Shown in pieces: positions 1 to 64,000 of a DNA stretch of 64,000 nucleotides. The position numbers and the translations under genes were made by a program. The notes beneath the pieces are model-generated. The model saw only the letters and a program-made list of their open reading frames with translations, did not search any database and was not told the origin of the DNA. Source of the DNA: Cellulomonas sp. NS3 (GTDB lineage: Bacteria; Actinomycetota; Actinomycetes; Actinomycetales; Cellulomonadaceae); contig NZ_CP103289.1 of assembly GCF_024757985.1 (NCBI RefSeq), positions 3,162,001 through 3,226,000 on the forward strand, written 5' to 3'. The stretch's first letter is position 1; each line of letters starts with the position of its first letter.

Positions 1-2705
1 CACTCGACGAGGCGGCGGAGCACGAGGTCGCGGTTGAGCTCGAGCACCATGTCGATGAAGTCGATGACGATGATGCCGCCGATGTCGCGCAGCCGGAGCT
101 GGCGCACGATCTCCTCGGCCGCCTCCAGGTTGTTGCGCGTCACCGTCTCCTCGAGCGTGCCGCCCGAGCCCGTGAACTTGCCGGTGTTGACGTCGACGAC
201 CGTCATGGCCTCGGTGCGGTCGATCACGAGCGAGCCGCCCGACGGGAGCCAGACCTTGCGGTCCATGCCCTTCGCGAGCTGCTCGTCGACCCGGTGCGCC
301 GAGAACACGTCGCCCTGCCCGGTCCACCGCGAGACCTTGCTCGCGAGGTCCGGCGCGAGGTCGCCGATGTACCCCGAGATCGTCGACCACGCCTCGTCGC
401 CCTGCACCACGAGCGAGCTGAAGTCGTCGTTGAAGATGTCGCGCACGACGCGGATCGCGAGGTCCGGCTCGCCCTGCAGCAGCGCGGGCGCCGACGCGGT
501 CTTCGCCTTCTTCGAGATCGACTCCCACTGGCCCTGCAGGCGCGCGATGTCGGCGCGCAGCTCGTCCTCGCTCGCGCCCTCGGCGGCCGTGCGCACGATC
601 ACGCCGGCCGACTCGGGGACGATCTCGCGCAGGATCTTCTTGAGGCGGTTGCGCTCGACGTCGGGCAGCTTGCGGCTGATGCCGGTCATGCCGCCACCGG
701 GCACGTACACGAGGTAGCGGCCCGCGAGCGTGATCTGCGACGTCAGGCGGGCGCCCTTGTGGCCGATCGGGTCCTTCGTGACCTGCACGAGCACCGAGTC
801 GCCCGACTTGAGGGCCTGCTCGATGCGGCGCGGCTGGCCGCCCTCGAGACCCGCGGCGTCCCAGTTGACCTCGCCGGCGTACAGCACCGCGTTGCGGCCC
901 TTGCCGACGTCGACGAACGCGGCCTCCATGCTCGGCAGCACGTTCTGCACGCGGCCCAGGTAGACGTTCCCCGCCATCGACAGCTGCGCCTGGCGCGAGA
1001 CGTAGTGCTCGACGAGCACGCCGTCCTCGAGCACGGCGATCTGCGTGCGGCCGTCGCGCTCGCGCACGACCATCGTCCGCTCGACCGACTCGCGCCGGGC
1101 CAGGAACTCCGACTCCGTGACGATCTGCCGGCGGCGGCCCGCGTCCCGGCCCTCACGGCGGCGCTGGCGCTTGGCCTCGAGGCGCGTGGACCCGCGCAGC
1201 GCGGTGACCTCGTCGCTCGGGGCACGCGAGGACCGGCTGCGGCTCGGCGCGGCGACCTCGGGCTCGGCGCCCTCGCCACGACCGCTGCGGCTGCGGCGAC
1301 GACGGCGACGACGGCTCGACCCGCCCTGCTCGTCGGCGTCGCCCTCGACGTCCGCGTCGTCGCCCTCCGTCTCGCCCTCGGGCTCCGGCTCGGCGTCCGC
1401 CTCGGCGGCGCGCGGGGCGTCCTCGTCGTCGGCGGCATCCTCGTCCTCGGCGCTGCGACCACGGCGGCCGCGGCCCCCGCGGCGACGCCGGCGGCGGGGC
1501 CCCTGCTCGTCGGAGTCGTCGCCGTCCACGGCGCGCTGGTCCTGGGCGTCCTCGGCGTCCTCGTCCGGCGCGACGTCGGGCTCGACGTCCACGGGCTCGT
1601 CGGAGTCCGCGGCGAGGTCGTCGAGCGCGCCGGCGAGCAGCACGGTCGGCTCCTCGGCGGGGACGTCGGCCTGGGCTCCACGGCGACCGCGGCGGCGCGA
1701 GGGGCGCGTCGTGGCGGGCTTCTCCTCGACCGGGGCCTCGACCTCGGCGGCGGGCTCCTCGGCGTGCAGCGCGGCCGCGGCCTCCGAGATGGCCTGCGGG
1801 CTCCCGGCGGGCGACTGCGCGCGACGGCGGCGCGGGCGAGCGTCCGGGTCGGGCGCCTGGAAGAGGAGCGCGGTCGTGGCGAGGCGCGCGGGGCCGGTGC
1901 GCGGCTCGACGGGCGGCTTGGCCGCGACCGTGCCCGCGAGCTCGGCGAGGACGTCGAGCGCGGGTGCCGCCGGGGTGCTCGGCGCGCCGGGGGCGGTCTC
2001 GGCGGCGACCGGCGAGGTGGTCGACCCCGACGCGCCAGCCTCCTCCTCGTCCTCGTCCTCGGCGACGACCGGCTCGACGACGGGTGCGACCTCGACGGGC
2101 GCCTCGGCGGCCTTGCGGCTGCGACGGGGCGCGCGCTTGCGCGGCGCGGGGGCGGGCTCGGCGTCCGCGACCGGAGCCGGCGCGTCCTCGGTCGGCGCGT
2201 CGGCGCTGGGAGCCGGCTCGACGGGCGCGGCGGTGGCCGGCGCGGCCGTGGCGTGCGCTGCGCTGACCGGCGCGGCGCTGACCGGCGTCGAGGCGGCGGT
2301 CGCCGCCGGGGCCGGCTGCTCCGGCGCCGCGGTGGCACCGGGGTCGGGGAGGACGACGGTGCGGGTCACGCGGCGCGAGCGGCGCGCCGGCGCGGCGGGG
2401 GCCGGCTCGGGGGTGGCAGCCTGAGCGACGGCCGCTGCGGTCGGCTCGGTCACCGCCGGGGCTGCGCTCGGTGCCGCAGCGCTCCCGGGGCCGGCGGCGG
2501 TGCTCACGGCGGCGTCCTGCGCACCGGACGGCCCGGGGCCGTCCTGCGGTGCGGACGCGTCCGGCGGTGCGGCGACCTTGCGGGTCGCGCGGCGCCGTGC
2601 GGGCTTCTTGGCGGGCGCCGTCCCCTCCGTGCCGGCCGCGTCCTCGCGGCCCGTGGCGTCGGTCGGGGCGTCGTTGCTGGGGGTTCCTGCGGTGTCGAAG
2701 GTCAC
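1..2705 (-). CDS. rne: Ribonuclease E/G family endoribonuclease, 3' end cut by window edge
   Basis: Endoribonuclease for rRNA processing and mRNA decay. Translation from GTG at 2705 gives about 901 residues with no stop before the edge, so the C-terminus is missing. Residues 1 to about 520 are low-complexity Ala/Pro/Glu/Asp with Arg-rich patches, as in actinobacterial RNase E. The catalytic core follows, with an S1 RNA-binding segment (GNVYLGRVQNVLPSMEAAFVDVG) recognisable around residue 575 and both metal-ligand motifs, VDVNTG and IDFIDM, near the edge. An AGGAG Shine-Dalgarno lies about 10 nt before the GTG. It is divergent from cydA. The family call is firm; E versus G is inferred from the long N-terminal extension. 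Confidence 0.93.
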   Translation of the reverse strand, partial: MTFDTAGTPSNDAPTDATGREDAAGTEGTAPAKKPARRRATRKVAAPPDASAPQDGPGPSGAQDAAVSTAAGPGSAAAPSAAPAVTEPTAAAVAQAATPEPAPAAPARRSRRVTRTVVLPDPGATAAPEQPAPAATAASTPVSAAPVSAAHATAAPATAAPVEPAPSADAPTEDAPAPVADAEPAPAPRKRAPRRSRKAAEAPVEVAPVVEPVVAEDEDEEEAGASGSTTSPVAAETAPGAPSTPAAPALDVLAELAGTVAAKPPVEPRTGPARLATTALLFQAPDPDARPRRRRAQSPAGSPQAISEAAAALHAEEPAAEVEAPVEEKPATTRPSRRRGRRGAQADVPAEEPTVLLAGALDDLAADSDEPVDVEPDVAPDEDAEDAQDQRAVDGDDSDEQGPRRRRRRGGRGRRGRSAEDEDAADDEDAPRAAEADAEPEPEGETEGDDADVEGDADEQGGSSRRRRRRRSRSGRGEGAEPEVAAPSRSRSSRAPSDEVTALRGSTRLEAKRQRRREGRDAGRRRQIVTESEFLARRESVERTMVVRERDGRTQIAVLEDGVLVEHYVSRQAQLSMAGNVYLGRVQNVLPSMEAAFVDVGKGRNAVLYAGEVNWDAAGLEGGQPRRIEQALKSGDSVLVQVTKDPIGHKGARLTSQITLAGRYLVYVPGGGMTGISRKLPDVERNRLKKILREIVPESAGVIVRTAAEGASEDELRADIARLQGQWESISKKAKTASAPALLQGEPDLAIRVVRDIFNDDFSSLVVQGDEAWSTISGYIGDLAPDLASKVSRWTGQGDVFSAHRVDEQLAKGMDRKVWLPSGGSLVIDRTEAMTVVDVNTGKFTGSGGTLEETVTRNNLEAAEEIVRQLRLRDIGGIIVIDFIDMVLELNRDLVLRRLVE

Positions 2706-3042
2706 GCGGGGTGCTCCTGTGTGCCCGACGGGTGCCGTCCACACACCTCGGCGCCCGCGGGCGGTCAGTCGTCGCTCGCGCGGTGCGCTGCGACGGAAGT
2801 CGTCGGTCGCGGCAGGCTGCACAGGCGGTCGGCGCCATCGCCCTGCCTGCTCGTCGAGCGGGTCCCGTTGCGGGGCCCGGCGGAAAGCCGGCGGCGCCTG
2901 GCGAGCGCGATGCGCTGGTGCGGCGAGCACGGTCACGGTGTCGGGGCGGTGTGGGCGCCCCGGAACCGCGTTCAGTATCGCACAAGGACCGTCGGGGGCC
3001 CTCAGCGACACGGTCCGGTGTGACGACGTCGCGTCAGCAAGC

Positions 3043-3056
3043 GGGACCTTGGTCCC
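3043..3056. promoter_or_regulatory. DosR/DevR-type palindromic box upstream of cydA
   Basis: GGGACCTTGGTCCC has 6-bp inverted arms around TT. It closely resembles the mycobacterial DosR box core GGGACTTNNGTCCC. Its centre is about 42 nt before the start predicted from the TAGCGT hexamer at 3079-3084, the position where DevR sites overlap the -35 region. A DevS-like kinase and DevR-like regulator lie at the other end of the same locus. Binding is inferred. Confidence 0.6.
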
Positions 3057-3084
3057 ACGGACCCGCGCACCGCCGACCTAGCGT
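3056..3084 (+). promoter_or_regulatory. Candidate cydA promoter
   Basis: A TAGCGT hexamer (3079-3084) fits the actinobacterial TANNNT -10 pattern. The -35 position, about 17 nt upstream (3056-3061, CACGGA), is poor, as expected for an activator-dependent promoter, and abuts the DosR-like palindrome. The leader to the GTG at 3177 would be about 86 nt. In the rest of the 2706-3176 gap I see nothing else firm beyond a GATACT on the minus strand near 2975 that could serve rne. Confidence 0.4.
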
Positions 3085-3176
3085 CGGAGGCGGTCCTGGG
3101 CGTCACCGCCGGACCGGTGCGCGCGCCCCACCACGGGTGCGCGGACCCGCCGCGCTCGACCCGACGGAGACCCCGC

Positions 3177-4664
3177 GTGGAAGCCCTCGACCTGGCCCGC
3201 TGGCAGTTCGGTGTCACGACCGTCTACCACTTCATCTTCGTCCCGCTCACGATCGGGCTCTCCCCGCTCGTGGCGCTCATGCAGACGTTCTGGGTCCGCA
3301 CGGGCGACGAGCGGTGGCTGCGCCTGACGAAGTTCTTCGGGAAGCTGTTCCTGATCAACTTCGCGATCGGCGTCGCGACGGGCATCGTCCAGGAGTTCCA
3401 GTTCGGCATGAACTGGAGCGAGTACTCACGCTTCGTCGGCGACGTGTTCGGCGCGCCGCTCGCGATGGAGGCGCTCGCCGCGTTCTTCGTCGAGTCGACG
3501 TTCCTCGGCCTGTGGATCTTCGGGTGGGACAAGCTGCCCAAGAAGATCCACCTCGCCTGCATCTGGGCCGTCGCGCTCGCGACGAACCTGTCCGCGTTCT
3601 TCATCCTCGCGGCGAACTCGTGGATGCAGCACCCCGTCGGCGCGGTGCTCAACACCGAGACGGGCCGCGCGGAGATGGTCGACATCGTCGCGGTCCTCAC
3701 GAACCCGACGGTGCTGGCCGCGTTCCCGCACGCGATCACCGCCGCGCTGCTCACCGCCGGCACGTTCGTCGCCGGGATCGGTGCGTGGTGGATGGTCCGC
3801 AGCGTGCGCCGCGGCGACGTGGACCTCGCGCGCACCGTCTACCGCCCGGCCGTCGTGCTCGGCACGGTCACGATGCTCGTCGCCGGCGCCGGCCTCGCCG
3901 TCACGGGCGACTGGCAGGCCAAGCTCATGTTCGTCCAGCAGCCCATGAAGATGGCCGCGGCCGAGGCCCTGTGCGAGAGCACCGACGGCGCGGCGTTCTC
4001 GATCCTCGCGATCGGCGACCTCGCGAACGACTGCGACGGCGTGAGCCACCTCGTCGAGATCCCCGGGATGACCGCGTTCCTGGCGACGGGCCGGTTCGAC
4101 GCGCCGCTCGACGGCGTGCACGACCTGCAGGCGCAGTACGAGGAGAAGTACGGCGCCGGGGTGGACTACACGCCGAACCTCGCGGTCACGTACTGGAGCT
4201 TCCGGCTCATGATCGGCATGGCCGCCGGGTCGGCGCTGCTCGCCATCGCCGCGCTGTGGTTCACGCGCCGCGGCCGGGTCAGCGACAACCCGTGGCTCGC
4301 CCGGATCGCGCTCGCGGCGATCCCGACGCCGTTCCTCGCGTCGGCGTTCGGCTGGATCTTCACCGAGATGGGGCGCCAGCCGTGGGTCGTCGTGCCCAAC
4401 CCCAACCCGAGCGGCGTCGACGGGGTGTGGCTGCTGACCGCGCGCGGCGTCTCCGAGGTCGTGAGCCCGGCCATGGTGATCACGTCGATGGCGGCGTTCA
4501 CGCTGCTCTACGGGGTGCTCGCGGTGATCTGGTTCCGGCTCATGCACCGCTTCGCCGTCGAGGGAGTCGCGGCGTCCGAGCACGACCCGAGCCCCGAGGC
4601 GCGCACCGACGACCCCGACGACCCGGACGCCGCGGCCGACCGCCCGCTGTCCTTCGCGTACTGA
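3177..4664 (+). CDS. cydA: Cytochrome bd ubiquinol/menaquinol oxidase subunit I
   Basis: Heme-bearing membrane subunit of the high-affinity bd oxidase, which oxidises quinol and reduces O2 to water. The 495 residues start MEALDLARWQFG; His18 in VYHFIF corresponds to the conserved N-terminal heme-ligand His. The GRQPW motif near residue 400 and a short Q-loop region are visible, with many hydrophobic helices and a charged Asp-rich C-terminal tail. The GTG at 3177 has GGAGA about 7 nt upstream; longer in-frame starts would add a non-conserved Arg/Pro-rich extension. First gene of cydABDC, 21 nt before cydB. Confidence 0.97.
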   Translation: MEALDLARWQFGVTTVYHFIFVPLTIGLSPLVALMQTFWVRTGDERWLRLTKFFGKLFLINFAIGVATGIVQEFQFGMNWSEYSRFVGDVFGAPLAMEALAAFFVESTFLGLWIFGWDKLPKKIHLACIWAVALATNLSAFFILAANSWMQHPVGAVLNTETGRAEMVDIVAVLTNPTVLAAFPHAITAALLTAGTFVAGIGAWWMVRSVRRGDVDLARTVYRPAVVLGTVTMLVAGAGLAVTGDWQAKLMFVQQPMKMAAAEALCESTDGAAFSILAIGDLANDCDGVSHLVEIPGMTAFLATGRFDAPLDGVHDLQAQYEEKYGAGVDYTPNLAVTYWSFRLMIGMAAGSALLAIAALWFTRRGRVSDNPWLARIALAAIPTPFLASAFGWIFTEMGRQPWVVVPNPNPSGVDGVWLLTARGVSEVVSPAMVITSMAAFTLLYGVLAVIWFRLMHRFAVEGVAASEHDPSPEARTDDPDDPDAAADRPLSFAY

Positions 4665-4685
4665 GGCAGGAGACAGGGAGACGAC

Positions 4686-5792
<1,107 letters not shown>

Positions 5793-5805
5793 GACGCTGC
5801 CCGGC

Positions 5806-7530
5806 GTGAAGCCGCTCGACCCCCGGCTGCTGCGGCACGCCCGCGCCGCGCGCCGCTACATCGCCCTGACGGTCACGCTCGGGGTCCTCGTCGCGGGGCT
5901 CGTCGTGGCACAGGCGCTCCTGCTCGCGCACGCCCTCGCCGCCGCGGTGCACGACGGCGCGACCCTGCGCGAGATCGCCCCGCAGGTCGCCGCCATCGCG
6001 GGGGTGGTCGCGGTGCGCGCCCTCCTCGCGGGGGTGCAGGAGCGGTACGCGCACCGTGCGGCCACGCGCGTGATCGGTGACCTGCGCGCGCAGCTCGTCG
6101 AGCGGTCCGCGCTGCTGGGTCCGCGGTGGACCGCCGAGGGCGACGGGTCGCGGGTCGTGACGCTCGCGACGCGCGGGATCGACGCGCTCGAGCCGTACTT
6201 CGTGCGGTACCTGCCGCAGCTCGTGCTGGCGGCCACGGTGACCCCGGCGACGCTCGTCGTGATCCTGGGGCTCGACTGGGTCTCGGCGGCGATCGTGGCC
6301 GGCACGATCCCGCTCGTGCCGCTGTTCATGGTGCTCGTCGGGCGGCTCACGCAGGGACGCTCGGAGCGCGGGCTGCGCGTGATGCAGCGCCTCGGCTCGC
6401 AGGTGCTCGACCTCCTCGCGGGACTCGCGACGCTGCGGGCGTTCGGGCGCGAGCTCGGGCCCGTGGCGCGCGTGCGCGAGCTCGGCGACGCGCACCGCCG
6501 CGCGACGATGAGCACGCTGCGCGTGGCGTTCCTCTCCGGCATGGTGCTCGAGCTGCTGACCACGCTGTCCGTCGCGCTCGTGGCCGTCGGCATCGGGCTC
6601 CGGCTCGTCTACGGCGAGCTCGACCTCGTCACGGGTCTCGCGGTGCTCGTGCTCGCGCCCGAGGTGTACCTGCCGCTGCGCCAGGTCGGCGCCCAGTTCC
6701 ACGCGTCGACCGACGGCGTCGCTGCCGCCGAGCAGGTGTTCGCGGTGCTCGAGACCCCGCTCCCCCCGCGTGGCACGCACCCGGCGCCGGACCTGCGGAC
6801 CGCGTCGCTCCGGCTGCGCGGCGTCGGGGTGCGGGCCCCCGGCCGCGACGTGCTCGCACCCGCGGGCCTCGACCTCGACGTCCGACCCGGCACGGTCGTC
6901 GCGCTCACCGGCCCGAGCGGGACCGGCAAGACGACCGCGGTCGACGTGCTGCTCGGCCTCGTGCCCGCCGAGCTCGGCACGGTGGAGCTGGTCGGCCCGG
7001 ACGGGACGACGCTGCCGCTCACCGACGTCGACCCGGCGACGTTCTGGGCGCAGGTCGCGTGGCTCCCCCAGCGTCCGCTGCTCGAGCCGGGCACGCTCGG
7101 TGACGTCGTGACCGGGGGCGAGGACGTCGCGCCCCCCGAGCGCGACGCCGCGGCCGCGCTGACCGGGCTCGACACGGTCGTGGCCGCCGCGCCGCTCGGC
7201 TGGCAGACGCCGTGCGGACGCGGGGGCGAGGGGCTGAGCGTCGGGCAGCGCCAGCGCGCGGCCCTCACGCGCGCGCTGCTCGGCAGGGCCCCGCTCATCG
7301 TGCTCGACGAGCCGACCGCGCACCTCGACGCCGCGGGTGAGCAGGTCGTGCTGGACACCGTCACGGCGCTGCGCGACGCGGGGCGCACCGTCGTGCTCGT
7401 CGCGCACCGCGCGTCGCTGCTCGCGGTGGCCGACGAGGTCGTCGAGGTGCGGCAGGCCGCCCTCCCCGCGGCGCCCGCCCCCGCCTCCCGGCACGGCGCC
7501 GGACCGGACCGCGCGGAGGTCGTCGCATGA
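5806..7530 (+). CDS. cydD: ABC exporter subunit CydD (bd oxidase assembly)
   Basis: Half-transporter that with CydC exports thiols and/or handles heme for cytochrome bd assembly. 574 residues: a membrane domain (about 20-310), then an ATPase domain with Walker A GPSGTGKTTA near 370, signature LSVGQRQRAALTRALL near 477 and Walker B LIVLDEPTAHLD near 497. I chose the GTG at 5806 (MKPLDPRLL), 13 nt after cydB; the upstream in-frame start would overlap cydB and add a basic extension. Its stop overlaps the cydC start as ATGA. Confidence 0.92.
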   Translation: MKPLDPRLLRHARAARRYIALTVTLGVLVAGLVVAQALLLAHALAAAVHDGATLREIAPQVAAIAGVVAVRALLAGVQERYAHRAATRVIGDLRAQLVERSALLGPRWTAEGDGSRVVTLATRGIDALEPYFVRYLPQLVLAATVTPATLVVILGLDWVSAAIVAGTIPLVPLFMVLVGRLTQGRSERGLRVMQRLGSQVLDLLAGLATLRAFGRELGPVARVRELGDAHRRATMSTLRVAFLSGMVLELLTTLSVALVAVGIGLRLVYGELDLVTGLAVLVLAPEVYLPLRQVGAQFHASTDGVAAAEQVFAVLETPLPPRGTHPAPDLRTASLRLRGVGVRAPGRDVLAPAGLDLDVRPGTVVALTGPSGTGKTTAVDVLLGLVPAELGTVELVGPDGTTLPLTDVDPATFWAQVAWLPQRPLLEPGTLGDVVTGGEDVAPPERDAAAALTGLDTVVAAAPLGWQTPCGRGGEGLSVGQRQRAALTRALLGRAPLIVLDEPTAHLDAAGEQVVLDTVTALRDAGRTVVLVAHRASLLAVADEVVEVRQAALPAAPAPASRHGAGPDRAEVVA

Positions 7531-9404
7531 GCGCACCCGCACGCCCCTGGACCGCCGACGACCCCCTGCGCCGCGCGCTCGTGCTGCTCGACGTCGACCG
7601 CGCCCGCGTCGGGCTCGCGGTCGGCCTCGGCGTGCTGAGCCTCGGCTCCGCGGTCGCGCTCGCGGCGGTCGCAGCGTGGCTCATCGCGCGCGCGTCGCAG
7701 ATGCCGCCCGTCCTCGAGCTCTCCGTCGCGACCGTCGCCGTGCGCGCGTTCGGGATCGGCCGCGGCACGTTCCGCTACGTCGAGCGGCTGACCTCGCACG
7801 ACGTCGCGCTGCGCGGCATGGCGACGCTGCGCACAACTCTCTACGAGCAGGTCGCGAGAGGTCGGGTCGGAGCCGCTCTCGCGCTGCGCCGCGGCGACCT
7901 GCTCGCCCGGGTGGGCGCGGACGTCGACACCGTCGGCGACGCGGTCGTGCGCGGGCTCCTGCCCGCCGCGGTGGCCGCGGTGCTCGGCCTGGGCACCGTC
8001 GTCGCGATGGCCCTGTTCCTGCCCGCCGCGGGGCTCGCGCTCGCGGCGTGCCTCGTGCTCGCCGGTGTGGTGTCGCCCGCGCTGGCCGCCCGCGCGGCCC
8101 GGACCAGCGAGTCGCGGGCGGTCGACGCGCGGGCGACCGTCGCGAGCGTGTCGCTCGGCGTGCTCGACGCCCCCGGGCCGGTGACCGTCGCCGGCCTCCT
8201 GCCGCGCGAGCTCGACGCCCTCCGGTCCGCCGACGCGGCCCTCGCGCGCGCGGTCGACGCCGGCGCCCGGCCCGCTGCGCTCTCGGCGGCGCTCGGGCAG
8301 CTCGCGGTCGGCCTCGCGGTCCTCGCCGCGCTCGTGCTCGGCGTCCCGGCGCTCACCGCCGGCACGGTCGCCCCGGTCGAGCTCGCGGTGCTCGTCCTCA
8401 CGCCGCTCGCGGCGTTCGAGGCCACGGCCGTCCTGCCCGCGGCCGCGATCCAGGTGCAGCGCTCGCGTGCGGCCGCCGGGCGCGTGCTCGCGCTGCTCGA
8501 CGAGGCGGCTCCGGACGAGGTCATCCCTGACGAGGCGTTGCCGGACGGGGCGATGCCGGACGAGGCGGTGCCGGACGCGGGCTCGCCCGACCCCCCGGCG
8601 CACCCGTCGTCGGCCTCCCTCGCCGCGCGCGACCTCGCGTGCGGCTGGCCGGGCCGCGAGCTCGTCGTCCGGGGGCTCGACCTCGACGTGCACCCGGGCC
8701 GGTCGCTCGCGGTCGTCGGACCGAGCGGCACCGGCAAGACGACGCTGCTGCTCACGCTCGCGGGCCTGCTCCCGTCCCGCGGCGGAAGCCTCACGCTGGG
8801 CGGGGTCCCGCTCGACGCCCTGTCGCGCGGCGACGTCACCTCACGGGCCGTGCTCACCACCGAGGACGCGCACCTGTTCGAGACGACGGTCCTGGAGAAC
8901 CTGCGCGTCGCGCGCGGCGACGTGACCGAGGACGAGGCGCGCGCCGCGCTCGACCGCGCCGGGCTCACCGCGTGGCTCGGGGGCCTGCCGGACGGCCTCG
9001 CCACGCCGCTCGGCGCCGACGGCCGCAACGTCTCGGGCGGTGAGCGCCGGCGGCTCCTGCTCGCCCGCGCGCTCCTCTCGCCGGCGCCGCTCCTCCTCGT
9101 CGACGAGCCCGCCGAGCACCTCGACACCGCGACCGCGGACCGGCTCGTCCGCGACCTGCTCACCACCGGCACCGTCCCGCTCCCCGCCGGCCCCGGCTCC
9201 GCCGCGCCCACGCCCGCCCGCGGCGTCGTCGTCGTGACGCACCGCCTCTCCGCGCTCGACGCCGCCGACGAGGTCCTCGTGCTGCGCGACGGCCGGGTCG
9301 CGGCGCGCGGCACGCACGCGGAGCTCCTCGCCCGGGACGCGGGCTACCGTGAGGCCGAGGCGCGGGAGCGGCGCGAGCAGCACGAGCAGCGGGAGGACGC
9401 ATGA
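7527..9404 (+). CDS. cydC: ABC exporter subunit CydC (bd oxidase assembly)
   Basis: Partner half-transporter of CydD. 625 residues: membrane domain to about 320, then an ATPase domain with Walker A GPSGTGKTT near 398, signature VSGGERRRLLLARALL near 502 and Walker B LLLVDEPAEHLD near 522. Between the domains (about residues 328-360) lies a linker of repeated short units such as PDEVIPDEALPDGAMPDE, in-frame repeat expansion that I do not recognise from the family. Starts in a 4-nt ATGA overlap with cydD and ends in one with the kinase gene, so the five genes look translationally coupled. Confidence 0.92.
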   Translation: MSAPARPWTADDPLRRALVLLDVDRARVGLAVGLGVLSLGSAVALAAVAAWLIARASQMPPVLELSVATVAVRAFGIGRGTFRYVERLTSHDVALRGMATLRTTLYEQVARGRVGAALALRRGDLLARVGADVDTVGDAVVRGLLPAAVAAVLGLGTVVAMALFLPAAGLALAACLVLAGVVSPALAARAARTSESRAVDARATVASVSLGVLDAPGPVTVAGLLPRELDALRSADAALARAVDAGARPAALSAALGQLAVGLAVLAALVLGVPALTAGTVAPVELAVLVLTPLAAFEATAVLPAAAIQVQRSRAAAGRVLALLDEAAPDEVIPDEALPDGAMPDEAVPDAGSPDPPAHPSSASLAARDLACGWPGRELVVRGLDLDVHPGRSLAVVGPSGTGKTTLLLTLAGLLPSRGGSLTLGGVPLDALSRGDVTSRAVLTTEDAHLFETTVLENLRVARGDVTEDEARAALDRAGLTAWLGGLPDGLATPLGADGRNVSGGERRRLLLARALLSPAPLLLVDEPAEHLDTATADRLVRDLLTTGTVPLPAGPGSAAPTPARGVVVVTHRLSALDAADEVLVLRDGRVAARGTHAELLARDAGYREAEARERREQHEQREDA

Positions 9405-11128
9405 CCGACGCGGCGACGCGAGCGCCCCGGCCGGGTGGGCCGGCGGACGCGGCGCGGGACAACGACGTCGTCACCGGCGACGGCCTGACCGACCTGCTCA
9501 ACGCCGTGCTCTCGGTCGCGAGCGGGCTCGACCTGCGCGGGGTCATGGAGCGCTTCGTCAAGGTCAGCGCCGAGCTCACGCACGCGCGCTACGGCGCGAT
9601 CAACGTGCTCGACGCGCGCGGGGCGTCGACGACGTTCGTGCAGACCGGGATGCCCACGTCGATCGCCGAGATGATGAGCAACCCGCCGCACTCGATCGGC
9701 GTGCTCGGCCGCATCCCCGCGCACGGCGTCCTGCTGCTCGACGACCTCACGCGGCACCCCGCGTTCCGCGGCTTCCCGCCCGACCACCCGCCGATGGGCT
9801 CGTTCCTCGGGGCCGCCGTGCGCGTCCGCGAGCAGGTCTACGGCTACCTCTACCTGTCGGAGAAGGACGGCGGCTTCACGCGGGCGGACGCGGAGGTCGT
9901 CGTCGCGCTGGCCGCCGCCGCGGGCATCGCGGTCGCGAACGCGCAGCTCTACGCGGACGCCGCCCGCCGCGAGCACTGGCTGCGCGCGGGCCAGGACATC
10001 ACGACGATGCTGCTCTCGGGCGTCGACGAGGAGGAGGCGCTCGAGCACATCGCAGCGACGGCACGCGAGGTCGCGGGCGCTGACACCGCCGCGCTCGCGC
10101 TCCCCGGGGTCGGCGGCGAGCTCGTCATCGAGCTCGCCGACGGGCACGCCGCCGAGAGCCTCATCGGCGCGGTCATGCCGCGTGACGGCCGGTCGTGGGC
10201 CGTGATGGACGAGGGCCGCGGCCTGCTCGTCGAGTCGCTCTCGCAGTCGCGCGTGGTGCGGGTCGCGCCGATGCGCGCGTTCGGGCCCGCGCTGTTCGCA
10301 CCGCTGCAGACCTCGGGCCGCGGCGTCGGCGTGCTGATCGTGCTCCGCCGCATCGGCAGCGCGCCGTTCGAGCCGAGCGACCTCGTGACCGCGGAGTCGT
10401 TCGCCGCGCAGGCCGCCCTCGCGTTCGTGCTCGCCGAGGCGCGCCACGCGCAGGACGTCGCGGCGCTGCTCGACGAGCGCGAGCGGATCGCGCGCGACCT
10501 GCACGACCTCGCGATCCAGCAGCTCTTCGCGACCGGCATGCAGCTCGAGACGGTCCGCCGCCGGGCCGCGCGCGGCGTGGACCCCAGCGAGCTCATGGGC
10601 ATCGTCGAGGACGCGCTCGACAACGTCGACGGCTCGGTCCGGCAGATCCGTCAGATCGTCTACGCGCTGCGCGACCCCGACGCGGCGACCGGGCTCGTCG
10701 AGCGCCTGCGCCGGGAGGCGTCGCTCGCGCGCACCGGGCTCGGCTTCGCGCCGTCGTTCGTCGTCTCGCTCGACGGCACCGTGGTGCCCGACGGCGACTA
10801 CATCGAGGCCGACCAGCTCGACGCACGCATCGGCCCCGACCTCACCGACGACGTCGTCGCCGTGGTGCGCGAGGGTCTCGCGAACGCCGCCCGCCACGCG
10901 CAGGCGTCGTCGGTGTCGGTGCGCGTCTCGGTGCGGGGCTCGGGGCCCACCGGTCGGGTGCTCGTGGAGGTCGAGGACGACGGCGCCGGCCTCGCGGGCC
11001 GCAGCGACCGGCGGTCCGGCACGGGCAACCTCGCCGCGCGTGCCCGCCAGCACGGCGGCACCTTCAGCCTCGGCGCGACGCCCGACGGCCGCGGCGCGCT
11101 GCTCTCGTGGGAGGCGCCGCTCGGCTGA
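9401..11128 (+). CDS. devS: DevS/DosT-like GAF sensor histidine kinase
   Basis: Cytoplasmic two-component sensor. 575 residues: GAF domain 1 (about 35-185), GAF domain 2 (about 205-345), a HisKA_3 dimerisation domain with ERIARDLHD (phospho-acceptor His368), and an HATPase domain with EGLANAARHA and DDGAGL. GAF1 contains FPPDHPPMGSFLG; the His at 129 aligns with the histidine I recall as the heme ligand of mycobacterial DevS, so this is probably a heme-based O2/redox sensor. It overlaps cydC by ATGA, so it is made with the oxidase. The heme claim rests on motif match only; the exact family assignment is strong but not proven. Confidence 0.86.
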   Translation: MTDAATRAPRPGGPADAARDNDVVTGDGLTDLLNAVLSVASGLDLRGVMERFVKVSAELTHARYGAINVLDARGASTTFVQTGMPTSIAEMMSNPPHSIGVLGRIPAHGVLLLDDLTRHPAFRGFPPDHPPMGSFLGAAVRVREQVYGYLYLSEKDGGFTRADAEVVVALAAAAGIAVANAQLYADAARREHWLRAGQDITTMLLSGVDEEEALEHIAATAREVAGADTAALALPGVGGELVIELADGHAAESLIGAVMPRDGRSWAVMDEGRGLLVESLSQSRVVRVAPMRAFGPALFAPLQTSGRGVGVLIVLRRIGSAPFEPSDLVTAESFAAQAALAFVLAEARHAQDVAALLDERERIARDLHDLAIQQLFATGMQLETVRRRAARGVDPSELMGIVEDALDNVDGSVRQIRQIVYALRDPDAATGLVERLRREASLARTGLGFAPSFVVSLDGTVVPDGDYIEADQLDARIGPDLTDDVVAVVREGLANAARHAQASSVSVRVSVRGSGPTGRVLVEVEDDGAGLAGRSDRRSGTGNLAARARQHGGTFSLGATPDGRGALLSWEAPLG

Positions 11129-11134
11129 GCGGGG

Positions 11135-11800
11135 TCAGTGACCCGTCTCGGCGCGCCAGCCGCTGTGCTTGCGCGCGGCGACCCACGCGGCCACCTGGGT
11201 GCGCCGCTGGAGGCCCATCTTCGCGAGCAGCGACGTGATGTGGTTCTTGACCGTCTTCTCCGCGACCCCGAGCCGCTCGGCGATCTCCCGGTTGGACATG
11301 CCCTCGCCGATGAGGTCGAGCACCTTGAGCTCGCTCGGCGTGAGGTTCTCCGTCGGGTCCTCGTGGCCCGCACGGCGGCGCGTCACGGTGCGCTCGTCGA
11401 GCAGCGTGCGGCCCGAGGCGACGGCCTTGATGACCTCGGTGATCTCGGCGCCGCGGACGCTCTTGAGCAGGTACGCGGACGCGCCTGCCTCGAGCGCGGC
11501 GGCGAGGGCGTCGTCGTCGTCGAAGGACGTGAGGACGACGGCCTTGACGTCCGGCTGCGTCGCGCGGACCTGGGTCATGAGGTCGATCCCGGTGCCGTCG
11601 GGCAGCTGCAGGTCGACGAGCAGGATCTGCGGGCGCACGAGCCCCGCGCGCCGCACGCCGTCCGCGACCGAGCCGGCCTCGGCGATCACGGTCATGCCCT
11701 CGGCCCGTTCCACGACCTCCGCGATGCCCCTCCGCACCACCTCGTGGTCGTCGACGATCATGACGCTGATGGGGCGGTCGTTCGCGGCGGGCGGTGTCAT
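11135..11800 (-). CDS. devR: DevR/NarL-family response regulator
   Basis: Transcriptional regulator, 221 residues. The receiver domain has VDDHEVVRRG and phospho-acceptor Asp in VDLQLPDGTG. The C-terminal LuxR-type helix-turn-helix has AEKTVKNHITSLLAKMG, which keeps the Lys/Lys/Asn contacts of mycobacterial DevR. ATG at 11800 begins a short polar lead-in before the receiver; a GTG nine bases upstream is a possible alternative. It faces the kinase gene tail to tail with only 6 nt between stops, so the two are not in one operon. Likely partner of that kinase and candidate binder of the GGGACC box before cydA. Confidence 0.85.
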   Translation of the reverse strand: MTPPAANDRPISVMIVDDHEVVRRGIAEVVERAEGMTVIAEAGSVADGVRRAGLVRPQILLVDLQLPDGTGIDLMTQVRATQPDVKAVVLTSFDDDDALAAALEAGASAYLLKSVRGAEITEVIKAVASGRTLLDERTVTRRRAGHEDPTENLTPSELKVLDLIGEGMSNREIAERLGVAEKTVKNHITSLLAKMGLQRRTQVAAWVAARKHSGWRAETGH

Positions 11801-11874
11801 CGGGGGCACCGTGGCATCGTACCGAGCAGGAGCCGCCGGACGGCCCACGACCCACGACGCGCACCGGAGGACCC

Positions 11875-12819
11875 ATGACGACCGTGCTGATCCCGACCGG
11901 GCTCGACCTCGACCCGGTGCTCCCCGACGGGGTCGAGGCGGCCTGGTACGACCCGCGCGAGCCCGTCCCCGAGGAGCACGTCGACGCCGAGGTGCTCGTC
12001 GTCTGGGCGAGCCCCGCCCGCGTGCTCGAGGACGCGGCGCGCCGCCTGCACCGGCTGCGCTGGGTCCAGACGTTCGCCGCCGGGCCCGACGCCGTGCTGG
12101 GCGCGGGCTTCGCGGACGACGTCGTCGTCACCTCGGGCCGCGGCCTGCACGACGACCCCGTCGCGGAGCACACGCTCGCCCTGGTCCTCGCGGGGATCCG
12201 CGCGCTGCCCGACCTGGTGCGCGCGCAGGACGAGCACCGGTGGGCGAGCGAGCTGACCGGCCACCACCCCGGGCGGCCCGCCGACGCGCTGCGTACGCTG
12301 TCGGGCGCGCACGTCCTCGTCTGGGGCTTCGGGTCCATCGCGACGCGGCTCGCCCCGCTCCTGACCGCGCTCGGCGCGCACGTCACCGGGGTCGCGACCA
12401 CCGCCGGCGAGCGCGCCGGCTACCCCGTCCTCGCGGCGTCCGAGGTCGGCCGCGTGCTGCCCACCACCGACGTGCTGATCGCGATCCTCCCGGCGACGGA
12501 GGCGACCCGGCACGCGATCGACGCGGACGTGCTCTCCCGGCTCCCCCGGCACGCGTGGGTCGTCAACGTCGGGCGCGGCTCGACGCTCGACGAGGCGGCG
12601 CTGGTCGACGCGCTGCGCGGCGACCGGCTCGGCGGCGCGGCGCTCGACGTCTTCGAGACCGAGCCCCTGCCCGCCGACTCGCCGCTGTGGTCGGAGCGCC
12701 GCGTCCTCCTCACTCCGCACGCCGCGGGCGGGCGTCCGGTGGACCCGGGCGGGCTGCTGTCGGAGAACCTCGCGCTGTTCGTCGCCGGCCGGCCGCTGCG
12801 CAACACCGTCGAGCGCTGA
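11875..12819 (+). CDS. D-isomer-specific 2-hydroxyacid dehydrogenase
   Basis: NAD(P)-dependent oxidoreductase for a 2-keto/2-hydroxy acid; the substrate cannot be read from sequence. 314 residues. Nucleotide-binding glycines are in VWGFGSIATRLAPLL near residue 148. The catalytic triad is recognisable: Arg in NVGRGS, Glu in FETEPL, His in LLTPHAAG. Good Shine-Dalgarno GGAGG four bases before the ATG. Divergent from devR and convergent with mutM, two bases between stops. Nothing links it to the cyd genes except position. Confidence 0.88.
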   Translation: MTTVLIPTGLDLDPVLPDGVEAAWYDPREPVPEEHVDAEVLVVWASPARVLEDAARRLHRLRWVQTFAAGPDAVLGAGFADDVVVTSGRGLHDDPVAEHTLALVLAGIRALPDLVRAQDEHRWASELTGHHPGRPADALRTLSGAHVLVWGFGSIATRLAPLLTALGAHVTGVATTAGERAGYPVLAASEVGRVLPTTDVLIAILPATEATRHAIDADVLSRLPRHAWVVNVGRGSTLDEAALVDALRGDRLGGAALDVFETEPLPADSPLWSERRVLLTPHAAGGRPVDPGGLLSENLALFVAGRPLRNTVER

Positions 12820-12821
12820 GG

Positions 12822-13745
12822 TCAGAACCGCGCGTTGCGGGGCCGCGGCTGGCACACCGGGCAGGTGAACGACGAGCGGTTCATGAACTCGTCGCGCCGG
12901 ACGAGCGCCCCGCAGCGCGGGCACGGCTCGCCCACCTGCCCGTACACCGCGAGCGACCGGTCGAAGTACCCGGACTGCCCGTTGACGTTGACGTAGAGCG
13001 CGTCGAAGCTCGTGCCGCCCTGCGCGAGCGCCGCCCGCATCACCTCGGCCGCGCCGTCGAGCGCCCGCTCGACCTCCGGGCGCCGGAGCGTCTCGGTCGG
13101 GCGCGCGTAGTGCAGACGTGCGCGCCACAGGCCCTCGTCGGCGTAGATGTTGCCGATCCCCGACACCAGCGTCTGGTCGAGCAGCGCACGCTTGAGCCCC
13201 GTGCGCCGGGCTCGGAGGCGGCGCACGAGGCCCTCCCGGTCGAGCGCCGGGTCGAGCAGGTCGCGGGCGATGTGCACCGCGGGCCCGGGGAGCAGCGGCA
13301 GGTCGGAGCCGAGGCCGCCCGGCGCGCCGTCGGGGGTCGGCACGAGGTCCGTGACCGCGAGGTGCCCGAACGTCCGCTGGTCCACGAAGTCGAGCGCGCC
13401 CCCGTCGGACAGGCGCACGCGGACGCGCAGGTGCGGGTGGGCGGCGCCCTGCTCGAGCTCCGCGGCCGAGCGCACGAGCAGCTGGCCGCTCATCCCGAGG
13501 TGCGCGAGCAGCGCGGCGTCGGCGCGGTCGGTACCGGGCGCGTCGAGCACGACCCAGAGGAACTTGCCGCGGCGCACCGCCGCCTCGAAGCGGCGTCCGG
13601 CGAGCCGTCCCGCGAGGTCGAGCGGTCCGCCGACGTGGCGGCGCACGCTGTAGTCGCGGTGCACCTCGACCGCGGCGACCGTGCGACCGAGCACGTGACG
13701 GGCCAGGCCGTCGCGGACGGTCTCGACCTCGGGCAGCTCGGGCAC
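12822..13745 (-). CDS. mutM: Formamidopyrimidine-DNA glycosylase (Fpg)
   Basis: Base-excision repair glycosylase/AP lyase removing oxidised purines such as 8-oxoguanine. 307 residues, close to family length. Starts [10 protein letters not shown], placing the catalytic Pro1 and Glu2 at the N-terminus. A four-Cys zinc finger is at the C-terminus ([13 protein letters not shown] and [12 protein letters not shown]). It follows rnc by 5 nt on the same strand, the usual rnc-mutM order of actinobacteria. Confidence 0.97.
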
Positions 13746-13750
13746 AGGCC

Positions 13751-14617
13751 TCAGGACGCGGGTGCGGGCGCCGTCGGGGGCGTGCCGAGGACGGTCGAGG
13801 CGTCGTCGGGGGCGGAGCCGTGGACCGCGGTGCCGTCGACGCGGGCCGCGTCCGCGGCGGCAGCGTCCGCCGCCGCGTCGGCGAGGGCCACGTCGGCCGG
13901 GTCGGCGTCCGCGGGGGTCGGCGCGGCGGCGTGCGCGAGCTCCTCGAGCGCCCGGTACGCGGCGGCGGCGGCGTGCTGCTCCGCGAGCTTCTTCGCCGGG
14001 CCGGTGCCGCTGCCGCGGACCTCTCCGCCGACGACCGCGTGCGCGGTGAACGTGCGCGCGTGGTCGGGGCCGTCGCCCTGGACGTCGTACGACGGCGCAC
14101 CCAGGCCGAGCGCCGCGGAGAGCTCCTGCAGGCTCGTCTTCCAGTCGAGGCCCGCGCCCAGGTCGGCCGCGGCCTCGAGCGTGGGACCGACGAGGCGGAG
14201 CACCACGCCGCGCGCGGTCTCGAGCCCGTGCGAGAGGTACACGGCGCCGAACAGCGCCTCGAGCGTGTCGGAGAGGATCGAGTCCTTGTCGTGGCCCCCG
14301 GTCGCGAGCTCGCCCTTGCCGAGCAGCACATAGGCGCCCAGGTCGAGCTCGCGCGCGACCCCCGCGAGCGCGCGCTGCGAGACGGTCGCCGCGCGCATCT
14401 TCGCGAGCTCGCCCTCGGACTGCGACGGGTGCCCGCGGTACAGCTCCTCGGTCACGACGAGCCCGAGGACGGTGTCGCCGAGGAACTCGAGACGCTCGTT
14501 CGTGGGGATCCCGCCGGCCTCGTGCGCGAACGACCGGTGCGTCAGGGACAGCACGAGAAGCTCGGGGTCCAGGAGGACCCCGAGCTTCTCGACGAGCTGG
14601 GCGGCTGCGAGGCTCAT
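13751..14617 (-). CDS. rnc: Ribonuclease III
   Basis: Double-strand-specific endoribonuclease for rRNA and mRNA maturation. 288 residues: RNase III signature [15 protein letters not shown] near residue 40, then a double-stranded RNA-binding domain with [23 protein letters not shown] near 205-230. After it comes an Ala/Asp-rich tail of about 55 residues not needed for the fold. ATG at 14617 ([13 protein letters not shown]) fits the family start; upstream in-frame sequence reads through rpmF and is not conserved-looking. Confidence 0.95.
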
Positions 14618-14666
14618 GCGGGCGTCGGTGACGGGTGCACGCGGATCACGGCCGGCGACGTCGGCG

Positions 14667-14864
14667 TCAGCCGACCTCGTGCTCGCTACGGATGGCCTCG
14701 ACGTAGCGGCGGTTGTTGTACGCACCGCAGGACGGGCACGCCGTGTGCGGGCGCGTCTGCGCCTTGCACTGCGGGCAGGTGGCGAGCGCGGTGGCAGTGG
14801 TCTTCCACTGCGACCGACGCGCACGGGTGTTGCTGCGCGACATCTTGCGCTTCGGAACAGCCAC
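14667..14864 (-). CDS. rpmF: 50S ribosomal protein L32
   Basis: Ribosomal large-subunit protein, 65 residues, starting at GTG with [19 protein letters not shown]. Two CxxC pairs (CPQC and CPSC) make it the zinc-binding form. It begins two bases after the stop of the DUF177 gene, so the pair is probably cotranscribed and translationally coupled, as in many bacteria. Confidence 0.97.
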
Positions 14865-14866
14865 GG

Positions 14867-15463
14867 CTAGCTCTCTTTCGTGTCGTCTTGCGTGCTCGTC
14901 AGGCCACCGAGCGCGGCCCACCGAGGGTCAAGGATCTCATGCGTGTGGTCCGGGTCGTCCGCCAGGCGTGCTCCGCACTCGGAGCACAGTCCTGGGCAGT
15001 CGGGCCCGCACAGCGGTTGGAACGGCAGCACAGGGACCACCGTGTCGCGCAGCGCAGGCTCGAGGTCGACCAGGTCGCCCTCGAGCTCACGCACGTCCTC
15101 GTCGTCGTCGCCGTCCTCGACCGCGACGGCGGCACGCTCGGGGTAGACGTAGAGCTCCTGGAAGGTGACGTCGACGTCCTCGACGACCTCCTCCAGGCAG
15201 CGCACGCACTCCCCGACCGCCCGGCCGCGGACGGATCCGGAGACCAGGACCCCCTCCATGACCGCCTCGAGCCGCAGATCCAGCTCGAGGTCGCTCCCGG
15301 CGAGGATGCCGATCACGTCGGTACCGAGGTCCTCGGGCGCCGGGACGGTCCGCTGCACGGTCCGCATCGATCCCGGACGTCGGCCGAGCTCGTGGGTGTC
15401 GAGCACGAACGGCGAGCGGGGATCGAGGTGTGTCGCGCGCTGCACGGTCCAGGTTCCCGTCAT
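14867..15463 (-). CDS. DUF177/YceD family protein
   Basis: 198 residues. The YceD/DUF177 family sits next to rpmF widely and has been linked to 23S rRNA accumulation; its biochemical role is not something I can read here. Visible are CVRCLEEV near residue 87 and a Cys-rich run [15 protein letters not shown] near 150-165, a plausible metal-binding cluster, with an acidic stretch ([15 protein letters not shown]) between. It follows a leader carrying a 6-5-6 inverted repeat (15473-15489) and a candidate promoter. Confidence 0.88.
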
Positions 15464-15505
15464 GAGGTGTCTCGGTCACGCCATGACCGGCAGGACCAAC
15501 GGACA

Positions 15506-15534
15506 ATAGTACGGTACGGGCGGCGCTCGCCCAA
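15506..15534 (-). promoter_or_regulatory. Candidate promoter of the DUF177-rpmF operon
   Basis: On the minus strand TTGGGC (15534-15529), 17 nt, then TACTAT (15511-15506) fits sigma-70-type spacing, about 42 nt upstream of the DUF177 start. An inverted repeat CGGTCA-N5-TGACCG lies just downstream at 15473-15489. Confidence 0.4.
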
Positions 15535-15565
15535 ACCGTCGGCGCGTCCGTCGCCCTCGGTCGGC

Positions 15566-16081
15566 TCAGTCGTCCTCGGAGCCCGAGAGCCTGCCCGCGA
15601 GCTTCGCGCGGCCGGCCTGCACCTGGCTCAGCACCCGGCCGAGGTCGATCTCGAAGTCGGCGAGGCGCCGGTCGCAGTAGTCGTCGGCGTCGCGGCTGAG
15701 CATCTCGGCGGTCTGCTCCGCCTCGCGCACGATCTCGGCGGCCCGGGCGCGTGCCTGCGCGACGACCTCCTCGGCGTCCACGAGCTGCGCCGCGCGCTCC
15801 CGGGCCCGCGCCAGCAGCGCGTCCGCGTCCGCCTGCGCCTCAGCGCGCGCCTGGTCCGCGTCGGCGAGCACCTCGTCGGCGCGCGTGAGCTGCGAGGGCA
15901 GGACGTCGCGCGCCTGCTCGACGAGGTCGAGCAGCTCCGCGCGGTTCACGAGCACCGAGGACGACATCGGCATCGCGCGGGCGGCCGAGATCGCCGACGC
16001 GAGCGCGTCGAGGATGCCCGTCAGCCCCTCGGGCTGCATCCGGTCCTGCGCCTCCGCGTCACGGTCGTCGTACATGCTCAT
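15566..16081 (-). CDS. DivIVA-like coiled-coil protein (SepIVA-like)
   Basis: 171 residues, almost entirely Ala/Glu/Arg/Gln heptad-type helix from about residue 45 onward, with no membrane segment. Position between coaD and the DUF177-rpmF pair matches the gene for which the mycobacterial septation factor SepIVA was named (as I recall it), so a role in septation or cell-envelope organisation is inferred from synteny and coiled coil. Stop codon precedes a plain gap; its ATG overlaps the coaD stop by 4 nt. Sequence identity to SepIVA was not tested. Confidence 0.65.
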   Translation of the reverse strand: MSMYDDRDAEAQDRMQPEGLTGILDALASAISAARAMPMSSSVLVNRAELLDLVEQARDVLPSQLTRADEVLADADQARAEAQADADALLARARERAAQLVDAEEVVAQARARAAEIVREAEQTAEMLSRDADDYCDRRLADFEIDLGRVLSQVQAGRAKLAGRLSGSEDD

Positions 16082-16581
16082 CCGGTGCTCCTCCCCGGCG
16101 CCGGGCGCACGCCCAGCGCCTCCCGTACCGCCTGGGCCACGGCCGGGGGCACGAGGTCCTCGACCGCGCCGCCGAACCGCGCGACGTCCTTCACGAGCGA
16201 CGACGCGATGTGCGCGAGCGCGGGGTCGCCGACGACGAACACCGTCTCGACGCCCGACAGGTGCCGGTTCATCAGCGCCATCGGCAGCTCGGCGTCGAAG
16301 TCGGCGCCGCCGCGCAGGCCCTTGACCACCGCGACCGCTCCCTGCGCCCGCACGAAGTCGGCGAGCAGGCCGACGACCGGCTCGACGCGCACGCCGCCGA
16401 GGTCGGCGACCGCCTCGCGGGCCAGCCGCACCCGGTCCTCGACGCCCAGCAGCGCCGACTTCGAGGAGTTGCTCGCGACACCGACGACGACCTCGTCGAA
16501 CATCGCGCGCGCGCGGCGCACGACGTCGAGGTGGCCGAGGGTGATCGGGTCGAACGACCCGGGACAGACGGCTGTGGTCAC
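16078..16581 (-). CDS. coaD: Pantetheine-phosphate adenylyltransferase
   Basis: Penultimate step of coenzyme A synthesis: transfers AMP from ATP to 4'-phosphopantetheine. 167 residues, typical length. Nucleotidyltransferase motif PGSFDPITLGHLDVV at the N-terminus contains the T/HxGH-type signature. The GTG start is preceded by TAGGTT and six bases, suggesting a leaderless transcript starting at the codon. It overlaps the coiled-coil gene by 4 nt. Confidence 0.96.
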   Translation of the reverse strand: MTTAVCPGSFDPITLGHLDVVRRARAMFDEVVVGVASNSSKSALLGVEDRVRLAREAVADLGGVRVEPVVGLLADFVRAQGAVAVVKGLRGGADFDAELPMALMNRHLSGVETVFVVGDPALAHIASSLVKDVARFGGAVEDLVPPAVAQAVREALGVRPAPGRSTG

Positions 16582-16671
16582 GCGGCCAACCTACGCGAGG
16601 GCCCTGCCGGGTGCGCGGACCCGCTGCTCAGCCGGGTGCGCCGCGGTCCGCGCCGTCAGCCGGACAGCGCC

Positions 16672-17271
16672 TCAGTCACCCGGAGCCGCCGGGTCGCCCG
16701 CGCCGCCGTCCGCGCCCGGGTGCGCCGGCTCGGCGAACCACACGCGCGTGTCGCCGTACGCGCGCACGTCGAAGCGCTCGAGGCCCGCGGGCCAGGTCGG
16801 CTCGGTGCTCCGTGCCGCGCGCTCGACGACCACCACGGCGTCCGGGTCGAGCGAGCCGGTCACGCCGAGGAGGACCTGGGCGAGGTCCTCGTCGGACACG
16901 TCGTAGGGCGGGTCGACGAGCACGAGGTCCCACGGTGCGACGGCGGCGCGACCGACGAACCGCTCGGCCCGCTCGGCGACGACCGCGACCCGGTCGGTGA
17001 GCCCGAGCGCCCGGGCGTTGCGGCGGCACACGTCCGCCGCGACCCGCGCGTGCTCGACGAGCGTCGCGTGCACCGCTCCCCTGCTCACCGCCTCGATGCC
17101 GAGCGCGCCCGAGCCCGCGTAGAGGTCGAGCACGCGCGCGCCGTCGAGCACGCCCAGGTGCCCGAGGCGGGAGAAGAGCGCCTCGCGCACGCGCTCGCTG
17201 GTCGGGCGGGTGCCCTTGGGCGGGACCTCGAGGCTGCGGCCGCCGACCGTCCCCGCGACGACCCGCGTCAC
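16672..17271 (-). CDS. rsmD: 16S rRNA (guanine(966)-N2)-methyltransferase
   Basis: SAM-dependent methylation of 16S rRNA G966. 199 residues. Sequence shows GGRSLEVPPKGTRPTSERVREALF, the SAM motif VLDLYAGSGALGIEA, and catalytic DPPY in LVDPPYDV. GTG at 17271 overlaps the stop of the upstream permease gene by 4 nt. In related genomes rsmD directly follows recG; here an ABC exporter pair lies between them. Confidence 0.94.
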   Translation of the reverse strand: MTRVVAGTVGGRSLEVPPKGTRPTSERVREALFSRLGHLGVLDGARVLDLYAGSGALGIEAVSRGAVHATLVEHARVAADVCRRNARALGLTDRVAVVAERAERFVGRAAVAPWDLVLVDPPYDVSDEDLAQVLLGVTGSLDPDAVVVVERAARSTEPTWPAGLERFDVRAYGDTRVWFAEPAHPGADGGAGDPAAPGD

Positions 17272-18878
17272 CGCGCACCCCCGGCCGGCGCCGGCGGGGT
17301 GTCGCCGGACAGGCCCAGCCGCTCCGCGAGCGTCCGGGTGCTCGTGGCGACGGCCACGACCACGAGGCTCAGGGCCGTCTGGACCACGACCACCTCCGGG
17401 TGCACGCGCCCGAGGAACACGCTCACCAGCACCGGGACCAGGCCCAGCACGAGCACGTCGGGACCGCGCGCGAGCACCGAGGTGACGCCGGTCGGGATCG
17501 CGCCCATGGGGGTCGCGATCAGCGGGGCCGACCAGTCGGGCGCGGGCCGGTACGCCGCCCGGACCGCCGCGCCCGCCCACACCGGCACCGCGGCGACGCC
17601 GAGCGCCAGCCAGCCGGGCACGTCCTGGTGCCACAGCCCCACGACGCCGAACGCGACGAGCGACCACGCGGCCATCGCGACCGCGGGCACGACCATGCGC
17701 AGGAGCCGCACGTCGCGCGCCCCGAGGGGCAGCAGCCGGTCGAGCACGGGCGCCATCTCCGCCCGCCGCGCCCCCTCCGCCGCTGTGGTCGTCGCGACGA
17801 AGCCGCCGACGACGAGCGCGATCGCGAACCCGACGGGACCCGCCAGCTCGGGGGCCGTGCCGACGAGCGCGGGGACCAGGGCGGTCGCGAGGAGCAGCAC
17901 GAGCCGGCGCGGCGAGCGCAGCACGACGAGCGCGTCCGCCACGACGAGCGCCGAGGACGGGCCGCGCACGAGCCGCAGCCGGGACGCGCGCCGGCGGCGG
18001 GGCAGCGACGCGTCGGTGAGCACCCGTCCGAGCTCGCGCGTGTCGAGCGAGACGACCGCGCCGACGGCCTGGCTCGCGACGGCGCCGCCCGCGCGCAGCG
18101 AGCGCGACGGGATCCGCTCGAGGCGGCGGTCCACCGCGACGACGAGCGCGCCGGCGACGGCCACGAGCCCGACGAGCGTGAGCGGCGAGACCGCGGGCAG
18201 CCCGGCGGGACGCCACCCCGCAACCCCGCTCGCCACCGCGAGGACCACCGCACCGGCGAGCACGAGGTCGCCGGCGACGGAGGTGGCCCGGCGCGAGACG
18301 TCGAGGGTCTGCGCCAGCGACGCCCCGAGCACCACGACGGCCGCGCCGAGCGCGGCCGCGAGCACCGTCGAGAGGACCCGTCCCCCCGGGGCGGCGAGCA
18401 CGCCCGCGTCGAGCACCCCCACCACGACGCCGGTCACGAGCGCGGCACCGGCGGGGACGCGCGCCACGGCGGGCCGCAGCAGCCCGCGCCGCTCGACGGG
18501 CAGCGGGAGCCACCACGTCGCCTCCGGACCGCCCGCGCTCACCGGCCCGAGCCGCCCGGACAGCGAGAGCACCACACCGGCGAGCCCGACGACGACCGCG
18601 ACGACGAGCGCGGACAGGCTGAGCCCCGGCAGCGACCACACGGTGGGGCCCGACGCGCTCCCCGCCTCGGGCAGCGCCTCCCGCAGCGTGCCCGTGACCC
18701 CCAGGGCGATGCCGATGCCGATCGCGGCCATGATCGCCGCGTAGTAGACGTCGCCCAGCAGCTCCCCGATCCCGGCGCCCGCACGCTGGTTCGTGGTCGC
18801 GGACGTGAACCGGCGGATCGAGCGGCCGCGCGGGAGCTCGCCGACCTCGAAGCGGCCGACCTCGGTCGCGCCGCTCAC
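17268..18878 (-). CDS. Multi-pass membrane protein, probable ABC exporter permease
   Basis: 536 residues with many hydrophobic stretches (for example about 40-60, 80-100, 145-165, 395-415 and 480-500), and no ATPase motif. The cognate ATPase gene overlaps its start by 4 nt, so it is probably the membrane half of that exporter. It may belong to the actinobacterial DUF6297 group; I cannot confirm that without a search. The substrate is unknown. GTG start at 18878; a basic, Arg-rich cytoplasmic N-terminus (LPRGRSIRRFTSATTNQR) follows. Confidence 0.7.
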   Translation of the reverse strand: MSGATEVGRFEVGELPRGRSIRRFTSATTNQRAGAGIGELLGDVYYAAIMAAIGIGIALGVTGTLREALPEAGSASGPTVWSLPGLSLSALVVAVVVGLAGVVLSLSGRLGPVSAGGPEATWWLPLPVERRGLLRPAVARVPAGAALVTGVVVGVLDAGVLAAPGGRVLSTVLAAALGAAVVVLGASLAQTLDVSRRATSVAGDLVLAGAVVLAVASGVAGWRPAGLPAVSPLTLVGLVAVAGALVVAVDRRLERIPSRSLRAGGAVASQAVGAVVSLDTRELGRVLTDASLPRRRRASRLRLVRGPSSALVVADALVVLRSPRRLVLLLATALVPALVGTAPELAGPVGFAIALVVGGFVATTTAAEGARRAEMAPVLDRLLPLGARDVRLLRMVVPAVAMAAWSLVAFGVVGLWHQDVPGWLALGVAAVPVWAGAAVRAAYRPAPDWSAPLIATPMGAIPTGVTSVLARGPDVLVLGLVPVLVSVFLGRVHPEVVVVQTALSLVVVAVATSTRTLAERLGLSGDTPPAPAGGAR

Positions 18879-19567
18879 CGGGGCGCCTGCGCGATGACGT
18901 CCGCGGCCTCGTCGGCGCTCAGCACCGGCGACTCGTCGTCGCCCACCAGCACGGCGGCGTCGGCCACGGCGCGCAGGAGCCCGGGATCGTGCGTCGCGAG
19001 CAGCACCGCTCCGCCGGCGGCCCGCTCGTCGCGCAGGCGCTGCGCGAGCGCGTCCTGCATGCGGCGGTCGAGCCGCTGCTCGGGCTCGTCGAGCACGAGC
19101 AGGGCGCGCGGGCGGACGAAGCCCGCGGCGAGCAGGAGGCGCCGGCGCTGGCCCGACGAGAGCGCCGCGGGCAGCGACGCCGCGTGCGCCGCGAGCCCGA
19201 ACTCCTCGAGGATCCCGTCGACGACCTCCTGGGCGCCGCGCACGCCGTGGCCGCGGGCCGTGAGGTACAGGTGCTCGGCGACGGTGAGCGCCGGGAAGTA
19301 CGCGTCGTCGTCGAGCACGCTCGACACCCGCGTCCGGTACGCGACCTCGCGCTCGTCGACCTCGGCCCCGAACACCTGCAGCATGCCGCCCGCCGGGTCG
19401 AGCAGCCCGAGCACCGCGCGCAGGATCGTCGACTTGCCGGAGCCGTTCGGGCCGACGAGCCCGAGCACCGAGCCCGGCTCGAGCGTGAACGTCACGGGCG
19501 CGCACACCGGTTCGCCGCCGTAGCCGACGAGCAGGTCCTGGGCACGGATCACGGGCGCGGTCGACAC
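18875..19567 (-). CDS. ABC transporter ATP-binding protein
   Basis: 230 residues, a single ATPase domain. Walker A GPNGSGKST near residue 40, signature LSSGQRRRLLLAAGF near 140 (a Q in place of the usual G/E after SG), Walker B ALLVLDEPEQRLD near 163, and switch His in LLATHD. GTG start preceded by TAGTCT and six bases, suggesting leaderless initiation. It heads the rsmD-containing operon with the permease; no substrate-binding protein is nearby, so export is likelier than import. Confidence 0.88.
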   Translation of the reverse strand: MSTAPVIRAQDLLVGYGGEPVCAPVTFTLEPGSVLGLVGPNGSGKSTILRAVLGLLDPAGGMLQVFGAEVDEREVAYRTRVSSVLDDDAYFPALTVAEHLYLTARGHGVRGAQEVVDGILEEFGLAAHAASLPAALSSGQRRRLLLAAGFVRPRALLVLDEPEQRLDRRMQDALAQRLRDERAAGGAVLLATHDPGLLRAVADAAVLVGDDESPVLSADEAADVIAQAPR

Positions 19568-19625
19568 GGCGACAGACTACGCAGTGCACCCCGGCGGCCC
19601 CCGCCCGCACCAGCCGCTCGACGGC

Positions 19626-21902
19626 TCACGCCCGGTCGAGGAACTCCTCGCGCTCGCCCGCGAGCTGCCGGTCGATCGCGGCCCGCAGCGCCGGGTGGCC
19701 CTCGAGCTCGGGGTCGGCGTCGACGACCTCGCGCGCGTCGGTCCGCGCCTGCTCGATGACCTCGCCGTCGCGCGCGACCCGCAGCAGCCGCAGCGAGCTC
19801 GCCGCGCCGGACTGCGCCGCGCCCAGCACGTCGCCCTCGCGCCGCAGCTCGAGGTCGACGGCCGCGAGCGCGAAGCCGTCGCCCGTGGCGGCGAGCGTCG
19901 CGAGCCGGGTCGCCGCGGGGGTGCCCTCGGGTGCGTCGGCGACGAGCAGGCAGAGCCCGGGCGCGCTGCCGCGGCCGACACGTCCGCGCAGCTGGTGCAG
20001 CTGGGACAGGCCGAACCGGTCGGCGTCGAGCACGACCATGACCGTGGCCTCGGGCACGTCGACCCCGACCTCGATCACCGTGGTCGAGACGAGCACCGGC
20101 ACGCGGCCGGACGCGAAGTCCGCGAGCGCCCGCTCCTTGTCGTCGGGGGCCATGCGGCCGTGCAGCTCGGCGACGCCGACGCCCGCGAGCGCCGGGAGCG
20201 CGCGCAGCTCCTCCGCCACCTGGAGCACGGCCTGCAGCGGCCGCCGGGCGGGGGCCTCCGCGGGCCCCTCGAGGTCGAGCTCGTCCGCAGCCAGCAGGTC
20301 GGCGCCGTCGCCCTCGTCGCGCCGTGCGCCGCCCTTGCCCTCGTCGGGGTCGATGCGCGGGCACACGACGTACGCGCGCCCGCCGCGCTCGACCTCCTCG
20401 CGCACGCGCCGCCACGTCCGCTCGACCCACGCGGCGTTCTCCGCGGGGACGACGTGCGTCGTGATGCCGCTGCGCCCGGCCGGGACCTCGGTGAGCACCG
20501 ACGTCTCGAGGTCGCCGAACACCGTCATCGCGACCGTGCGCGGGATGGGCGTCGCGGTCATCACGAGCAGGTGCGGGGTCTGCGCGGCCTTCGCCCGGAG
20601 CGTGTCGCGCTGCTCGACGCCGAACCGGTGCTGCTCGTCGACCACCACGAGCCCGAGGTCCGCGAACTGCACCGTCTCCGAGAGCAGCGCGTGGGTGCCG
20701 ACGACGATGCCGGCCCGCCCGCTCGCGGCGTCGAGCAGGTTCTCGCGGCGCGCCGTCGCGCCCTGCGACCCCGTGAGCAGTGCGACGCGGGTGCTCTGCT
20801 CGGCGCCACCGAGGAAGCCGCCCTCGCCGAGCGGGCCGAGCAGCGCCCGCAGGGTCCGTGCGTGCTGCGCGGCGAGCACCTCGGTCGGGGCCAGCAGGGC
20901 CGCCTGACCGCCCGCGTCGACGACCTGGAGCATCGCCCGCAGCGCGACGACGGTCTTGCCCGAGCCGACCTCGCCCTGCAGGAGCCGCTGCATCGGGTGC
21001 GCCGCCGTGAGCTCGCGCTCGAGCTCCTCGCCGACCGCGCGCTGACCCGCGGTGAGCGTGAACGGCAGCTGGGCGTCGAACAGGTCGAGCAGGCCGCCGT
21101 CGACCCGCGGGCGGGCGGTCGCGACCGCGCCGACCGCGCGGGACCGGCGCCGCGCGAGCTCGGCCTGCAGCACGAACGCCTCCTCGTACCGGAGCCGGTC
21201 GCGGCCGCGCTGCCAGTGCTCGTCGGTGTAGGGCTCGTGCACGTCGAGGAGCGCCTGGCGCAGGCCCACGAGCCCGTGCCGGGCGCGGACGTCGTCGGGC
21301 AGCGGGTCCGGCAGGTCCGCCTCGGTCAGGGGGTCGAGCACGGTCCGCACGCAGCGCTGGATCCGCCACGTCGGGGCCGCGGCGGACGCGGGGTAGATCG
21401 GGATCGGGCGCGACGCCTCGAGGAACGCGCTCGCCTCGTCGTCCGCGTCGACGCCGATGAGCTGGTAGTCCGGGTGCGTGAGCTGGCGCTGGCCGCGGTA
21501 GTCGGAGACGACGCCGGTGAACAGCCCGGTCCGCCCGGCGACGAGGCGTGTCTCGTGCAGCCGCAGCGCGCCGCGCCGCTTCGCGAAGAAGGTCAGGTGG
21601 AGCTGGTGGCTCCCGTCGGTCACGACCGCCTGCAGCATCGCGCCGCCGCGCGAGCGCATCTCGCGGACCGTCGCCTGGCGGACCTCCGCCATCACGGTCA
21701 CGTGCTCGCCGACGACGAGGTGCGCGAGGTCCGTGAACGCCCCCGGCTCGGAGTACCGGCGCGGGTAGTGCCGCAGCAGGTCGCCGCTCGTGCGCAGCCC
21801 GAGCTTCGCGAGCGGCGCGGCGCTGCGCTCGCCCAGGACCCGGGCCAGCGGCTCCTCGAGCCGGGGCGCGGGGCGCACGACCGCGTCGTCGGGCACGCTC
21901 AC
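19626..21902 (-). CDS. recG: ATP-dependent DNA helicase RecG
   Basis: Branch-migrating helicase that remodels stalled forks and recombination intermediates. 758 residues: N-terminal wedge/OB region (about 40-200), helicase motif I GEVGSGKTVVALRAM, Ia LLAPTEVLAAQH, II VVDEQHRFG (DEQH), III TATPIPRT, and motif VI HQLRGRVGRG near 680. GTG at 21902 has GGGGAGGTG about six bases upstream. An internal loop near 535-560 is rich in Asp/Glu/Gly and probably a local insertion. Confidence 0.95.
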   Translation of the reverse strand: MSVPDDAVVRPAPRLEEPLARVLGERSAAPLAKLGLRTSGDLLRHYPRRYSEPGAFTDLAHLVVGEHVTVMAEVRQATVREMRSRGGAMLQAVVTDGSHQLHLTFFAKRRGALRLHETRLVAGRTGLFTGVVSDYRGQRQLTHPDYQLIGVDADDEASAFLEASRPIPIYPASAAAPTWRIQRCVRTVLDPLTEADLPDPLPDDVRARHGLVGLRQALLDVHEPYTDEHWQRGRDRLRYEEAFVLQAELARRRSRAVGAVATARPRVDGGLLDLFDAQLPFTLTAGQRAVGEELERELTAAHPMQRLLQGEVGSGKTVVALRAMLQVVDAGGQAALLAPTEVLAAQHARTLRALLGPLGEGGFLGGAEQSTRVALLTGSQGATARRENLLDAASGRAGIVVGTHALLSETVQFADLGLVVVDEQHRFGVEQRDTLRAKAAQTPHLLVMTATPIPRTVAMTVFGDLETSVLTEVPAGRSGITTHVVPAENAAWVERTWRRVREEVERGGRAYVVCPRIDPDEGKGGARRDEGDGADLLAADELDLEGPAEAPARRPLQAVLQVAEELRALPALAGVGVAELHGRMAPDDKERALADFASGRVPVLVSTTVIEVGVDVPEATVMVVLDADRFGLSQLHQLRGRVGRGSAPGLCLLVADAPEGTPAATRLATLAATGDGFALAAVDLELRREGDVLGAAQSGAASSLRLLRVARDGEVIEQARTDAREVVDADPELEGHPALRAAIDRQLAGEREEFLDRA

Positions 21903-22008
21903 CGGCCACCTCCCCGCAGCACGACGTCGGCGGCGTCCGCGACGCCCCGCCCCGTCCACCCGGTGCGGCGCCTCGCCCTGGCGCGCGCCCCTGCCCGTGC
22001 CCGCTCGT

Positions 22009-23721
22009 TCACTCGACCCCCATCCAGTACGACGGCACCCCGTCCGCGGGGCCCGCCCCCAGCACCGTGAGCTCCGGGTGACGCTCGGCGAGGTGCTCCT
22101 CGAGCTCGGCCCGAGCCGACGGCGTCACGTCGCACCCGGTCAGCAGCGTGAGCGTCTCCGCCCCGGCGGCGCCGGCGTGCCCCGCGAGCAGCGCGTCGAC
22201 CGCCGCGAGCGCCGACCCGGGAGCGGGGTCGCGGACCTCGGACGTGCGCAGGCCTTGCAGGCTCCGCAGGCACGCCGCCAGGCGCGCGTCCGCACCGGCG
22301 CCGGGGTCCGAGCCCGCGAGCGCGAGCGCCCCGACCGTCACGCGCAGCTCGTCGAGCGCGGGCAGGACGTCGAGCCGGAGCCCGGCCGCCGCGAGCGTCT
22401 CGGCGCACCGGTGCGCGAGCGCGGCCGTCGCCTCGTCACCCGGGAGCACGACGACGTGCGAGGAGCCCGTGTCCGTCACGGCGCGCACGAGGTGCCGCTC
22501 GCTCACGGCCGCGCCGTCGCAGCGCACGAGCGTCACGGCGCCGAGCGACGCGAGCGGGCCGGCGAGGTCGACCGAGCCCGTGCACGCCACGACGCCCAGG
22601 CCCGTCGGGAGCCCCGTCACGGCGCGGTCCACGAGCAGCCGCACGACGACCTGGGCCCGCGACCCGAGCGCGGCGCCGACCACGGCGGCCCCGGGGTCGT
22701 CGGTGTGCACGTGGACGTGCCACAGCCCCTCGCCGCCGACGACCGCGACGGAGTCACCGAGCGCCTGCATCCGCGCGCGGAGCTCGGGCGCGAGGTCGGG
22801 CGCGGTGCCGGTGACGGGCTCCGCCCCGGCGGGCGGTGGGTCGCCCTCGCCCGACGCCCGCACGAGGAGCATGACCTCGTACGCGCCGCCGCCGTCGCCC
22901 AGCCCGTGCGTGCCCGTCCCGCCGTCGGGCACGCTCTCGTCGTCCCGGCCGTGCGCGCCCGCCGCCGGGAGCCAGCCGAGGTCGGGGGCCGCGTCGCCCT
23001 CCCCCGCGACGACCCGGCCGAGCGCGCCGAGCAGCACGAGCAGCGCGCACGCGCCCGCGTCCACCACGTGCGCGGCGCGCAGCACCGGGTGCTCGGCGCT
23101 GATCCGCCCGAGCGCGGCGTGCCCGTCGCCGAGCGCGGTCGCGAGCACGTCGGGGAGGTCGCCGCCGCGGTCCGCCGCTGCGGTCGCCGACCGCGCGACG
23201 ACCTCGGCGAGCGTCAGGACGGTGCCCTCCTGGGGCTCGGCGACCGCGTCGCGCGCCGCGTCCGCGGCCGAGGTGAGCGCGCGCGCGAGGTCATCCGGCC
23301 CGGCAGACGCCGGGAGGGACCGGGCCAGACCGGCGAGGTACTGGCTCACGATGACGCCCGAGTTGCCGCGCGCCGCCAGCAGCGCCCCGTGCGCGAAGCG
23401 GCGCGCGACCGCGTCGGCCCCGGGCTCGAGCGGCCCGGTTCCGGCGCGGTCAGCGGCGTCGGACGCGTCGTCGGGAGCACGTGGACCGTCACCCGCGAGC
23501 GTCCGGCCGCCGTCCGGAGCCTCGTCGCGACTCCCGCGCGCCTGCGGGTCCTGCGCCACCGCCTCGGAGCCCCCCGCGACCGTGAGGTAGACGTTGGTCC
23601 CCGTGTCGGAGTCCGCCACGGGGAAGACGTTGACGGCGTCGACCCGTGCGCGCGCGGCAGCGAGTGCCGTGGTCGCGGCGGCAGCCCACGCGCGCAGCGC
23701 CGTCCCGTCGAGCCGCTCCAA
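22009..23721 (-). CDS. DAK2 domain protein, FakA-like fatty acid kinase candidate
   Basis: 570 residues. N-terminal DhaL/DAK2 domain with the metal/nucleotide motif PVADSDTGTNVYLTVAGG near residue 35, and a C-terminal FakA-type region. In Firmicutes this family phosphorylates fatty acids bound to FakB; no FakB (DegV) gene is in the window, so function is open. A stretch near 65-95 (QARGSRDEAPDGGRTLAGDG) looks like a lineage insertion. I chose TTG at 23721 because the conserved-looking sequence begins there and GGAG lies 10 nt upstream; GTG starts about 90 nt further up would add a strongly basic extension. Confidence 0.82.
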   Translation of the reverse strand: MERLDGTALRAWAAAATTALAAARARVDAVNVFPVADSDTGTNVYLTVAGGSEAVAQDPQARGSRDEAPDGGRTLAGDGPRAPDDASDAADRAGTGPLEPGADAVARRFAHGALLAARGNSGVIVSQYLAGLARSLPASAGPDDLARALTSAADAARDAVAEPQEGTVLTLAEVVARSATAAADRGGDLPDVLATALGDGHAALGRISAEHPVLRAAHVVDAGACALLVLLGALGRVVAGEGDAAPDLGWLPAAGAHGRDDESVPDGGTGTHGLGDGGGAYEVMLLVRASGEGDPPPAGAEPVTGTAPDLAPELRARMQALGDSVAVVGGEGLWHVHVHTDDPGAAVVGAALGSRAQVVVRLLVDRAVTGLPTGLGVVACTGSVDLAGPLASLGAVTLVRCDGAAVSERHLVRAVTDTGSSHVVVLPGDEATAALAHRCAETLAAAGLRLDVLPALDELRVTVGALALAGSDPGAGADARLAACLRSLQGLRTSEVRDPAPGSALAAVDALLAGHAGAAGAETLTLLTGCDVTPSARAELEEHLAERHPELTVLGAGPADGVPSYWMGVE

Positions 23722-23875
23722 CCGCCCGTGCTCCGTTCTCGTCGACGTGCGTCTCTCGTCCCCGTGCGTCGGCCCGCGGACGAGCGCGTGCGCGGGCCGC
23801 CGTCTCCGCACGTGCACGCCCGTGGGGCCGTCGCCGCGCGACGCGTGCCCACACGATGCCCCATCCCGCCGACAT

Positions 23876-23905
23876 TTGGGTCGTGGCTCGGGCATGGGCT
23901 AGTCT
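23876..23905 (+). promoter_or_regulatory. Candidate rpmB promoter
   Basis: TTGGGT (23876-23881), 18 nt, then TAGTCT (23900-23905). Leader to the rpmB GTG would be about 145 nt, long for a ribosomal protein gene, and it holds a GC-rich inverted segment near 23920-23940. The rest of the 337-nt divergent gap shows nothing else I can name. Confidence 0.45.
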
Positions 23906-24058
23906 TTCCAGGTTGCCCGGCAGGTCCGCCGCCGGGCGCAGGTGGTGCAGGTCCGTCCCCGCACGGTCCCGCGGCGTCCTCACGGACGGTGCGGAGCGCA
24001 CCATCCGACCCAGACTTCGCCGCGAGAGCGGCGTGCTCGACCGAACCAGGAGAAGACC

Positions 24059-24250
24059 GTGGCTGCCACCTGCGACGTCTGCGCCAAGCGCCCGAGCTTC
24101 GGGCACAGCGTCTCGCACTCCCACGTGCGCACCAAGCGCCGTTGGAACCCGAACATCCAGCGTGTCCGCGCCGTCGTGGCGGGTGCCCCCAAGCGCCTCA
24201 ACGTCTGCACGTCGTGCCTCAAGGCCGGCAAGGTGCAGCGCGCGGTCTGA
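24059..24250 (+). CDS. rpmB: 50S ribosomal protein L28, zinc-binding form
   Basis: Large-subunit ribosomal protein, 63 residues, starting at GTG with AATCDVCAKRPSFGHSVSHS and containing KRRWNPNIQ. CDVC and CTSC form the four-Cys zinc site of the C+ type. AGGAGA lies five bases before the start. Single-gene unit, ended by a strong hairpin. Confidence 0.97.
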   Translation: MAATCDVCAKRPSFGHSVSHSHVRTKRRWNPNIQRVRAVVAGAPKRLNVCTSCLKAGKVQRAV

Positions 24251-24290
24251 CCGCCGCTCCCCGGATGCCTGACGGCCGCTCGGCCGTTAC

Positions 24291-24326
24291 CGAAGGCCCA
24301 CGAGGTCGTCATCTCGTGGGCCTTCG
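24291..24326 (+). terminator. Terminator hairpin after rpmB
   Basis: Perfect 14-bp stem, CGAAGGCCCACGAG paired with CTCGTGGGCCTTCG, 8-nt loop. No long T run follows, common in GC-rich actinobacteria. Confidence 0.82.
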
Positions 24327-24357
24327 TGCTGCCCGCGCGGTGTGGCATCGTGAGCCC

Positions 24358-24894
24358 ATGGTGCAGCAGATCGAGGAAGTCACCGTCCGTGTCGCCGACG
24401 CCGCGGACGCGGAGGCCATCGCCCGCGTGCACGTGAGGTCGTGGCAGGAGGCGTACGTCGGGATCCTGCCCGCGGACTACCTCGAGTCGCTCGACCTCGA
24501 GGCGCGCGCCCGCCGCTGGGAGGAGGACCTGCGCGAGGGTCCGCAGCAGCACGTGCGCACGTGGCTGGCGCAGGCCGGTCCGGAGGTCGTGGGCTTCCTG
24601 ACGCTCGGCCCGAGCCGGGACGAGGACGCCGGGCGCCTGGACCTCGAGATCTACGCCGTGTACCTCGACCCGCAGCGCTGGGGGCAGGGCGTCGCCCGTG
24701 ACCTCATGCGCACGGTCGTGGGCGAGGTGGACCGGCGTGCCGCGATCACGCTGTGGGTCGCGTCCGCCAACGAGCGCGCCCGGCACTTCTACCGCCGCAA
24801 CGGCTTCCAGGCCGACGGTACCGAGCGCTACGAGACGGTCGGCGGCATCGAGCTCCTGCAGGTGCGCTACCGGCGTCCCGGCGCCGCCCACTGA
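24358..24894 (+). CDS. GNAT family N-acetyltransferase
   Basis: 178 residues. GNAT fold motifs are visible: VRVADAADAEAIARVHVRSWQ at the N-terminus, acetyl-CoA loop as DPQRWGQGVARDLM near residue 110, and the C-terminal ANERARHFYRRNGF. Substrate unknown. ATG at 24358; CATCGT ends six bases before it, fitting a leaderless start. Follows the rpmB terminator, so it is probably its own unit. Confidence 0.88.
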   Translation: MVQQIEEVTVRVADAADAEAIARVHVRSWQEAYVGILPADYLESLDLEARARRWEEDLREGPQQHVRTWLAQAGPEVVGFLTLGPSRDEDAGRLDLEIYAVYLDPQRWGQGVARDLMRTVVGEVDRRAAITLWVASANERARHFYRRNGFQADGTERYETVGGIELLQVRYRRPGAAH

Positions 24895-24919
24895 GCCCAC
24901 CGCCGTCGGGGGCACGCAG

Positions 24920-24940
24920 CCGAGCCGCGGCATGGCTCGG
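24920..24940. terminator. Small hairpin between convergent GNAT and thiL genes
   Basis: CCGAGCC, 7-nt loop, GGCTCGG: a 7-bp stem 25 nt after the GNAT stop. It could act on either strand. Confidence 0.45.
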
Positions 24941-25053
24941 TCACGGCGAGCTCGCGCGGCCGGGTGCGCCGGGAACCCGTCGGGACCGGGTCGTGCAGCT
25001 GCGCCTCGCTGCCCCGCGCGCGACACGGCGGTGCCGAGCCCGACGGGGTGCGC

Positions 25054-26040
25054 TCACCGCGCGAAGTGGTCCCACCCGGACGTCCGCACGTCCGGCTCAC
25101 GGCCCTCCACGAGCACCCCGGCGGTCCCGGTCCCCACGGCGGCCACCCGCCCGACCGCGCGGAACGGCGGAGGCAGCGCCGTGCCCGGCGGGAACGTGGC
25201 CAGGAGCCCGTGGTCCTCGCCGCCGGCGAGCACCCACTCCCGCGGGTCGGCGCCGAGCAGCGCCGCCGCCTCCGCGAGCCGCTCCAGGTCGCCCGCGAAC
25301 GCGCTCGCCGGCTCGTCGAGGTCGAGCACGACGCCGCTCGCCCGAGCGATCCGGCCCGCGTCGCGCAGCAGCCCGTCGGACACGTCGAGCATCGCGGTCG
25401 CGCCGGCGTCCGCCGCCGCGGGACCGGCAGGCAGGGGCGGCTCGGGCCGCCGGTACGCGTGGACGAGCCCGGCGTCGGCGTCGGCGTGGCCCGCAAGCAG
25501 GAGCGCCAGCCCGGCGGCCGAGCGGCCCTGCACCCCCGCGTGCGCGACGACGTCCCCCGGGCGGGCCCCGGAGCGCAGGACGGGCGCACGCCCCGCGAGG
25601 TCGCCGTGCACGGTCACGGCGACCACCACAGCGGGTCCGCCGGACAGGTCCCCGCCGACGACACCGACGTCGAGCGGCGCGCACGCCTGACCGAGCCCGC
25701 GCGCGAGCCCGGTCACCCAGGACGCCGGCAGGTCGCCCGGCGCGACGAGCGCGACGACGAGCGCGGTCGGCACGGCGCCCATCGCCGCGACGTCCGCGAG
25801 GTTCTGCGCGGCCGCCCGGTGCCCGACGTCCTCCCCGCTCGACCAGTCCCGCCGGAAGTGCCGGCCCTCGACGAGCACGTCCGTCGACACCACGACCCGA
25901 CCGTCCGGCGCGTGCACGACGGCCGCGTCGTCACCCGGCGGCACGAGCGTCCGCGAGCCGCGCGGCAGGTGCGGGAAGATCCGGGCGAGCAGCTCGTCCT
26001 CGGACAGGTCGGCCACGGTCGGCTCGTCGGGGGCGCTCAC
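25054..26040 (-). CDS. thiL: Thiamine-monophosphate kinase
   Basis: Phosphorylates thiamine monophosphate to thiamine diphosphate, the last step of cofactor synthesis. 328 residues. VPPGDDAAVV near residue 35, a DDLLVEGRHFR-like motif (TDVLVEGRHFRRDW), VGGDLSGGP and DVSDGLLRDAGRIA mark the AIR synthase-like fold. GTG start at 26040 has TAGCGT seven bases upstream, suggesting a leaderless transcript. It is divergent from the DUF3515 gene, whose promoter mirrors it. Confidence 0.93.
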   Translation of the reverse strand: MSAPDEPTVADLSEDELLARIFPHLPRGSRTLVPPGDDAAVVHAPDGRVVVSTDVLVEGRHFRRDWSSGEDVGHRAAAQNLADVAAMGAVPTALVVALVAPGDLPASWVTGLARGLGQACAPLDVGVVGGDLSGGPAVVVAVTVHGDLAGRAPVLRSGARPGDVVAHAGVQGRSAAGLALLLAGHADADAGLVHAYRRPEPPLPAGPAAADAGATAMLDVSDGLLRDAGRIARASGVVLDLDEPASAFAGDLERLAEAAALLGADPREWVLAGGEDHGLLATFPPGTALPPPFRAVGRVAAVGTGTAGVLVEGREPDVRTSGWDHFAR

Positions 26041-26120
26041 GACCAGCACGCTATCCCGGCCCGCCCGGCGCCCGGCCCACCGCGTCGGACGGTGCGGCGC
26101 GGGCGGGTTAGCGTGTGGTC

Positions 26121-26714
26121 GTGCCGCGCCGACCCCTGTCACCGCTCCCTCCCGGCCCCCGTCACCGGGCCGTGCGGCGCGGCTCGGGGCTCGCGGCGGT
26201 CTCGCTCGTCGTGCTCCTCGCCGGCTGCGCACCCACCGTCTCGGTCGCGGAGGCGCCGCACGGCCACGACCCCGCGTGCGCGCGCGTCGTGCTCGCGCTG
26301 CCGGACGAGCTCGGCGGGCTCCCCCGGCTCGCGACGTCGAGCCAGGCCAGCACCGCGTGGGGCGCCGCGACGACGCCGATCGTGCTGCGCTGCGGCGTCG
26401 AGCCGCCGGGACCGACGACCGACCGGTGCGTCACGGTCGAGACGCCGAGCGGCCCGAGCGTCGACTGGCTCGCCGTGCCCGCGGAGGAGGACGGCGGCCC
26501 GGACCGGGGTGCCGCAGCGGACGACACGGCCGGCTCGGGTCCCGCGGGGGGCGCGACGGACTGGACCTTCACGACGTACGGTCGTGAGCCGGCGATCGAG
26601 GTCGTCGTCCCGGCGGAGGTCGTCACGGCCCGCTCGACGTCCTTCCTCGACCAGCTCGGTCCGGCCGTCGACCTGCTGGAGCCCGAGCGCACGTGTCTCG
26701 GGCTGACGGGCTGA
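26121..26714 (+). CDS. DUF3515 family lipoprotein
   Basis: 197 residues. Basic N-terminus, hydrophobic segment and lipobox LLAGC (Cys36) predict an exported lipoprotein. The mature part has two further Cys (RCGVE, DRCV) that could pair, and the C-terminus ends with a Cys. DUF3515 next to thiL and ddl is a recurrent actinobacterial arrangement; function is unknown. GTG at 26121 is preceded by TAGCGT and six bases, supporting this start over the GTG six bases upstream. Confidence 0.82.
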   Translation: MPRRPLSPLPPGPRHRAVRRGSGLAAVSLVVLLAGCAPTVSVAEAPHGHDPACARVVLALPDELGGLPRLATSSQASTAWGAATTPIVLRCGVEPPGPTTDRCVTVETPSGPSVDWLAVPAEEDGGPDRGAAADDTAGSGPAGGATDWTFTTYGREPAIEVVVPAEVVTARSTSFLDQLGPAVDLLEPERTCLGLTG

Positions 26715-26790
26715 CGGGCCGGCACGGCGACCTGCTCGACCCCGGGGGACGGGCGCCGTCGACCACGCACCGGCGGGTACGGTGTGCGCC

Positions 26791-27321
26791 GTGCAGACGA
26801 GCGTCATCGCCCCGGACGACCCCCGCGCCGCCGATGTGCGGCAGCTCCTGGAGCGCCACCTGGCGCTCATGAACGCGCAGAGCCCGCCGGAGGACGTGCA
26901 CGCGCTCGACGTCGACGGGCTCGTCGACCCGTCCGTCTCGTTCGTCAGCCTGCGCTCGGCGGGCACCCTGCTGGGGGTCGCGGCGCTCAAGCAGCTCGAC
27001 GCGTCGCACGCCGAGGTCAAGTCGATGCACACGGCGGAGGAGGCCCGGGGACGCGGGGTCGGTCGGGCGCTGTTGGACCACCTGCTGACCCTCGCCCGCG
27101 AGCGGCACCTCGAGCGGGTGAGCCTCGAGACGGGGTCGCAGCCCGGCTTCGCCCCCGCCCGGGCGCTGTACGCGCGCGCGGGCTTCGTCGAGTGCGGGCC
27201 GTTCGCCGACTACCTGCCCAGCCCGCACAGCACGTTCATGACGCGCCTGGTCGCCGAGCCCGGTGCGCCCGAGCACGCGACTCCCGCGTCGGCCCCGCCG
27301 GAGGGCGTGCACGCGTCCTGA
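26791..27321 (+). CDS. GNAT family N-acetyltransferase
   Basis: 176 residues. Conserved features include LLGVAALKQLD, the CoA loop EEARGRGVGRALLDHLL near residue 85, and ARALYARAGFVECGPF near 125. It resembles small acetyltransferases of the ElaA/PhnO type, with no firm substrate. GTG at 26791 is seven bases after TACGGT, so this start fits a leaderless transcript better than the GTG nine bases upstream. Ala/Pro-rich C-terminal tail. Confidence 0.86.
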   Translation: MQTSVIAPDDPRAADVRQLLERHLALMNAQSPPEDVHALDVDGLVDPSVSFVSLRSAGTLLGVAALKQLDASHAEVKSMHTAEEARGRGVGRALLDHLLTLARERHLERVSLETGSQPGFAPARALYARAGFVECGPFADYLPSPHSTFMTRLVAEPGAPEHATPASAPPEGVHAS

Positions 27322-27376
27322 GGGATCCCGGGCGCGCTCCCGACGCGCCGGGTGGTCGACCGCGCGGTCCCGGGCC

Positions 27377-28525
27377 TCAGCGCAGCCCGGTGGGCCGCTC
27401 GAGCGCGAGCCGGAGCAGCTCGTCGATCAGGTCCGGGTACGTGAGCCCGGTGGCCTCCCACATGCGGGGGTACATGGAGAACGGCGTGAACCCCGGCATG
27501 GTGTTGATCTCGTTGACGACGACCTCGCCGTCCGGGGTCACGAACACGTCGACGCGCGCGAGACCCTCGCAGCTCACGGCCTCGAACGTGCGGACGGCGA
27601 CGTCCTGGACCTGCTCGACGAGGTCGCCGGGCAGGTCGGCGGGGCACGTCAGCTCGACCGCGCTCTCGTCGAGGTACTTGGCCTCGAAGTCGTAGAAGCC
27701 GTTCTTGGCGTCGCTCACCACGATCTCGCCGGGCAGGGACGCCCGGGCGCGCGCGCCGTGGCGGCCGCCGAGCACCGCGCACTCGATCTCGCGGCCGGCG
27801 ATGCCGGTCTCGACGAGCACCTTGGGGTCGTGGCGCTCGGCCTCCGCGACGGCGGCGGGCAGGTCCGCGAGGTCGTCGACCCGGGAGATGCCGAGGCTCG
27901 ACCCGGCCCGTGCGGGCTTGACGTACACCGGCAGCCCGAGGCCCCGGACCTGCTCCGTCCACCCCTCGGGGTCCCGCGCGAAGTCGCCGGGCCGGAGCAC
28001 CACGAACGGCGCGACGGGCAGCCCCTGGCCCGCGAGCACGAGCTTCATGACGTGCTTGTCCATGCCGACGGCCGACGCGAGCACCCCGGCGCCGACGTAG
28101 CGCACGTCCGCGAGCTCGAGCATGCCCTGCAGCGTGCCGTCCTCGCCGAACGGGCCGTGCAGCAGCGGGAGAACGACGTCGACCCGGCCGATGTCCTGCG
28201 GGACGAGCCCGGCCTCGAGCACCCGCACCGCGTCCTCGTCGGCGGCCTGCGGCAGCAGCACGCGCTGCGGCCCGTCCACGACCTCGGGGAGCCGGCCGTC
28301 GACGATCGACCAGAGGTCCGGGTCGTCCTCGACGAGCACCCACCGGCCGCCGGGCGTGATGCCGACGGGCAGCACGTCGTAGCGGCTGCGGTCGATCGCG
28401 CGGAGCACGCCGCCGGCGGTCGCGCAGCTGATCGCGTGCTCCCCGGAGCGGCCGCCGAACAGCAGCAGCACACGCGGGCGCGGACCGGTCGCAGGGACGT
28501 CGAGCGGGGGCGGGGTCGTCTCCAT
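27377..28525 (-). CDS. ddl: D-alanine--D-alanine ligase
   Basis: ATP-grasp ligase making the D-Ala-D-Ala dipeptide of peptidoglycan precursors. 382 residues. FGGRSGEHAISCATA near residue 23, LPLLHGPFGEDGTLQGML near 117, KPARAGSSLGISRV near 198 and the C-terminal VNEINTMPGFTPFSMYP are diagnostic. Ordinary D-Ala ligase motifs, so no sign of D-Ala-D-Lac specificity by eye. ATG is eight bases after TAGGGT. Divergent from the PLP enzyme gene with about 70 nt between. Confidence 0.97.
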   Translation of the reverse strand: METTPPPLDVPATGPRPRVLLLFGGRSGEHAISCATAGGVLRAIDRSRYDVLPVGITPGGRWVLVEDDPDLWSIVDGRLPEVVDGPQRVLLPQAADEDAVRVLEAGLVPQDIGRVDVVLPLLHGPFGEDGTLQGMLELADVRYVGAGVLASAVGMDKHVMKLVLAGQGLPVAPFVVLRPGDFARDPEGWTEQVRGLGLPVYVKPARAGSSLGISRVDDLADLPAAVAEAERHDPKVLVETGIAGREIECAVLGGRHGARARASLPGEIVVSDAKNGFYDFEAKYLDESAVELTCPADLPGDLVEQVQDVAVRTFEAVSCEGLARVDVFVTPDGEVVVNEINTMPGFTPFSMYPRMWEATGLTYPDLIDELLRLALERPTGLR

Positions 28526-28598
28526 CGCGCCCGACCCTACCGGCCCACGACCGGCACCGGACGCGGTCCGGGACCTGCAGCCCGACTACCCTGGGGGC

Positions 28599-29783
28599 GT
28601 GCTCGACGACCACACCGCCGCCCATCCCGCCGTCGCCCCCTCGACCCTCGCGGTCACCGCCGGGCGCCCGCCCCGCACGCCCGGGGCTCCCCTCAACCCG
28701 CCGGTCGTGCTCACGTCGACGTTCGTCTCGACGGGCGTCCCGGGGGCGGGCGACCCGCTGTACGGGCGCATCGACACCGAGGCGTGGCACCCGTTCGAGG
28801 AGACGCTCGGGCAGCTCGAGGGCTCGACGCACCCCGCGCTCGTGTTCGGCTCCGGGATGGCCGCGATCGCCGCGGCGCTCTCGCTCGTGCCGGCGGGCGG
28901 TCGCCTCGTGATGCCGCGGCACGCCTACCAGGTGTCGCTCGGCTACGCGCGCGACCTCGCGGAGCGCTCGGGCGTCGAGGTCGCGCTCGTCGACATCGAC
29001 CGCACCGACGAGGTCCTCGCCGCGGTGCGCGGCGACGCCGGCGGGCGTCCGGCGGACCTCCTGTGGGTCGAGTCCCCGACGAACCCGATGCTCGAGGTCG
29101 CCGACCTGCCGGCGCTGGTCGTGGGCGCGCACGGGGCCGGCGCGCTCGTCGCGGTCGACAACACCTTCGCGACGCCGCTCGTCCAGCGGCCGTTCGAGCA
29201 CGGCGCGGACGTCGTCGTGCACTCGGTCACCAAGTACCTCGCCGGACACAGCGACGTCGTGCTCGGCGCGGCCCTCGCGGACGACGACGACCTGCACGCC
29301 CGCCTGCACGCCTACCGCACGATGCACGGCGGCATCGCCGGCCCGTTCGAGGTCTGGCTCGCGCTGCGCGGGGTCCGCACGCTCGCGCTGCGCGTCGAGC
29401 GCGCGCAGGCCAACGCCGCGGAGCTCGCGCGCCGGCTCGCGGACCACCCCGCCGTCGCGCTCGTGCGCCACCCGAGCCTGCCGGACGACCCGGGCCACGC
29501 GCGCGCGACCGCCCAGATGAACGGCTACGGCGCGATCCTCGGGGTCGTGCCCCGCGGTGGGGTCGCCGCCGCGGACGCGGTCGTCGACGCGGTGCGCCTG
29601 TGGGTGCCCGCGACGAGCCTCGGGGGTGTCGACTCGATGCTCGAGCGCCGTCGCCGGTTCGCGACCGAGTCGCTCACGGTGCCCGAGGACCTGCTGCGGC
29701 TCTCGGTCGGCATCGAGGACGTCGAGGACCTGTGGGCCGACCTCGACCAGGCCCTCACGGCGGCCCAGCGCACCGAGGGCTGA
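28599..29783 (+). CDS. Trans-sulfuration-type PLP enzyme (cystathionine gamma-synthase/lyase family)
   Basis: PLP-dependent enzyme of the Cys/Met metabolism family, 394 residues. [14 protein letters not shown] near residue 85, [12 protein letters not shown] near 187, PLP lysine in [16 protein letters not shown] near 210. Gamma-synthase versus lyase cannot be settled by eye. GTG is preceded by TACCCT and six bases, fitting leaderless initiation. It is inserted on the opposite strand between ddl and gpsA, genes usually adjacent; a lineage-specific insertion is inferred. Confidence 0.88.
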
Positions 29784-29813
29784 CGCCGCCCGCAGCGGGC
29801 GGCCGAGGAATCG

Positions 29814-30842
29814 TCAGACGCCCTCGGCCTTGTGCGGCCGGGCGAGCAGCAGGCTCGCGAGCCGGTCCACGGGCAGACCCTCGTGCACGACCTGCACGAC
29901 GGCCGCCGTGATCGGCATCTCGACGCCCACGCTCGTCGCGAGCTCGAGCACCGAGCGCGAGCTCTTGACGCCCTCAGCCGTCCCGCCCGTCGCCTCGATG
30001 GCCTCGGCGAGCGTCATGCCCTGCCCGAGGTGCACCCCGAGCGTGTGGTTGCGCGAGTCGGGCGACGCGCACGTGGCCATGAGGTCGCCCATCCCGGCGA
30101 GGCCGGGGAACGTGTCGGCGTCGGCCCCGAGCGCGAGGCCCAGGCGCGTGATCTCGACGAGGCCGCGCGTGATGACGGTGGCCATGGTGTTGAACCCGAG
30201 GCCCCGGCCCTGCGACATCCCGACCGCGAGCGCGATCACGTTCTTGACCGCGCCGCACAGCTCGACGCCCACGACGTCGTCGTTGGTGTACGGCCGGAAG
30301 TACGACGACGCGCACGCCTGCGCCACGAGCCGCGCGGTCGCGTCGCTCGACGACGCCACGACGGTCGCGGTCGGCTGGCGCTGGGCGATCTCGCGCGCGA
30401 GATTGGGCCCGGAGACGACCGCGACGCGCTCGTCGGGCAGCCCGAGCGCCTCGGCGACGACCTGGCTCATGCGCCGGTCGGTCGCGAGCTCGACGCCCTT
30501 CATGAGCGAGACCGCGACGGCACCGGCCGGGAACGCGTCGCGCAGCGGCTCGAGCGTCGCGCGGGCGCTCTGCGACGGGATCGCGATGGCCACGAGGTCG
30601 GCGTCCGCCAGCGCCGCACGCGCGTCCGTCGTCGCGGTCACGCCGTCGGGCAGGCGGATCCCCGGGAGGTAGGCCTCGTTGCGGTGCTCGCGCGCGATCT
30701 GCTCGCACGTCGCGGCGCTCCGCCCCCAGACGGTGACGTCGCAGCCGGCGTCCGCGAGCACCGCCGCGAACGTCGTCCCCCACGCCCCCGAGCCGAGCAC
30801 CGTCGCGCGCACGGCGCGCTCCCCCGTCGCCCGCTCCGTCAC
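29814..30842 (-). CDS. gpsA: Glycerol-3-phosphate dehydrogenase [NAD(P)+]
   Basis: Makes sn-glycerol-3-phosphate from dihydroxyacetone phosphate for phospholipid synthesis. 342 residues. Nucleotide-binding GSGAWGTTFAAVLA near residue 17, SLMKGVE and the catalytic Lys in GAVKNVIALAVG near 205, and GMGDLMATC are clear. ATG overlaps the stop of the acyltransferase gene upstream as ATGA, so the two are coupled and functionally adjacent: the product is the acceptor of the first acylation. Confidence 0.97.
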   Translation of the reverse strand: MTERATGERAVRATVLGSGAWGTTFAAVLADAGCDVTVWGRSAATCEQIAREHRNEAYLPGIRLPDGVTATTDARAALADADLVAIAIPSQSARATLEPLRDAFPAGAVAVSLMKGVELATDRRMSQVVAEALGLPDERVAVVSGPNLAREIAQRQPTATVVASSSDATARLVAQACASSYFRPYTNDDVVGVELCGAVKNVIALAVGMSQGRGLGFNTMATVITRGLVEITRLGLALGADADTFPGLAGMGDLMATCASPDSRNHTLGVHLGQGMTLAEAIEATGGTAEGVKSSRSVLELATSVGVEMPITAAVVQVVHEGLPVDRLASLLLARPHKAEGV

Positions 30843-31753
30843 GGGGTCCCCGGCTTCGCCGAGGCGTCGCCGCTCTGCTCACCCGACGGCTCACCCACCG
30901 GCTCACGCGACGTCACGCCCGGCTCCGCGCCCGGCAGGGCGCCGGGCTGCTCACCCGCCCGCTCGTCGGCCTCGGTCCCGGTCGGCGTGCCGGTCGCGGT
31001 TGCCGTACCGGTCCCGGTCCCGGCAGCCTGCGCACCGCCGCCCGCCTTGGCCCGGCGCATGTCGTAGCGCACCTCGGGGGCCTTCTCGCCGCGGATCCCC
31101 TCGAGCAGGACGGTGATCGCCGCCATGATCCGCTCGGTCGCCTCACGCAGCGTCGCCGTGTCCTGCGGGCGGCCGTAGAGGTCGTCGAGCACGACGGGCG
31201 GCCCGGCGACGATCGTGACCTTCTTGCGCGGGAACGGCTTGAGCACCTTCGAGTACCGCCCGAGCACGTCCTGCGGCCCCCACTGCGCGACCGGGATCAC
31301 CGGGACCTGCGTGGTGAGCGCGAGGCGCGCGACGCCGGTCTTGCCGTTCATGGGCCACAGCGCGGGCTCGCGCGTGAGCGTGCCCTCGGGGAACACCGCG
31401 ACGCACTCGCCGTCGCGCAGCGCCTGGACCCCGGCCTCGAGCGAGCGCCCGGCGTCGCTGCTGCCGCGGTACACGGGGATCTGGCCCGTCGCGTGCAGGA
31501 CCGGGCCGAGCACGGGCACCCGGAACAGCGGGTCCTTGGCGAGGATGCGCGGCGCGAACCCGGCGTCCCACAGGTAGTGCGCGAACGTGAGCGGGTCGAT
31601 CTCGGTCATGTGGTTGGCCGCCGCGATGAACCCGCCGGACGTCGGCAGGTGCTCGGTCCCGTGCCAGTCGGCCCGGGTCATCGAGAACATCAGCGGCCGC
31701 ACGATGCGGGCGACGATGCGGTAGGCGCGGTTGGACCGCTTCGGTGCTGGCAC
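30839..31753 (-). CDS. plsC: 1-acyl-sn-glycerol-3-phosphate acyltransferase (PlsC-like)
   Basis: Membrane-associated acyltransferase of phospholipid synthesis, 304 residues. Active-site motif NHMTEID near residue 50 (NHx4D) and FPEGTLTRE near 120 are present. From about residue 235 on, a low-complexity tail begins with Gly-Thr/Ala-Thr repeats and continues Pro/Glu/Gly-rich; it is not part of the fold. GTG at 31753 (MPAPKRSNRAYR) is eight bases after TAGCAT. Operon with gpsA, whose start it overlaps. Confidence 0.9.
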   Translation of the reverse strand: MPAPKRSNRAYRIVARIVRPLMFSMTRADWHGTEHLPTSGGFIAAANHMTEIDPLTFAHYLWDAGFAPRILAKDPLFRVPVLGPVLHATGQIPVYRGSSDAGRSLEAGVQALRDGECVAVFPEGTLTREPALWPMNGKTGVARLALTTQVPVIPVAQWGPQDVLGRYSKVLKPFPRKKVTIVAGPPVVLDDLYGRPQDTATLREATERIMAAITVLLEGIRGEKAPEVRYDMRRAKAGGGAQAAGTGTGTATATGTPTGTEADERAGEQPGALPGAEPGVTSREPVGEPSGEQSGDASAKPGTP

Positions 31754-31814
31754 GCTGACGGATGCTACCCGTCCCGCTCGCGGCAGGTGTGTGCCCGGTG
31801 CGTGCCCGGTGCGC

Positions 31815-31847
31815 CGCGAGCCCGCACCGGACGGGTGCGGGCTCGCG
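31815..31847 (-). terminator. Terminator hairpin between murA and plsC
   Basis: Perfect 14-bp GC-rich stem (CGCGAGCCCGCACC with its complement) and a 5-nt loop, lying after the murA stop and before plsC on the minus strand. It separates murA from plsC-gpsA. Confidence 0.8.
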
Positions 31848-31871
31848 GGCCGGGCTGGGGACGGGTGACTC

Positions 31872-33191
31872 TCAGTCGCGGCTGAAGTCCGCCCCGAGGG
31901 CGCCGAGCTTGTCCATGAAGTGCTCGTACCCACGGTCGATCAGGCTGATCCCGCGCACCGACGAGGTGCCCTTCGCGGCGAGCGCCGCGATGAGGTGGCT
32001 GAACCCGCCGCGCAGGTCCGGGACCTCGATCTCGGCGGCCGCGAGCGGCGTCGGGCCGGAGATGACGGCCGAGTGGTAGAAGTTGCGCTGCCCGAACCGG
32101 CACGGCCGGCCACCCAGGCACTCCTTGTAGACCTGGATCGTCGCACCCATGCCGCGCAGCGCGTCGGTGAAGCCGAAGCGGTTCTCGTAGACCGTCTCGT
32201 GGACGATCGACAGGCCGGTGGCCTGCGTGAGCGCGACCACGAGCGGCTGCTGCCAGTCGGTCATGAAGCCCGGGTGCACGTCGGTCTCGAGGACGATCGA
32301 GCGCAGGTCGCCACCGGGGTGGAAGAACCGGATGCCGTCGTCGTCGACCACGAACTCGCCGCCGACCTTGCGGAAGGTGTTGAGGAACGCCGTCATCTCC
32401 GGCTGGGTCGCCCCGCGCACGTAGATGTCGCCGCCCGTCGCGAGCGCCGCCGAGGCCCACGAGGCGGCCTCGATGCGGTCCGAGAGCGCCGTGTGCTGGA
32501 AGCCGTTGAGGCGGTCGACGCCCTCGATGCGGATGACCCGGTCGGTGTCGACCGAGATGATCGCGCCCATCTTCTGCAGGACGTTGATCAGGTCCATGAT
32601 CTCGGGCTCGATCGCGGCGTTCGAGAGCTCGGTGAGCCCCTCGGCGCGCACGGCCGTGAGCAGGAGCTGCTCGGTGGCCCCGACGCTCGGGTACGGCAGG
32701 GCGATCTTGGTGCCCTGGAGCCGGCGCGGCGCCCGGATGTGGATGCCGCCCTCGCGCTTGTCCACGACCGCGCCGAACTGGCGCAGGATGTCGAGGTGGT
32801 AGTTGATCGGCCGGTCGCCGATGCGGCAGCCGCCGAGGTCGGGGATGAACGCCTCGCCGAGCCGGTGCAGCAGCGGGCCGCAGAACAGGATCGGGATGCG
32901 GCTCGAGCCGGCGTGGGCGTCGATGTCGGCGACGTGCGCGGACTCGACGTTGGACGGGTCGAGGTGCAGCGTGCCGTCGTCGGCCTTCACGGTCACGCCG
33001 TGCAGCTCGAGGAGGCCCGTCACGACGGCCACGTCGCGGATCTGCGGGACGTTCCGCAGGACGCTCGGTCCTTCACCGAGGAGCGCGGCGACCATGGCCT
33101 TCGAGACGAAGTTCTTGGCGCCGCGGACGGTGATCTCACCCGAGAGCGGGGTCCCACCGTTGACGTACAGCAGATCGGTCATGGTCCCCAT
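31872..33191 (-). CDS. murA: UDP-N-acetylglucosamine 1-carboxyvinyltransferase
   Basis: First committed step of peptidoglycan synthesis: adds enolpyruvate from PEP to UDP-GlcNAc. 439 residues, normal length. RGAKNFVSKAMVAALL at the N-terminus carries the conserved Lys/Asn; GGCRIGDRPINYH near residue 122 has the catalytic Cys, so fosfomycin sensitivity at this residue is expected from family knowledge. Start MGTMTDLL has two nearby ATGs; the second may be used. A palindrome GGAACC-GCGT-GGTTCC lies 11 nt upstream. Confidence 0.97.
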   Translation of the reverse strand: MGTMTDLLYVNGGTPLSGEITVRGAKNFVSKAMVAALLGEGPSVLRNVPQIRDVAVVTGLLELHGVTVKADDGTLHLDPSNVESAHVADIDAHAGSSRIPILFCGPLLHRLGEAFIPDLGGCRIGDRPINYHLDILRQFGAVVDKREGGIHIRAPRRLQGTKIALPYPSVGATEQLLLTAVRAEGLTELSNAAIEPEIMDLINVLQKMGAIISVDTDRVIRIEGVDRLNGFQHTALSDRIEAASWASAALATGGDIYVRGATQPEMTAFLNTFRKVGGEFVVDDDGIRFFHPGGDLRSIVLETDVHPGFMTDWQQPLVVALTQATGLSIVHETVYENRFGFTDALRGMGATIQVYKECLGGRPCRFGQRNFYHSAVISGPTPLAAAEIEVPDLRGGFSHLIAALAAKGTSSVRGISLIDRGYEHFMDKLGALGADFSRD

Positions 33192-33235
33192 CGTCGCTCA
33201 CGGAACCGCGTGGTTCCTAACCGCGGGCCTGGCGC

Positions 33236-33272
33236 GTCGCCCGTCCGTGCAGAACCTGCACGGACGGGCGAC
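33236..33272 (-). terminator. Terminator hairpin after leuD
   Basis: Perfect 17-bp stem (GTCGCCCGTCCGTGCAG with its complement) with a 3-nt loop, between leuD and murA. It ends the leuCD transcript. Confidence 0.85.
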
Positions 33273-33304
33273 ACGCGGGACGTACCCGGACGTTCCCGGA
33301 CGCG

Positions 33305-33976
33305 TCAGACGGTGCGCGTCGCGCCCAGCTCGACCGGGACGCCGACGGGCCGCGCGGCCTCGATCTCGACGGGCGGCAGGTGCTTGGCGGGCAGCGTGCG
33401 CGGACGCCACGGCTCCCGCGTCGCCTCGAACGCCGTGATCTCGGCCTCGTGCTGGAGCGTCAGGCCGATGTCGTCGAGCCCCTCGAGCAGGCGCCAGCGC
33501 GTGTAGTCGTCGACGTGGAACGGCACCACGACGTCGTCGGCCGTGATCGTGCGGGCGACGAGGTCGACCGTGACCTCGGTGCCCGGCCGGGTCTCGAGCA
33601 CCTTCCAGACGAGCTCGATGTCCTCCTGCGCCGCCTGGGCCGCGAGCAGCCCCTGCTTGCCGGAGTTGCCGCGGAAGATGTCCGCGAACCGGTTCGAGAC
33701 GACGACCTTGAAGCCGTAGTCCTTGAGGGCCCACACGGCGTGCTCGCGCGACGAGCCGGTGCCGAAGTCGGGGCCCGCGACGAGCACGGAGCCCGACGAG
33801 TACGCCGGCTGGTTGAGCACGAAGGACGGGTCCCCCCGCCACGCGGCGAACAGCGCGTCCTCGAAGCCGGTCCGCGTCACGCGCTTGAGGTAGACGGCGG
33901 GGATGATCTGGTCGGTGTCGACGTTGCTGCGACGCAGCGGGACCCCGACGCCGGTGTGCTGGCTGAACTTCTCCAT
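33305..33976 (-). CDS. leuD: 3-isopropylmalate dehydratase small subunit
   Basis: Small subunit of isopropylmalate isomerase in leucine synthesis. 223 residues, usual length. [37 protein letters not shown] and [18 protein letters not shown] are family signatures. It follows leuC by 30 nt and is closed by a hairpin terminator. C-terminal 30 residues are variable Pro/Glu-rich. Confidence 0.97.
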
Positions 33977-34006
33977 GGTGCTTCTCGCTTCCGGTGCGTG
34001 CGGGGG

Positions 34007-35461
34007 TCAGGCGTGCTGCAGGTCGGTCAGCGGCGAGCCGTCGGGCGCGACGACGTCCGCGCCCAGGTCGGCCACGGACGAGAGCGTGCCGCGGATCGCC
34101 GTCGCGCCGGCGACGAGCGGCGAGACGAGGTGCGTGCGCCCGCCCTTGCCCTGGCGGCCCTCGAAGTTGCGGTTCGACGTCGACGCCGAGCGCTCCCCCG
34201 GCGCGAGCTGGTCGGGGTTCATCCCGAGGCACATCGAGCAGCCGGCGTTGCGCCACTCGGCGCCGAAGTCGAGGAAGATCTTGTCGAGCCCCTCGGCCTC
34301 GGCCTGCAGGCGCACGCGCGCCGACGCGGGGACGACGAGCACGCGCACCGAGTCGGCCTTCCTTCGGCCCTTCACGAGCTTGGCGACCGAGCGCAGGTCC
34401 TCGATGCGGCCGTTGGTGCACGAGCCGATGAAGACGGTGTCGACGGGGATCTCGCGCAGCGGCTGGCCGGGCGTCAGGCCCATGTACTCGATCGCGCGCT
34501 CGGCGGCCTGGCGCTCGTTCTCGTCGGCGATCTGCTCGGGGACGGGCACGTTGCCCGAGAGCGGCAGGCCCTGACCGGGGTTGGTGCCCCAGGTGACGAA
34601 CGGCTCGAGGTCGGCCGCCTCGAGCACGACCTCGGCGTCGAACGTCGCGTCGTCGTCGGTCCGCAGCGTCCGCCAGTACTCGACGGCCGCGTCCCAGTCG
34701 GCCCCCTCCGGCGCGTGCGGGCGGCCCTTCAGGTACTCGAACGTGGTCTCGTCGGGCGCGATCATCCCGGCGCGGGCACCGGCCTCGATCGACATGTTGC
34801 AGATCGTCATGCGGGCTTCCATCGACAGCGCCTTGATGGCCTCGCCGCGGTACTCGAGCACGTAGCCCTGCCCGCCGCCCGTGCCGATCTTGGCGATGAT
34901 CGCGAGGATGATGTCCTTCGACGTCGCACCGGCGGGCAGCGTGCCGTCGACGGTGATCGCCATCGTCTTGAACGGCACGAGCGGCAGCGTCTGGGTCGCG
35001 AGCACGTGCTCGACCTCGCTCGTGCCGATGCCGAACGCGAGCGCGCCGAACGCGCCGTGCGTCGAGGTGTGCGAGTCGCCGCAGACGACCGTGAGGCCCG
35101 GCATCGTGAGGCCGAGCTGCGGGCCGACCTGGTGCACGATCCCCTGGTCGGCGTCGCCGAGCGAGTGGAGGCGCACGCCGAACTCCGCGGCGTTGTTGCG
35201 CAGCGTCTGGATCTGGGTGCGGCTCGTCACGTCGGCGATGGGCCGGTCGATGTCGAGCGTCGGGGTGTTGTGGTCCTCGGTGGCCAGCGTGAGGTCGGTG
35301 CGGCGCACCGTCCGGCCCGCGAGGCGGAGCCCCTCGAACGCCTGCGGGCTGGTCACCTCGTGCACCAGGTGGAGGTCGATGTAGAGCAGGTCCGGTGCGC
35401 CGTCGGTGCCGCGGCGCACGATGTGCGCGTCCCAAACCTTCTCTGCCAGCGTGCCGGCCAT
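34007..35461 (-). CDS. leuC: 3-isopropylmalate dehydratase large subunit
   Basis: 4Fe-4S catalytic subunit converting 2- to 3-isopropylmalate. 484 residues. Cluster cysteines are visible in [13 protein letters not shown] near residue 345 and [12 protein letters not shown] near 408. [26 protein letters not shown] near 130 is diagnostic. ATG with AGAGGACC upstream. Divergent from the IclR regulator with a shared 100-nt region containing an inverted repeat, the classical NdgR/LtbR control of leucine genes. Confidence 0.97.
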
Positions 35462-35528
35462 GTCCGTGGTCCTCTCGTGATCCCCCGCCGGAGAATGGTT
35501 GCGGGGCAGTAAGTAGGCCGAGCGGCTT

Positions 35529-35549
35529 GCGTCTCAGGTTACGAGACGC
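35529..35549. promoter_or_regulatory. Inverted-repeat operator between leuC and the IclR regulator
   Basis: GCGTCTC-N7-GAGACGC, perfect 7-bp arms. It lies inside the regulator's likely promoter, between a TTGCGT -35 (35527-35532) and CAATAT -10 (35550-35555) with 17-nt spacing. The position would suit autorepression and control of leuCD. Assignment to this regulator is inferred. Confidence 0.6.
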
Positions 35550-35561
35550 CAATATCGACCT

Positions 35562-36281
35562 ATGGACAACTCTAGCGGAGTCGGCGTGCTGGACAAGGCC
35601 GCGTCCGTTCTCAGTGCACTCGAGGCCGGTCCGGCGACGCTCGCGCAGCTCGTGACCGCCACCCACCTCGCGCGCCCCACGGCGCACCGCCTCGCCGTGG
35701 CGCTCGAGCACCACCGCCTCGTCGCCCGCGACATGCAGGGCCGGTTCGTGCTCGGCCCCCGCCTCTCGGAGCTCTCCACGGCTGCCGGCGAGGACCGTCT
35801 CCTCGCGGCTGCGGGCCCCGTCCTGACGGCGCTGCGCGACCACACCGGCGAGAGCGCCCAGCTCTACCGCCGGCAGGGTGACCAGCGCATCTGCGTCGCC
35901 GCGGCGGAGCGGCCCATCGGTCTGCGCGACTCGATCCCGGTCGGTGCGACCCTGACGATGCAGGCCGGCTCGGCCGCGCAGATCCTGCTCGCCTGGGAGG
36001 AGCCGGACCGCCTGCACCGCGGCCTCCAGGGGGCGAAGTTCACCGCGACGATCCTCTCGGGCGTCCGTCGCCGCGGCTGGGCGCAGTCCGTGTCCGAGCG
36101 CGAGGTCGGCGTCGCGTCGGTGTCCGCGCCGGTGCGCGGCCCGTCGGGGCGCATCGTCGCCGCCGTCTCGATCTCCGGACCGCTCGAGCGGCTGTCCCGC
36201 CAGCCGGGCCGCCTGCACGCCGCCGCGGTCGTCTCCGCGGCCAACCGGCTGACGGAGGTGCTGCGCCGCACGGGTGAATGA
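35562..36281 (+). CDS. ndgR: IclR family regulator, NdgR/LtbR type
   Basis: Transcription factor of 239 residues: winged helix-turn-helix (LAQLVTATHLARPTAHRLAVALEHH near residue 27-50) followed by an IclR effector domain. Divergent position beside leuC matches NdgR of Streptomyces and LtbR of Corynebacterium, regulators of branched-chain amino acid genes. The ATG lies six bases after the candidate -10, so the transcript is probably leaderless. The name rests on synteny and fold, not on an alignment. Confidence 0.88.
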   Translation: MDNSSGVGVLDKAASVLSALEAGPATLAQLVTATHLARPTAHRLAVALEHHRLVARDMQGRFVLGPRLSELSTAAGEDRLLAAAGPVLTALRDHTGESAQLYRRQGDQRICVAAAERPIGLRDSIPVGATLTMQAGSAAQILLAWEEPDRLHRGLQGAKFTATILSGVRRRGWAQSVSEREVGVASVSAPVRGPSGRIVAAVSISGPLERLSRQPGRLHAAAVVSAANRLTEVLRRTGE

Positions 36282-36314
36282 GCCGCCGCCGCGCCCCCGT
36301 GCCCGCCGCCCGGC

Positions 36315-37421
36315 TCACGGCGCTGCGCGCAGGGGTCCGTAGGCCGCACGGAACGACCGCGGTCCCGCGACGCGGGCGAGCGGGCGGGCCAGCAGGTCCG
36401 GGAGCGCGGCGAGCCGCGACATCCGGTCGGTCGTGGCCTGCACGTGCGCGATGCGTGGACGCCGGCGTCGCTCCCAGGCCGCGCACGCGCGCCCCCAGTC
36501 GTCGTCCGCGGCGAGCAGCTCCGCGAGGACCAGCGCATCCTCGAGCGCGCCCGCGGCGCCTTGCGCCCAGACCGGGCCGGTCGCGTGCGCCGCGTCCCCC
36601 AGCACGACGACGTGCTCCCGGTGCCAGGCCGGCGCCCGGACCTCGGCGACCGTGGCGCGGTAGGTCGTCGCACCCGGCGCGCACGCGGACTCGACGGCGA
36701 GCCGCGCGGGCTCCGGGAACCGCGCGAACGCGGCCGCGAGCCAGCCGACGTCGTCCCCCACGTCCCCACCACGACTGCTCGACGCGTAGCCGTAGACCTC
36801 CCCCGCGCCGACGGGGACGAGCAGCAGCGCGCGCCCCGCGCCGGTCCACGCCGTCCAGCACGCGACCCCCGGGTCCGGGACCACGAAGCGCCAGCTCGTC
36901 GCCGTCATCACCGAGGCCCGGGCGGCGGTCGGCGCGACGGCCTCCCGGACGACGGAGCGCACGCCGTCGGCGCCCACGACGAGGTCGGCGGCCTCACGCG
37001 TGCCGTCGTCGAGCTGCACGGTGGCTCCGGACGCGTCGTCGTCGACGCGCGCGACGCCCACCCCGCGGCGCACCGGCAGACCGGCCCCGAGCACCTCCAG
37101 GAGCCGCCCCGGCCGCACGCACACCGACGGCGCGACGCCCGACCAGAACGACGCCTCGTCGACCGCGAACAGCAGGCGGCCGCGATCGGTGCGGTACTCG
37201 CGTCGGGTCACCGGGACCCCGGCCGCGAGCACGTCCTCCGCGACGCCGAGCGCCCCGAGCGCGCGCACCGCGTTGCCCGGGAGGTTCAGTCCCAGACCCG
37301 GGCCCGGCCGGGCGCCCCGGCGCTCGACGACCACGACGTCGTCCACGCCGGCGGAGCGCAGCGCCCGCGCGGTCGCGAGCCCGGCGACCCCACCGCCGAC
37401 GACGAGCACCCGACGCGTCAC
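36315..37421 (-). CDS. FAD-dependent monooxygenase
   Basis: PHBH-type flavoprotein, 368 residues. Dinucleotide motif VVGGGVAGLATARAL at the N-terminus, DG motif VVGADGVRSVVREA near residue 150, and GD motif VVLGDAAHATGPVWAQGAAGALEDA near 275. Aromatic hydroxylation is typical for the family but the substrate is unknown. GTG at 37421 has GAGGAGG seven bases upstream. Convergent with ndgR, 33 nt between stops. Confidence 0.87.
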   Translation of the reverse strand: MTRRVLVVGGGVAGLATARALRSAGVDDVVVVERRGARPGPGLGLNLPGNAVRALGALGVAEDVLAAGVPVTRREYRTDRGRLLFAVDEASFWSGVAPSVCVRPGRLLEVLGAGLPVRRGVGVARVDDDASGATVQLDDGTREAADLVVGADGVRSVVREAVAPTAARASVMTATSWRFVVPDPGVACWTAWTGAGRALLLVPVGAGEVYGYASSSRGGDVGDDVGWLAAAFARFPEPARLAVESACAPGATTYRATVAEVRAPAWHREHVVVLGDAAHATGPVWAQGAAGALEDALVLAELLAADDDWGRACAAWERRRRPRIAHVQATTDRMSRLAALPDLLARPLARVAGPRSFRAAYGPLRAAP

Positions 37422-37670
37422 GGCCGACCTCCTCGTCGCACGCTCGTCCGCCTGGTCCGCCGGTCCGGCACGTCTCGCTCGCCGCCGGTGCACACCGGCG
37501 CACCGGCACGCCTGGCACGTCCCGCGACCGGGCCGCGCACACCTGCGGCCCTGGGGCGAGCCCCGCACGTGAGCGACCTCACACCGGCTGCGGACCGCCC
37601 GACACGCTCGGGACCGGAGCGCGGGCCCGAGCGCGACACCTCCACCCTGTCGGCCCGACCGGGGAAACGG

Positions 37671-37707
37671 AAGAGCCCTGGCCGCGTCTCCGCGAACCAG
37701 GGCTCTT
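37671..37707 (-). terminator. Terminator hairpin after tRNA-Glu
   Basis: 11-bp stem (AAGAGCCCTGG with CCAGGGCTCTT), 15-nt loop with inner pairing, followed on the minus strand by a T/C-rich run. It lies just downstream of tRNA-Glu. The remaining stretch to 37421 shows nothing firm. Confidence 0.75.
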
Positions 37708-37714
37708 GCCTCTG

Positions 37715-37787
37715 TACCCCCGACCGGATTCGAACCGGCGCTACCGCCGTGAGAGGGCGGCGTGCTAGGCCGCTACACAACGGGGGC
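37715..37787 (-). tRNA. tRNA-Glu (anticodon CTC)
   Basis: 73 nt. Acceptor GCCCCCG pairs with CGGGGGT, TPsiC loop GGTTCGAATCC is canonical, and the anticodon loop is CCCTCTCAC with anticodon CTC. CCA is not encoded. Downstream of tRNA-Gln on the same strand, 90 nt apart, probably cotranscribed. Confidence 0.96.
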
Positions 37788-37877
37788 CTATGCAGCCTGC
37801 GAGCGAGCTCGCGTGCTACGGGTGAACACTCTACCGGAAGCTCTGAGGATCTCAGAACCGCCGCAGCGGTGCTCGCG

Positions 37878-37949
37878 CTGGGGTACCAGGACTCGAACCT
37901 AGACTAACTGAACCAGAATCAGTCGTGCTGCCAATTACACCATACCCCA
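37878..37949 (-). tRNA. tRNA-Gln (anticodon CTG)
   Basis: 72 nt. Acceptor TGGGGTA pairs with TACCCCA, discriminator G, TPsiC loop GGTTCGAGTCC, anticodon stem ACTGA/TCAGT around TTCTGGT giving anticodon CTG. CCA not encoded. First of the tRNA pair. Confidence 0.95.
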
Positions 37950-38195
37950 TGGGGGTACCCCCTCCACGCCGTCGCGCTCCGGACCGAGGCCCGTCACGCG
38001 GCACACGCGGACGTCGTACCGCCGGTGAACATTACCCGACGCCGGAGGCCCGTCCAAACCCGATCCCCGCTCGGCGCCCCTCGGCCACCCGTGCGGCCCC
38101 GAGCGGCGGCGCGTCGGTCCGCACCGTCGCCTCCCCCGACCCGTCGCGCGACGCCCCGGCCAGCCGCCCCCGCACGTGCGTGGGATGCTCGTCCC

Positions 38196-38942
38196 ATGGC
38201 TGACGACCCCGCCCGCCAGGACAGGGCCCGCTCGTTCGACCGGGGGGCTCAGGCGTACGGGCGTGCGCGCCCCTCCTACCCCGACGACGCGGTGCGCTGG
38301 TGCGTGCCGGAGGGTGCGCACCGCGTCCTCGACCTCGCCGCCGGCACCGGCAAGCTCACCGCGGTCCTCGTCGCCCACGGGTTCGACGTGACCGCGGTCG
38401 AGCCGTCCCGCGCGATGCGCGAGCAGCTGACGTCGCTCGTGCCGGACGTCACGCCGCGGCCCGGCACCGCGGAGGACACCGGGCTCCCGCCCGCGTCGGT
38501 CGACGCCGTGACGGTGGCGCAGGCATGGCACTGGTTCGACGAGGCGGCCGCGAGCGCCGAGATCGCCCGGGTGCTGCGGCCGGGCGGCACGCTCGCGCTG
38601 CTGTGGAACGTCCGGGACCCCTCGGTCGACTGGGTCGCCCGGTTCGGCGAGATCATCCACCGCGGCGACGCGCACGAGCGCGAACCCGCGGCGCCGGTGC
38701 TCGGCGACCGCTTCGACGCGCCCGAGCACGCGACGTTCCGGTGGACCGACCGCGTCGCGGTGCGCACGCTGCGGATGCTCGCCGCGTCGCGCAGCCACCT
38801 GCTGACGCTGCCGGCCGAGCGACGCGAGGAGCTGCTCGACGCGGTCGACGAGCTCGGCCGCACGCACCAGGACCTGCGCGGCCGCGACGAGGTCGACCTG
38901 CCCTACCGGACGGTGTGCTGGCGCGCGCGCGTGCGCGGCTGA
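38196..38942 (+). CDS. Class I SAM-dependent methyltransferase
   Basis: 248 residues. SAM motif VLDLAAGTGKLTAVL near residue 44, VTAVEPSRAMREQL near 66, and post-motif AWHWFDEAAASAEIARVLRPGGTLAL near 112. The FDRGAQAYGRARPSYP start resembles the group of small methyltransferases around UbiE/Tam. Substrate unknown. ATG at 38196 is six bases after GATGCT. Confidence 0.85.
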   Translation: MADDPARQDRARSFDRGAQAYGRARPSYPDDAVRWCVPEGAHRVLDLAAGTGKLTAVLVAHGFDVTAVEPSRAMREQLTSLVPDVTPRPGTAEDTGLPPASVDAVTVAQAWHWFDEAAASAEIARVLRPGGTLALLWNVRDPSVDWVARFGEIIHRGDAHEREPAAPVLGDRFDAPEHATFRWTDRVAVRTLRMLAASRSHLLTLPAERREELLDAVDELGRTHQDLRGRDEVDLPYRTVCWRARVRG

Positions 38943-38952
38943 CCCCGCCTGC

Positions 38953-39816
38953 TCAGCGGCGCAGGACCGCCGGGAGCTCCGTGAGGGACGTCACGACGTG
39001 CACCCCCGCGGCGCGCGCCGCGGCGATGTCGGCCTCCGGGACCGCGCGGCGACGGCCGCCCGGACGGTCGACCCACACGCCGACCAGCCCGGCGCTCACC
39101 GCCGCGTGCGCGTCGACGTCGAGCTCGTCGCCGACGTAGGCGGTGCGCGCCGGGTCGGTGCCGAGCCGGCGGCAGGCCTCGACGAACACGCGGGGGTCGG
39201 GCTTCCCGAAGCCGAGGGTGTCGGTCCCGACGAGCATGGGCACGCGCTCCCCGAACCCCGCGACCTCGAGCTTGCGGGTCTGGTAGGCCACGTCGGCGTT
39301 GCTCAGGGCCCCCACGACGAGGCCGGCCGCGACGAGCTGGTCGACCACCTCGGCGGCCTCGGGGTGCGCACCCCAGGCGGCCGCGAACGCGGCGTCGAAG
39401 AGCTCGTCCCACACCTCGTACGCCTCGTCGTCGAGCTCGACGCCGCCGAAGCCCCGGTGCAGGTCGTTGGCGCGGCCCATCCGCTGCGTCCGGTGGCTGA
39501 CCTCCCCGCGGGTGAACTGCGCGTAGCGTTCGTGCTCGTCGGCCCGCCAGAAGCCCACCAGCCCCGCGCGCCGGTCCGCGTCGAGGTGCGGCAGGTACCG
39601 GTCGGCGACCGCCTGCATCGCGACGCCGAACGCCGCGCGCGTGTCCACGAGCGTGTCGTCGATGTCGAACAGCACGCCGTCGACCCGCAGTGCCGGCGTC
39701 CCGCCGTCCGCGCCGTCCGACCGGACGCCGACCGGCGCGACGGCGGGCGACCCGTCGCCGCCCGCCCCGTCGCCCTCGACCACGTCCGCCCCGGCCACCG
39801 GGCGCCCGTCCGTCAC
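38953..39816 (-). CDS. HAD family hydrolase
   Basis: 287 residues, phosphatase of the haloacid dehalogenase superfamily. Motif [11 protein letters not shown] near residue 50 with nucleophile Asp, Lys in [10 protein letters not shown] near 203, and [12 protein letters not shown] near 224. About 45 residues before motif I are Gly/Asp/Ala-rich and likely disordered; they could be artefactual if a later start is used, but the ATG overlaps the gltX stop as ATGA, supporting coupling. Confidence 0.88.
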
Positions 39817-41342
39817 AGCGTCGCGCGCAGCGTCGCGATCCGCGCGAGGGTCGACTCCTTGCCGAGGATCTCCATCGACTCGAACAGCGGCGGCGAGACG
39901 CGCCGGCCCGAGAGCGCGGTGCGCAGCGGCGTGTACGCGAAGCGGGGCTTGATGCCGAGCCCGTCGACGAGCGCGGCCTGCAGCGCCTCCTGCGTCGCCG
40001 CGGTGGTGAACGCGTCCGCCGGGATCGGCTCGAGCGCGGCCGTCGCGGCGTCGAGCACCGCGGCGGCCTCGTCGCGCAGCCCGGCACGGGCGTCGTCCTC
40101 GACCACGAGGGCGCCGTCGGCCACGAAGAGGAAGCCCAGCATGCCGACGGCCTCGCCGAGCAGCGTCATGCGCTCCTGGACGAGCGGGGCGCCCGCGTCG
40201 AGCAGCGCGCGGTGGCGCGGCTCGAGGTCGGCGTACGAGTCGGCGGGGACGATGCCCGCGCGGTGCAGGTACGGGACGAGCCGGTTACGGAAGTCCTCGG
40301 GCGCCAGCATCCGCACGTGCGCGGAGTTGATCGCCTCGGCCTTCTTCACGTCGAAGCGCGCGGGGTTCGGGTTCACGTCGGCGACGTCGAACGCCGCCAC
40401 CAGCTCCTCGGTCGTGAAGATGTCGCGGTCGGGCCCGATCGACCAGCCCAGGAGCGCGAGGTAGTTGAGCAGGCCCTCGGGCGTGAAACCGCGGTCGCGG
40501 TGCAGGAACAGGTTCGACTCGGGGTCCCGCTTCGAGAGCTTCTTGTTGCCCTCCCCCATGACGTAGGGCAGGTGCCCGAAGACCGGCACGACCGAGCCGA
40601 CGCCGATCTGCAGCAGCGCGCGGTAGAGCGCCACCTGGCGCGGGGTCGAGGAGAGCAGGTCCTCGCCGCGCAGCACGTGCGTGATGCCCATGAGCGCGTC
40701 GTCGACCGGGTTGACCAGGGTGTAGAGCGGCTGGCCGTTCGCGCGCACGATCACGTAGTCGGGCACCGAGCCGGCGGGGAACGTGACGTCGCCACGCACG
40801 AGGTCGGTGAACGTGACGTCGTCGTCGGGCATGCGCAGGCGCAGCACGGGCTCGCGGCCCTCGGCGCGGAACGCCGCCTTCTGCTCGTCGGTCAGGTCGC
40901 GGTCGACGCCGTCGTAGCCGAGCTTCGGGTCACGGCCCGCGGCGCGGTGGCGCGCCTCGATCTCGTCGGGCGTCGAGAAGGACTCGTAGGCGAACCCGCC
41001 CTCGAGCAGCCGGCGCGCGACGTCGCGGTACAGGTCCATGCGCTGGGACTGCCGGTAGGGCTCGTGCGGGCCGCCGACCTCCACGCCCTCGTCCCAGTCG
41101 AGCCCGAGCCACCGCAGCGCGTCGAGCAGCTGCTGGTAGCTCTCCTCCGAGTCGCGCGCCGCGTCGGTGTCCTCGATCCGGAACACGAACGTGCCGCCGA
41201 CGTGGCGCGCGTACGCCCAGTTGAACAGCGCGGTCCGGATGAGGCCGACGTGCGGCGTCCCGGTCGGCGAGGGGCAGAAGCGCACGCGGACGGCGGAACC
41301 CGTGGGCACGCCGGTGGAGGTCTCAGGAGCGGTGGAGGTCAC
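39813..41342 (-). CDS. gltX: Glutamate--tRNA ligase
   Basis: Charges tRNA-Glu. 509 residues. HIGH-type motif [10 protein letters not shown] near residue 27, KMSKS-type [10 protein letters not shown] near 270. GTG at 41342: TACGCT ends seven bases upstream, so a leaderless start is likely, and the GGAG only three bases away is then incidental. Ends in a 4-nt overlap with the HAD gene. tRNA-Glu(CTC) lies 2.1 kb downstream on the same strand. No tRNA-Gln ligase is in the window. Confidence 0.97.
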
Positions 41343-41404
41343 GGGCTCCAGCGTACTGGCGAGGCTCTGCCTGCCCCGGCCGCCGCCCGGCCGCCCCGCG
41401 GCCG

Positions 41405-42190
41405 TCAGCTCCGGCGCAGGACCGGGTTGCGCAGCGTGCCGATGTCCTCGATCTCGCACTCGACGATGTCTCGGTCCACGATCGGCCCGACGCCCGCGGG
41501 CGTCCCGGTGAGGATCACGTCGCCGGGCAGCAGCGTGAAGACCTCGGAGATGTACGAGATCAGGTAGGCGACGTCGAAGATGAGCTGCGACGTGCGCCCG
41601 TCCTGGCGGACCTCGCCGTTGACCCGGGCACGCACGGCGAGGTCGTCGACGTCGAGGCCGGGGACGACCCACGGGCCGATCGGGCACGACGTGTCGAAGC
41701 CCTTGGCACGTGCCCACTGGTCGTCGGTGCGCTGGATGTCGCGCGCGGTCACGTCGTTCGCGACCGTGAACCCGAAGACCTGGCCGAGCGCGTGCTCGGG
41801 CGCGACGTCCTTGGTGACCTTGCCGATGACCACGGCGAGCTCGGCCTCGTGGTCGACGTGCTCGGTCCACGTGGGCAGGACGATCGGGTCGTCCGGGCCG
41901 ATCACCGAGGTGTTCGGCTTGAGGAACAGCAGCGGCGCGACGGGCAGGTCGTTGCCCATCTCGGCGGCGTGCGCGGCGTAGTTGCGGCCGACGCCGATGA
42001 TCTTCGAGCGCGGGATCACCGGCGCGAGCAGCCGCACGCGGTCGTCGTCGAGCGGGACCTGCTCGCCCGTCGGCTGGACCGGCGTGTAGATCGGGTCCCC
42101 CGTGAGGACGACGAGCTGCTCGGAGCCCGGGTCGCCCTCGACGAGGGCGTAGCGGGGGTCGTCACCGGTCGTGAATCTCGCGATACGCAC
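41405..42190 (-). CDS. Fumarylacetoacetate hydrolase family protein
   Basis: 261 residues. FAH fold with [14 protein letters not shown] near residue 66, the metal-binding [11 protein letters not shown] near 114, and a C-terminal [13 protein letters not shown]. The family covers C-C hydrolases and oxaloacetate tautomerases or decarboxylases; the substrate is not clear here. GTG is preceded by TAGGGT and six bases. Separate unit upstream of gltX by 62 nt. Confidence 0.9.
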
Positions 42191-42272
42191 GCGCCCACCC
42201 TAGTCGGGCGTCGCGCCCGGAGCCGTGTCCCGGGAGCCGCGCGGCCGGCGGGCCGCGGCACCCCGCTGCACG

Positions 42273-43094
42273 TCAGGCGCGCGCGAGCACCTCGCCGTGC
42301 ACGATCGAGAACCAGCCGTCCTCGGCGGTCCCCCACTCGCGCCAGGCGTCCGACAGGTGCTCGAGCGCGACCTCGTCGGCGAGGCCGTGCGCGATCGCCT
42401 GCGCCGCGAAGTTCGACGCGACCGCGCGGTCCGCCCACAGGCTCGACCACCACGTGCGGTCCTCGGGCGTCGCGTAGCACCACACGCCGGCCGACGGCGC
42501 GATGCCGGCGGGGTCGAACCCGGCCTGGCGCACCCAGCTGAGCAGACGGCGGCCGGCGTCGGCCTCGGCGTGGTTCGCCTGCGTGACCTCGTGGTAGAGC
42601 GTCAGCCACTCGTCGAGCCCGGCCGACGGTGGGTACCAGGTCATCGCGGCGTAGTCGGCGTCGCGCACCGCGACGATGCCGCCCGGGCGCGTGACGCGGC
42701 GGATCTCGCGCAGCGCTGCGATGGGGTCGACGAGGTGCTGGAGCACCTGGTGGGCGTGCACGACGTCGAAGCTCGCGTCCTCGTAGGGCAGCGCGTACAC
42801 GTCGCCGACCTCGAACGTGACGTTCGCCGCGTCCGCCTCGGTGGCCGCCTCGCGCGCGGCCTCGATGACCTTGGCCGACCGGTCGATGCCGACGACGTCG
42901 CCGGGGCTGACGCGCGACGCGAGGTCGATCGTGATGGTGCCGGGGCCGCAGCCCACGTCGAGCAGCCGCTGACCGGGCTGGAGCGACGGGAGGAGATAGG
43001 CGGCAGAGTTCTCGGCGGTGCGCCAGCGGTGCGAGCGCAGCACGCTCTCGTGGTGCCCGTGCGTGTAGACGTCCTGGGGCGACTCGATGCTCAC
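42273..43094 (-). CDS. SAM-dependent methyltransferase, UbiE/Methyltransf_11 type
   Basis: 273 residues. SAM motif LLDVGCGPGTITIDLA near residue 44, DRSAKVIEAAREA near 70, and FDVVHAHQVLQHL near 108. Resembles the menaquinone/ubiquinone methyltransferase group but also many natural-product enzymes, so the substrate is open. GTG at 43094 follows TACAGT by five bases, suggesting a leaderless mRNA. Divergent from the acyltransferase-like gene. Confidence 0.87.
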   Translation of the reverse strand: MSIESPQDVYTHGHHESVLRSHRWRTAENSAAYLLPSLQPGQRLLDVGCGPGTITIDLASRVSPGDVVGIDRSAKVIEAAREAATEADAANVTFEVGDVYALPYEDASFDVVHAHQVLQHLVDPIAALREIRRVTRPGGIVAVRDADYAAMTWYPPSAGLDEWLTLYHEVTQANHAEADAGRRLLSWVRQAGFDPAGIAPSAGVWCYATPEDRTWWSSLWADRAVASNFAAQAIAHGLADEVALEHLSDAWREWGTAEDGWFSIVHGEVLARA

Positions 43095-43217
43095 CCCGCA
43101 CTGTAGACGCGGACCCGGGGCCCGTTTCAAGCACCGGAACGGGAAAGTCCGCGTGCTGAGACCGGCGGGCCCGCCCTCGCCCAGGACCCGCCCAGGCGCC
43201 GGCGGTACCGTGACCCG

Positions 43218-44417
43218 ATGCAGCGGATCTCCGGCGTCGACGTCGCGCGCGGGCTCGCGGTGCTCGGGATGTTCACCGCGCACCTCGCTCCCGGTGCCGC
43301 CGGCGACCCGTGGCCGCGCGGCGCCGTGCAGGTCGCCGACGGGCGCTCGGCCGCCGCGTTCGTCGTGCTCGCCGGGCTCTCGGTCGCGCTGCTGTCCGGC
43401 GGCGCGCGACCCGTCGACGGCGTGCGGCGCGTGCAGGCCCGGCTCCGGGTGCTCGTGCGCGGTGTCCTGCTCGTCGCGCTCGGGGTCGTGCTCGTCGCGC
43501 TCGGGACCCCCGTCGCGGTGATCCTGCCCGCGTACGGCGTCTACTTCGCCGTCGCGATCGGCTTCCTCGGCTGGTCCGCTCGTGCGCTGCTCGCCGCGGC
43601 GGCCGTCGTGGCCGTCGTGGGGCCTCCCGTGACGTTCCGCGTCGGCGACTGGCTCGTCGAGCACGAGAAGGCGACTGCGCTGACGAACCTCGTCGTCGGG
43701 CACTACTACCCCGCGGGCATCTGGACCGCCTACGTGCTCGCCGGGCTCGCGGTCGGACGCCTGGACCTCACCGCGGCGCACGTGCGCCGCGCCCTGCTGC
43801 TCGGCGGCACGGGGGTCGCGCTGCTGGCCCACCTGGCGTCGGCGGTGCTGATGAGGCTCGTCCCCGGGGCGCGACCCGAGGTCGGCCCCGGCCGCTACCT
43901 CACGACCGAGCCGCACGCGGGCACGACGTTCGAGGTGGTCGCCAACACCGGCGTCGCGGTCGCCGGGCTCGCGGTGTGCCTCGTCGTCGCGGACCGCTGG
44001 CCGCGCCTGACGAACCCGCTCGCCGCGACCGGCGCGCTCGCCCTCACGGCGTACACGGTGCACGTCGCCGTGATCGCGGCGCTCGGCGACGACGTCGTGT
44101 GGGAGCCGACCGACCGGGTGTGGCTGACGTTCCTCGCGGTGACCGTCGTCGCGTGCACCCTGTGGCGCGCGACGCTCGGGCGGGGGCCGTTCGAGCGCCT
44201 GCTGCACGCGGTCTCGACGCGCGCGAGCGACCTCGGTGCCGACTCCCCCGTGCGCCGCGCGTCGGACGGCGACCGCACGTCCCCTCGGGCCGGCGGGCTC
44301 CCGTCGACGACCGCGGCGGGCCCGCCGTCGGGAGCACCCCGGACCACGTCGGACGCCGCGCACCCGGGCGACGCCGCAGCACCGCTCAGCGCGCGGGGCC
44401 GCGCTCCGGGAGGCTGA
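43218..44417 (+). CDS. Multi-pass membrane protein, HGSNAT/DUF418-like acyltransferase candidate
   Basis: 399 residues with about nine hydrophobic segments. The N-terminal RISGVDVARGLAVLGMFTAHL and ADGRSAAAFVVLAGLSVALL match the heparan-alpha-glucosaminide N-acetyltransferase/DUF1624 signature; DUF418 is an alternative. Probably acylates an envelope sugar or lipid; not proven. The last 60 residues are low-complexity Ala/Pro/Ser. ATG follows TACCGT by six bases. Convergent with the next gene; a 14-nt direct repeat (GCTCCGGGAGGCTG at 44403 and 44438) spans the two 3' ends. Confidence 0.78.
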   Translation: MQRISGVDVARGLAVLGMFTAHLAPGAAGDPWPRGAVQVADGRSAAAFVVLAGLSVALLSGGARPVDGVRRVQARLRVLVRGVLLVALGVVLVALGTPVAVILPAYGVYFAVAIGFLGWSARALLAAAAVVAVVGPPVTFRVGDWLVEHEKATALTNLVVGHYYPAGIWTAYVLAGLAVGRLDLTAAHVRRALLLGGTGVALLAHLASAVLMRLVPGARPEVGPGRYLTTEPHAGTTFEVVANTGVAVAGLAVCLVVADRWPRLTNPLAATGALALTAYTVHVAVIAALGDDVVWEPTDRVWLTFLAVTVVACTLWRATLGRGPFERLLHAVSTRASDLGADSPVRRASDGDRTSPRAGGLPSTTAAGPPSGAPRTTSDAAHPGDAAAPLSARGRAPGG

Positions 44418-44420
44418 CCG

Positions 44421-45176
44421 TCACGGCCAAGGACCGAGCTCCGGGAGGCTGGCGGGCTCGCCGTCACGCTCCGCCGTGACCGGCCGCGACGGCTCCCGCC
44501 CGGCGAGCCAGGCGACGAGGTCCTCCGCGCGCTCGGCGTGCACGCGCACGAGCGCGCCGTCGCCGAGCTCCCACCGCGAGGCACCGCCCCCCGGGACGAG
44601 CGCGACCAGCACGCCGTCCGGCACGCGCGGCGCGAGGAACTCGACGAGGTGGTCGAGCAGCGCGGGCGACCAGGCGTCGTGCCCGACGGCGAGATCGAGG
44701 TCGACCAGGTGGATCGCGAGCTCACGCCACCAGGCGTGCGCGACGGCGGTCGCCGGCTGGTCGCGGTACCGCGTCGGGGCGTCCCAGTCCTCGGGCCCCA
44801 GGGCCGCGAGCGCCGACTCGACCCGGAGCGCCGCCGCGAGCACGTCGCGCGCGTGCACCTCGGCCGACGCACCGGCACCCGCCTCGATCGCGGCGTCCCG
44901 CGCCGGGCGTCCACCGTCGTAGAAGTCCACGAGCCGGCGCGCGCGGGCGTGCTCGAGCTGGCGCGCCGCCCCCGAGCCGACGCCCGCCAGGTGTGCGAGC
45001 ACGTGCCCGCGCGTCCACCCGGGGAGCCGCGAGGGTGCCGCGACCTCGGCGTCGGTCAGCCGGGCGAGCACCTCCTCGAGCGTGCGGCGCAGGCGCACGA
45101 CGTCCGCGACCACCCCCCGCCCCACCGCGTCCGACTGCTCTGCCGGTGTCAGGGCCACAACCTCGTCCGGGTCCAT
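44421..45176 (-). CDS. Maleylpyruvate isomerase-type mycothiol-dependent enzyme
   Basis: 251 residues, DinB-like helical bundle. LPGWTRGHVLAHLAG near residue 52 and WWRELAIHLVDLDLAVGHD near 148 hold the putative metal histidines. The family uses mycothiol as cofactor, an actinobacterial thiol; the particular reaction is unknown. ATG at 45176 has GGAGGGAGG about 10 nt upstream. It overlaps the 3' end of pdxH by 28 nt on the same strand, so the two are translationally linked. Confidence 0.83.
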   Translation of the reverse strand: MDPDEVVALTPAEQSDAVGRGVVADVVRLRRTLEEVLARLTDAEVAAPSRLPGWTRGHVLAHLAGVGSGAARQLEHARARRLVDFYDGGRPARDAAIEAGAGASAEVHARDVLAAALRVESALAALGPEDWDAPTRYRDQPATAVAHAWWRELAIHLVDLDLAVGHDAWSPALLDHLVEFLAPRVPDGVLVALVPGGGASRWELGDGALVRVHAERAEDLVAWLAGREPSRPVTAERDGEPASLPELGPWP

Positions 45177-45817
45177 CCCGCCGCCTCCCTCCGGTACACC
45201 ACGCGCACGTGCGCCCGCTCGGGGCTGCCCTGCCAGAACTCGACCTCCTCGGGCACCACGACCCAGACCTGCCACTCGGGCAGCACGAGCTCGCGGTCCT
45301 CGTCGGCGCGTGCCGTCGCGTCGGCGATCGCCGTCACGAGCTCGGCGTGCGAGCCGAGCGGCTCGCCGGGCCGGGTTGCGAGCGCCGCGCCGCGCGACGC
45401 CGGGGAGCGCTCGAGGAAGTCGGCGGCCGACGCCGCGGCCCCCATCGCGTGCGCCCACCCCGTGATCCGGACCTGCCGGGCGAGGGTCGGCCAGTAGAAG
45501 CTCGCGGCGACCGTGGCGTCCGCGGTGAGGTCGTGGATCTTGCGGCTGCGCGCATCGGTCGCGAAGTGCCAGCCGTCGGCGGTCACGTCCTTGAGCACCA
45601 CGACCCGCGCCGAGACCGTGCCGTCGGCCCCGCGCGTCGAGAGCGTCATGGCCTGCGGCGCCGGCGCGCCCGCGTCGATGGCGCCGAGCACCCACTCCTC
45701 GAAGAGCGCGTGCGGGTCCGCAGGGGCCTCGTCGGGCTCGAACGCCGGCAGGTCGGCGCCGAACGCCGGGGCACGGCGCAGCCGTTCGCGGAGCGTCGGG
45801 TCCGCCGAGGCGCTCAT
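45149..45817 (-). CDS. pdxH: Pyridoxine/pyridoxamine 5'-phosphate oxidase
   Basis: FMN enzyme making pyridoxal 5'-phosphate from PNP or PMP. 222 residues, family length. PQAMTLSTRGADGTVSARVVVLK and FYWPTLARQVRITGWA mark the split-barrel FMN site; the C-terminal VYRREAAGWTRTRLWP is the usual PdxH end. ATG at 45817 chosen over a GTG three codons upstream. Overlaps the mycothiol enzyme gene downstream. Confidence 0.93.
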   Translation of the reverse strand: MSASADPTLRERLRRAPAFGADLPAFEPDEAPADPHALFEEWVLGAIDAGAPAPQAMTLSTRGADGTVSARVVVLKDVTADGWHFATDARSRKIHDLTADATVAASFYWPTLARQVRITGWAHAMGAAASAADFLERSPASRGAALATRPGEPLGSHAELVTAIADATARADEDRELVLPEWQVWVVVPEEVEFWQGSPERAHVRVVYRREAAGWTRTRLWP

Positions 45818-45919
45818 GGCGTGCACGCGTGGGGCGACGCGCCGAGGGGACGGGGGGCCACGCCGGGGTGCGTCACCCGGTCAGTATCTCCGGCGGGCGC
45901 CCGTCGGCGGAAGAGCAGG

Positions 45920-46306
45920 TCACACGAGTGCGGCGACCGTCAGGACGACCGCGAGCGCCGGGAACAGGCCCTGGGTCAGGGCGGCGCGCGCCATCCGGCG
46001 GTCCGTCCGGACGAGCACGAGGGCGGCGGCCGCCATCGAGCCGCACGCGAGCAGGACGAGGGCCGCTCCGACGTCGCGCGAGCCGGCTGCCGCGAGCACG
46101 ACCCCGACGAACGCGCCGACGGCGAGGAACAGGTTGTAGAAGCCCTGGTTGTAGGCCCACGGGCGCACGGCCTCGACATCCTCCGTCCGCGTGCGGAAGC
46201 GCCCGTGGACCTCGGGGCGCTCGAAGCGCACCGACTCGAGCACGAAGATCACGACGTGGACCGCGGCGGCGATCGCGGCGAGGACGAGGGCGAGGGTCAG
46301 GAGCAT
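45920..46306 (-). CDS. DUF1304 membrane protein
   Basis: 128 residues with four predicted hydrophobic segments (about 1-22, 50-70, 78-98, 105-128). NQGFYNLFLAVGA near residue 50 is characteristic of DUF1304. No known function. Starts with hydrophobic MLLTLALVLAAIAAAVHVV, so the first segment is also a signal-anchor. Lies between pdxH and a divergent gene. Confidence 0.82.
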   Translation of the reverse strand: MLLTLALVLAAIAAAVHVVIFVLESVRFERPEVHGRFRTRTEDVEAVRPWAYNQGFYNLFLAVGAFVGVVLAAAGSRDVGAALVLLACGSMAAAALVLVRTDRRMARAALTQGLFPALAVVLTVAALV

Positions 46307-46431
46307 GCGGACAGCATCCTCTCCCCGGCCGTGCCCCCGGGGCCGCCGGGCGACCCCGGCGCCGGCCTCAGGTCCACCCGGTCCCGACCCGGCTCGGAGC
46401 CCGGTCCCCCCGGCCGACCTACCCTGGACCC

Positions 46432-47343
46432 GTGGAACCGACCGCACCCGCGCACCTCGTGCTGCCCGCCGAGGCGTGGGTCGGCCGCGCCCGCGAGCAC
46501 GCTGCCCGCGCCGACGCGCTGACGCAGGCGCACCGCGCCCGGCGGGCGGCCGGCGAGCGCCACGCGATCGACGACTTCCTGTACGACTACTACGGGACCA
46601 AGCCCGCGCTCCTGCGCCGGTGGCACCCGGGAGCCGGCACCGCGCTCGCCCCGACACCGGCCGGCCCGGCGGAGCACGCGGCGTGGCGCTGGTACCGCAC
46701 CGACCCCGGCGGCGTCGTCGCCCTCGACACCGGGGCGTTCCTCGCCGAGCGCCGGGACACGGTCGCGTTCGTCCGCACCCTGCTCGCGCGGACCGCGGCC
46801 CGCCCGGCGTCCACGGGCTGCCTGGGGCTGCACGAGTGGGCGATGGTCTACCGCCAGGACGACGAGCGCCGCCGGCACACGCTGCCGCTGCGCCTCGGCC
46901 GGGACGGCACCGACGCGGTGGTCGAGCAGCTGCCGCTGCAGTGCACGCACTTCGACGCGTTCCGCTTCTTCACGCCCGACGCGGTGCCGCGCAACCGGGC
47001 GCTGCTGAGCCGGGCGGAGCAGGTCGACCACGAGCAGCCGGGGTGCCTGCACGCCAACATGGACCTGTTCAAGTGGGCGTCCAAGCTGGGCCCCGCGGTG
47101 CCCGGCGAGCTCGTGCTCGACTGCTTCGAGCTCGCCCGGGACGTCCGCACGCTCGACATGCAGGCGTCGCCGTACGACGTGAGCTCGCTCGGGGAGCGGC
47201 CGGTCGCGATCGAGACCGCCGCGGGGAAGGCCGAGTACGTGCGGCGGCAGCGGGGGTTCGCCGAGCGGGCGGCCGTCCTGCGCGCGCGGCTGCTCGCCGT
47301 GGCGGGCGGCGTGCTCGACGCGGACCCGGCGCTCGCGTCCTGA
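46432..47343 (+). CDS. Protein of the family usually labelled 3-methyladenine DNA glycosylase
   Basis: 303 residues. It matches an actinobacterial family commonly named 3-methyladenine DNA glycosylase; key conserved blocks are DDFLYDYYGTKPALLRRWHPG near residue 43, GCLGLHEWAMVYR near 128, QCTHFDAFRFFTP near 167 and EQPGCLHANMDLFKWASKL near 200. I do not see a helix-hairpin-helix or other glycosylase motif, so I would treat the name as unproven. The many conserved His, Asp and Cys suggest a metal or catalytic site. GTG follows TACCCT by six bases. Confidence 0.72.
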   Translation: MEPTAPAHLVLPAEAWVGRAREHAARADALTQAHRARRAAGERHAIDDFLYDYYGTKPALLRRWHPGAGTALAPTPAGPAEHAAWRWYRTDPGGVVALDTGAFLAERRDTVAFVRTLLARTAARPASTGCLGLHEWAMVYRQDDERRRHTLPLRLGRDGTDAVVEQLPLQCTHFDAFRFFTPDAVPRNRALLSRAEQVDHEQPGCLHANMDLFKWASKLGPAVPGELVLDCFELARDVRTLDMQASPYDVSSLGERPVAIETAAGKAEYVRRQRGFAERAAVLRARLLAVAGGVLDADPALAS

Positions 47344-47396
47344 GGACCTGCTCGCCCGGCCCGGCGCGACGCAGAAACGCGAAACGGACCTTTTAC

Positions 47397-47410
47397 GTGA
47401 CGTTCATCAC
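47397..47410. promoter_or_regulatory. CRP/FNR-type palindrome upstream of the small gene
   Basis: GTGA-N6-TCAC inside CGTGACGTTCATCACG, matching the cyclic-AMP receptor family core. Its centre is about 48 nt before the start implied by a TAATAC hexamer at 47439-47444. The stretch 47344-47478 is otherwise AT-richer than its surroundings, as a promoter would be. Binding is inferred. Confidence 0.5.
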
Positions 47411-47478
47411 GAGGCAGCGCACCGCGGGGAATTGTCGGTAATACTTGCTGCACATCGACCACCGACATGGGAGGGGCC

Positions 47479-47577
47479 ATGGAGATGACGAGCACCGACG
47501 AGATGACCACCGCGACCGACGAGCGCGACGAGATCAGCTTCACGAGCGTGAGCAACCCGCGCCGCGTGCGCATCTGA
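47479..47577 (+). CDS. Isolated 32-residue small protein, unknown function
   Basis: ATG at 47479 preceded by GGGAGGGG, an unusually strong Shine-Dalgarno, then 32 codons and TGA. The N-terminal half is acidic with a repeated unit (MTSTDE then MTTATDE); the C-terminal half is ISFTSVSNPRRVRI, basic at the end, no Cys. A palindrome and -10-like hexamer lie upstream and an 18-bp terminator hairpin directly downstream, so it looks like a complete monocistronic gene. The acidic start and Ser/Thr-rich, basic end could suit a modified-peptide precursor or a regulatory peptide, but no modifying enzyme is nearby. An ATG 12 nt earlier is in frame. Confidence 0.6.
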   Translation: MEMTSTDEMTTATDERDEISFTSVSNPRRVRI

Positions 47578-47597
47578 CCAGCACCGACGCCAGGCTT

Positions 47598-47642
47598 CGA
47601 AGCCCGGCGCGGCCCCGCACCGCCGGGCCGCGCCGGGCTTCG
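47598..47642 (+). terminator. Strong terminator hairpin after the small gene
   Basis: Perfect 18-bp stem (CGAAGCCCGGCGCGGCCC with its complement), 9-nt loop, 20 nt after the small-gene stop. Strongest hairpin I see in the window. From here to 47790 nothing else is recognised. Confidence 0.87.
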
Positions 47643-47790
47643 CGCGTTCTCCCGGAATCTCGTGCGGGTCGCGCGAAACTCCCCGCGGGAGCGGTCGGGA
47701 TTTCTTCCGGAAACATCGCTGCAGCGGTGGCGACATTCTTGGTCATGTGTTCAGATGACCAGCGGGTGCGTGCCCTGCCAGGATCTGCCC

Positions 47791-48822
47791 ATGAGCGTGC
47801 GCTACCCCGACCCCCTCGCGCCCGGTGACCGCGTCGCGGTGACGGCCCCCTCCGCAGGCGTCGCCGCACGGTTCCGACCGCGCCTCGACCGCGCGCTGCG
47901 CGAGCTCGAGGCCCGCGGTCTCGAGGTCGTGCTCGGCGAGTGCCTCGACGGCGACGGCGTGGTCAGCGCCCCGGCCGCCCACCGCGCCGCCGAGCTGACC
48001 GCGATGCTCGTCGACCCGGCTGTGCGCGCCGTCGTCCCGCCGTGGGGAGGCGTGCTCGCGATCGACCTCGTCGACCTGCTCGACTGGGACGCGGTCGCCG
48101 CCGCGCGGCCGACGTGGTTCGTAGGCTTCTCGGACACCTCGACCCTGCTCACCGCGATGACGCTGCGCACCGGTGTCGCGACCGTGCACGGACCGGCGCT
48201 CATGGAGCTGCCCTACACGACCCCCGCGCCGCTCCTGCCGTGGCTCGACGTGGTCCGGGCACCGGCGGGCGCCCCGCTGCGCCAGGGGCCGTCCGCGCAG
48301 CACGTCGGGGGCGGGTGGGACGACGTCGTGGCGCACCCCCACGTCGACCGGTACACGCTGGACACGCCCTCGGCCTGGGTCCGGCTCGACGGCGGTGCGG
48401 GTGACGTCGTCGCGCGCGGGCGCCTCGTCGGCGGCTGCCTCGAGACCATCACGCACCTGGCCGGCAGCCCGTACGGCGACGTCCCCGGGTTCGCCCGCGC
48501 GCACGCGCCCGAGGGTCTCGTGGTCTACGTCGAGGCGTCCGAGGACACCGCGTTCAGCACTGCTCGGCGGCTGCACGGGCTGCGGCTCGCGGGCTGGTTC
48601 GACGACGCGTCCGCCGTCCTGGTCGGGCGCACGAGCGCGCCGGACTCCCCCGGCTTCACGCAGCACGACGCGGTGCGCGACGCGCTCGGGGGCCTCGGTG
48701 TCCCGGTCGTCGCGGACGTCGACTGCGGGCACGTGCCGCCGCAGATGACGCTCGTCAACGGCGCGCTCGCGACGCTCACGTGGCGGGGCGACGAGCGCTC
48801 GCTCGTGCAGGAGCTCGTGTAG
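47791..48822 (+). CDS. S66 family peptidase (LD-carboxypeptidase/MccF-like)
   Basis: 343 residues. Serine nucleophile in VGFSDTS (Ser114), Glu248 in YVEASEDTAF and His314 in DCGHVPPQM are spaced as in S66 enzymes, including the microcin C immunity protein MccF. The family trims L,D bonds in muropeptides or hydrolyses toxic peptidyl-nucleotides; which applies is open. It lies 150 nt after the small gene's terminator. ATG at 47791 follows CAGGAT by six bases, fitting a leaderless mRNA. Confidence 0.88.
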   Translation: MSVRYPDPLAPGDRVAVTAPSAGVAARFRPRLDRALRELEARGLEVVLGECLDGDGVVSAPAAHRAAELTAMLVDPAVRAVVPPWGGVLAIDLVDLLDWDAVAAARPTWFVGFSDTSTLLTAMTLRTGVATVHGPALMELPYTTPAPLLPWLDVVRAPAGAPLRQGPSAQHVGGGWDDVVAHPHVDRYTLDTPSAWVRLDGGAGDVVARGRLVGGCLETITHLAGSPYGDVPGFARAHAPEGLVVYVEASEDTAFSTARRLHGLRLAGWFDDASAVLVGRTSAPDSPGFTQHDAVRDALGGLGVPVVADVDCGHVPPQMTLVNGALATLTWRGDERSLVQELV

Positions 48823-48904
48823 TCCACCCGTGCTGCGCTCTCGCGCCTCGCGCGTCCCGCCCGGCGGGGGCACGATGGCGTGATCCGTGAGCGGGGGGCG
48901 CGAC

Positions 48905-50362
48905 GTGGACTTCATCCAGCAGAACCTGATCGACCCGGTGTCGGGCTTCCTGTGGACGTACGTGCTCGTCTACGTGCTGCTCGGGGTCGGCGTGTACTTC
49001 GGGATCCGCACGAGGTTCGTGCAGGTGCGGCTGTTCCCGCGCATGCTGCGCCAGATCCTCTCGTCCCGGGGCGGCTCGGCCGGGGGCATCTCGTCGTTCC
49101 AGGCCTTCTGCGTGGGGCTGGCGTCCCGGGTCGGCACGGGGAACATCGCCGGGGTCGCGATCGCGCTGACGCTCGGTGGCCCGGGTGCGATCTTCTGGAT
49201 GTGGGTCGTCGCGCTCGTGGGGATGGCCACGGCGCTGGTCGAGGCGACGCTCGCGCAGATCTTCAAGGTCGGCTCGCCGGACGGGAGCTTCCGTGGCGGT
49301 CCCGCGTTCTACATCGAGCGGGGACTCGGCTCGCGCCGCGGCGGCATCGTGTTCGCGGTGCTGCTCATCGGCACGTTCGGCATCGCGTTCAACATGGTCC
49401 AGGCGAACACGATCGCGGACGTCCTGCGGGGCGGGCACGGCGTCAGCACCGGCTGGTCGGCGCTCGGGCTCATGGCGCTCACGGCGCCCGTGGTGTTCGG
49501 GGGCGTGCGCCGCATCGCGAAGGTCGCCGAGGTCATGCTCCCCGCGATGGCGCTCGCGTACGTCCTGCTCGCGCTCGTGATCATCGCCCTGAACATCGGC
49601 CGGGTCGGCGACGTGCTGGCCGACATCGTGACCGCGGCGTTCGGCGTCGGCGAGGCCGCGGCCGGCATCACCGGCGGCCTCGCAGCGGCGCTGCTCAACG
49701 GCGCCAAGCGCGGGCTGTTCTCGAACGAGGCGGGCATGGGCAGCGCCCCGAACGCCGCCGCGACCGCGACGACGAGCCACCCGGTCAAGCAGGGCCTCAT
49801 CCAGTCGCTCGGGGTGTTCGTCGACACGATCGTCGTGTGCTCGGCGACCGCCTTCATCATCCTGTTCGCGGGCGACGCGGTGTACACGCCCGGGTCGACG
49901 ACCGACGGCGCGTCGCTCACCCAGGCCGCGGTCGCGCACGAGCTCGGCAGCGGCACGACGTGGCTCATGACCGTGCTCGTGTTCGTCTTCGCGTTCTCCT
50001 CGGTGCTCGGCAACTACTCCTACGCCGAGGTCAACATGAGCTACCTGCGCGCGCACCGCGTCGCCCTGACGGTGTTCCGGCTCGTCGTCGTCGCCGTCGT
50101 GGGGGCCGGGGCGGTGCTCGAGCTCGAGGCCGTGTGGGCGCTCGCGGACGTCGCGATGGGGCTCATGGCGCTCGTCAACCTCGTGGCGATCGTGCTGCTC
50201 GGCCGGTGGGCGCTCGGCGCGCTGCGCGACTTCGAGCGTCAGCTCCACGCGGGGGTCGACCCCGTGTTCCGCACGACGGGGAACGACGACCTGCCGCGGG
50301 ACCTCACGGACAGCGTGTGGACCTCCGAGCCCCGGGACGAGGTGGCGCGGGCGACGATCTGA
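48905..50362 (+). CDS. Alanine/sodium (AGCS family) symporter
   Basis: Sodium-coupled amino acid importer, 485 residues, about ten hydrophobic segments. GVASRVGTGNIAGVA-like motif (GLASRVGTGNIAGVAIALT) near residue 82, and GLFSNEAGMGSAPNAAATA near 275 are AGCS signatures. I chose GTG at 48905 because GGGGGG lies six bases upstream; GTG at 48887 would add six residues. The substrate could be alanine or glycine. C-terminal 45 residues are hydrophilic. Confidence 0.92.
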   Translation: MDFIQQNLIDPVSGFLWTYVLVYVLLGVGVYFGIRTRFVQVRLFPRMLRQILSSRGGSAGGISSFQAFCVGLASRVGTGNIAGVAIALTLGGPGAIFWMWVVALVGMATALVEATLAQIFKVGSPDGSFRGGPAFYIERGLGSRRGGIVFAVLLIGTFGIAFNMVQANTIADVLRGGHGVSTGWSALGLMALTAPVVFGGVRRIAKVAEVMLPAMALAYVLLALVIIALNIGRVGDVLADIVTAAFGVGEAAAGITGGLAAALLNGAKRGLFSNEAGMGSAPNAAATATTSHPVKQGLIQSLGVFVDTIVVCSATAFIILFAGDAVYTPGSTTDGASLTQAAVAHELGSGTTWLMTVLVFVFAFSSVLGNYSYAEVNMSYLRAHRVALTVFRLVVVAVVGAGAVLELEAVWALADVAMGLMALVNLVAIVLLGRWALGALRDFERQLHAGVDPVFRTTGNDDLPRDLTDSVWTSEPRDEVARATI

Positions 50363-50398
50363 CGCCGGCGGTCACGGCGGTCGTCCCGGCGGACCCCC

Positions 50399-51298
50399 TC
50401 AGGCGTCCCGCTCCGGGTCGCCGAGCAGCGACGCGGTGTGGTCGGGCACGTACGTCGACAGCTCGCGCGGCGGGCGCTCGTAGCCGCTCGACGCCTTCGG
50501 GCGGTCGGGCAGCTCGACCTTCTCGTGCGGGACGTCCTCGTACGGGATCGTCGAGAGCAGGTGGGCCATCATGTTGAGCCGGGCGTGCTTCTTGATGTCC
50601 GACTCCACGACGTACCAGGGGCTCGAGGGCACGTCGGTGTGCACGAGCATCTCGTCCTTGGCCCGCGAGTAGTCCTCCCACCGGTTGATCGACTCGAGGT
50701 CCATCGGGCTGAGCTTCCACTGCCGCACCGGGTCGGACAGGCGCGAGCGGAAGCGCTTGAGCTGCTCCTCGTCGGACACCGAGAACCAGTACTTGCGCAG
50801 CAGGATGCCGTCCTCGACGAGCATCTGCTCGAAGATCGGCGTCTGGCGCATGAACCGCGAGTACTCCTGCGGCGTGCAGAACCCCATGACGCGCTCGACG
50901 CCCGCGCGGTTGTACCAGGACCGGTCGAACAGCACGATCTCGCCCGCCGCGGGGAGCTGGGCGATGTAGCGCTGGTAGTACCACTGGCCGCGCTCGCGCT
51001 CGGTCGGCGCCGGCAGCGCCGCGATCCGCACGATGCGAGGGCTGAGGTACTCGGTGATCCGCTTGATCGTGCCGCCCTTGCCGGCCGCGTCGCGTCCCTC
51101 GAAGACGACGACGACGCGGGCACCGGTCGCCCGGACCCACTGCTGGACCTTGACGAGCTCGGCCTGGAGGCGGAACAGCTCGGCCTCGTAGACGTCGTTG
51201 TCGATCTTCGGCCCGCGCCGCTGCTTCTCGGCCTGCTTCGCGGCCTTCTTGGCGTGCGCGTCCTGCCCGTCACGCTGGCGGCTGTCCGTGGTTCCCAT
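50399..51298 (-). CDS. ppk2: Polyphosphate kinase 2
   Basis: Uses polyphosphate to phosphorylate nucleoside diphosphates or monophosphates. 299 residues, one PPK2 domain. Walker A FEGRDAAGKGGTIKR near residue 65, lid motif FDRSWYNRAGVERV near 123. The single-domain form is usually class I (NDP to NTP). Basic N-terminus AKKAAKQAEKQRRG. ATG is six bases after TAGCGT, so leaderless. Convergent with the symporter. Confidence 0.93.
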   Translation of the reverse strand: MGTTDSRQRDGQDAHAKKAAKQAEKQRRGPKIDNDVYEAELFRLQAELVKVQQWVRATGARVVVVFEGRDAAGKGGTIKRITEYLSPRIVRIAALPAPTERERGQWYYQRYIAQLPAAGEIVLFDRSWYNRAGVERVMGFCTPQEYSRFMRQTPIFEQMLVEDGILLRKYWFSVSDEEQLKRFRSRLSDPVRQWKLSPMDLESINRWEDYSRAKDEMLVHTDVPSSPWYVVESDIKKHARLNMMAHLLSTIPYEDVPHEKVELPDRPKASSGYERPPRELSTYVPDHTASLLGDPERDA

Positions 51299-51378
51299 GT
51301 CCGGACGCTAGCGCCGACGACGCCGGCGCGCTCCCCGACGCGGACCGTGCGGACCTGCGGGCCTGGGAGGATGGCCCG

Positions 51379-53994
51379 GTGCCTGACGCCGACCGCCCGC
51401 TGACCCTCGCCGAGCGTGTCCCGGCCGACCCCCACGACCCCGACGCGCTGTACGACGCGTTCACCGGCTGGGCGAGCGAGCAGGGCCTCGCGCTCTACCC
51501 GCACCAGCAGGAGGCGCTGCTCGAGCTCGTGACGGGCTCGCACGTGATCCTCTCGACGCCGACCGGCTCGGGGAAGTCGCTCGTCGCGATCGCCGCACAC
51601 TTCGTCGCGCTCGCGCAGGGCCGCCGGACGTTCTACACGGCGCCGCTCAAGGCGCTCGTGAGCGAGAAGTTCTTCGCGCTCGTCGAGGCGTTCGGCTCGG
51701 AGAACGTCGGGATGATGACGGGCGACTCCGCGGTCAACGCCGACGCCCCGATCATCTGCTGCACCGCCGAGATCCTCGCGAACCAGGCGCTGCGGCACGG
51801 GGCCGGGACCGACGCCGGCCAGGTCGTCATGGACGAGTTCCACTTCTACGCCGACCCGCAGCGCGGCTGGGCGTGGCAGGTGCCGCTGCTCGAGCTGCCC
51901 CGAGCCCAGTTCCTGCTCATGTCGGCGACGCTCGGGGACGTCGCGTTCTTCGCCGAGGACCTCACCCGCCGGACCGGCGAGCCCGTCGCGGTGATCGCCG
52001 ACGCCGAGCGGCCCGTCCCGCTGACGTTCACGTACGCCGTCGAGCCGCTGCACGAGCTGCTCGAGGAGCTCGTGCGCACGCGCCGGGCCCCCGTGTACGT
52101 CGTGCACTTCACGCAGAAGGAGGCCGTCGAGCGCGCGCAAGCGCTGCTGTCGATGAACCTCGCGAGCCGCGAGCACCGCGACCGCATCGCCGACGAGCTC
52201 GGGGCGTTCCGGTTCGGCCCGGGCTTCGGGCGGACGCTGTCCCGGCTGCTGCGCCACGGCGTCGGCATCCACCACGCGGGGATGCTGCCCAAGTACCGCC
52301 GGGTCGTCGAGCGCCTCACGCAGAAGGGCCTGCTCCAGGTCGTCTGCGGCACGGACACCCTCGGCGTCGGCATCAACGTCCCGATCCGCACGGTCGTGCT
52401 CACGTCGCTCGTGAAGTACGACGGCGTGCGCATGCGCCACCTGTCCGCGCGCGAGTTCCACCAGATCGCCGGGCGGGCCGGACGCGCGGGCTACGACACC
52501 GTCGGGGAGGTCATCGTGCTCGCCCCGGAGCACGTGATCGAGAACCGCAAGCTGCTCGAGCGCGCCGGCGACGACCCGAAGAAGCTCAAGAAGATCGTCC
52601 GCAAGAAGGCTCCCGAGGGCGCGGTCAACTGGACGGACAAGACGTTCGAGCGCCTGCGCGACGCGCCGCCCGAGCCACTGACGTCGAGCTTCGCGGTGAG
52701 CCACGCGATGGTGCTCAACGTCCTCGCGCGCGAGGGCGACCCGGTCGCGGCCATGACCCGGCTGCTCACCGACAACCACGAGCCCGAGAGCGCCCGCGGC
52801 CGGCACGTGCGCCAGGCCGTCTCGGTGTACCGCTCGCTGCGCACCGCGGGCGTCGTCGAGCGCGTCGCCGTCCCGGCCACGGCGGGCGGGGCCGACCTCG
52901 GGGACCGCACCCGGCGCACCGTGCGTCTCACCGTCGACGTGCCCGCGAACTTCGCGCTCAACCAGCCGCTGTCGCCGTTCGCGTTCGCGGCGCTCGACCT
53001 GCTCGACCGCGACGACCCGGCCTACGCGCACGACGTGGTGTCCGTCATCGAGGCGACGCTCGACGACCCGCGCCAGGTGCTCGCGGCGCAGGAGAACAAA
53101 GCACGCGGCGAGGCGGTCGCGGCGATGAAGGCCGACGGCATCGAGTACGAGGAGCGCATGGCGCTGCTCGAGGACGTGTCCTACCCGCGCCCGCTGGCGG
53201 AGGTCCTGACGGCGACGTTCCACACGTACAAGCAGACGAACCCGTGGGTCGCCGACCACGAGCTGTCGCCGAAGTCGGTCGTCCGCGAGATGCACGAGCG
53301 CGCGATGACGTTCCCCGAGTACGTCTCGACGTACACGCTCGACCGCACCGAGGGCGTGCTGCTGCGGTACCTCGCCGACGCGTACCGCGCGCTGCGCCAG
53401 ACGGTCCCCGAGGAGGCCCGCACCGAGGAGCTCCACGAGATCGTCGAGTGGCTCGGCGAGCTCGTGCGGCGCACCGACTCGAGCCTGCTCGACGAGTGGG
53501 AGCGGCTGCGCAACCCGCTCGACGAGCGCGGACCCGACGGCGAGCTGACCGCTGTCGAGGACGACGCTCCTCCGCCGGTCACGGCCAACCCGCGGGCGTT
53601 CCGCGCGCTCGTGCGGGGCGCGCTGTTCCGCCGCGTCGAGCTCGCGGCGCGCGAGGCGTACGGGGCGCTCGCGGCGCTGGGCGACAAGGACGCCGACGGC
53701 GAGGCGTGGGACGCCGACCGGTGGGCCCGGGCGCTGGACCCGTACTACGACGACCACGACGAGGTCCTCACCGGCGCACCCGCGCGCGGGCCCGCGCTCT
53801 TCACCGTCGTCGACCGCTCCGCACCCGGCCACGAGCTCCCCGCCGGCGCGGTCGCGGGCACGTGGGAGGTCCGCCAGGTGCTCGACGACCCGGCCGGCGA
53901 CCACGACTGGCGCATCGACGCGGTCGTCGACCTCGCGGCGAGCGACGCCGTCGGGGAGGTCGTCCTGACCGTCGTGGCGGTCGGGCGGCTCTGA
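51379..53994 (+). CDS. DEAD/DEAH-type helicase with DUF3516
   Basis: 871 residues. Motif I STPTGSGKS near residue 60, II VMDEFHFY near 150 (DEFH, not DEAD), III SATLG near 177, and VI FHQIAGRAGRAGYD near 360. The long C-terminal half (about 430-871) matches DUF3516, an actinobacterial addition to Ski2/Mtr4-like helicases, suggesting RNA processing or repair. GTG start follows GAGGAT by six bases. Divergent from ppk2. Confidence 0.9.
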   Translation: MPDADRPLTLAERVPADPHDPDALYDAFTGWASEQGLALYPHQQEALLELVTGSHVILSTPTGSGKSLVAIAAHFVALAQGRRTFYTAPLKALVSEKFFALVEAFGSENVGMMTGDSAVNADAPIICCTAEILANQALRHGAGTDAGQVVMDEFHFYADPQRGWAWQVPLLELPRAQFLLMSATLGDVAFFAEDLTRRTGEPVAVIADAERPVPLTFTYAVEPLHELLEELVRTRRAPVYVVHFTQKEAVERAQALLSMNLASREHRDRIADELGAFRFGPGFGRTLSRLLRHGVGIHHAGMLPKYRRVVERLTQKGLLQVVCGTDTLGVGINVPIRTVVLTSLVKYDGVRMRHLSAREFHQIAGRAGRAGYDTVGEVIVLAPEHVIENRKLLERAGDDPKKLKKIVRKKAPEGAVNWTDKTFERLRDAPPEPLTSSFAVSHAMVLNVLAREGDPVAAMTRLLTDNHEPESARGRHVRQAVSVYRSLRTAGVVERVAVPATAGGADLGDRTRRTVRLTVDVPANFALNQPLSPFAFAALDLLDRDDPAYAHDVVSVIEATLDDPRQVLAAQENKARGEAVAAMKADGIEYEERMALLEDVSYPRPLAEVLTATFHTYKQTNPWVADHELSPKSVVREMHERAMTFPEYVSTYTLDRTEGVLLRYLADAYRALRQTVPEEARTEELHEIVEWLGELVRRTDSSLLDEWERLRNPLDERGPDGELTAVEDDAPPPVTANPRAFRALVRGALFRRVELAAREAYGALAALGDKDADGEAWDADRWARALDPYYDDHDEVLTGAPARGPALFTVVDRSAPGHELPAGAVAGTWEVRQVLDDPAGDHDWRIDAVVDLAASDAVGEVVLTVVAVGRL

Positions 53995-54051
53995 GCCGGG
54001 CGGCCCGGCCCGGGACCTCGCGGTCCGGCGCGAGGCCGGCGCCGGGGTGCG

Positions 54052-54870
54052 TCAGTACAGGAAGATCGGCAGCCACTCGCGGTTGTGCGCGTGCACGAGC
54101 GCGAGGAAGAGCACGAGGTCGAACAGCAGGTGCACCGACACCACGTACGTCAGCGACTTCGTGAGCTTGAACGTGTACCCCTGCAGCAGCGCGAACGGGT
54201 ACGTCAGCAGCGGCCCCCACGCCTGGTAGCCGATCTCCCACAGGAACGACGCGAACACCACCGCCTGCAGCAGGTTCGCGAGCCAGTCGGGGAAGTGCCG
54301 CCGTAGCAGCGTGAACGTGGTGCACACGAAGAACAGCTCGTCCCAGATCCCGACCGCGTTCACGCCGAGGAACAGGCGCACGAAGATCGTGGGGTCCGAG
54401 GCGTCCGGCCAGTTCGTGTAGACCCCGGTCCGGATGAGGTAGAACGGCAGGATCAGGTACCCGAGCAGCACGACGAGCAGCAGGTACAGCCGCGCGGGCA
54501 GCGGCCAGGGCTTCCCGGTGCGGACCGGGAAGCGGATGAGGTCCTCGCGGTACACGAACCGCGAGACGGCCCACGGGACGAGCACCGCGAGCGCGAGCGC
54601 GGAGCCCATGAGCGCCATGTGGCTGATGCTCAGGTCCGCGTCGAGCGGGACGAGGCTGATGATCGTCAGTCCCGCGGCGACGAGCACGAGGTGCCGGGCG
54701 AGCTCGCGGTCGACGACCGCCGCGAGCGCGACGGCCGCGGCGAGCGTCACGTACCCGGCGACGTGCTGGACGCCGAACAGCAGGACCGCCGACGCGCACA
54801 GCAGCAGCACGGGGGGCAGCTTCCAGCTGAGGGCCGCACGCTCGTCCTGCAGCGTCGGCGTCGCGGTCAC
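54052..54870 (-). CDS. CPBP-type intramembrane protease family protein, variant motif
   Basis: 272 residues, about eight hydrophobic segments. The usual first CPBP motif EExxxR is replaced by a DE pair (GIWDELFFV) near residue 175; FLWEIGYQAW and SVHLLFDLVLF (HxxxD) provide the later motif positions. Activity is therefore uncertain. GTG at 54870. Convergent with the helicase. Confidence 0.75.
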   Translation of the reverse strand: MTATPTLQDERAALSWKLPPVLLLCASAVLLFGVQHVAGYVTLAAAVALAAVVDRELARHLVLVAAGLTIISLVPLDADLSISHMALMGSALALAVLVPWAVSRFVYREDLIRFPVRTGKPWPLPARLYLLLVVLLGYLILPFYLIRTGVYTNWPDASDPTIFVRLFLGVNAVGIWDELFFVCTTFTLLRRHFPDWLANLLQAVVFASFLWEIGYQAWGPLLTYPFALLQGYTFKLTKSLTYVVSVHLLFDLVLFLALVHAHNREWLPIFLY

Positions 54871-55023
54871 CGGGACAGCGTGCCACGACCCGGCGCCCGC
54901 GCCCGGCGGACCGACGCGCCGGGTGCGGCGGGTCCGGCCGCCCGGTGCCGGGGAGGGCTCGCCGCGCCCGCTGCCGGGCCACGACCTAGCGTGAGGAGCA
55001 CACCGACGACGTGGAGGACGACG

Positions 55024-55527
55024 ATGACCGCACCGACGACCAACGAGGCGTCCGACGACGACCTGACGACCATCGCAGCGATCGTGAAGGCCGCCAAGAT
55101 CGCGCTGCTGACGACGACGACGCTCGACGGGCACCTGCACAGCCGTCCGCTCGCGGTCCAGGACGCCGACTACGACGGCGAGCTGTGGTTCTTCACGCAG
55201 GACCCGAGCCGCAAGGTCGACGACATCCGCACGCACCCTCAGGTCAACGCGGCGTTCGAGTCGGACAAGGGCTTCCTGTCCATCGCCGGGCGCGCCGAGC
55301 TCGTGCACGACCGCGCCAAGATCGACGAGCTGTGGTCGCCGCAGGTCTCGGCTTGGTTCCCCGAGGGCAAGGACGACCCGACGGTCGCGCTGCTGCGCGT
55401 CGTGCCCGAGTCCGCGGAGTACTGGAGCGACGACACCCCGAACGTCGTCAAGGTGTTCAAGATCGCGAAGGCGGCGGTCTCCGGGGGCCAGCCGGACATC
55501 GGCGAGAACCGGTCCGTCGAGCTCTGA
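55024..55527 (+). CDS. Pyridoxamine 5'-phosphate oxidase-like flavin protein (general stress protein 26 type)
   Basis: 167 residues, split-barrel FMN/F420-binding fold. AKIALLTTTTLDGHLHSRPL near residue 25, ELWFFTQDPSRKVDDIRTHPQVN near 57, and AEYWSDDTPNVVKVFKIAKA near 137 match GSP26. No catalytic role is certain for this family; stress association is by homology. ATG with GGAGG about eight bases upstream. Confidence 0.85.
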   Translation: MTAPTTNEASDDDLTTIAAIVKAAKIALLTTTTLDGHLHSRPLAVQDADYDGELWFFTQDPSRKVDDIRTHPQVNAAFESDKGFLSIAGRAELVHDRAKIDELWSPQVSAWFPEGKDDPTVALLRVVPESAEYWSDDTPNVVKVFKIAKAAVSGGQPDIGENRSVEL

Positions 55528-55571
55528 CGGGGCCTCCGAGCCGGTGCGACGGGCCGCTCGGCGGGCGGCAC

Positions 55572-55590
55572 CGAGGTAAGGCAGTCCTGC
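55572..55590. promoter_or_regulatory. IdeR/DtxR-like iron box 1
   Basis: 19-bp site CGAGGTAAGGCAGTCCTGC; 11 positions match the iron-box consensus TTAGGTTAGGCTAACCTAA, including the left AGGT-AGGC half. Centre about -76 relative to the inferred VIT start. Confidence 0.45.
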
Positions 55591-55601
55591 GTCTGCCCAG
55601 G

Positions 55602-55620
55602 TCAGGGCAGGCAAACCTGC
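55602..55620. promoter_or_regulatory. IdeR/DtxR-like iron box 2
   Basis: 19-bp site TCAGGGCAGGCAAACCTGC; 13 of 19 positions match the iron-box consensus TTAGGTTAGGCTAACCTAA. Centre about -46, just upstream of the -35 element, and 30 bp from box 1. Upstream placement fits activation, as known for IdeR at mycobacterial bacterioferritin genes. Confidence 0.55.
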
Positions 55621-55621
55621 G

Positions 55622-55650
55622 ATGACAGATCGTGGCGGGACTCCTACCGT
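55622..55650 (+). promoter_or_regulatory. VIT transporter promoter
   Basis: ATGACA (55622-55627), 17 nt, TACCGT (55645-55650). Five of six -35 bases match TTGACA. The ATG at 55657 lies where transcription would begin, so the mRNA is probably leaderless. Confidence 0.6.
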
Positions 55651-55656
55651 GAGGTC

Positions 55657-56235
55657 ATGACCACGCACCCGTCGCCCACGGTCCTGCCGTCGCTCCCCGC
55701 GTTCGACACCGACTTCGCGTCGCGGCTCAACTGGCTGCGCGCAGGGGTCCTCGGGGCCAACGACGGCATCGTGTCGATCGCCGCGATGGTCGTGGGCGTC
55801 GCGGCCGCCACTCCGTCGGTCCCGGCCGTCGCGATCGCCGGCGCCGCGGGGCTCGTCGCGGGGGCGCTCTCGATGGCGTCGGGCGAGTACGTCTCGGTGA
55901 GCAGCCAGCGCGACGCCGAGCGGTCGCGCGCTGCCGGCGGCGTGGGCGACGGCGAGCCGCACCTGACGAGCGCGTGGCACGCCGCGGGCGCCTCACTGGT
56001 CGCCTTCGTCGCCGGTGGGCTCGTCCCCCTGCTGGTGGTCCTCACTGCTCCGGCCGGGGCACGCGTGCCCGCGACGTTCGCCGCGGTGGTGCTGGCGCTC
56101 GCGCTGACCGGGCACGTGAGCGCACGCCTCGGCGGCTCGGCGTCCGGCCCGGCCGTGCGCCGCAACGTGCTCGGCGGCGGGCTCGCGATGGCCGTCACCT
56201 ACGGCGTCGGGCTGCTGGTCGGCATCGCGGTCTGA
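55657..56235 (+). CDS. VIT family iron/manganese transporter
   Basis: Membrane transporter exporting Fe2+ or Mn2+ from the cytoplasm, 192 residues. N-terminal motif GVLGANDGIVSIAAMVVGVAAA near residue 30 and GALSMASGEYVSVSSQRDAE near 70 are diagnostic. About four or five hydrophobic segments are visible; shorter than yeast CCC1. Tandem iron boxes upstream and a leaderless promoter suggest induction at high iron. Monocistronic by spacing. Confidence 0.88.
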   Translation: MTTHPSPTVLPSLPAFDTDFASRLNWLRAGVLGANDGIVSIAAMVVGVAAATPSVPAVAIAGAAGLVAGALSMASGEYVSVSSQRDAERSRAAGGVGDGEPHLTSAWHAAGASLVAFVAGGLVPLLVVLTAPAGARVPATFAAVVLALALTGHVSARLGGSASGPAVRRNVLGGGLAMAVTYGVGLLVGIAV

Positions 56236-56385
56236 CGCCCGCGGACGGCTCGACCCCGGCGGGCCCGAGCGAGGCGGCCCGGGGGTGACGCGCCCGGCAG
56301 GACCGACCGCGGCGCCGCACCCGGGTCCACGGCACGGGCACCCGGGAGCCCGATGAGCCATCTCGCCGCTGGCTAGGCTTCCGCC

Positions 56386-56883
56386 GTGGCACCGAAGAAG
56401 CCCGCGCCGTCGGGCACCCCCGCGCTCGTCGCGCTCGCCGCGGCCGGCGTCGCGCACACCGCGCACCCGTACGAGCACGACCCCGCGAGCGACGTCGGGT
56501 ACGGCCTGGAGGCCGCCCAGGCGCTCGGCGTCCCGCCCGAGCAGGTCTTCAAGACCCTCATGACGAGCGTCGACGGCACGCTCACCGTCGCCGTCGTCCC
56601 CGTCACGGGGAAGCTCGACCTCAAGGCGCTCGCGCACGCGGCGGGCGGCAAGAAGGCCGCGATGGCCGAGCGCGCCGCCGCCGAGCGCGCCACGGGCTAC
56701 GTCGCCGGCGGGATCTCGCCGCTCGGCCAGAAGACCCCCCACCCGACCGTCGTCGACGAGACCGTCTGGCTGTTCGACACCGTGCTCGTCTCGGGCGGCC
56801 GGCGGGGCCTCGACGTCGAGCTCGCCCCCGCGGACCTCGTGCGCCTCACGGACGCGACGGTCGCGGACATCGCACGCGACTAG
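56386..56883 (+). CDS. ybaK: Cys-tRNA(Pro)/Cys-tRNA(Cys) deacylase YbaK
   Basis: Trans-editing protein that hydrolyses mischarged tRNA. 165 residues, family length. GYGLEAAQALGVPPEQVFKTLM near residue 37 includes the conserved Lys; GYVAGGISPLGQKT near 103 is characteristic of YbaK/EbsC. GTG follows TAGGCT by six bases. Convergent with yccF. Confidence 0.9.
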   Translation: MAPKKPAPSGTPALVALAAAGVAHTAHPYEHDPASDVGYGLEAAQALGVPPEQVFKTLMTSVDGTLTVAVVPVTGKLDLKALAHAAGGKKAAMAERAAAERATGYVAGGISPLGQKTPHPTVVDETVWLFDTVLVSGGRRGLDVELAPADLVRLTDATVADIARD

Positions 56884-56892
56884 GCGCTCGGG

Positions 56893-57291
56893 TCAGCGAC
56901 CCGCGGCGGCGAACGGGTGCGACGTCGGGACGATCTCCTTGCCGAGCGGCAGGAGCGAGACGGGAATCAGCTTGAGGTTCGCGATGCCCATCGGGATGCC
57001 GATGATGGACACGAACAGCGGCACGGCCGTCAGGACGTGCCCGATCGCGAGCCAGATCCCCGCGACGAGGACCCAGATCACGTTGCCGAGCGTCGACCAC
57101 GCGCCCGCGCCGGGCTTGTCGACGACCGTGCGCCCGAACGGCCACAGCACGTAGCTCGCGATCCGGAACGAGGCGATGCCGAAGGGGATCGTCACGACCA
57201 GCACGCAGCACACGATGCCGGCGACGACGTAGCCGAGCGCGAGCCAGAGCCCGGCGAAGACGAGCCAGATGAGGTTGAGGAGCGTGTTCAC
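56893..57291 (-). CDS. YccF domain membrane protein
   Basis: 132 residues containing two copies of a hydrophobic unit (each with IWL-AGLWLALG / IWV-AGIWLAIG type start, then VTIPFGIASFRIA and IGIPMGIANLKLI). This duplicate is the YccF pattern; function unknown. GTG at 57291 aligns with the family start; the GGAGG one base before it is too close to be a normal ribosome site, so GTG at 57309 remains possible. Confidence 0.83.
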   Translation of the reverse strand: MNTLLNLIWLVFAGLWLALGYVVAGIVCCVLVVTIPFGIASFRIASYVLWPFGRTVVDKPGAGAWSTLGNVIWVLVAGIWLAIGHVLTAVPLFVSIIGIPMGIANLKLIPVSLLPLGKEIVPTSHPFAAAGR

Positions 57292-57390
57292 GCCTCCACT
57301 GTCCCGCACCGCGTGACCCCCCGGGATCGGGGAGGACCCTGGCCGGACCCGGGTCTCGTGCGTGCGGGCCCCGGTCTAGGGTGTCCTGCC

Positions 57391-58140
57391 ATGACCCTCG
57401 ACGACGCGCGCGCCGGCGTGACCGCACGCCTGCGTGAGGTCCGGGCGCGGCTGCGCGAGGCGGAGGGGGCGGCCGGCCGCGACCCCGGTTCCGTGCGCCT
57501 GCTGCTCGCGACCAAGACCGTGCCGGCCGAGCTCGTGCGCGCGGCCGTCGAGGCGGACGCCGCCGACGTGCGCGCGGGGGGCGCCGGGTCACCGGTGCTG
57601 CTCGGGGAGAACCGGGTCCAGGAGCTCGTCGCGAAAGCGCCCGTGCTGGCGGACCTCACGGCCGAGCTGCACCTCATCGGCCCGCTGCAGTCGAACAAGG
57701 TGAACCACGCGCTGCGGTGGGCGACCTGCGTCGAGAGCGTCGACACGCTCGAGCTGGCGCAGCGCCTCTCCGAGCGGTGCGTCGCGACCGCGCGGGAGCT
57801 CGACGTGCTGGTCCAGGTCAACGTCTCCGGCGAGCCGACCAAGCGCGGCACCCCGCCGGAGGAGGCGCTCGGGCTCGCGACCGCCGTCGCGGTGCTCCCG
57901 GCGCTGCACCTGCGCGGGCTCATGACGATCGGCGCCAACTCCAGCGACCCCGGCCTGGTCCGAGCCGGCTACGCGCGGCTGCGCTCGCTGCGGGACGACC
58001 TCGTCGCCTCCGGGGCACCGGGCACCGCCGGGGCGACCGGCCTGTCGATGGGGATGAGCGGGGACCTCGAGCTCGCGGTCGCCGAGGGCGCGACGGTCGT
58101 GCGGATCGGCACCGCGGTGTTCGGCAGCCGGACGCTCTGA
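57391..58140 (+). CDS. YggS family PLP homeostasis protein
   Basis: 249 residues, alanine-racemase-like barrel that binds PLP without known catalysis and keeps vitamin B6 balanced. PLP Lys in LLATKTVP near residue 40, GENRVQELVAK near 70, HLIGPLQSNKVNHAL near 95, and C-terminal LSMGMSGDLELAVAEGATVVRIGTAVFG. ATG is eight bases after TAGGGT. It is not in an operon with the DUF202 pair. Confidence 0.93.
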   Translation: MTLDDARAGVTARLREVRARLREAEGAAGRDPGSVRLLLATKTVPAELVRAAVEADAADVRAGGAGSPVLLGENRVQELVAKAPVLADLTAELHLIGPLQSNKVNHALRWATCVESVDTLELAQRLSERCVATARELDVLVQVNVSGEPTKRGTPPEEALGLATAVAVLPALHLRGLMTIGANSSDPGLVRAGYARLRSLRDDLVASGAPGTAGATGLSMGMSGDLELAVAEGATVVRIGTAVFGSRTL

Positions 58141-58372
58141 CCGGTCCGCAGCGCGCGGCTGCGCGGGCGGGTCGTGGCCAGGTGCCGCCGGTGCAGCACC
58201 TCCATGCGGCGCAGCGCACGCTCCAGCTCGTCCACGGCTCCCCCTCGTCCCTCCCCGGCGCGCGCGGCACCGGTGCGGCCGGCGTCGCCGACCTGTCCCC
58301 GGGAGGAGCATCCCGGACCGGTGCTGATACGCCCGCGCCACGCGCGGTGTCCCGCGGGTGAAGATGTGGTCC

Positions 58373-58744
58373 ATGAGCAGCGCACCCCGCACCCGCTTCC
58401 CGCACTGGGTCTACGGAGCCGGCGCGGAGCCCGACGCGCGCTTCTCGCTCGCGAACGAGCGCACCTTCCTGGCCTGGATCCGGACGTCGCTCGCGCTGCT
58501 GGCGAGCGGGGTCGCCCTCGAGGCGCTCGCGGTGCCGGTCGAGCCGTGGGCCCGCTCCGCGGCGGCGCTCGTGCTCGTCGCCCTCGGAGCGCTCGCGCCG
58601 GTCCAGGCCTGGGTCGGGTGGGCGCGCGCCGAGCGGGCGCTCCGGCTGGCGCGCCCGCTGCCGCCGCCCGTCCTGGCGGGCCCGCTCGGGCTGGGGCTGC
58701 TCGTCACCGGGGTCCTGCTGCTCGTGGGGCTGCTGGCGGCATGA
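58373..58744 (+). CDS. DUF202/YidH family membrane protein
   Basis: 123 residues with three hydrophobic segments (about 40-56, 62-82, 100-122). RFSLANERTFLAWIRTSLALLASGVA near residue 23 is the DUF202 signature. Function unknown. ATG at 58373. Its stop overlaps the start of a second, shorter DUF202 gene, so the two probably form a heteromer. The gap 58141-58372 has a coding-like minus-strand segment discussed in the findings. Confidence 0.85.
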   Translation: MSSAPRTRFPHWVYGAGAEPDARFSLANERTFLAWIRTSLALLASGVALEALAVPVEPWARSAAALVLVALGALAPVQAWVGWARAERALRLARPLPPPVLAGPLGLGLLVTGVLLLVGLLAA

Positions 58745-59073
58745 GCGCCGAGCCGCCGACCGCTCCGCCCGCCGCCCGGCCCGCTCCGCCGCCCGGCCTG
58801 CAGCCCGAGCGCACGGCGCTCGCATGGCGGCGGACCGCGCTGGCCCTCGCGACCGGGTCGCTCGTCGCCGGACGGCTGCTGGCGCCCGGGCTCGGGGTGG
58901 GGGCGTGGTGGCTGGCCGCGGTCGGGGTCGTGCTGGCGGGGTCGCTCGCCGTCGTCGCGCACCGGCGCTCCGACCGGACGCACCGGGGCGGGCGGCTCGT
59001 GACGGCGTGCGCGGGCGCCGCGCTGCTGCTCGGGGCCGTCGCGGTGGCGTTCGTGCTGCGCGACGGGCCCTGA
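58741..59073 (+). CDS. DUF202 family membrane protein, short paralogue
   Basis: 110 residues. LQPERTALAWRRTALALATGSLV near residue 20 is the DUF202 motif. Three hydrophobic segments follow. Pro-rich N-terminus. ATG overlaps the previous stop as ATGA. Paralogue pairs of this kind are common in actinobacteria. Followed by a hairpin terminator at 59238. Confidence 0.83.
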   Translation: MSAEPPTAPPAARPAPPPGLQPERTALAWRRTALALATGSLVAGRLLAPGLGVGAWWLAAVGVVLAGSLAVVAHRRSDRTHRGGRLVTACAGAALLLGAVAVAFVLRDGP

Positions 59074-59237
59074 ACCGAGCGTGGCCGGTGCGGGCAGCTC
59101 CGACCGCGGGGACCGACGAACGACGACGCGACGGGTTGCGCGGAGCGCCCCCAGCACCCGGAGCGCAGGCGGCGCCGAAGCGCCCGGAACGTCCGGAGCA
59201 CCTGGAGCGCGCGGAGAGCCCGGAGAGCCCGGAGCCG

Positions 59238-59262
59238 ACGCGGCCCGGTCTGCGGGCCGCGT
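59238..59262 (+). terminator. Terminator hairpin after the DUF202 pair
   Basis: 10-bp stem ACGCGGCCCG with CGGGCCGCGT, 5-nt loop GTCTG. It precedes the operators of the next unit, insulating it. Confidence 0.65.
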
Positions 59263-59270
59263 CCGAACCG

Positions 59271-59288
59271 TGTCAAGGTCGCTTGACA
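59271..59288. promoter_or_regulatory. Operator 1 of the CPBP-Xre unit
   Basis: TGTCAAG-N4-CTTGACA, perfect 7-bp arms. The right arm contains a consensus TTGACA (59283-59288) that can serve as the -35. Confidence 0.75.
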
Positions 59289-59298
59289 GCCGACGAGG

Positions 59299-59316
59299 TG
59301 TCAAGCATCCTTGTCA
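59299..59316. promoter_or_regulatory. Operator 2 of the CPBP-Xre unit
   Basis: TGTCAAG-N4-CTTGTCA, one mismatch in the right arm. It lies 28 bp after operator 1 and covers the -10 position expected (59306-59311, CATCCT) for the TTGACA in operator 1. Confidence 0.7.
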
Positions 59317-59324
59317 CCATTCCG

Positions 59325-59342
59325 AGTCAAGCACGCTTGACA
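59325..59342. promoter_or_regulatory. Operator 3 of the CPBP-Xre unit
   Basis: AGTCAAG-N4-CTTGACA, one mismatch in the left arm, 26 bp after operator 2 and 26 nt before the CPBP start codon. It would lie in the transcribed leader. Confidence 0.7.
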
Positions 59343-59367
59343 CCCCGCATGCTCCACCGGAGGACCC

Positions 59368-60324
59368 GTGACCCCGCTCGAGACGCTCCAGGCGATCGAC
59401 GCTCCCCCCGTGTCCGTCGTCGCGCTCACCGTCGTCGCGCTCGCCCTCGTGGTCTCCGAGCCGGTCCTGGGCCGGCGCGAGCACCGGGCGTTCCTCGCCG
59501 AGCTCGCCGCCGACACCGCACCCGCCGCGCAGGAGTCGGTGCGGGTACGGCTGTACCGGCAGTGGTCGCGGCAGGGCTGGGCGTTCGGGGTCGCCGCGGT
59601 CCTGCTCGTCGTCGCCCTCCCCGGGGTCGGCCCCGCCGAGCTCGGGCTGCGGGCACCCGACCTCGGCAGGCTGCTCGGGGCCGACGGGGGCTCGCTCACC
59701 GGCTCGACGCTCGCCGGGTTCCTCGTCGGCGCGACGCTCGCGGTCGTCGCCTCGACGCTGCTCGTGCGGATCCTGGCTCGCCGGTCCATGCGCACACCGA
59801 TCGCCGGGGCCGCCGCCATCGAGCCGATGCTCCCGCGGAGCCCGCGCGGCCGACGCGGCTGGGCCGGGCTCGCGCTCGCCGCCGGCGTCACCGAGGAGGT
59901 GACGTACCGCGGGCTCCTGATCCTGACGATCGCCCTGCTCGCACCCGGTGCCGACCGGACGGCCGTGCTCGTCGCCGCGGCGGTGCTGTTCGGCGTCGCG
60001 CACTGGTACCAGGGTCCGCTCGGGATGCTCGCGACGGGCGCGATCGGCTTCGTGCTCGGCGGCCTCTACCTGAGCACCGGGAGCCTGCTCGTGCCGATGG
60101 TGCTGCACACGCTCGTCGACCTGCGCCCGCTGCTCCTGCCCGCCCCGCGGCCCATCGCGGCTCCCGGGGTCGGCGCGCCCGGCGAGCCCGCCCCCGCGGT
60201 GACGACCGACGCACCCGGCACGAGCCGCGCCGCCGCGCCGCCCGCTGCCGCGCCGTCCGCCCCCGCGCCGTCCCCGACCGCGCCCGGCGCCGCGCACCCC
60301 CACGACGCCCCGGTGACCCCGTGA
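59368..60324 (+). CDS. CPBP intramembrane metalloprotease
   Basis: 318 residues, about seven hydrophobic segments. Canonical motif 1 in TEEVTYRGLLI near residue 173 (EExxxR), motif 2 FGVAHWYQG near 211, motif 3 VLHTLVDL near 246 (HxxxD). The C-terminal 65 residues are Ala/Pro-rich. CPBP proteases act in membrane protein maturation, bacteriocin self-immunity or signalling. GTG with GGAGG five bases upstream. It begins a three-gene unit behind the triple operator. Confidence 0.88.
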   Translation: MTPLETLQAIDAPPVSVVALTVVALALVVSEPVLGRREHRAFLAELAADTAPAAQESVRVRLYRQWSRQGWAFGVAAVLLVVALPGVGPAELGLRAPDLGRLLGADGGSLTGSTLAGFLVGATLAVVASTLLVRILARRSMRTPIAGAAAIEPMLPRSPRGRRGWAGLALAAGVTEEVTYRGLLILTIALLAPGADRTAVLVAAAVLFGVAHWYQGPLGMLATGAIGFVLGGLYLSTGSLLVPMVLHTLVDLRPLLLPAPRPIAAPGVGAPGEPAPAVTTDAPGTSRAAAPPAAAPSAPAPSPTAPGAAHPHDAPVTP

Positions 60325-60515
60325 GGAACGAGATCCGTCGGCTGCGCGAGGAGGCCGGGCTCTCGCAGGCCGCGCTCGCCGAGGCCCTCCGCGTGTCCCG
60401 CCAGACCGTCAACTCGCTCGAGACCGGGCGCTACGACCCGTCGCTGCCGCTCGCGTTCGCCGTCGCCCGCTACTTCCGCACCACGATCGAGGAGATCTTC
60501 CATGACGAGGCGTGA
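60321..60515 (+). CDS. Small Xre-family transcriptional regulator
   Basis: 64 residues, essentially one helix-turn-helix domain: NEIRRLREEAGLSQAALAEAL, then RVSRQTVNSLETGRYDP and FRTTIEEIFHDEA. Resembles the tiny regulators (YozG/SdpR-neighbour type) that sit beside membrane proteins. GTG overlaps the CPBP stop as GTGA. A dimer is the natural reader of 18-bp palindromes, so it is the best candidate for the three operators. Confidence 0.92.
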   Translation: MRNEIRRLREEAGLSQAALAEALRVSRQTVNSLETGRYDPSLPLAFAVARYFRTTIEEIFHDEA

Positions 60516-60933
60516 CCGCACCCCGGCGCAGCAGCGCAACGCGTGGCTGCTCGGCCTGCTCTCGGGGGCCGTCGCGATGGTCGCCCTCTACGCGCTGCTC
60601 GCCGGACGGGCACCGGGCGACGCCGCGGAGGGAGCGCTCGCGGGCGGCGGGCTCGTCCTCCTCGCGGCGTGCGTCGCGCGCTGGCGCACCGTGCGGCGTG
60701 CGCGCACGGCGGGCACCGCCGCCCGGATCGGCGGCGGCGCGTTCGACGAGCGCGACGACCACGTCCTGACCCGCACCCTCGCGGTCGTCGGGACGGTCGC
60801 GATCGTCGCGAGCGGGCTCGCGTCCGCGGCGGTCCTGGTCGGCGTCGACGCGACGGTCGTGGTCGGGGCGCTGCCCTTCGTGCTGCTGGCCACGCTGGGG
60901 ATCACGTTCGTCGTGGTCGACCGCCGGACCTGA
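60502..60933 (+). CDS. Small membrane protein of the Xre unit
   Basis: 143 residues with four hydrophobic segments (about 14-35, 42-58, 90-110, 115-136) and a hydrophilic loop FDERDDHVLTRTL near 80. The DERD motif is like that in DUF2178-type proteins; I cannot name the family surely. It overlaps the Xre gene by 14 nt, so it is translated with it. No signal of transport function. Confidence 0.72.
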   Translation: MTRRDRTPAQQRNAWLLGLLSGAVAMVALYALLAGRAPGDAAEGALAGGGLVLLAACVARWRTVRRARTAGTAARIGGGAFDERDDHVLTRTLAVVGTVAIVASGLASAAVLVGVDATVVVGALPFVLLATLGITFVVVDRRT

Positions 60934-60945
60934 GCAGCGGCGCGA

Positions 60946-61410
60946 TCAGCCCACGCGGGCCGGGCTCGCCCAGCCGAGCGCGGTGTCGACGAGCTCCACG
61001 CGGCGCAGGCTCGGCAGGTCGTCCAGCGGGATCCACTCCGCGCGGTCGACCGGCCCCTGCACCTCGTGCCGCAGCAGCCCGCCCACGACGCGCCCGGTGT
61101 ACACGATCCGGAGCAGGTGCAGGTCGAGCGGCGCGGGCCGCGGGGGCGCGACCTGCGCCCCGGTGCGCAGCGAGTCCACGCCCAGCAGGTCACCGAGCTC
61201 GACGACGAGACCGGTCTCCTGGAGCACCTCGCGCCGCGCGCCGTCGTCCGGCGGCTCACCGAACACGAGCCCCCCGCCCGGCAGGGTCCACGCGGAGCCC
61301 GCGGCGCCGTTCCACCGCATGAGCAGCACACGACCGGCGTCGACGCACAGCGCGTAGGCCGAGACCCGGGTCAGGCGCTCCGTCGCGCCGCCTCCCCGCG
61401 GGACCCTCAT
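60946..61410 (-). CDS. Nudix hydrolase with altered box
   Basis: 154 residues. The Nudix box is GGGLVFGEPPDDGARREV followed by LQETGL; the first Glu of the usual EE pair is Gln, so metal binding may be reduced. The fold is otherwise normal. Substrate unknown. Its ATG overlaps the stop of a 28-codon ORF (ATGA), so translation is likely coupled. Convergent with the Xre unit. Confidence 0.85.
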   Translation of the reverse strand: MRVPRGGGATERLTRVSAYALCVDAGRVLLMRWNGAAGSAWTLPGGGLVFGEPPDDGARREVLQETGLVVELGDLLGVDSLRTGAQVAPPRPAPLDLHLLRIVYTGRVVGGLLRHEVQGPVDRAEWIPLDDLPSLRRVELVDTALGWASPARVG

Positions 61411-61493
61411 CGGCCGGCTCCGGCCGCGACACGGCGCGGCCGTCCGGGGCGGGCTGAGCGGTGCGCGTGCGGAAGGTGCACGTCCGCCGTCAT
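61407..61493 (-). CDS. 28-codon upstream ORF coupled to the Nudix gene
   Basis: ATG at 61493 with a perfect AGGAGG six bases upstream, 28 codons, stop overlapping the Nudix ATG. Product starts MTADVHLPHAHRSARPGRP, basic with His and Arg, no membrane segment. The Shine-Dalgarno and 4-nt overlap suggest a leader peptide or small protein rather than chance. No homologue comes to mind. Confidence 0.5.
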   Translation of the reverse strand: MTADVHLPHAHRSARPGRPRRVAAGAGR

Positions 61494-61642
61494 GGGGCCT
61501 CCTGGTGATCCGCCCCCCGACGACGCGCCACGGTACCCGGGGCGGGTCGAGCGGGCAACGCGACGCCCGACCCCTCGCGCGGCCGCCCCGGCGCACGGGC
61601 CCGGCCCGGGCTGCTCCTCGAGGGCTCGGCGGAGCACGTCCC

Positions 61643-62986
61643 TCAGCCGCACATCGGGTCGTCGGGGTCGACGCCCGACTGCGTGGTGACCTCGGGCGCG
61701 GGGACCGGCGGCTCGGCGCCGGTGCCGGCGTCGGGCTCCGCCTGGCCCGTCCCGTCAGCCGGCGAGCCCGTCCCGTCGTCCGGCGTGCCCGCCGCGGCGT
61801 CCGGAGTGCCCGTCGCGGGATCGACCTGCTCGCCGGTGCCTGCCGCGGCGCCCCCCTCCGGGACCACCGGGGTCGCGGGGTCGACGAGCGGCAGGTCCAG
61901 CAGGAGCCGCTGCCACACGAGGTCCGCGTCGGGCGTCCAGACCAGGTTCCCGTCGGAGGTGCCGTTGGGGACGGTCGCGAACGTGACCGCGGACGGCTCG
62001 AGCTCGCGCAGCGAGAGCGCGAGCCCCACGAGGTTGTCGGGCGCCCCGAGCTGGTCCGACGCGGTCAGCGAGCGGGTCGCCGCGTCGAGGAACCCGTAGA
62101 CGCTCCGCGGGCTCGTCAGCACCTCGGCGGAGAGGACCTTGCGGGTCATCGCGCCGACGAACTTCTGCTGGCGCGGGATGCGCTGGGTGTCGGAGTTGTC
62201 GGACCCGGTGACGTACCGCGCGCGCACGTAGTCGAGCGCCTGCTGCCCCGCGAGATCGTGCCAGCCGGCCGCGAGGTCGAGCTCGGTGTTCCCCTTGGTG
62301 TCGCGGATCGCGCGCGGCACGCACACGCGCACCCCGCCGATCGCGTCGACCATCCCCTGGAAGCCCGCGAAGTCGACGAGGAGGAACTCGGACATCGTGA
62401 GCCCCGTGTTCTCCGCGATCGTCGAGAGCGTGCACGCGGCCGCGAGCCCGACGTCGCCGGTGTCCGCGCCGGTCGCGAACGCGGAGTTGAACTTGTCGGT
62501 GCGCGGCCGGGACATCGGCCCGTCGGGGTCGCGGTCGAGGTGGCACGCCGGGATCCGCACGTAGGAGTCGCGCGGGATCGACACGACCTCGACCCGGGTC
62601 CGGTCCGCGGAGACCTGCACGATCATCGTCGTGTCCGAGCGCATCCCGTCGTCCGCCCCACCGATGTCCGCGTTGACGCCGCTGCGGTCGTCGGACCCCA
62701 TCGCGACGAACCGCACCGGCTGCCCCGCCCAGGAGTCGCCCGGCGGGGGCGGCTCGGTCGGGCTCGCCGACGGGGCGGCGACCAGGTGGGAGATGTCCTC
62801 GACGCGCTCGACGTTGCCGTTGAGCCGCACGGCGGCCAGCGCGGCCGCCGACCCCCCGAACGCCAGCACGGCGACGGTCACGAGCGCCACGACGCGCCCG
62901 ACGGGCACACGCTGGCCGTGCGACGCCGCGTGGCGGGGAGGGGCGGGGGGTGCGCCCTGCGGCGCTGCTCGACGTGCTCGGCTCAC
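61643..62986 (-). CDS. LytR-CpsA-Psr (LCP) family protein
   Basis: Membrane-anchored phosphotransferase that attaches glycopolymers to peptidoglycan or arabinogalactan. 447 residues: cytoplasmic basic start, one TM segment near 31-53, LCP domain (about 90-310) with FVAMGSDDR, DTTMIVQVSADRTRVEVVSIPRD, and a C-terminal QRIPRQQKFVGAM. The last 75 residues are a Thr/Pro/Gly/Asp low-complexity tail ending in Cys. Long linker regions are common in the family. Confidence 0.9.
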   Translation of the reverse strand: MSRARRAAPQGAPPAPPRHAASHGQRVPVGRVVALVTVAVLAFGGSAAALAAVRLNGNVERVEDISHLVAAPSASPTEPPPPGDSWAGQPVRFVAMGSDDRSGVNADIGGADDGMRSDTTMIVQVSADRTRVEVVSIPRDSYVRIPACHLDRDPDGPMSRPRTDKFNSAFATGADTGDVGLAAACTLSTIAENTGLTMSEFLLVDFAGFQGMVDAIGGVRVCVPRAIRDTKGNTELDLAAGWHDLAGQQALDYVRARYVTGSDNSDTQRIPRQQKFVGAMTRKVLSAEVLTSPRSVYGFLDAATRSLTASDQLGAPDNLVGLALSLRELEPSAVTFATVPNGTSDGNLVWTPDADLVWQRLLLDLPLVDPATPVVPEGGAAAGTGEQVDPATGTPDAAAGTPDDGTGSPADGTGQAEPDAGTGAEPPVPAPEVTTQSGVDPDDPMCG

Positions 62987-63107
62987 CCCGACACCGTAGG
63001 GAGTCCGAGCACGTGCGCGGGGCCGCAGCGGGTGGGAGATCGGTGCAGATGACGTGCACGTGCCCCGCTCGGGCCGCGGGCGCGCCGCCCCTCGCCCCGG
63101 CCCGGCG

Positions 63108-64000
63108 TCACGGGACGCGCGCGGTCCACTCCGGCGTCCCGAACCGCGTCTCGACGAGGTGCGCGGCGCGCTCGAGCTCGGCGTCCGTGAGCGCGCCGTC
63201 GACGGTCCGGTAGCGCGACCGGAAGTGGGCCTCGAACGCCGCGATCACGTCGGCCCGCGGCATCCCGGTCTGGGACCGCACGGGGTCGACGCGCTTGTTC
63301 GCGCTCGTCGTCCCCTTGTCGGAGAGCTTCTCGCGCCCGATGCGCAGGACCTCGAGCATCTTGTCCGCGTCGATGTCGTACGCCATCGTCACGTGGTGCA
63401 GGACGGCTCCGCCCGCAAGGCGCTTCTGCGCGGCGCCGGCGATCTTGCCCGCGGGCGAGGCGATGTCGTTGAGCCCCGCGTACGACGCCTGCACCCCGAC
63501 GTCGGCGAGCGCGCCGAGGACCCAGTCGTCCAGGAACGCGTACGACTGCTCGTACGAGAGCCCGTCGACCAGCGAGGCGGGCACCACGAGCGAGAACGTG
63601 ATGCAGTTGCCCGCCTCCATGAACATCGCTCCGCCGCCCGAGACGCGGCGCACGACCGTGATGCCGTGCCGCTCGGCGGCCTCCGCGTCGACCTCGTTGC
63701 GCAGCGACTGGAACGAGCCGATGACGACGGCGGGCTCCACCCAGTCCCAGAACCGCAGCGTCGGCCCGCGCCGGCCCGCGGCGAGCTCCTCGGCGAGGAC
63801 CTGGTCGAGCGCGCAGTGCAGCGCGGGGTGCTGCGGGGGCATCCGCAGCAGCTCGAACGTGTGGTCGTGCCAGCTCGTGGCGTGGCCGAGGGCGCGGCGG
63901 ACCGCGATCGCCACGGACTCCGTCGTGAAGCCGACGAGCATCACGTCCGGACCGAGCGCGCCCTCGATCGCCGCGGCGAGCTCCGCGACCGAGGCCGTCG
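63108..64000 (-). CDS. Lipoate--protein ligase family protein, 5' end beyond window
   Basis: Attaches lipoate or octanoate to 2-oxoacid dehydrogenase subunits. At least 297 residues, frame open to the edge, so the N-terminus is missing; an internal GTG-ATG at 63944 is not the true start because conserved-looking sequence continues upstream. RRVSGGGAMFMEAGN, the catalytic Lys in SPAGKIAGAAQKR, and HHVTMAYDIDADKM are diagnostic of the actinobacterial LplA-like group, whose small accessory domain lies at the N-terminus. Confidence 0.86.
   Translation of the reverse strand, partial: TASVAELAAAIEGALGPDVMLVGFTTESVAIAVRRALGHATSWHDHTFELLRMPPQHPALHCALDQVLAEELAAGRRGPTLRFWDWVEPAVVIGSFQSLRNEVDAEAAERHGITVVRRVSGGGAMFMEAGNCITFSLVVPASLVDGLSYEQSYAFLDDWVLGALADVGVQASYAGLNDIASPAGKIAGAAQKRLAGGAVLHHVTMAYDIDADKMLEVLRIGREKLSDKGTTSANKRVDPVRSQTGMPRADVIAAFEAHFRSRYRTVDGALTDAELERAAHLVETRFGTPEWTARVP

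Follow-up and report, generated by a model that had tools for sequence, protein, structure and literature searches.

Stand-alone bacterial microproteins such as SgrT, AcrZ and MntS are shorter than 60 amino acids, are missed by length cut-offs and work in trans on a partner larger than themselves. The 32-residue protein predicted here resembles them in its size (<60 aa), in falling below length cut-offs and, as we infer, in acting in trans on a larger partner; it differs from them in that no sequence relation was found and in that it has no membrane segment. The dual-function RNAs SgrS/SgrT and Spot 42/SpfP share with our locus a small intergenic transcript that carries an ORF and a strong terminator, but here it is the protein, not the RNA, that is conserved. 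The RiPP or cofactor precursors PqqA and MftA, which have an invariant core, likewise combine a variable leader with a fixed C-terminal core, whereas the present gene has no adjoining maturation genes in the lineages examined and its product matches no family. Macrolide-dependent arrest peptides, finally, have an R/K-x-R/K motif, and an R-x-R also lies near the end of the short ORF studied here; unlike those peptides, however, the present family has no common downstream gene, its neighbour is often convergent, and V-x-N-P is equally invariant. We assign a probability of roughly 0.6 to the reading that positions 47391-47642 form a complete transcription unit with a single gene, whose 32-residue and probably cytosolic product belongs to a family of stand-alone microproteins that would act in trans via a conserved basic C-terminal motif.

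Positions are those of the window, that is, the whole 64-kb stretch of DNA that was analysed (bases 3162001-3226000 of a 4.78-Mb single-contig genome). On inspection of the sequence, the small gene runs on the forward strand from an ATG at 47479 to a TGA at 47575-47577, thus occupying 47479-47577 (32 codons and TGA: MEMTSTDEMTTATDERDEISFTSVSNPRRVRI), and the conserved frame and synonymous substitution pattern described below make it almost certain that this stretch is coding. A Shine-Dalgarno sequence, GGGAGGGG, lies at 47469-47476 on the same strand, and a purine-rich one precedes the start in nearly all relatives. An alternative in-frame ATG at 47467, which would yield 36 aa, was rejected because the Shine-Dalgarno sequence lies downstream of it and the relatives begin at the residue matching 47479. 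An initial annotation of this DNA had proposed an isolated gene encoding a small soluble product, with its own palindrome, TAATAC hexamer, Shine-Dalgarno sequence, 32-codon ORF and hairpin; all of these parts were found where it had placed them, the product contains neither cysteine nor a hydrophobic segment, as had been noted, and the free-standing character of the gene is supported by neighbours that vary around a conserved frame.

The same annotation had named a reading frame unconserved in relatives as a result that would speak against it; the opposite was observed, the frame recurring in 37 of 222 same-family genomes and in other families. A tblastn search with the single peptide recovered relatives in 28 of the 222 genomes, and a profile built from 26 of those relatives found the ORF in the 37 genomes, which represent 6 of 25 genera, with best matches of E 1e-14 to 1e-18 per genome; the peptide of the nearest gene-bearing relative (G001) is the same as that of Cellulomonas cellasea NBRC 3753. 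ORFs of 27-58 residues with the same motif are found in three or more further actinobacterial families, the tblastn and profile searches placing the motif in f14, f15, f47 and part of f36 (f14, f15, f36 and f47 being families that we take to be Kineococcaceae, Kineosporiaceae, Frankiaceae and Geodermatophilaceae). Since some 20-40 chance matches are expected at the cut-offs used in the order- and class-level searches, the weaker matches at these levels call for caution. Families f14 and f15 were accepted because their matches are found repeatedly within genera, go down to E 5e-7 and fall in short ORFs with a Shine-Dalgarno sequence and, mostly, a downstream hairpin, and f47 because the gene is present in 4 of 5 genomes with a best E of 8e-5 against a profile that contained no f47 sequences. 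The weakest family is f36, where a single genus has matches in 4 of 13 genomes (E 0.006-0.04, untrained profile); the f36 loci draw support from the short ORF, the Shine-Dalgarno sequence and the hairpin. Matches in f37 at E about 0.03 were dismissed as chance, because the upstream frame either has stops or lacks a small ORF of suitable shape. A phylum-wide sample of 397 genomes returned 13 matches besides the window's own (E 0.004-0.05), which is no excess over chance, and searches of phages, plasmids and viral contigs gave no convincing match. The gene is absent from most same-family genomes and from 5 of 7 same-genus genomes, a patchy presence that argues against a universally essential role; of the five same-genus genomes without the peptide, two have the S66 LD-carboxypeptidase gene that lies next to it in the window and in three that gene was not found, so the locus itself varies. 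Judged from these genomes, the small gene is accessory, not core.

Conservation falls on the end of the protein. Its last ten residues, SVSNPRRVRI (47545-47574, forward strand), hardly vary across several actinobacterial families and define the signature (S/T)-V-(S/A/G)-N-P-(R/K)-R-x-R-(I/L), of which every one of the 56 loci has the V, N, P and second R, and 54 of them the third R. The unit MTSTDE/MTTATDE, which had been read as a duplication at the N terminus, is by comparison missing from most relatives, which have DQQ, and the conserved part is SVSNPRRVRI. The motif itself served to find the loci, so that amino-acid conservation is partly ascertained, and the stronger evidence comes from the synonymous pattern and from features outside the query, because the search itself selects for the motif. 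Synonymous rates were compared, as the initial annotation had suggested, in 25 distinct Cellulomonadaceae sequences over their final ten codons, the differences being counted pairwise and not representing independent events. Of the 1370 codon differences in frame 0, 939 were synonymous and 431 nonsynonymous, against synonymous to nonsynonymous counts of 125/1134 (of 1259) and 1/954 (of 955) in the shifted frames 1 and 2. Differences at codon positions 1, 2 and 3 in this core numbered 492, 245 and 1095, and one serine position is encoded by both AGC and TCG. The promoter element, Shine-Dalgarno sequence and hairpin recur even though the search made no use of them. Sequence comparison shows the reading frame to be under protein-level purifying selection, which falls mainly on the ten C-terminal residues. 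In f15 and f36 the protein continues for 6-17 residues past the motif, which therefore need not be terminal.

The 32-residue protein matched no model above cut-off in Pfam, NCBIfam, PHROGs or PADLOC, and a literature search with motif variants found no match. A PDB profile match to a lysozyme entry (E 0.007 over 11 residues) was attributed to chance because no stretch passes alone, and a Rosetta-stone link sought in six genomes was rejected, larger motif-bearing proteins occurring there only at chance level besides the gene itself. By these comparisons this is an undescribed actinobacterial small-protein family that matches no catalogued one. Genes this short often fall below annotation cut-offs, and this one is nonetheless conserved between separate actinobacterial families; it adds to the actinobacterial small proteins an unlisted family whose ten-residue signature makes it directly testable.

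Upstream of the gene, an alignment of 18 relatives reveals a conserved promoter-distal element, TTTTACGTGACGTTCATC, at 47391-47408 of the forward strand, with the consensus TTTTACGyG-NN-GTTCAyC. Exactly one site with 0-1 mismatch is present in each of nine genomes (9/9), always before the small gene, a count that speaks for specificity rather than discovery because the pattern was derived from these same promoters. The element is probably an activator site, centred about -52 relative to the predicted start; a centre anywhere between about -40 and -52 would suit such a role, and TTTTACGTGacGTTCATC upstream of the ORF is the candidate activator-site sequence. In the alignment of genus g4 the element runs on into a dyad-like TTCACCC...GGGGTGCG. 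The CRP-like palindrome GTGA-N6-TCAC of the initial annotation does exist (GTGACGTTCATCAC, 47397-47410), but as a conserved CRP-type site it did not hold up: it is lineage-specific, being identical in C. cellasea and lost in other Cellulomonas lineages, and another genus has at its position TTTTACGyGgaGTTCACCC without the dyad. The palindrome alone is weak evidence, since the window holds three copies, against 0.66 expected by shuffling, and 4 of 100 shuffles reach three. Membership in a CRP/GlxR regulon was rejected on the ground that the dyad is not kept in orthologous promoters, and a PhoP-box reading of GTTCACC on the ground that a second direct repeat was not seen by eye. A probable -10 region, TAATACT (47439-47445, forward strand), aligns with CAGACT/CAGGAT of the relatives; a consensus sigma-70 scan reported no promoter at TAATAC (47439-47444) and no consensus -35. 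Seven Kineococcus-like loci (L048, L049, L052, L056, L064, L067, L069) have a common 5' block, CACC..GGTGAGGACAnngnCGTCTGCGG, about 90-100 nt before the start codon, which may be an RNA element or an operator, and in four Frankia-like loci (L097, L098, L100, L112) about 90 nt upstream of the Shine-Dalgarno sequence and start are highly conserved.

Downstream, a perfect hairpin with an 18-bp stem and a 9-nt loop (47598-47642, forward strand) is probably an intrinsic terminator without a strong T-run; a consensus terminator scan of the window did not list it, and no clear T-run lies behind it. Its description as the longest perfect hairpin in the window proved accurate, the next stem being of 17 bp, and in ten 64-kb sequences simulated with a first-order Markov model the longest stems were of 11-13 bp. 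Among the relatives, 41 of 55 loci show unusually stable structure (z < -2) in the 110 nt that follow the stop. Many members of genus g4, L008-L013, L019 and L021 among them, have an additional hairpin that lies after the stop codon and before the terminator, and two further perfect hairpins of 17 bp lie in the window at 33236-33272 and 14554-14591.

The gene stands alone in every lineage examined, usually with a Shine-Dalgarno sequence and hairpin and with no conserved operon. In the window it is flanked by a 302-aa gene that matches nothing in Pfam and, downstream and co-oriented, by the S66 gene; clustering of 41 loci by shared neighbours revealed common neighbours mainly within a clade, and the flanking genes vary between clades and are often convergent. 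Pfam assignment of 20 flanking genes yielded GGDEF/PAS, APP1, histidine kinase, HtrA, P-type ATPase, MFS, FtsH-like protease, cupin, LigD primase, DEAD helicase, alpha/beta hydrolase, solute-binding protein, dehydrogenase, GNAT, KptA, DUF305 and LuxR, with three genes lacking a match, and no common partner gene or RiPP enzyme among them. In f15 (L078-L082, L125, L126) the gene sits between histidine kinase and HtrA-type protease genes, behind a response regulator.

Because the neighbouring genes change between lineages, the product very probably acts in trans; that it docks through its C-terminal motif, where selection falls, we consider somewhat better than an even chance, judging from conservation. 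Under such a mechanism, the short acidic and probably disordered N-terminal half would keep the protein soluble, the invariant basic V-(S/A/G)-N-P-(R/K)-R-x-R-(I/L) would dock on and modulate one larger partner, either another protein or a nucleoprotein complex (RNA polymerase or the ribosome, for example), and the dosage of the microprotein would be set by its own regulated promoter. Single-sequence AlphaFold gave no secondary structure and a pTM of 0.15, which fits, as weak evidence, a peptide that folds only on its partner.

The main rival to a docking microprotein is a cut-out peptide, an idea already raised by the initial annotation, whereby a variable acidic N-terminal leader would be removed from a RiPP, cofactor or signal precursor and a core V-(S/A)-N-P-R-R-x-R-L, perhaps modified by enzymes encoded elsewhere, would be released as from precursors with an invariant core. 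A variable leader before a near-invariant core rich in Ser/Thr/Arg is what such a precursor would look like, and the f15 and f36 extensions could be trimmed; we nevertheless regard it as unlikely, for no maturation, protease or export gene is adjacent or shared among the lineages examined (clustering over 41 loci, Pfam of 20 flanking genes, and those of the nearest genes that were listed, judged by eye), and the protein has no Cys, double-Gly or secretion signal and no NCBIfam/Pfam precursor model. Slightly less likely again is that the nonapeptide V-(S/A)-N-P-(R/K)-R-x-R-(L/I) is itself active as an intracellular or released signal or cofactor precursor, in which case one nonapeptide would be used across several actinobacterial families, with its processing and receptor genes elsewhere in the genome. 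A stand-alone gene whose flanks vary by clade and are often convergent argues against a clustered RiPP precursor and against a cis-acting leader. The latter would use its R-x-R end to stall the ribosome, in the manner of drug-dependent +x+ arrest peptides, and so control read-through past the hairpin into the gene that follows; the basic R-x-R near the C terminus, with the stop codon and, about 20 nt later, a hairpin behind it, and the co-oriented S66 peptidase gene in the window, are compatible with it, but the downstream gene is clade-specific and convergent in f14, f47 and many Cellulomonas and Actinotalea loci, and the motif ends 6-17 residues short of the stop in f15 and f36, leaving this explanation very improbable.

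That the transcript is in the first place a regulatory, dual-function RNA, to which the peptide is secondary, had also been envisaged and appears improbable, if less so than a stalling leader. A very stable 3' hairpin, a predicted stand-alone transcript of about 200 nt and the 5' blocks conserved within the f14 and f36 lineages would suit an RNA; conservation, however, tracks codons, the untranslated parts are unalignable between clades and hold only clade-specific blocks outside the ORF and terminator, the fold of the whole transcript reaches a z of only -1.95, mostly owing to the terminator, no conserved RNA structure was found besides that hairpin, and Rfam had no match at the locus. The short length and patchy presence of the gene might, lastly, suggest a chance ORF or a decaying fragment, a notion that we find scarcely credible in view of the conservation of the protein, its codon pattern and the conserved flanking signals, and that the conservation data already contradict.
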